From a virus: a DNA stretch of 23,285 nt. The stretch is taken from positions 1 through 23,285 of IMG/VR virus record IMGVR_UViG_3300032282_001040; one strand, written 5' to 3'. This document shows positions 1-23,285 of this stretch, in pieces. Under the pieces are notes generated by a model, which saw only the letters and a list, made by a program, of their open reading frames with translations, searched no databases and was not told the DNA's origin. Positions within the stretch are counted from its first letter, which is position 1. Every line of letters begins with the position of its first letter. The translations under genes and the position numbers were made by a program.

Positions 1-87
1 GTATTCAAAACAGCAGCAAGTACGTACAGCATATTAGCAGCGAACAGCAACTTTGGATTGGCTCAAGGTCAACCAGGTCAAGGATAA
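1..87 (+). CDS. C-terminal end of a truncated virion/fibre-type gene
   Basis: Frame 1 is open from the left edge to a TAA at 85-87 and gives 28 residues ending in NFGLAQGQPGQG. The beginning lies outside the window, so the product cannot be named. The composition, with small residues, Ala/Asn/Ser and no charged clusters, matches the fibre-type genes that follow. An AGGA at 81-84 inside the last codons is the likely ribosome binding site of the next gene, which starts 6 bases after this stop. It is probably a structural or fibre protein of the same late operon. Confidence 0.6.
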   Translation, partial: VFKTAASTYSILAANSNFGLAQGQPGQG

Positions 88-93
88 TAGTAA

Positions 94-1443
94 ATGGCTA
101 TAGGTATAGATTTTCCAAGTAATCCAACAGCAAACCAAACTTATTCTTGGGGAAGTAGGACTTGGATTTTTAATGGATATGGTTGGAAACAAAAACAAAC
201 ATCGTCGAATGTAGAGATATCATCAATATTACTTACTGGTGATGGTGCAACTTCGACGTTTGATTTAGGTTTCTCTCCCATCTCAAACACTGCACTGATT
301 GTTACTGTTGGTGGTATTGTACAAAGTGAACTTGACTATAACATTAATGGTGTAAACAATACCATTTCGTTTGTTGAACCACCACCCACATCTGAGAATG
401 TTCGTGTTGTGGGTTATAAAACAATTACTCCATACTATCTTGATGTTGCTAACTCTATTGGTGCAATTGTTCAAGCATATAACGGTGTTGGTGATGGTGG
501 AACTCAAGTATTCAATCTTGGTTTTAATCCTTACGGTGCAAACTCTGTATTTGTAACAGTCGGTGGTATAGTACAACCAGATAATGCATATACGGTAAGT
601 AATGTTGCAAACACAATTACGTTTGGTACCGCACCACAGAATAATGAAAACATTCGTGTCGTTGGTTATAGTAAAATTAATCCATTCATCACATACTATG
701 CCAATCAGAATGTATCTGTGTCAGTGTATGAAACAACTGCAAATGGTAATACAGCAACGTTTCCATTAGGATTTAATCCACAAGCAAAAGAGTTTCTGAC
801 CGTAACGATTGATGGTATCGTACAACCACTTTCAGTCTATTCGGTAAACACAACTTCTAACACAATTACATTTGATGCTCCACCTTCCAATAATGAATTG
901 GTTCGTGTAGCGACATTCTATACCGCAGTTAATACAATTGCTATTCAATTAGCAGCAACGAACACCACAGTATCAACATTTGAAACAACAGCAAATGGAT
1001 TAGTCAGCACGTTTGCTCTTGGGTTTACACCTGTAAGTAATCAGGCATTGATTGTAGCAATTGATGGTGTTCTACAAGCACCAAGTTCTTATTTAATTAA
1101 TTCATCAGCAAATACAATCACGTTTGACTTTGCACCAGTAAACAACGAATATATTTCAGTTACTACAATCGGTGCCACAAATGTTTATGTGGTAAATGAT
1201 GGATCAATTACATATCAAAAACTAGGTTCTAGTGTTACGAATATTTTAAATTATTCAACCGACACTTCTAATGGCGCTTTTGCTGCGGCAAATGCTGCAA
1301 ATGCATATGTAATAGCGGTATCAAGTTCTCCTAATATCAGAACCAATTCCGCATACAATCATGCTAATGCATCATTCAATACAGCAAACTTAGCAGCAAC
1401 AACAGGAAAAGCAATTGCTATGTCAATTGTATTTGGAGGTTAA
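94..1443 (+). CDS. Tail-fibre-like protein with four tandem beta domains
   Basis: 449 aa, starting at an ATG 9 bases after AGGA. After a short N-terminal segment (GIDFPSNPTANQTYSWGSRT) come four copies of a domain at about residues 46-108, 129-192, 211-276 and 295-360, with a period near 83. Each copy follows the pattern TF-LGF-P...VTV-GIVQ...Y-V...NTITF--AP--NE-VRV. The C-terminal 80 residues are rich in Ala and Asn (AAANAANAY, AYNHANASFNTANLA), a composition often seen in fibres of aquatic T4-like phages. Domains of this type occur in phage tail fibres. I infer an elongated, beads-on-a-string virion fibre or fibre-attachment protein. The exact T4 counterpart is unknown, though the position corresponds to the gene 10-12/wac region. 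Confidence 0.7.
   Translation: MAIGIDFPSNPTANQTYSWGSRTWIFNGYGWKQKQTSSNVEISSILLTGDGATSTFDLGFSPISNTALIVTVGGIVQSELDYNINGVNNTISFVEPPPTSENVRVVGYKTITPYYLDVANSIGAIVQAYNGVGDGGTQVFNLGFNPYGANSVFVTVGGIVQPDNAYTVSNVANTITFGTAPQNNENIRVVGYSKINPFITYYANQNVSVSVYETTANGNTATFPLGFNPQAKEFLTVTIDGIVQPLSVYSVNTTSNTITFDAPPSNNELVRVATFYTAVNTIAIQLAATNTTVSTFETTANGLVSTFALGFTPVSNQALIVAIDGVLQAPSSYLINSSANTITFDFAPVNNEYISVTTIGATNVYVVNDGSITYQKLGSSVTNILNYSTDTSNGAFAAANAANAYVIAVSSSPNIRTNSAYNHANASFNTANLAATTGKAIAMSIVFGG
229..1173 (+). repeat. Four tandem coding repeats of a fibre beta domain
   Basis: Protein-level repeats within the 449-aa gene, at about 229-417, 478-669, 724-921 and 976-1173. Shared positions are the TF-LGF start, the V-V-GIVQ (or IDGV-Q) strand, the NTI-F strand and a final P--NE-(V/I)-V. 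Copies 3 and 4 are closest, both opening with ETTANG. DNA identity is only moderate, so the duplications are old or have diverged quickly. Confidence 0.75.
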
Positions 1444-1446
1444 CGA

Positions 1447-1887
1447 ATGACACAAGTCATTACTGGTAATCGAGTTGCCAATAACTCCATCACCTACGAC
1501 AATTTATCAGCAAACGTCAAGTCATTACTTGTACCTGTCGTATATGATTTAGATGATATGACCTACATGACAGATGGATTTACTACATCGTTTCCGTTGC
1601 AGTACAACACATCTACGATTACTGTACCAAGTCCTTGGAATTTAATGGTAACTGTTTCGGGCATCATGCAGAGAGCATTTGCCAACACAGATGGATACGA
1701 AGTTAATTGGCAGAGTTACGTCAAACCTGCTTCCAAAGGTTACACATTAGATAGTAGCGGCAACTTAGACTTTGCCGATGCACCACCCGCTGGAGCAGAC
1801 CTGAATATCCGAGTCGTTCCAGGAATACCGAATGCTAATACGAAGGTATATCCCTTCAAACCCACCGATATTATGATGGGTTACTAA
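1447..1887 (+). CDS. Short fibre-type structural protein, single beta domain
   Basis: 146 aa, with a strong GGAGGT at 1435-1440 before the ATG. The N-terminus MTQVITGNRVANNSITYDNL resembles the ITGN-(I/V)AN-(A/S)I repeats of the short fibre proteins at 5628, 8406 and 8637. The rest (about residues 40-135) is one copy of the beta domain found four times in the previous gene: DGFTTSFPL, LMVTVSGIMQ, then DFADAPPAG-LNIRVV. It therefore joins the two fibre building blocks of this region. It may be a companion subunit of the 449-aa fibre. The function is inferred from composition and context only. Confidence 0.65.
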   Translation: MTQVITGNRVANNSITYDNLSANVKSLLVPVVYDLDDMTYMTDGFTTSFPLQYNTSTITVPSPWNLMVTVSGIMQRAFANTDGYEVNWQSYVKPASKGYTLDSSGNLDFADAPPAGADLNIRVVPGIPNANTKVYPFKPTDIMMGY

Positions 1888-1890
1888 ATA
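1883..1890 (+). promoter_or_regulatory. Late-promoter-like box ACTAAATA
   Basis: ACTAAATA overlaps the stop codon of the 146-aa gene and lies 36 bases before the ATG of the 1016-aa gene, leaving room for a short leader and the GGAG ribosome site at 1918-1921. It resembles the T4 late -10 box TATAAATA. The same ACTAAATAG string precedes the sheath gene. No -35 element is expected for T4-type late promoters. Confidence 0.45.
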
Positions 1891-1926
1891 GTAAGTTAAT
1901 AAAAATACCACTCATTTGGAGTTAAA

Positions 1927-4900
1927 ATGGCCAGAAAAGCAATATTAGATACCTATTATACATTTACACCATCGACTAGAACGATAGTGATTCCACGTGC
2001 AGTTCTACGTGAACGTATCGTGTTGATTACGAATGTTACCACTAATCAGGTAATCTACAACTTCTCAGACCCCAATCTGAAATTAACATCTCATTCCATC
2101 ACCACTGACGGTAATACAGGTACAACGAGTACAACTCTTGTACTGAACTACAATACCGCAGCAATGTCAGCAACCGATAAGTTGCAGATTACAATTGATG
2201 AATTTGAAGAGACTTTCAAACCGTCTGAAATTCTGACTGATCCTGTAAACAAACTTCGCACATCAACTGGTCAAGCACTGATTGATACCGACTTTGAATA
2301 TGGTCAACAAGCAACCAAATGGGAAACTGTGACGATGATTAACAATCGTCCATTTGCTTATTACAATACTGCTTTACCACTTACACTAACTGATGTTCGT
2401 GCTAACGTAGGTTCACGCCAGATTCAGATCAACACATATCCATCTGTTCCTCCTACACAGGGTACTCCTGTTTATGTACAAGATACATCATGGATTGGTG
2501 CCGAAGGTATTTTTATTGTTGATCAAGTGGATTCTGGTTCAAATACATTTACCTATACTGCTGAGTTTCCATACATCAACGCATCAGGTTCAATCATTAA
2601 CTCTGGTGTAACTACTGCTTATCAAGGTTATATTTTTGCCAATGCTTCCATTCAAATGACATCGATAACATCAGCACAATCGTTAGTGACTGTTGTTACA
2701 AATCAACCACATGGTCTGTCATTAGGTAATGAGATTGCTCTGACAGGTACTTCAGCATCAACAAATGCTCCTAACGGTTCATTCTTTGTTTGCTCAATTC
2801 CTTCAACAAACGTATTCTCATTCTATACGTACAGTGGTTCAAATACAATTCCTACTGGTTCAATTACTGGTGGTTCATTGTTTGTTCGTCCACAAGGTCA
2901 AGCACTTCATCGTGCATATGATGGTGGTATTCAATTCGGTACTAACTCACAGAGTCCTAATCAACAAATCATTCGCCAGACACGCCGTTACTTCCGTTAT
3001 CAATCAGGTAAAGGTATTCAGATGTCTACTGGTACTCTGATGAAACCAACAATCAACATCGACCAAATTACATCGGTTGGTAATTTGATTACTGTTGTTA
3101 CTAAGAACTCACATGGTATTATTAATCCTAACGTAGCATTTACAATCACTGGTTGTAATGAAACTGCTTATAACGGTACATATAACGTTGCGGCAGTTCT
3201 TGATGCTTATCGTTTCCAATATTATTCAAACACAGTACCAACAGTTGCGACAGCAAGTGGTCAATACAATCTGTCAATTACTGGTTGGTATGGTGCTGTT
3301 AATCGTATTGGTATGTTTGATAATCAAAATGGATTGTTCTGGGAGTTTGATGGACAAACATTGTATGCAGTAAGACGTTCCTCAACTTATCAATTGTCTG
3401 GTCAAATTCAAGTTGCTTCAAACAGTTCGTATGTTGCTGGTCAAACATTTAACGGTGTATCAACTGTGTTTAGTAAACAATTGACTCCTGGCGACTATGT
3501 TGTCATTAAAGGTCAATCATATCGTGTAGATTCAATTCAGTCTGATAATCAGTTACAAATTTCTCCACAGTTCCGTCACGGTACTGGTTCTTCCATAATC
3601 AATACGATTATGAGTAAGACTGTTGAGACTCGTATTCCACAATCACAATTCAATATTGATAAATTGGATGGCACAGGTCCATCTGGTTACAATGTAGACT
3701 TGAGTAAGATGCAGATGTGGTATATTGATTACTCATGGTATGGTGCTGGTTTTGTTCGTTGGGGTATTCGTGGTACAGATGGTAATGTTATCTACTGCCA
3801 CAAAATGATCAACAACAACATGAACTATGAAGCATACATGCGTTCAGGTAACTTACCTGCACGTTATGAAGCAAGTACATTTACACCATATACTTACTTA
3901 ACAGCATCATTAGATTCAGCAAACACAATAGCATACTGTAACTCTGCTGCTGCATTCCCGAACACTGGTACTCTATGGGTTCGTAATGCTGCTAATACAG
4001 AATTCATCACATACACTGGTAAGACAGCAAATACATTTACTGGTCTTGTTCGTGGTCGTGCAGGTGCTAACTCTGTTATCTTCAATACGGTTGCTAACAG
4101 CATCACAATGACAGGCGCAGATACCACAGGTATTCAGATTGGTCAATTTGTATTTGGTAATAACATTCCTAACGGTGCGTATGTAACTAATATTATTCCT
4201 AATACATCTGTCAACATCAGTTATGCTGCAACCGCTTCTGGTGTGGCATTAGCATTGTTTGCGCCATTAGGTAATACAGCACAAACATTTATTTACTCAT
4301 CGACTGCACCAACACAGATTCAGTTGCATACTACACAGTTTGCTCCTGCTTTGAGTCATTGGGGTACTTCGGTAATTATGGATGGTCGTTACGATGACGA
4401 TAAATCATTCGTATTTACCACTGGTATGCAAACAGCGATGAATGTAACTTCAACGTTTACTCCTGCTGGTGCTGTACCTGGTATGGCACTTCAAAGTTTC
4501 CGTGTATCACCTTCAGTCGGTAACGGTATTCCTGGTAATGCTGTAGGTGCCCGTGAGATTATCAATCGTATGCAGATGGTTCTGCGTCAGATTGACTTGT
4601 TGTCTGGTGGTGTGTTCCTTATAAGAATTGTTTTGAATGGTACAGTTTCAAACACAACTCCAAACTGGGCATCAGTCGGTGGTTCAAGTTTAGCACAGTA
4701 TATTAATCACACACCTAACACTTCGGTGTCTGGTGGTGAAACAATTTTCTCAGCATTTACTAACGCATCTGGTGGTATAACAAACTTTACTACAACATCA
4801 TATGACTTGCCGTTGGTTCGTGACTTGGGTAACTCTATACTTGGTGGTGGTTCTCCAGTACCAAACACAGGTATCTATCCAGATGGACCAGATATGATTA

Positions 4901-4977
4901 CGATTGTTGCTCAGAACTTGAGTGGATTACCAACGCAAATCTTTAGTCGCCTCTCATGGACAGAAGCCCAGGCATAA
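1927..4977 (+). CDS. Large virion structural protein of aquatic T4-like type
   Basis: 1016 aa. GGAG at 1918-1921 supports the start. I recognise segments typical of a conserved structural protein of cyanophage-type T4-like viruses: RRYFRYQSGKGIQ (near residue 355), NGLFWEFDGQTLYAVRRSST, GPSGYNVDLSKMQMWYIDYSW (near 580-602) and YMRSGNLPARYE. Two copies of a domain with the pattern ITS---L-TVVT---HG occur at about 243-300 and 378-436. A further small beta module (GQIQVAS...GDYVVIKGQSYRVDSIQSD) occurs at about 491-555 and recurs in gp13. It sits in the T4 gene 10-12 region, so a baseplate or fibre role is plausible but unproven. No enzymatic motif was seen. Confidence 0.7.
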   Translation: MARKAILDTYYTFTPSTRTIVIPRAVLRERIVLITNVTTNQVIYNFSDPNLKLTSHSITTDGNTGTTSTTLVLNYNTAAMSATDKLQITIDEFEETFKPSEILTDPVNKLRTSTGQALIDTDFEYGQQATKWETVTMINNRPFAYYNTALPLTLTDVRANVGSRQIQINTYPSVPPTQGTPVYVQDTSWIGAEGIFIVDQVDSGSNTFTYTAEFPYINASGSIINSGVTTAYQGYIFANASIQMTSITSAQSLVTVVTNQPHGLSLGNEIALTGTSASTNAPNGSFFVCSIPSTNVFSFYTYSGSNTIPTGSITGGSLFVRPQGQALHRAYDGGIQFGTNSQSPNQQIIRQTRRYFRYQSGKGIQMSTGTLMKPTINIDQITSVGNLITVVTKNSHGIINPNVAFTITGCNETAYNGTYNVAAVLDAYRFQYYSNTVPTVATASGQYNLSITGWYGAVNRIGMFDNQNGLFWEFDGQTLYAVRRSSTYQLSGQIQVASNSSYVAGQTFNGVSTVFSKQLTPGDYVVIKGQSYRVDSIQSDNQLQISPQFRHGTGSSIINTIMSKTVETRIPQSQFNIDKLDGTGPSGYNVDLSKMQMWYIDYSWYGAGFVRWGIRGTDGNVIYCHKMINNNMNYEAYMRSGNLPARYEASTFTPYTYLTASLDSANTIAYCNSAAAFPNTGTLWVRNAANTEFITYTGKTANTFTGLVRGRAGANSVIFNTVANSITMTGADTTGIQIGQFVFGNNIPNGAYVTNIIPNTSVNISYAATASGVALALFAPLGNTAQTFIYSSTAPTQIQLHTTQFAPALSHWGTSVIMDGRYDDDKSFVFTTGMQTAMNVTSTFTPAGAVPGMALQSFRVSPSVGNGIPGNAVGAREIINRMQMVLRQIDLLSGGVFLIRIVLNGTVSNTTPNWASVGGSSLAQYINHTPNTSVSGGETIFSAFTNASGGITNFTTTSYDLPLVRDLGNSILGGGSPVPNTGIYPDGPDMITIVAQNLSGLPTQIFSRLSWTEAQA

Positions 4978-5628
4978 ATGCAAACAGTTGCTACTTTACC
5001 TGTACTGCAAACCGTCAGTGATGTTACACCACATTACCTCGGTTTGCAGCCGACAATTAGTGGAAGCACGACAGCACAGTATGTAAATCCTGGACTGTCG
5101 TTTAATCCTGCGTCCAATACATTAACGCTTGGCGTAAATCTAAATCTATTACCAGGTGCAATCAATACGGCTGCTCTTGGTGATTCATCGGTAACTGCTT
5201 CTAAGATTGGTTTAGTTACACGACTGATTGAAGGTGCTCAATTAATTACCGCAGCACCAACAACTACATTGAATGTAAATGTGTTAGATGCTACGGTGTA
5301 TTACATCACAGCAAATGCAGTAGCAAACATGACATTCAATCTAATTGGTAACACAACAACACCATTAGATAACTTAGTACAAGCAGGTCAAGCAATCACA
5401 ACCGTGTTTATCATAACGCAAGGTGCGGTTCAATATCCAGCAAACATAGCAATTGATGGCATCTATCGTTCAGCAAACACACGTTGGATGGGTAACTCCA
5501 GACCAGGTTATGTGTTAAGCACAGGACCATCAGCAAACAATCTTGATGTGTATTCATTTACTACCATCAAAACAACAGGTAATACATATACCATATTGGG
5601 TTCTAATACAGTATTTGGAGCAGGATAA
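4978..5628 (+). CDS. Tail-fibre protein with C-terminal aquatic-phage tip-type domain
   Basis: 216 aa. The ATG directly abuts the TAA of the previous gene, so translation is probably coupled. The N-terminal 75 residues include repeat-like NTAALGDSSVTASKI, akin to the ITG/ITS-KI repeats of the neighbouring short proteins. The remaining roughly 140 residues match a domain I know from many cyanophage fibre proteins: an AQLITAAPTTTLNVNVLD opening, a YYITANAVANMTFNL strand, and a C-terminal VYSFTTIKTTGNTYTILGS strand with a final F-AG. It is probably a beta-structured fibre domain. Receptor contact or trimerisation is inference. The gene overlaps the next by one base (TAATG). Confidence 0.6.
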   Translation: MQTVATLPVLQTVSDVTPHYLGLQPTISGSTTAQYVNPGLSFNPASNTLTLGVNLNLLPGAINTAALGDSSVTASKIGLVTRLIEGAQLITAAPTTTLNVNVLDATVYYITANAVANMTFNLIGNTTTPLDNLVQAGQAITTVFIITQGAVQYPANIAIDGIYRSANTRWMGNSRPGYVLSTGPSANNLDVYSFTTIKTTGNTYTILGSNTVFGAG

Positions 5629-5858
5629 TGCCAGAACAAAAAGTCGAATCGGGTAGGATAGCAACAGGTGCTATAACTGGTGATAAAATAGCAGTTGGTG
5701 CTATTAGTGGAAATCAAATTGCTTCTGGTGCTATCAGTGGAAATCAAATTGGCACTACTGCTGTTTCTGGAAACAACATTGCTAATGGTGCAATATCAAG
5801 TGCAAAGTTGGCAGAACCAAATGCATTCGAAGATTATTTTCTTTTAGGTAGTCTCTAA
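5628..5858 (+). CDS. Short decapeptide-repeat fibre protein A1
   Basis: 76 aa, coupled to both neighbours by TAATG overlaps, with GGAG and AGGA just upstream. Residues 9-60 are repeats of about 10 residues with the pattern GAI(T/S)G(N/D)(Q/K/N)IA, for example GAITGDKIAV and GAISGNQIAS. The C-terminus is AKLAEPNAFEDYFLLG plus SL. Such repeats are found in phage fibres and probably form an intertwined beta rod. The last 16 residues recur identically in the 116-aa protein at 8637. It precedes the 841-aa glycine-rich protein and may be its stalk or adaptor (inference). Confidence 0.6.
   Translation: MPEQKVESGRIATGAITGDKIAVGAISGNQIASGAISGNQIGTTAVSGNNIANGAISSAKLAEPNAFEDYFLLGSL
5802..5849 (+). repeat. 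48-bp conserved coding repeat, copy 1
   Basis: Encodes AKLAEPNAFEDYFLLG. It differs from the copy at 8928-8975 at 5 of 48 bases by direct comparison, and all five changes are synonymous third-position changes. Confidence 0.85.
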
Positions 5859-8383
5859 TGAGTCTGAAAAGATTCACAGTCAATAGATTTTCAACACAAC
5901 GATTCACTGTACCAGGATTTGGTACTGGAGGTTCTACTCCTGCACCTGCTGGACCAACATCATATTCTGTAACACAAGTATTTTTGGGTTCACAAACTTG
6001 GACACCGCCTTCTGGCGTGACATCAGTTGATTATCTTACTGTTGCGGGTGGTGGTGGTGCTGGCGGTGGTTATGGGGGAGGTGGTGGTGGTGCTGGTGGA
6101 TTTCAAACAGGCACAGGTATTATAGTAACTCCATCTACATCATATACTATAGCAATTGGTTCTGGCGGTGCTGGTGGTATTGCAGCAACACAGCCAGGAG
6201 GATTAGGAAGCAATGGAACGAATTCTGGTATATTTACTACAAGCACAGGCACACCTTTAATTAATTGGTCACTTGGCGGCGGCGGTGGTTCTGACGGTAA
6301 TGGAGGCACACCATCTTTAGGTGGTAGAAGTGGAGGTTCTGGTGGTGGTGGTTCGGGAACTCCTGCTGCTGGTAGTTCGGGTGGTGCTGGTACTCCTGGT
6401 CAAGGTAATAGTGGCGGTACTGGGAGACATGCATCAGGATTTTTTGTAAACGGTGGAGGTGGTGGTGGTGCTGGCGGTGTTGGTGCATCAATAGCAAACA
6501 CTGGAAACTGGCCTAATGGTGTATGGGGAAATGGTGGCATAGGTATAATATCTACCATCACTGGAACATCTCTTTACTATGCTGGCGGTGGAGGTGGCGG
6601 TGGCCACGCTCCTTCTTCAACCGCAGGTGCTGGAGGTTTAGGTGGTGGAGCGGGTGGTGGTGGTGATAATAATCGAGGTGAAGGTGCTAATGGTTCATCA
6701 AGCGGTTCATTAAATTACGATGGTGGAACTGCTATAAGTAATTTGGGTGGTGGTGGTGGTGGTGCTGGTGGTCCAGCAGGAAACCGTAATGGCGGTGCTG
6801 GTGGTTCGGGCATCATCATTCTCAAATGGACACAAAGTACATCAACGAATGGCATCTTTGTATTTTCTAATACAGGTCAATTTATTGTACCAGCAAATGT
6901 ATCACAAGTAGATTATCTTGTTGTTGCTGGAGGTGGCGGTGGTGCTGATACCGATGCTGGCGGCGGTGGTGCTGGTGGTTATCTTGCTGGAAGTGGATAT
7001 CCTGTAGGTTCAAATTCTGTGATCTCAGTTATTGTTGGAGCGGGTGGTGTTGGAGGTTCGACTAACTGGACAAGAGGTGGTAACGGATCAAACTCTATAT
7101 TTGGAACAATAGTTGCTAGGGGTGGTGGTAGTGGAGGTTCCGGTTCTTTAGCAACTGGTACCGATGCATATGGTGCATCTGGAGGTTCTGGTGGTGGAGC
7201 AGGTTCAACATGGTCTACTAATCGTTTCGGTTTAGGAACGCCAGGTCAAGGAAATAATGGCGGTAATGGTTCACCAGGAAATGGTGGTGGTGGTGGAGGT
7301 GGTGCTGGCGCTGTTGGTAACAATGGTGCGCCTGGAAATGGATATGGTGGTGTAGGATTGTTTTCATCAATTTCGGGATCGAATACTGCATACAGTGATG
7401 GTGGTGGCGCAGGACATAATCCTGGCGCAACTGTTGGTGGTACAGGTCGTGGTGGTATTGGTGGTAATCCAAATGGCAATGGTACTGCCGCTCAACAAAA
7501 TAGTGGTTCTGGTGGTGGAGGTGGAGGTGGAGGTAATGGGTTAGGTGGTGCTGGCGGTTCAGGTATCGTCATCGTTTCTATTCCTACGACACAACCAAGT
7601 GTAAACAGATATATCTACACAGCAACGGGTCAATGGACTGCGCCGCCAGGAGTAACTACGGTAGATTATGTTCTAGTTGCAGGTGGCGGAGGTGGCGGTT
7701 CACAAGTTGGTGGAGGTGGAGGTGCAGGCGGTTATCTATCAGGTACAAGTTTTCCAGTAACACCAGGCCAATCTTATACGGTCGTAATTGGTGCTGGTGC
7801 CGGTGCTGGTGGAAATGGACAAGTACCATCAATTACTCTTGGTCCAATAAGAGGTTCAAATTCAACGTTTTCAGGGCTTACTGCAATTGGTGGTGGAAGA
7901 GGTTCTAGTTATCAGCAAAATTCCGCACAACCTGGTGGTTCTGGCGGAGGTGGCGGTGGTTCACCAACAAATGGTGCATCAGGAACTCCCGGTCAAGGTA
8001 ATAGTGGCGGTACAGGTTTTGATGCTTCTTGGGGTGGCGGCGGTGGTGGTGGTGCTGGTGCAGCAGGAAGTGCCGCTACGCCTAGCATTGGTGGTGCAGG
8101 CGGTGCAGGTTTATCCACAACATTAACAGGTACGCTATTATATTTTGCTGGCGGAGGTGGTGGTTGTTCAGATGCGGGAAGTGCAGGAGGAGTTGGTGGA
8201 TTAGGTGGCGGTGGTAATGGCGGCAATGGCAATGGTCCTACTGCAAAATCTCCTCCAACTTCTGGTGGAGTTGCAACGGGTGGTGGTGGAGGTGGTAATC
8301 GTGATGCTGTTAATCCCGTGACAAATGGAACTGCTGATGGTGCTGCTGGTGGATCAGGCATACTGATACTTAAACATGTATAA
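5858..8383 (+). CDS. Glycine-rich tail adhesin/fibre protein A, three modules
   Basis: 841 aa, overlapping the previous stop (TAATG). The N-terminus (MSLKRFTVNRFSTQRFT-PG) is shared with its paralogue at 9326 and contains a short basic K/R-RFT repeat, probably the attachment end. Three glycine-rich modules follow at about 39-325, 333-573 and 583-841. Each opens with a strand like W-PP-GVTSVDYL-VAGGGG, holds a long Gly-rich middle, contains one invariant GTPGQGN (residues 178, 460, 709) and closes with GGSGIIILK-like residues. Gly-rich domains with this opening are widespread in phage fibres. Gly-rich packing is known in T-even gp38 adhesins. A receptor-binding role is inferred from that and from the neighbourhood. 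Codons are mixed GGT/GGC/GGA. Confidence 0.75.
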   Translation: MSLKRFTVNRFSTQRFTVPGFGTGGSTPAPAGPTSYSVTQVFLGSQTWTPPSGVTSVDYLTVAGGGGAGGGYGGGGGGAGGFQTGTGIIVTPSTSYTIAIGSGGAGGIAATQPGGLGSNGTNSGIFTTSTGTPLINWSLGGGGGSDGNGGTPSLGGRSGGSGGGGSGTPAAGSSGGAGTPGQGNSGGTGRHASGFFVNGGGGGGAGGVGASIANTGNWPNGVWGNGGIGIISTITGTSLYYAGGGGGGGHAPSSTAGAGGLGGGAGGGGDNNRGEGANGSSSGSLNYDGGTAISNLGGGGGGAGGPAGNRNGGAGGSGIIILKWTQSTSTNGIFVFSNTGQFIVPANVSQVDYLVVAGGGGGADTDAGGGGAGGYLAGSGYPVGSNSVISVIVGAGGVGGSTNWTRGGNGSNSIFGTIVARGGGSGGSGSLATGTDAYGASGGSGGGAGSTWSTNRFGLGTPGQGNNGGNGSPGNGGGGGGGAGAVGNNGAPGNGYGGVGLFSSISGSNTAYSDGGGAGHNPGATVGGTGRGGIGGNPNGNGTAAQQNSGSGGGGGGGGNGLGGAGGSGIVIVSIPTTQPSVNRYIYTATGQWTAPPGVTTVDYVLVAGGGGGGSQVGGGGGAGGYLSGTSFPVTPGQSYTVVIGAGAGAGGNGQVPSITLGPIRGSNSTFSGLTAIGGGRGSSYQQNSAQPGGSGGGGGGSPTNGASGTPGQGNSGGTGFDASWGGGGGGGAGAAGSAATPSIGGAGGAGLSTTLTGTLLYFAGGGGGCSDAGSAGGVGGLGGGGNGGNGNGPTAKSPPTSGGVATGGGGGGNRDAVNPVTNGTADGAAGGSGILILKHV

Positions 8384-8390
8384 AACAACA

Positions 8391-8398
8391 GATAAATA
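8391..8398 (+). promoter_or_regulatory. Late-promoter-like box GATAAATA very close to a start codon
   Basis: GATAAATA lies 7 bases before the ATG at 8406, in a 22-base gap after the glycine-rich gene. With T4-type spacing the transcript would begin at or just before the ATG, giving a nearly leaderless message. No Shine-Dalgarno sequence is visible here. The junction resembles the one before gp13 (11821). Confidence 0.4.
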
Positions 8399-8405
8399 AT
8401 CAATC

Positions 8406-8636
8406 ATGACTATAAGAGTAGGTAATAACCGTTTAGCAAACTCTGCAATCACAGGAAACAAGATTGCTGATAATGCCATTCGTGCAAACAATATTGTTGC
8501 AGGACAAATCAGTGGTAACTTGATTCCTAATTATGCTATCACAGGAAATCAAATTGCAAACGGTGCTATTACTGGAGTTCAGATTAGTTCACCACCAGAT
8601 ATTTTCGATGATATTCTTTTATTCGGCGGTATGTAA
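8406..8636 (+). CDS. Short decapeptide-repeat fibre protein A2/B1
   Basis: 76 aa made almost wholly of repeats of about 10 residues (NSAITGNKIADN, AIRANNIVAG, QISGNLIPNY, AITGNQIANG), ending in DIFDDILLFGGM. The end is a weaker parallel of the F-D-FLLG terminus of its neighbours. No good ribosome site is visible, and the start lies 7 bases after a TAAATA box. The next gene's ATG directly follows its stop. It probably forms a short fibre or collar segment with the adjacent repeat protein. No enzymatic feature is present. Confidence 0.55.
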   Translation: MTIRVGNNRLANSAITGNKIADNAIRANNIVAGQISGNLIPNYAITGNQIANGAITGVQISSPPDIFDDILLFGGM

Positions 8637-8987
8637 ATGACACAAAGAGTCCGTTCAAATTTACTTATAGATGGTGTAGTTACCAGTAACAAGATTGGTA
8701 CCGCAGCAATCAATTCAAACAATATTGCTACAGGTGCTATCACTGGTAATACTATTGGTGTCACTTCCGTATCAGGAAACAATATTACAGTCAATGCTAT
8801 TCGTGGTAATAACATTGTTGCAGGACAAATTACAGGTAATCTGATAGCACCAAATGCTATTACAGGAGATAAGTTGGTAGATAGTTCTGTCAACTCAAAT
8901 AATATCGTAACAGGTTCAATTACAAATGCAAAGTTAGCAGAACCAAATGCTTTTGAAGATTACTTTCTATTAGGTTTAGGATCATAG
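8637..8987 (+). CDS. Short decapeptide-repeat fibre protein B2
   Basis: 116 aa, abutting the previous stop. Residues 12-96 are about nine repeats of the type (G/N)AI(T/R)GN-I and SN-I(A/V)(T/G)G. The end is NAKLAEPNAFEDYFLLG-GS, identical over 16 residues to the end of the 76-aa protein at 5628 although the repeat bodies differ in number. The conserved terminus looks like a specific docking or capping element, with the repeats as a variable-length rod. It belongs to the second cassette, ahead of the 828-aa glycine-rich protein. Confidence 0.6.
   Translation: MTQRVRSNLLIDGVVTSNKIGTAAINSNNIATGAITGNTIGVTSVSGNNITVNAIRGNNIVAGQITGNLIAPNAITGDKLVDSSVNSNNIVTGSITNAKLAEPNAFEDYFLLGLGS
8928..8975 (+). 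repeat. 48-bp conserved coding repeat, copy 2
   Basis: Partner of 5802-5849. It has the same 16-residue peptide and five synonymous differences. Confidence 0.85.
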
Positions 8988-8996
8988 GAAAATAAA

Positions 8997-9326
8997 ATGC
9001 CAAGAAATTATACAATCTTAGGACAACAAAATCCAACAGCAAATACATTGACAAGACTATACGGAGTTCCTGCTGGCAACTCTGCTGTTATCTCATCAAT
9101 CAACATTGCTAATTTGGATGCCAACTCTGCTGCGTTTAGTATTGCCGCAAACTTAAATGGTGCAGTCACAGCAAATGCAAATTATCTTGCATGGCGTGTA
9201 GCAATACCAGGCAATGACTCTATTGCATTAAGTTTAGGTGTCACATTGAATGCTTCTTCACAGTTGTCTGTCAATGCTAACAGTGCAACACTTTCATTCT
9301 CTGCGTTTGGCACGGAAATCTACTAA
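8997..9326 (+). CDS. Small beta-structured virion protein
   Basis: 109 aa, preceded by AGGAAAA. It resembles a family of small structural proteins of aquatic T4-like phages that share a LY-VPAG-SAVISSI-IANL opening, a middle strand with F-IA, and a hydrophobic C-terminal strand ending near F-A-GTEI. There are no cysteines or charged clusters, so a compact beta sandwich is likely. It has no counterpart in the first cassette, where the repeat protein leads straight into the glycine-rich gene. It may decorate or cap the fibre; the function is unproven. Its stop overlaps the next start (TAATG). Confidence 0.5.
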   Translation: MPRNYTILGQQNPTANTLTRLYGVPAGNSAVISSINIANLDANSAAFSIAANLNGAVTANANYLAWRVAIPGNDSIALSLGVTLNASSQLSVNANSATLSFSAFGTEIY

Positions 9327-11812
9327 TGCCAATTCGTAAATTTACCAATGGTAGATTTAGTCTAAAACGATTCACTGCACCAGGAGTTGGTGGCGGTGGT
9401 TCTACACCTGCACCTGCTACATTTGCTACTGCACAAATATTCTTAGAATCCACCACATGGGTTCCACCTTCTGGTGTAACATCGGTTGACTATGTTGTGG
9501 TCGGTGGTGGTGGCGGCGGTGGTGGATTTTTGGGTGGTGGAGGAGGTGGAGGTGGTTATGTTGCGGGTACAGGATTATCAGTAACACCATCAACAATATA
9601 CACAATCACTATTGGTGCTGGCGGAACTGGTGGTGGTGATAATAGTGGTGTTGCTGGTTCAAATGGAACAAACTCTGGAATTTTTCTTACAAATGATGGT
9701 ACATCAGTAGTATCTTGGGCATTAGGAGGCGGAGGAGGTGGAACATATGGTTCTTCGGCCACACTTATGTCGGGTAAAAGTGGAGGTTCTGGCGGTGGCG
9801 GTGCGTCTTATGATGCTCCTGCTACGGTTACTGCTGGTTTAGGAACTCCTGGTCAAGGCAACAATGGTGCAACAGGTACAATAGGATCTGCCGCTGCAAA
9901 CTATAATGGTGGCGGAGGTGGTGGCGCAGGTAGTGCTGGTACCGCAGGTAATAACACATATCCTCATGGTGCTGGCGGTGCAGGAGTCTATTCATCTATA
10001 ACTGGTTCAAACACTGCTTATGGTGCTGGCGGTGGTGGAGGTAATGACTACAATACATCACGAACACCGGGTGGTTCAGCAAATACAGGTGGCGAAGGAG
10101 GTAATGATTCTCTATCAGCAAATGCTGGTATCATATTTACTGGTTCAGGTGGCGGTGGTTCAGGCAGAACATTAATTAGTCCCGGCGTTGGCGGTGGCGC
10201 AGGTGCTTCAGGTGTGGTTATTCTTAGGTATTATGTTTCTGCATTACCAAACACAACAGTATGGACATTCGCTAACACTCAATATTGGCAAGTACCTGTT
10301 GGAGTAACTACAGTAGATTATCTTATCGTCGGCGGTGGCGGTGGAGGTGGTTCTGGAGGTGGCGGTGGAGGTGGTGCTGGTGGATTTTTATCTGGTACAG
10401 GATTAGCAGTCGGTTCAAACGGAACAATGCTTGTTACTGTTGGATCAGGTGGTGCTGGAAGTCCAGGAACTTTAGGAAGTAATGGAAGTAATTCGGCATT
10501 CAGTACATTAGTTGCACGTGGCGGCGGTGGTGGTGGTTCAGGTATAGGTAATGGTGGACAACCTGCTTTTGCTGCTCGTTCAGGTGGTTCGGGTGGCGGT
10601 CAAGGAATGAATACTAGCACAGCAACACCAGCAACAGGAACTCCAGGACAAGGCAATAATGGAGGTATATGCAACTCTGGTGCTAGTTATGGTGCTGCTG
10701 GCGGTGGTGGTGCGGGCGCTACTGGTGGTAATGGAGCACCTGGTGATGTTGCTGGTGCAGGTGGTAATGGAACAGCATCTTCTATAACAGGAACTCCCGT
10801 AACATATGCTGGTGGCGGCGGTGGTGGTACTAATGGTGCTACTGGTGGTAATGGAGGTTCTGGTGGTGGTGGAAATGGTGGTTCACCAATTGGCCCAAAT
10901 AATTCGCCAGTAGGAACACCAGGATCAGCAGGTTTAGGTGGCGGTGGCGGTGGTGGTAGATGGACACCTTCAGCATCAGGCAGCAGTGGCGGTTCGGGCG
11001 TAGTCGTCGTCAAAGCATCTGCAACACAAAACAAATTATTAGTATTCACAGGTTCAGGTACATTCACCGCACAATCCGCAACTATAGATTATGTTCTAGT
11101 TGCTGGTGGTGGTGCAGGTGGTTCAGGTTATTCAGGCGGCGGTGGCGCAGGTGGTTATCTTGCGGGTACAGGATTTCCAGTAACTCCAGGAATAAATTAT
11201 CCTATTGTGATTGGTGCTGGTGGTGTTGGCCAATCTGCTAGTGTGATTCCTGGCGGTGGTGGTTTAAATGGATCAAATTCAACTTTCTCTTCATTAACTG
11301 CAATTGGTGGTGGTGCATCTGGTCCTGTTGGTCGTCCCGGCGGTTCTGGTGGCGGTGGTGCAACAAATCCTGCTACAACTTATCCAAACTATGGCACTGG
11401 CACTCCAGGTCAAGGTAATAATGGTGGCAATTCATCTGCTCAAACAGGTACTACAAGTGGTGGTGGTGGTGGTGGTGCAGGTGGTGTTGGAGGTTCATGT
11501 GGCACTCCTGGTAATAGAGACAATCCAGGAAATGGTGGAGCAGGAGGAGCAGGAACATCAACACCGATAACTGGCACACCGATTGTTCTTGCTGCAGGTG
11601 GTGGTGGATCAGGCGATTATCGTGGCGGTCAACCTTCAGGAGCAGGAGGTTCTGGTATTGGCGGTAATGGCGCAGGATCAGAAAACGGTAATGCTCCGGG
11701 TGGTGATGGACAAGTCAGTACAGGATCAGGCGGTGGTGGTTCATCAGGTATTTCACCTTATCCTGTTGGTGGTCGTGGAGGTTCAGGTATTGCAATTATA
11801 AAATGGACATAA
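9326..11812 (+). CDS. Glycine-rich tail adhesin/fibre protein B, three modules
   Basis: 828 aa, a paralogue of the 841-aa protein at 5858. The N-terminus matches (MPIRKFTNGRFSLKRFT-PG, then GGSTPAPA). Three modules follow at about 36-305, 311-563 and 569-828, each with a VDY(V/L)-V-GGGG opening, one GTPGQGN (residues 173, 438, 692) and a GGSG(V/I)-(V/I) closing strand. Divergence between the two proteins lies mainly in the loops and Gly-rich middles. Two such proteins may form alternative adhesins, a hetero-oligomeric fibre tip, or products of duplication used for host-range variation. The host receptor is unknown. It is directly followed by gp13. Confidence 0.75.
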   Translation: MPIRKFTNGRFSLKRFTAPGVGGGGSTPAPATFATAQIFLESTTWVPPSGVTSVDYVVVGGGGGGGGFLGGGGGGGGYVAGTGLSVTPSTIYTITIGAGGTGGGDNSGVAGSNGTNSGIFLTNDGTSVVSWALGGGGGGTYGSSATLMSGKSGGSGGGGASYDAPATVTAGLGTPGQGNNGATGTIGSAAANYNGGGGGGAGSAGTAGNNTYPHGAGGAGVYSSITGSNTAYGAGGGGGNDYNTSRTPGGSANTGGEGGNDSLSANAGIIFTGSGGGGSGRTLISPGVGGGAGASGVVILRYYVSALPNTTVWTFANTQYWQVPVGVTTVDYLIVGGGGGGGSGGGGGGGAGGFLSGTGLAVGSNGTMLVTVGSGGAGSPGTLGSNGSNSAFSTLVARGGGGGGSGIGNGGQPAFAARSGGSGGGQGMNTSTATPATGTPGQGNNGGICNSGASYGAAGGGGAGATGGNGAPGDVAGAGGNGTASSITGTPVTYAGGGGGGTNGATGGNGGSGGGGNGGSPIGPNNSPVGTPGSAGLGGGGGGGRWTPSASGSSGGSGVVVVKASATQNKLLVFTGSGTFTAQSATIDYVLVAGGGAGGSGYSGGGGAGGYLAGTGFPVTPGINYPIVIGAGGVGQSASVIPGGGGLNGSNSTFSSLTAIGGGASGPVGRPGGSGGGGATNPATTYPNYGTGTPGQGNNGGNSSAQTGTTSGGGGGGAGGVGGSCGTPGNRDNPGNGGAGGAGTSTPITGTPIVLAAGGGGSGDYRGGQPSGAGGSGIGGNGAGSENGNAPGGDGQVSTGSGGGGSSGISPYPVGGRGGSGIAIIKWT

Positions 11813-11820
11813 AACATAAC

Positions 11821-11828
11821 AATAAATA
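11821..11828 (+). promoter_or_regulatory. Late-promoter-like box AATAAATA before gp13
   Basis: AATAAATAAG sits in the 23-base gap after the second glycine-rich gene, 7 bases before the gp13 ATG. The preceding bases (TAAAACA, A-rich) and the following CAATCATG match the 8391 junction. No clear Shine-Dalgarno sequence is seen. Confidence 0.4.
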
Positions 11829-11835
11829 AGCAATC

Positions 11836-12789
11836 ATGGCACATCCAACAACAAGAACACAATTCAAAGAATACTGCTTACGTAAATTAGGCAAACCTGT
11901 TATCGAAATCAACGTCGATGATGATCAAGTAGATGACCGTATTGATGAGGCACTTTCTTTTTGGGGTGACTATCATTACGATGGTACAGAAAAATTGTTT
12001 ATGAAACATGCTATCACTGCCGAAGATATTAATAGGCAGTGGATATATTGTCCTGATGCGGTGCAGTTTGTTACTGGTGTAATGCCATTTGATTTGTCTA
12101 ATGCATCAATCAATATGTTTGACCTGCGTTACCAATTACGTCTGCATGATCTCTATGACTTCACTTCGGTATCGTATGTGTCATATGAAATTACAATGCA
12201 ACACCTTCGTACATTGAATCTATTATTCTCTGGTACTCCACAGTTTAGATTTAATCGTCATCAGAATAAAGTATTCTTAGACATTGATTGGACAAGGGAT
12301 GTTCAACCAGGTAACTTTGTTATCATTGAATGTTATCGTGCATTAGAACCAGAAACAATTACATTGACAGGCACTCTATCATGTGCTCCAGGTTCTAATA
12401 CAGTTATAGGTACAGGTACAAAGTTTGATCAAGAACTTGTTGATTTTGATTTTATCACAATTGGTACTGAACAAAAACAAGTAAGAAAAATTTCAAGTCC
12501 TACGTCTTTAGAGTTACTTGGTAATCCAGCACAGACTTATACAAATACAACTGCTACAATTGAAGGTGTAACGGATGTATGGAATGATAGGTTCCTAAAG
12601 AAATATGCCACAGCACTGATTAAACGTCAGTGGGGTTCTAATCTCAAAAAGTTTGCTGGTATACAAATGCCAGGTGGTGTAACATTAAACGGTCAAGTAA
12701 TCTATGATGAAGCAGTATCAGAGATTGATAAGATGGAAGAAGAAATCTACATGATGGGTTCATTGCCATCTGAAATCCTGACTGGATAA
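11836..12789 (+). CDS. 13: T4 gp13-like neck protein
   Basis: 317 aa (T4 gp13 is about 309). The N-terminus, with RTQFKEYCLRKLGKPVIEIN then VDDDQVDDRIDEAL, is the signature of the gp13 neck family. Gp13 with gp14 closes the filled head and joins it to the tail. Residues about 178-240 form a small beta module (SNTVIGTGTKF...DFITIGTEQKQVRKISSPTS) related to one in the 1016-aa virion protein. The C-terminal part (W-DRFLKKYATALIKRQWG) is helical and typical. It is followed by gp14 after 2 bases. Confidence 0.88.
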   Translation: MAHPTTRTQFKEYCLRKLGKPVIEINVDDDQVDDRIDEALSFWGDYHYDGTEKLFMKHAITAEDINRQWIYCPDAVQFVTGVMPFDLSNASINMFDLRYQLRLHDLYDFTSVSYVSYEITMQHLRTLNLLFSGTPQFRFNRHQNKVFLDIDWTRDVQPGNFVIIECYRALEPETITLTGTLSCAPGSNTVIGTGTKFDQELVDFDFITIGTEQKQVRKISSPTSLELLGNPAQTYTNTTATIEGVTDVWNDRFLKKYATALIKRQWGSNLKKFAGIQMPGGVTLNGQVIYDEAVSEIDKMEEEIYMMGSLPSEILTG

Positions 12790-12791
12790 TT

Positions 12792-13682
12792 GTGGCAACT
12801 AACTTCTACTTCAATAACTTTCCTGCAAATCAGATAACCTCCGAGCAACTGCTCGTTGAGGACTTGGTTATTGAGGCATTGAAAATTTATGGCATGGATG
12901 TTTATTACATGCCACGTACCACACGTGACCAAGTAGACTATCTATTTGGTGAAGATCCATTAAAAGAATACCGAACTGCTCATCCGATTGAAATGTACCT
13001 TGAAAATGTCACGGGTATGGATGGTGAGCAAGACTTCATTTCCAAATTCGGTTTAGAAATTCGTGATGAAGCAACTCTGCTTGTATCACGCTTACGATTC
13101 CGTTATGCAGTAAATGGTTATACTCGTCCACGTGAGGGCGATTTAATATTTGTACCATTACTCAATAACTTCTTTGAGATTACATTTGTTGAACATGAAG
13201 ATCAACAAACCATGTTCTATACATTAGGTCGTGGTCGTGGTGGTAATGTATATGTGTATGCATTAAAGATGAAACAGTTTGTATTCTCTAATGAGATTGT
13301 TGAAACTGGTATCAAGATGATTGATGAACAAATTGTTGATTACTATCCAAAAACAAGACTGTTCTTATCTGCTGGTGGTACAGGAAAGTATGTAAATGAT
13401 GAAATTGTATATCAAGGTTCTAGTTTAGCATCAGCAAATGCTCAAGCAGTTGTTCATGATTATGTTGCTGGTCAGTTTATAGAAGTATATCGTGTTCAAG
13501 GTGATTTTGCAACAGGTATAGTTAAAGGTAATACAAGCAGCGCACAATGGACAATCAATGTGATTTCTGATACTGCCACAATGAATACACCATTTGAAGA
13601 TATCTTTGACAATGCTCGTATCGAAGCAGGTTCAGATGGTATCATCGACTTTACGGAACACAATCCGTTTGGAGAACCGTAA
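12792..13682 (+). CDS. 14: T4 gp14-like neck protein
   Basis: 296 aa, longer than T4 gp14 (about 256). It starts at GTG two bases after the gp13 stop; the reading MATNFYFNNF fits the family N-terminus, and no ATG lies nearby in frame. The motif LVIEALKIYGMDVYYMPR is characteristic. The protein acts with gp13 at the head-tail neck. The extra length is a C-terminal beta region at about 197-265 (YVNDEIVYQG ... FATGIVKGNTSSAQW) that resembles the C-terminal region of gp15. It overlaps gp15 by one base (TAATG), with GGAG upstream. Confidence 0.88.
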   Translation: MATNFYFNNFPANQITSEQLLVEDLVIEALKIYGMDVYYMPRTTRDQVDYLFGEDPLKEYRTAHPIEMYLENVTGMDGEQDFISKFGLEIRDEATLLVSRLRFRYAVNGYTRPREGDLIFVPLLNNFFEITFVEHEDQQTMFYTLGRGRGGNVYVYALKMKQFVFSNEIVETGIKMIDEQIVDYYPKTRLFLSAGGTGKYVNDEIVYQGSSLASANAQAVVHDYVAGQFIEVYRVQGDFATGIVKGNTSSAQWTINVISDTATMNTPFEDIFDNARIEAGSDGIIDFTEHNPFGEP

Positions 13683-14683
13683 TGTTAGGTAATGCTCAGT
13701 TCTATCACCGTACCATTCGAAAGATGGTTGTTGTATTTGGTACACTCTTTAATGACTTAGAAATTGTACGATACACTCAAGCAGGTGTGCCAAAAGAAAA
13801 ATGGAAAGTACCGCTTACATATTCACCAAAAGAACGTTTTCTAACAGCAATCACTTCTGATCCCACTCTGACTAGATCAATTAATACTATTGTTCCACGC
13901 ATGTCGTTTAACCTTGATAGTCTGGAATATGATGTTCAACGTAAACAAGTTTCAACACTTCGTAACTTTGCTCGAAACGATGACACAACTGTAAGCACAC
14001 AGTTTGTTCCTATACCATATAACTTTCAGTTTTCATTATCGATATATGTTCGTAACACTGAAGATGGTACACAGATACTAGAACAGATTCTACCATTCTT
14101 TACACCAGACTTTAATGTTACTGTAGATTTTATACCTGAAATGGATCAAAAATATAATGTACCTATTATATTAGATTCGGTAGCATCAACTGTAGAGTAT
14201 GAGGGTGCATTGAATGAGGGTTCAACACGATTGATCCTTTGGGATTTAACATTCACTGCCAAGGGTTACATATGGCCACCAGTCAAGTCCAGTAAGTATA
14301 TTAAGTCTGCAAATACCAATACTATGATTGATCTTACCACTAAAGACCTGCAAAAAGTTTATGTGGATTATGCTAATGGTAATGGTGTGTTTGCTCAAGG
14401 CGAAACACTTCGTGCAAACAATTCCGATTTGTTTGGCACTGTAGACTACTTTAGTAATACACAATCTGGCGTCTTAGTTGTGTCTGGTTCAACTAGCATC
14501 ATTAAAGTTGGTGACAATCTTACTGGTGATTATTCAGGTGCATCATATAATGTAGTTGTAACCAACATCAACGCACTTAATGTTGTACAGATACAAACTA
14601 CTACCAATCCAGGAACTGCTACTTTAGGTGAAGAATTTGGATTCATAGATACTATAAAAGAATATCCTAACATTAAATTATGA
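13682..14683 (+). CDS. 15: T4 gp15-like tail sheath stabiliser/completion protein
   Basis: 333 aa against about 272 in T4. The N-terminus FYHRTIRKMVVVFGTLFNDLEIVRY and the central VPRMSFNLDSLEYDVQRK are typical of gp15. Gp15 caps the tail tube and sheath and provides the head-docking surface. The extra C-terminal 60-70 residues (about 235-305: FAQGETLRANNSDLFGTV, then VGDNLTGDYSGASYNVVV) form a beta module like that at the gp14 C-terminus. The stop overlaps the gp16 start (ATGA). Confidence 0.88.
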   Translation: MLGNAQFYHRTIRKMVVVFGTLFNDLEIVRYTQAGVPKEKWKVPLTYSPKERFLTAITSDPTLTRSINTIVPRMSFNLDSLEYDVQRKQVSTLRNFARNDDTTVSTQFVPIPYNFQFSLSIYVRNTEDGTQILEQILPFFTPDFNVTVDFIPEMDQKYNVPIILDSVASTVEYEGALNEGSTRLILWDLTFTAKGYIWPPVKSSKYIKSANTNTMIDLTTKDLQKVYVDYANGNGVFAQGETLRANNSDLFGTVDYFSNTQSGVLVVSGSTSIIKVGDNLTGDYSGASYNVVVTNINALNVVQIQTTTNPGTATLGEEFGFIDTIKEYPNIKL

Positions 14684-15090
14684 AAAAACTAAATGCAAAT
14701 CTTTCTGAGATATTTGATGTTGAACCTATCCGAGAAGAACTAAAAGTAGAAACGTTACCTGCTGTAGTAGAGTATGCTGATCCAGTAAATGCTGATGCAG
14801 ACTTTGCACGTGAAAACATTCGTGAACTGGTAACTCAAGGTAATCAAGCGGTAAATGAGTTGATGTTAATAGCAAGAGATGGTCAACATCCACGTGCATT
14901 TGAAGTCTTATCTGGTCTAATGAAGAACTTAGCAGACATGAATAAAGATTTGCTTGAGATACAGAAACGTAAAAAAGATTTGGCACCAAAAGCGGAATCG
15001 CAAAATAATCTAAGTATAGATAAAGCAGTGTTCGTTGGTTCTACCGCAGAACTGGTAAAGATGCTTAAAACTCAAAAACAGGAAACGTAA
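14680..15090 (+). CDS. 16: Terminase small subunit (T4 gp16-like)
   Basis: 136 aa (T4 gp16 is 164). It has an acidic N-terminus (EIFDVEPIREELKVE), then a central helical core (ARENIRELVTQGNQAVNELM, then RAFEVLSGLMKNLADMNKDL) that matches the gp16 oligomerisation region, and a basic tail. It recognises the DNA concatemer and regulates the large subunit. It starts inside the gp15 stop and overlaps the next gene by one base. In T4 the large subunit follows directly; here a Dps-like gene intervenes. Confidence 0.85.
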   Translation: MKKLNANLSEIFDVEPIREELKVETLPAVVEYADPVNADADFARENIRELVTQGNQAVNELMLIARDGQHPRAFEVLSGLMKNLADMNKDLLEIQKRKKDLAPKAESQNNLSIDKAVFVGSTAELVKMLKTQKQET

Positions 15091-15524
15091 TGGAAACACT
15101 TATTAACCAACTCAAAACAATTCTAGGTACAAACTTTGCATTGTATTTGAAAGCACATGGATACCATTGGAACATTGAGGGTGCTAACTTCCCACAGTAC
15201 CATTCTTTCCTAGATTCGTTTTATAATTCTGTATTTGGTCAGACGGATGATATCGCAGAACATCTTCGTGCATTGAATTCATATGCACCTGGGTCACTTG
15301 CACGTATGCTTGAACTTGCAGACTTACAAGAAGCAACAAACATACCTGATGGTATTGCAATGATGCGTGACCTTGCTGCCGACAACGAACGTTTCATAAT
15401 GCATCTACGTGCAGGTATTGTTGCTGCTGATGGTGCTAATGAACCTGCTGTAGGTAATTTTTTACAAGACCTCTTGGGCGCACATCAAAAACATGGATGG
15501 ATGTTGAGAAGCATCATTAAATAA
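15090..15524 (+). CDS. dps: Dps/ferritin-like iron-binding protein
   Basis: 144 aa. AGGAAA at 15080-15085 and a TAATG overlap support the start. The motif YHWNIEGANFPQYHSFLDSF followed by TDDIAEHLRAL is the Dps ferroxidase signature. Aligned to E. coli Dps (H51, H63, D67, D78, E82), the equivalents here are H26, H38, D42, D53 and E57 with identical spacing, so all five metal ligands are kept. Dps proteins form 12-subunit shells that oxidise and store iron using hydrogen peroxide, and some bind DNA. This copy lacks a long Lys-rich N-terminal tail, so DNA binding by that route is unlikely. It lies between gp16 and gp17, an unusual place. It may protect phage DNA or host from oxidative damage, or package iron (inference). 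Confidence 0.88.
   Translation: METLINQLKTILGTNFALYLKAHGYHWNIEGANFPQYHSFLDSFYNSVFGQTDDIAEHLRALNSYAPGSLARMLELADLQEATNIPDGIAMMRDLAADNERFIMHLRAGIVAADGANEPAVGNFLQDLLGAHQKHGWMLRSIIK
15516..15523 (+). promoter_or_regulatory. Weak late-promoter-like box ATTAAATA before gp17
   Basis: ATTAAATA overlaps the last codons of the Dps-like gene, 4 bases before the gp17 start. Spacing is too short for a normal leader, so this may be a chance match in an A-rich junction. Confidence 0.2.
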
Positions 15525-15527
15525 AAA

Positions 15528-17159
15528 ATGGATGACGGATACCTTGGTAATGCTAGGCTCAAAAGAACGGGCACTGAACTATCCTATACTGAAGAACAAG
15601 TATTAGAAATTGCAAAGTGTGCAGATGATCCTGTATACTTCATTAAAACTTACGTCAAGATTGTCAACGTTGACCGTGGCCTTATTCCATTTGATATGTG
15701 GAATTTTCAAGAGGACATGGTACGTACCTTTCATGAGAATCGTTTTACCATTGCTAAGATGCCTCGACAAGTTGGTAAAACAACCACAACTGTTGGTTAC
15801 ATGCTTTGGGCAGCAATCTTTAATGAAGAATATACAATCGGTATTCTTGCTAACAAAGGACAGTTGGCACGTGACATTCTAAGTCGTATTCAAAAAGCAT
15901 ATGAATACTTGCCTCAGTGGCTCCAACAAGGTATCATGACATGGAACAAAGGTTCTTTAGAGTTAGAGAACGGTTCCAAGATATTTGCGTATGCAACATC
16001 AGCAGCAGGTGTTCGTGGTGGTACATATAACTTAATCTTCCTTGATGAGTTTGCGTTCGTTCCACACAACATGGCAGTTGAGTTCTTTACGTCAACGTAT
16101 CCTGTTATCTCTTCTGGTCAAACATCTAAAGTAATTATTGTTTCAACTCCTAATGGATTGAATCTATTTTACAAGATGTGGACAGATGCTATTGAACACC
16201 GTTCCACATATAAGACAGTTGAAGTTCACTGGTCACAAGTACCAGGCCGTGATGCCAAATGGAAAGAAGAAACGATACGGAACACTTCTGAAGAACAGTT
16301 CCGACAAGAGTTTGAAACAGAGTTTATTGGTTCGAATGCAACACTCATTTCTGGTGCAAAACTCAGATCATTAGCATTCCATGAACCTATAGGTGTGGAA
16401 GATAACCTTTACATCTATGAACAACCTATACCTGGTCATCTATACATTGCCACGGTAGACTGTTCGGAAGGTGTGAACATGGACTATTCTACCATTAATG
16501 TTCTTGATGCCACACAGGCACCATATAAACAAGTTGCACGATACCGAAACAATAAACTACCACTGTTGTTCTTTCCGACAGTCATTTATTCTATAGCAAA
16601 ACGGTACAATGAAGCATTCGTTTTGGTAGAAACTAACAATATTGGTCAGCAAGTGGTAGACATTCTTCACTATGACCTAGAGTATGAGAACATATACAAG
16701 ACCGAACAGCACCACATTAAAGGCCAGTCCATCTCTTCTGGATTTAAAAGATCAACTTCGTTTGGTATTAAGACTACCAAGTCAGTCAAAAAGATTGGTT
16801 GTGCCAACTTAAAAACTCTGGTAGAGAACGATAAGTTGATTATTAATGACTTTGACACCATCAATGAGATGAATACCTTTGTCCGTGTAAGGGATTCTTA
16901 TGCTGCCGAAGAAGGCAGCAATGATGATATTGTAATGGGATTGGTATTGTTTTCTTGGTTGACAGCACAGTCTTTCTTCAAAGATTCTACCAATATTGAC
17001 ATCCGTAAGATGATGTTGGACGAACAGAATATGTTGATTGATGAGACCATGACTCCATTTGGATTTATAGAGAATGGGTTGCAGGAAGAAGTTGAGGATG
17101 ATGGTGATGACCGCTGGCACTTTGCTGAAAAGCGAGGGTTTCCAATGTCAAGGTTGTAA
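15528..17159 (+). CDS. 17: Terminase large subunit (T4 gp17-like)
   Basis: 543 aa (T4 gp17 is 610). The N-terminal ATPase has Walker A PRQVGKTT at residues 79-86 and Walker B NLIFLDEFAF with D173 and catalytic E174, followed by the coupling motif VSTPNGLN. The C-terminal RNase H-like nuclease shows DCSEG (D311), VETNN (E368) and NDD (D466/D467), corresponding to the acidic triad of T4 gp17. The protein packages DNA through the portal and cuts the concatemer. It starts 3 bases after the Dps-like gene. The ribosome site is weak (GAGAAG further upstream), so coupling may matter. The shorter length is mostly at the N-terminus. Confidence 0.95.
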   Translation: MDDGYLGNARLKRTGTELSYTEEQVLEIAKCADDPVYFIKTYVKIVNVDRGLIPFDMWNFQEDMVRTFHENRFTIAKMPRQVGKTTTTVGYMLWAAIFNEEYTIGILANKGQLARDILSRIQKAYEYLPQWLQQGIMTWNKGSLELENGSKIFAYATSAAGVRGGTYNLIFLDEFAFVPHNMAVEFFTSTYPVISSGQTSKVIIVSTPNGLNLFYKMWTDAIEHRSTYKTVEVHWSQVPGRDAKWKEETIRNTSEEQFRQEFETEFIGSNATLISGAKLRSLAFHEPIGVEDNLYIYEQPIPGHLYIATVDCSEGVNMDYSTINVLDATQAPYKQVARYRNNKLPLLFFPTVIYSIAKRYNEAFVLVETNNIGQQVVDILHYDLEYENIYKTEQHHIKGQSISSGFKRSTSFGIKTTKSVKKIGCANLKTLVENDKLIINDFDTINEMNTFVRVRDSYAAEEGSNDDIVMGLVLFSWLTAQSFFKDSTNIDIRKMMLDEQNMLIDETMTPFGFIENGLQEEVEDDGDDRWHFAEKRGFPMSRL

Positions 17160-17162
17160 AAA

Positions 17163-17170
17163 ACTAAATA
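17163..17170 (+). promoter_or_regulatory. Late-promoter-like box ACTAAATA before the sheath gene
   Basis: ACTAAATA lies in the 55-base gap between gp17 and gp18, 44 bases before the sheath ATG, with a strong AAAGGAGAAA ribosome site at 17201-17210. The placement before a highly expressed structural gene, and the same ACTAAATAG at 1883, support a late promoter. Confidence 0.55.
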
Positions 17171-17214
17171 GACTATCAAAGACAATTGACCCAAACAATT
17201 AAAGGAGAAATCCA

Positions 17215-18912
17215 ATGGCATTTCAATTATCACCCGGAGTAAATGTATCAGAGATCGATCTGACTACAGTTATTCCTTCCGTTGCCACCTCTATTGGTGC
17301 TTTCGTAGGACCTTTTGCTTGGGGACCATGCGGTGAAGTTACAACTATTTCGGATGAAACACGCTTAGTAAGCAGATTCGATAAACCAGACTCAACAAAT
17401 TATGAATATTGGTTCTCAGCAGCAAATTTTCTTGCATACGGAAACAACTTAAAAGTCGTTCGTGCATTTTCAACAGTAGACACAAGAAACGCCACAGCAA
17501 ATGGCACAGCAGTTCTGATTAGAAATCAAGATGATTGGACAGCAAATCAACAAGGTAACGCAGATGGTTCCTTTGGTGGTTGGGCTGCTCGTTATCCTGG
17601 TGAACTAGGCAACTCATTAAAAGTATCTATTGCTGACGGCAATACATATACTGGCTGGGCATATGCTTCTCAGTTCACTGCAAAACCAAATACATCATCT
17701 TATGTGTTCAATAAGAGCGGTTTAACTTCAAACGATGAAGTGCATATCGTAGTTGTTGATGAAGATGGTATGTTCTCTGGTCAATCAGGAACAGTTTTGG
17801 AAAAATACGCATTTGTTTCTAAAGCATCCGATGCAAAAGATGATTCTGGCAATTCAAATTACTATAAAAATGTAATTGCTGCACAATCACAATATATTCA
17901 TTGGGTATCACATCCTGCGACTGCTAACATGTCGTCTGGTACATCCTGGGGTACAGCAGCAAATGTTTCAGTGTTCAAATCACTGACAGCAGCACAAACC
18001 GCATCACTTGCAGCAGGTACAGTTGGTACAGTAAGCACAGCAAATGTTACCGTTGGTTGGGATCAGTTTAAAAATGCCGAGTCGGTTGATATCTCTTTAG
18101 CAGTTACTGGTACAGGCGATTCAACTATTGCCACTTATGTTATCAGCAACATTGCAGAAGGTCGTAAAGATTGTGTAGCATTCATTTCGCCACCTAAATC
18201 TAACGTTGTTAATAATCCAGGTAACGAAGCATCGGCAGTTACTACATGGCGTAATGCATTGACTTCAACTTCTTATGCAGTTGTTGACTCTGGTTACAAA
18301 TACCAGTACGACAAATATGCTGATCTATATCGTTGGATTCCACTGAACGGTGACATTGCTGGTCTATGTGCTCGTACAGATAATGAACGTGATCCTTGGT
18401 TCTCACCAGGTGGTTTGAATCGTGGTGTAATTAAAAATGTAGTTAAACTTGCTTGGAATCCAACTAAAACTGATCGTGACACACTGTATAATGCAGGTGT
18501 TAATCCAGTTGTTTCGTTCCCAGGCGATGGTACAATTCTATTTGGCGATAAAACAATGTTGTCGAAACCAAGTGCATTTGATCGCATCAATGTTCGTCGT
18601 TTGTTTATTGTACTTGAAAAAGCAATTAGTCGTGCAGCACGTTTCTCGTTGTTTGAATTTAATGACCAGTTCACACGTGCTCAGTTTGTGGCAATCGTTG
18701 AACCATTCCTGCGTGATGTACAAGGTCGTCGTGGTATCACTGACTTCCGTGTAGTCTGCGATGAAACAAACAATACTGGACAAGTTATTGATTCCAATCA
18801 GTTTGTTGGTGACATTTATATTAAACCAGCACGTTCTATCAACTTCATTCAATTGAACTTTGTCGCCGTTCGTACAGGCGTATCGTTTAATGAAGTTGTA
18901 GGATCGGTCTAA
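17215..18912 (+). CDS. 18: Contractile tail sheath protein (T4 gp18-like)
   Basis: 565 aa (T4 gp18 is 659). The N-terminus (LSPGVNVSEIDLTTVIPSVA, then IGAFVGPFAWGPCGE) and the C-terminal QLNFVAVRTGVSFNEV are sheath signatures. The conserved inner core includes PWFSPGGLNRGVI and a KTMLSKPSAFDRINVRRLFI segment near 440-465. The shorter length probably reflects smaller outer domains. The sheath contracts to drive the tube into the host. It has the strongest ribosome site in the window. Next comes the tube gene, as in T4. Confidence 0.95.
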   Translation: MAFQLSPGVNVSEIDLTTVIPSVATSIGAFVGPFAWGPCGEVTTISDETRLVSRFDKPDSTNYEYWFSAANFLAYGNNLKVVRAFSTVDTRNATANGTAVLIRNQDDWTANQQGNADGSFGGWAARYPGELGNSLKVSIADGNTYTGWAYASQFTAKPNTSSYVFNKSGLTSNDEVHIVVVDEDGMFSGQSGTVLEKYAFVSKASDAKDDSGNSNYYKNVIAAQSQYIHWVSHPATANMSSGTSWGTAANVSVFKSLTAAQTASLAAGTVGTVSTANVTVGWDQFKNAESVDISLAVTGTGDSTIATYVISNIAEGRKDCVAFISPPKSNVVNNPGNEASAVTTWRNALTSTSYAVVDSGYKYQYDKYADLYRWIPLNGDIAGLCARTDNERDPWFSPGGLNRGVIKNVVKLAWNPTKTDRDTLYNAGVNPVVSFPGDGTILFGDKTMLSKPSAFDRINVRRLFIVLEKAISRAARFSLFEFNDQFTRAQFVAIVEPFLRDVQGRRGITDFRVVCDETNNTGQVIDSNQFVGDIYIKPARSINFIQLNFVAVRTGVSFNEVVGSV

Positions 18913-18915
18913 ATA
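18908..18915 (+). promoter_or_regulatory. Late-promoter-like box TCTAAATA before the tube gene
   Basis: TCTAAATAAG overlaps the sheath stop codon, 20 bases before the tube ATG, followed by AACAGGAGAA at 18921-18930. The transcript leader would be only about 14 bases, still including the ribosome site. Confidence 0.45.
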
Positions 18916-18935
18916 AGAGAAACAGGAGAAAATAA

Positions 18936-19481
18936 ATGGCATTTAATGTAAATCAGTTCCGTTCACAGTTACAAGGTGACGGTGCCCGCCCAAATCTATT
19001 TGAGGTAAGTATGCCGTTTCCTGCGTTCTCATTACCAGGAAACGCACAAACTAAATTAACGTTCATGTGTAAGACAGCGCAACTTCCAGGAGCAACTCTG
19101 GGTGTTGTGCCTATGACATATTTTGGACGTGAGTTGAAGTTTGTAGGTAATCGTTCATTTGCAGACTGGTCAATCACCATTATCAATGATGAGGACTTTG
19201 TGGTACGTAATGCATTCGAACGTTGGATGAATGGCATCAATAGCCACAATCTAAACGTCCGTAATCCAATTGCAGGTACACCACTTGGTTACACTGTTGA
19301 TGGTGAAGTTACTCAGTTCGGCAAAAAAGGCGATAACCTTAAGAAGTATAAATTTGTAGGACTGTTCCCTACCGACATCTCAGCGATTGATGTTGATTGG
19401 GGTTCAAATGATGCAATTGAAGAATTCTCTGTTACTCTGACCTACCAGTGGTGGGAATCAGTAGCAGATGGCGTGATCTAA
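18936..19481 (+). CDS. 19: Tail tube protein (T4 gp19-like)
   Basis: 181 aa (T4 gp19 is 163). The start is supported by AGGAGA 6-11 bases upstream. Family features are FRSQLQGDGARPNLFEVSMP, the CKTAQLPGATLGVVPMTYFG stretch, and FERWMNGINSHN. Hexameric rings of this protein form the inner tail tube. It is followed by a strong terminator-like hairpin, which would separate the sheath and tube transcripts from the portal and head genes. Confidence 0.94.
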   Translation: MAFNVNQFRSQLQGDGARPNLFEVSMPFPAFSLPGNAQTKLTFMCKTAQLPGATLGVVPMTYFGRELKFVGNRSFADWSITIINDEDFVVRNAFERWMNGINSHNLNVRNPIAGTPLGYTVDGEVTQFGKKGDNLKKYKFVGLFPTDISAIDVDWGSNDAIEEFSVTLTYQWWESVADGVI

Positions 19482-19482
19482 G

Positions 19483-19506
19483 AGTAGGGGATTTCCCCCT
19501 ACTTTT
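19483..19506 (+). terminator. Rho-independent terminator after gp19
   Basis: AGTAGGGG (19483-19490), loop ATTTC, CCCCTACT (19496-19503), then a short T run. The 8-bp stem is perfect with four G-C pairs. It begins 2 bases after the gp19 stop and ends about 20 bases before the portal gene start. Confidence 0.8.
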
Positions 19507-19526
19507 ATCTATAGGATGAAAGATTA

Positions 19527-21194
19527 ATGGCAATAAAATTATTCGGCTTTACTTTAGGCTCAAAAGATGTCGTTCAGCCAGAAAAACCTGAACAGGCATC
19601 TTTTGCCTTGCCTACTGCTGCTATCGATGACGGTGCAGTTACCGTTACTCAAAATGCATACTATGGTACGTATGTTGACTTAGAAGGTTCAGTTCGTAAT
19701 GAGATTGAACTTATCACACGTTACCGTGAGATGTCCAATCATCCAGAATTGGATATGGCAATCGATGAGATTGTCAACGAAGCAATCTCCCATGATGAAG
19801 CAGGTAAAGTTTGTGATATCGTAATGGATAATCTCAAACAACCTGAATCAATCAAAAAGAAAATCAATGAAGAGTTCCAAAACATCTTGAAGATGTTAAA
19901 CTTTTCTAATCTTGCAGATGACTTATTCAAACGTTGGTACATTGATGGTAGATTATTTTACCACGTTGTTGTCAATGATAAGAATCCAAAAGAAGGTATA
20001 CAAGAACTAAGATACATTGATCCACGTAAGATTCGTAAAGTCCGTGAGATTAAAAAAGATCGTGATCCTAAAACAGGTGCATCGATTATTGTATCTACCG
20101 CAGAGTATTATGTCTACAATGATAAAGGACAGACCACTCAAACATTTACATCAAATGTAGGTCAAGGCATTCGTATTGCACCAGATTCAATCATCAATGT
20201 GAACTCTGGTTTGATGGATGCAAAGAATACATTTGTTATTTCATTTCTACATAAGGCAATCAAACCACTCAATCAACTTAGAATGATTGAAGATGCGATT
20301 GTTATCTATCGTATTAGTCGTGCACCTGAGCGCCGTATATTCTACATCGACGTTGGTAACTTACCACGTGGTAAAGCAGAACAGTATCTCCGTGATGTTA
20401 TGGTCAAGTATCGTAACAAGATGGTCTATGATGCTAACACCGGTGAACTCCGTGATGAACGTAAACACATGTCAATGCTTGAAGATTTCTGGTTGCCTCG
20501 CCGTGAAGGCGGTAAAGGTACAGAGATTACTACATTACCAGCAGGTCAAAACCTAGGTGAATTGGAAGATGTTAAATACTTCCAGAAGAAACTACTCCAA
20601 TGTTTGAATGTACCATATTCACGCCTTGAAGAGAACGGCGGTGGTTTTGCTGGCATGGGTCGTTCACAAGAAGTTACCCGTGATGAATTAAAGTTTGCCA
20701 AGTTTGTTACCAGACTTCGTAACAAGTTTACACAACTGTTTGATCATGCACTGCGTACTCAATTGGTACTCAAAGGTATTTGTACATCGGAAGAGTGGGA
20801 AGATTTCAAAGAAGATATCTACTATGACTTCCAGAAAGACAACAACTTTACTGAGATGCGAGCCTCAGAGTTGTTGCAGAATCGTTTACAGATGTTGCAA
20901 TTGGTTGATCCATATATCGGTAGGTACTTCTCTAATCACTACATTAAGAATAAGATTCTAATGATGACAGATGAAGAGATTGAGGAAATGGATAAACAAC
21001 TCGCAGAAGAAAAAGATACATTACCTGATGACATGCAAGGTCCAGTAATGAATCAACCTCCTGGTGAAGATCCTAATGAGTTCCCACCAGAAGATAACAC
21101 TACAGAAAATACCGAAGAAGAGGAGTCATTGACGCCTGGTCTTGACAAAGAGGTAGATAAGTCTGTAGTGAGTATAAATACTAAACGCAAATAG
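19527..21194 (+). CDS. 20: Portal vertex protein (T4 gp20-like)
   Basis: 555 aa (T4 gp20 is 524). AGGA at 19513-19516 precedes the start. Signatures are YREMSNHPELDMAIDEIVNE (near residue 70), YRISRAPERRIFYIDVGNLP (near 261) and PAGQNLGELEDVKYFQKKLL (near 338). The C-terminal 50 residues are acidic and Pro-rich. The protein is a dodecameric ring through which gp17 pumps DNA, and it nucleates prohead assembly. A perfect TATAAATA lies inside its last codons, serving the next gene. Confidence 0.95.
   Translation: MAIKLFGFTLGSKDVVQPEKPEQASFALPTAAIDDGAVTVTQNAYYGTYVDLEGSVRNEIELITRYREMSNHPELDMAIDEIVNEAISHDEAGKVCDIVMDNLKQPESIKKKINEEFQNILKMLNFSNLADDLFKRWYIDGRLFYHVVVNDKNPKEGIQELRYIDPRKIRKVREIKKDRDPKTGASIIVSTAEYYVYNDKGQTTQTFTSNVGQGIRIAPDSIINVNSGLMDAKNTFVISFLHKAIKPLNQLRMIEDAIVIYRISRAPERRIFYIDVGNLPRGKAEQYLRDVMVKYRNKMVYDANTGELRDERKHMSMLEDFWLPRREGGKGTEITTLPAGQNLGELEDVKYFQKKLLQCLNVPYSRLEENGGGFAGMGRSQEVTRDELKFAKFVTRLRNKFTQLFDHALRTQLVLKGICTSEEWEDFKEDIYYDFQKDNNFTEMRASELLQNRLQMLQLVDPYIGRYFSNHYIKNKILMMTDEEIEEMDKQLAEEKDTLPDDMQGPVMNQPPGEDPNEFPPEDNTTENTEEEESLTPGLDKEVDKSVVSINTKRK
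21173..21180 (+). promoter_or_regulatory. Exact T4-type late promoter TATAAATA before gp67
   Basis: This 8-base match to the T4 late consensus lies within the end of gp20, 22 bases before the gp67 ATG, with an AGGAG ribosome site at 21193-21197. It would drive the prohead core and protease genes independently of the portal. Confidence 0.6.
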
Positions 21195-21202
21195 GAGTCG
21201 TT

Positions 21203-21418
21203 ATGGATATACAAGACATAATCAACAATATCGCAGCAGGTGAAAACATTGCTGCAAGGGACGGACTGGAAGATGCCTTATCAGCGAAAGCGTTCGATGC
21301 GTTGCAGGGTCGCAAACAAGAAATCGCTGCAACTCTTTATGCTGGGCAAGAAGAGCATCCAGAAGAAGTTGCAGACGATGAAGAAGAAGAAGAAACAGAA
21401 GAAGTAGCGGAAGAATGA
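21203..21418 (+). CDS. 67: Prohead core protein (T4 gp67-like)
   Basis: 71 aa (T4 gp67 is 80). It has a helical N-terminal half (DIINNIAAGENIAARDGLED...QEIAATLYAGQ) and a strongly acidic tail (EEVADDEEEEETEEVAEE). This is the same design as T4 gp67, and the position right after the portal gene also matches. In T4 this protein is part of the internal scaffold, needed for head shape, and is degraded by gp21. The stop overlaps the next start (ATGA). Confidence 0.8.
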   Translation: MDIQDIINNIAAGENIAARDGLEDALSAKAFDALQGRKQEIAATLYAGQEEHPEEVADDEEEEETEEVAEE

Positions 21419-22098
21419 AATCTTTATTAGACTTTAAAACTATTACTGAGGAAGAGAAGAAAGACTATTCAAAGTTTGATGCTCTTGTTCGTGCAGGTTT
21501 AGCAAACAAAGCACAGATGCAACGTATCCATAAGATACTGGATAAGATGGGCGACGAACGTCCAACATTTAATCCTGCTGACCGTGCCATATTGCAGAAC
21601 TTGTTTAACAAAATGGTAGATTTAATTTCTAATAACAAACAGATTTATTCTAAAGCAAAACAAGCGGTGCGTGAAGAGTTAGAAGAAGGTACACGAATGG
21701 ATTCTCCACTTGTGCCAGTACCACCAATCATTTTGGTAATTAAACGCAAAGCGGTAAGACTGTATCCAGATGGTACACGTATTGCTCTTTATTATAATGA
21801 TAAAATGAAACGATACTTTAGTGTGCCCTTTGGTACACCTGCTGCCGATATTGCCGGTATACAAGCAGAAAGTTTTATTGATGAACTAAGAGCAACCGTT
21901 AATTTAACTGAAGAGACTACATTAGAATTGCAAGATGGTAGTCAAGTAGAACTTGATGTTTTGATGGTTAATCGTATAGTTTATGCTTATGATGGGTTAA
22001 AAGAAGAGAACAAAGAAAAGTTTATAGACTTACTAACAAGTTCCGAAGAAAGTTTTGACAAGACATATGAGTTTTGTAGATCACATTATTCAATCTAA
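21415..22098 (+). CDS. Probable prohead core/scaffold-associated protein
   Basis: 227 aa, starting inside the gp67 stop. It has two parts. The N-terminal 91 residues are helical and charged (FDALVRAGLANKAQMQRIHK, then NPADRAILQNLFNKMVDLIS) and resemble a protein I associate with the prohead core region of aquatic T4-like phages. The C-terminal 130 residues form a separate alpha/beta domain (KAVRLYPDGTRIALYYNDKM, then KRYFSVPFGTPA). The junction carries LEE|G at residues 89-92, matching the L-x-E cleavage preference known for T4 gp21. The role is inferred from context; no T4 homologue was identified. Confidence 0.55.
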   Translation: MKSLLDFKTITEEEKKDYSKFDALVRAGLANKAQMQRIHKILDKMGDERPTFNPADRAILQNLFNKMVDLISNNKQIYSKAKQAVREELEEGTRMDSPLVPVPPIILVIKRKAVRLYPDGTRIALYYNDKMKRYFSVPFGTPAADIAGIQAESFIDELRATVNLTEETTLELQDGSQVELDVLMVNRIVYAYDGLKEENKEKFIDLLTSSEESFDKTYEFCRSHYSI

Positions 22099-22522
22099 AC
22101 TAGATGAAGCCCGTGAGGCCATCTTCGCACGTTTAGATGAACTTGTTGCTCAGAAGTTAGAAGAAGCAAAACCATTTGTTGTCGATGCTATATTTGAAGA
22201 AGTAGAATGGGAAGAATTGGATGAAGCAACTAAGAAACGTAATCCAAACATTCAAAAAATGGGTCGTGTATTAAAGATTCGTCGCCGTATTCGTCGCAAC
22301 AAAAAAGGTAGAATTATAGTACAACGAAATGTTCGCAAGTCGGGCATTAAAGGTTATAGATTGGCAGGTAATAGTGTACGTAAGATACCTGCCACAGTAA
22401 GAATAGCAAAAGCACGAAAACTAAAACGTTCGTGGAAAACAACCAGAAGGTCAAAACTTAGGCGCACTTTGATGAAGAGAAAAATGTCAATGCGTAGAAG
22501 ATCATCTATAGGACTAAAGTAA
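22067..22522 (+). CDS. Acidic-then-basic head protein, possible gp68-like core component
   Basis: 151 aa from the ATG at 22067, overlapping the previous gene by 32 bases. An in-frame TTG at 22055 would add four residues, but the ATG reading MSFVDHIIQSKLDEAREAIF is more natural. Residues 1-53 are an acidic amphipathic helix region with L-x-E sites at 12-14, 23-25, 31-33 and 51-53. Residues 54-151 are extremely rich in Lys and Arg (RRRIRRNKKGR, KARKLKRSW, RRSKLRR, MRRRSS). Position between gp67 and gp21 fits gp68 of T4, but I cannot confirm homology. The basic half could bind packaged DNA or the acidic core. Confidence 0.6.
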   Translation: MSFVDHIIQSKLDEAREAIFARLDELVAQKLEEAKPFVVDAIFEEVEWEELDEATKKRNPNIQKMGRVLKIRRRIRRNKKGRIIVQRNVRKSGIKGYRLAGNSVRKIPATVRIAKARKLKRSWKTTRRSKLRRTLMKRKMSMRRRSSIGLK

Positions 22523-22523
22523 A

Positions 22524-22886
22524 ATGGGAATCGAATATAACAATACGTTAAGAGGTACATCAGTAATCAGGATCAATGATCCTGGTACATACTATATTAA
22601 TCTTACCGATTTGAGGGCAAATGCTTACACTGAAAATGTCTCGTCGTTTGATATCAAGCGTGTGCTTTGGTCGACAAACGGCAACATCCTTATTACTAGA
22701 AACAGTATTCCACTTTTGAGTTTACACAACTCAAGTGAATTACGTTTTGATGATTTGGGCTATTCACTTGCAAATAATAATACATCAAATGTAACCATTA
22801 CAATTAATACTGGTGGTACTTTGGTTTTGGAAACTTCAAAAGTTGCAACTTATAACGTTGATCCATACACAGGATATCCAATCTAA
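22524..22886 (+). CDS. Unrecognised small beta-rich protein before the prohead protease
   Basis: 120 aa, beginning 1 base after the previous stop, with its own stop overlapping the gp21 start (TAATG). The sequence is rich in Asn, Thr, Ser, Leu and Ile with alternating hydrophobic residues (GTYYINLTDLRANAY, NVTITINTGGTLVLE), suggesting an all-beta fold. It has no cysteine, signal peptide or membrane segment. T4 has no gene of this kind here as far as I know. Context suggests a head or virion component. It is conserved in frame and coupled, so likely real. Confidence 0.6.
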   Translation: MGIEYNNTLRGTSVIRINDPGTYYINLTDLRANAYTENVSSFDIKRVLWSTNGNILITRNSIPLLSLHNSSELRFDDLGYSLANNNTSNVTITINTGGTLVLETSKVATYNVDPYTGYPI

Positions 22887-23285
22887 TGAAACTAATTAAA
22901 GAACATATAGAAGAGGTAAAGTATCTTACCGAGACCACGGAAAGTGGCAAAAAGAACATGTACATTGAAGGTCGTTTTCTGGTTGGCGATGAAGTCAATC
23001 GTAACAATCGCATGTACAAAATGGATACACTTCGTCAAGAAGTTGCTCGATATACCAAAGATTACATTGATACTAATCGTGCTCTTGGTGAACTTGGACA
23101 TCCAGATACACCATCGTTGAATTTGGAACGTGTGTCACATAAGATTGTAAGTCTTGTAGAAGATGGTAATACTTTCCGTGGTAAAGCACTCGTACTGGAG
23201 ACACCATATGGACAGATCGTCAAGAATTTTATTGATTCAGGTGTCAACCTTGGCGTATCTAGTCGTGCTATGGGTTCTGTTGTCA
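22886..23285 (+). CDS. 21: Prohead core protease (T4 gp21-like), C-terminus cut by window edge
   Basis: 133 residues are visible and run off the right end (T4 gp21 is 212 aa). MYIEGRFLVGDEVNRNNRMY is the family N-terminus. LGELGHPD carries the catalytic His (H72), and GVSSRAMG carries the catalytic Ser (S125 or S126) of this herpesvirus-assemblin-like serine protease family. It cleaves scaffold and capsid proteins after L/I-x-E during head maturation. It is translationally coupled to the 120-aa gene. The major capsid gene would be expected to follow beyond the window. Confidence 0.92.
   Translation, partial: MKLIKEHIEEVKYLTETTESGKKNMYIEGRFLVGDEVNRNNRMYKMDTLRQEVARYTKDYIDTNRALGELGHPDTPSLNLERVSHKIVSLVEDGNTFRGKALVLETPYGQIVKNFIDSGVNLGVSSRAMGSVV

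Follow-up and report, generated by a model that had tools for sequence, protein, structure and literature searches.

A complete gene for a Dps-type mini-ferritin lies between the two terminase subunit genes of the window analysed here, a stretch of viral DNA of 23,285 nucleotides (IMG/VR record IMGVR_UViG_3300032282_001040). The reading that we consider probable is that a large aquatic group of T4-like phages keeps this gene as cargo in its gp16-gp17 slot, and that the product is an iron/peroxide ferroxidase acting in trans. The dps gene (15090..15524, + strand), recognised from its ORF, profile matches and predicted fold, is intact and complete from the ATG start to the TAA stop and encodes 144 aa. 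It is preceded by a gp16-like small terminase subunit (14680..15090, +; PF11053 5e-7, phrog_445 4e-33) and followed by a gp17-like large terminase subunit (15528..17159, +; PF03237 6e-29, PF17289 2e-13). Farther out, a gp15-like tail sheath stabiliser (13682..14683, +; PF16724 2e-65) belongs to the upstream run of structural genes and a gp18-like tail sheath (17215..18912, +; phrog_23 1e-136) is the downstream neighbour; the gp13-gp15 and gp18-gp20 flanks of gp16 and gp17 were also identified by profiles. The preliminary description had placed a complete Dps gene, tightly coupled, between both terminase subunits, and these profile matches and the sequence itself confirm it: the TAA of gp16 (15088-15090) overlaps the ATG of dps (15090) by 1 base, as TAATG, and a gap of 3 nt separates the dps stop (15524) from the gp17 start (15528).

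A search of the window sequence found no clear late promoter near dps, a point against the reading that we prefer. The late promoter motif TATAAATA occurs only once in the window, at 21173, away from dps and at a frequency that corresponds to chance, and sigma-70-like and terminator-like sites around dps are present at chance level only. Between structural genes of the window, two further ORFs, one of 841 aa (5858-8383) and one of 828 aa (9326-11812), carry repeated Gly_rich_2 domains (PF21722) and are probably tail-fibre or adhesin-like.

The window protein matches PF00210 (E=2e-22), phrog_3636 along its full length (residues 2-143, E=3.6e-31) and the solved Dps chain 8ff9 of the PDB (E=1e-21), and one scan of IMG/VR returned 275 confirmed viral relatives; taken together, these matches indicate that its identity as a Dps is not due to chance. 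The structure was predicted with AlphaFold2 as a single chain, using a 34-row alignment (pLDDT 96.6, pTM 0.91). Predicted helices span residues 2-28, 34-61, 70-76, 88-115 and 119-143, that is, a four-helix bundle whose BC loop contains a short helix (70-76), a feature typical of Dps. When the predicted structure was compared with solved ones, the best PDB matches given by Foldseek were all of the Dps family (TM 0.91-0.96) and VIA-align reached Z scores of up to 23.5. The four-helix ferritin fold, on which the preliminary description had staked its assignment, was therefore recovered.

Concerning the ferroxidase site, the codons of H26 (15165..15167), H38 (15201..15203), D42 (15213..15215), D53 (15246..15248) and E57 (15258..15260), all on the + strand, place the ligands at a spacing of 12/4/11/4, the same as in E. 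coli Dps, where we take their counterparts to be H51, H63, D67, D78 and E82. A canonical Dps ferroxidase centre consists of two His, two Asp and one Glu (PMC6675082). From sequence and alignments, H26, H38, D53 and E57 are unchanged in 80/80 diverse phage Dps, with the inter-subunit core at the family spacing. Only 13 of the 144 columns are invariant to at least 98.5% in 80 dereplicated phage Dps, and they include H26, W27, H38, D53 and E57; if all columns are considered equal, the chance that the four ligands all fall among these 13 is about 4e-5.

Position 42 behaves differently. In the window protein D42 provides the fifth carboxylate, that of site B, while in the alignments this is a minority state: the 80 diverse phage Dps have Gly in 54 cases, Asp in 9, Asn in 8 and Glu in 2, the 143 unique close relatives have Asp in 35 and Glu in 3, and the nearest bacterial relatives have mostly Glu or Met. 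An Asn is found at the site-B position 67 of NpDps4 (PMC6675082). The earlier claim of five ligands at the E. coli spacing thus holds for the window Dps, but it cannot be extended to the family, in which D42 is not conserved; judging from the alignments, the phage Dps family retains a four-ligand core, often without the site-B carboxylate. Most relatives carry Gly or Asn at position 42, so that their chemistry may differ from the canonical one, which speaks against the reading that we prefer. In a comparison of the pore, N123 aligned with D138 of MsDps2, and Asp occurs there in 36 of 80 phage Dps, a correspondence that is suggestive only.

To describe how common and how fixed this arrangement is, 80 of the 275 relatives were retained (69-97% identity), and all their loci with visible neighbours have the same gene order as the window. 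With scans pooled, the order gp16-dps-gp17 was found in 268/268 IMG/VR loci where all three genes are visible, although these loci are not all independent, because different queries sometimes retrieved the same contig. Both gaps measure at most 30 nt in 261 of the 268; in the seven loci with wider gaps, those that were read hold extra inserts, for example homing endonucleases or a Gly-rich ORF. The terminase-linked Dps sequences comprise 143 distinct proteins. Since scans based on Dps select for Dps, the survey was redone with gp17 as anchor, and dps was present in 71 of 72 new loci of the window type, the remaining one being short of upstream sequence. With another gp17 type as anchor (identity about 45%), dps was present in 25 loci and gp16 led directly into gp17 in 24; four loci have another gene in the slot (in those read, SNase, PF00565), and the remaining ones have no recognised gp16 or no upstream sequence. 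From this survey of gp16-gp17 neighbourhoods it is evident that dps is recurrent in the slot, and that close relatives have an intact copy, where the preliminary description had asked whether it might be absent or broken.

Some individual loci carry further elements. In L235, dps and gp17 are separated by a Gly_rich_2 ORF related to those of the window, and a putative homing endonuclease ORF of about 190 aa occupies the same place in L287 (3436-4008), where it has a NUMOD3 motif, and in L296 (1873-2439). In L183 (5440-7611) the frame of gp17 is broken by an insert resembling an intein or a homing-endonuclease element.

The region from g15 to g18 was reportedly described by Millard in 2009 as a hyperplastic region of cyanomyoviruses. 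In these phages it is hyper-variable, and the gp16-gp17 junction is one of four hot spots of gene gain (Clokie 2010, PMC2984593; Sullivan 2010, PMC3037559). The dps gene corresponds to slot cargo of this kind, being inserted between gp16 and gp17 and missing there in relatives. In cultured relatives, other cargo found in the slot includes a halogenase and a dioxygenase in HTVC008M, an F5/8 C domain in Melnitz and a 70-aa ORF in Mosig. A staphylococcal-nuclease-like gene of 142 aa, with no dps there, occupies the slot in L349, L357 and L366 (probably also in L351), and in L332 an insert of 378 aa (2440-3576; T4 gp9/10 N-terminal domain, PF07880) lies between gp15 and gp16, with the gp16-gp17 junction empty.

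Larger records made it possible to look for Dps elsewhere in the genome. It is present in 11 of 12 such records, in seven of them at the terminase, and this set, six of which were chosen through Dps itself and six through gp17, is not a census. Of the records chosen through gp17, five contain Dps; in the sixth, a 61-kb fragment (G369) that holds L332, none was found, and loss and relocation look alike in such a fragment. No Dps was found in seven slot-empty or related fragments, which, being incomplete, give no indication in either direction. In G008, which has an SNase in its terminase slot, Dps (L496:4559-4999) is placed between regA and the DNA polymerase, near the sliding clamp, while in G007, G360 and G361 it lies within a cluster of internal-protein genes, and gp16 adjoins gp17 in the last two; each of these four genomes has one Dps copy. 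Dps genes also occur in two contigs of jumbo size, L437 (316-kb) and L473 (300-kb), and in the former the gene is near ORFs with capsid-targeting-like starts (MKYFDLFESS). The idea of a picocyanobacterial phage was considered and rejected, as no psbA-family match was found in two sister records or in six large ones that carry dps at the terminase.

We also evaluated the history of the gene. In a tree that took in the 26 nearest bacterial Dps, the 17 sampled terminase-linked sequences form their own clade (98/99), apart from these bacterial proteins and from the S-SRM01 type. A wider tree, which also took in 29 Dps located elsewhere in their genomes, contained another terminase-linked group of 24 rows that is more divergent; here the phage Dps largely hold together, with a support of 88, which is not strong, and the terminase label has to change twice, suggesting that dps entered the slot once or twice. 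In the gp16 tree a single clade (99) takes in every row bearing dps, and L332, whose slot is empty, is nested within it. Both gp17 types are found with dps and are intermingled in the dps tree, which means that dps recombines relative to gp17. For dps the median dN/dS is 0.146 (3,597 pairs of close relatives), and no internal stop was present in the first 80 loci read; the gene is under purifying selection, old and kept in an old, conserved neighbourhood. Because the tight coupling is maintained in hundreds of relatives under this selection, the gene is not recent junk, as the preliminary description had argued. Two copies look damaged, one by an apparent frameshift that leaves 110 aa (L256:3676-4008) and one by an internal deletion that removes about 20 aa (L074:3643-4011), and an assembly error is possible in both. 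Capture from a known bacterium was examined as well: a scan of genome contigs gave 11 relatives, all at or below 37% identity, and a search of 349 genomes within one phylum gave a best identity of 40%, so that neither of these two non-exhaustive searches yielded a donor.

On the reading that we prefer, Dps would be made late, together with structural and packaging proteins, and would assemble in the infected cell into Dps shells, presumably 12-mers. These shells would bind Fe(II) at the inter-subunit site formed by H26, H38, D53 and E57 and would oxidise it, with H2O2 as the preferred oxidant. Both Fenton reactants would be removed in this way, and the phage would benefit because its DNA and the metabolism of the host would be protected until lysis. 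Since such a protein acts in trans, its exact position in the genome should not be critical, and the terminase site is probably a convenient place for co-expression, with no part in packaging. A gene of the rubrerythrin family is found in two phages with terminase-linked dps (G005, L498:4234-4662; G003, G003:74857-75195). The mini-ferritin reading fits best because it accommodates the invariant core, an acidic protein without tails, the freedom of position and the company of rubrerythrin.

The main rival, although we consider it unlikely, is that Dps is a head component, which would enter the prohead core, be packaged with the DNA and be delivered to the next host or, in a variant of the same idea, stay inside the capsid as a sink for iron and ROS; assembly would then be the reason why it is expressed along with terminase and head genes. 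In T4, ten residues of the capsid-targeting type suffice to direct proteins, even foreign ones, into the head (PMC9026906), and in sister phages Dps is found among genes with starts of this T4 type; in G007, for instance, it adjoins genes whose products begin with MKAYTQFLKE and MISFKEYILNEA. Across 35 loci in which Dps is not at the terminase, capsid-targeting-like starts were counted in 33 of 248 neighbouring ORFs, against 4/172 in an internal control within the same loci, 5/391 for the terminase-linked loci and 10/353 for those of the S-SRM01 type, a ratio that is descriptive only, because the pattern was drawn up after examples had been seen. An ORF of 578 aa (L478:3644-5377) carries a full Dps domain (residues 122-258) downstream of MKTFSKLQEA and has several further (L/I/V)xE sites, so that it is possibly a head polyprotein releasing a Dps; BFVD also contains Dps folds within long ORFs, some of them named prohead protease. 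The window Dps, however, starts METLINQLKTILG, opening directly with helix A and having neither an N-terminal capsid targeting sequence nor an (L/I)xE protease site; the alignment of its close relatives with it begins at residue 1, and the neighbours of terminase-linked Dps are not enriched in the motif. The context in sister phages lends plausibility to a virion role in those relatives and, together with the great constancy of terminase linkage in the window group, leaves room for one here; for the carriage of iron into virions, which the preliminary description had suggested, it gives an indirect hint. Unlikely too, in our opinion, is a combined reading in which a large group of aquatic T4-like phages has one Dps gene that moves among the terminase slot, the replication module and the capsid-internal cluster, with the protein of some lineages targeted to the head and delivered with the DNA; if it were true, virions would carry an iron/peroxide-handling protein as cargo.

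Direct binding of phage DNA, which Dps would protect or condense like the E. coli protein, is suggested by the family name and by the PHROG label 'DNA binding protein', but it is very unlikely. In the prediction, helix A begins at residue 2 and helix D extends to residue 143 of the 144, so that the basic N- or C-terminal tail of DNA-binding Dps of the E. coli type is absent, and the net charge is about -6; in 138 relatives it goes from -4 to -10, with a median of -7 and a pI of about 5.2. Non-binding yet protective Dps are known, such as the Agrobacterium Dps entry among the structure matches. The protection of DNA that the preliminary description had suggested is thus unlikely to come about through binding, since the window Dps is acidic and without tails.

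The near-invariable position between the subunits in the window group could also mean that Dps is a partner of the terminase, as a scaffold or as a regulator of gp16 or gp17, in agreement with the role tied to the packaging motor proposed earlier. This we consider highly improbable, because the slot, a hot spot for cargo, can be empty or filled by SNase, halogenase or other genes in sister phages, and because dps does not track gp17, its phylogeny being independent of the two gp17 types; in other genomes Dps is moreover encoded far from the terminase. That dps is a passenger without current function is hardly credible, since, although the slot is a documented hot spot of gene gain in marine T4-like phages (PMC3037559, PMC2984593) and the two damaged-looking copies would agree with it, the dN/dS of 0.15, the uninterrupted frames and the invariant ferroxidase core speak against it.

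Phage Dps are already known, for example in Gratiaviridae and other gut phages (PMC8008677) and in Lactobacillus phages (PMC6669764), and the unusual part is the genomic setting, which is well supported. In the open-access literature we found no published account of a terminase-linked Dps group and none of Dps with capsid-targeting sequences, and absence there is no proof; the literature that we found treats phage Dps as scattered cases only. What seemed an oddity becomes a pattern, in which Dps recurs across a widespread group of aquatic T4-like phages, mostly inside the packaging operon. The management of iron and peroxide by phages during infection and the existence of a virion iron protein both become directly testable, and terminase-linked, replication-linked, capsid-cluster-linked and polyprotein versions of Dps are ready for comparison.

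Among known systems, the hyperplastic region of cyanomyoviruses shares the slot and the host-like insertions, but its content is variable, while in the window group, which is wide and recombining, the slot has a single fixed gene. The T4 proteins IPI-III and Alt carry a capsid targeting sequence (PMC9026906, PMC3012670); sister-phage Dps is found among genes with such N-termini, while the window protein has no such sequence. The phage Dps of PHROG 3636, which come from phiEco32-like and Grimontviridae phages (7-11, SE131), S-SRM01, Lactobacillus myophages and gut Gratiaviridae, are likewise stand-alone and phage-borne, and the same oxidative or iron role has been proposed for them (PMC8008677, PMC6669764), but they are only 24-33% identical to the window Dps; unlike in the window, the gene follows thyX near phoH in phage 7-11, and it lies near a porin gene in Synechococcus phage S-SRM01, whose terminase region has no dps. 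Bacterial Dps mini-ferritins (PA0962 of P. aeruginosa, 8ff9; Brevibacillus, 1n1q; T. elongatus, 2c41; Listeria innocua) have the same fold, with a Foldseek TM of 0.94-0.96, the short BC helix and the H/H/D/E ferroxidase ligands in common with the window Dps, which differs from them in its identity of at most 40% to the nearest cellular sequence found and in having no N-terminal tail, while the phage group, in the 17 members sampled, is set apart by its own clade and by a position 42 that often has no carboxylate.
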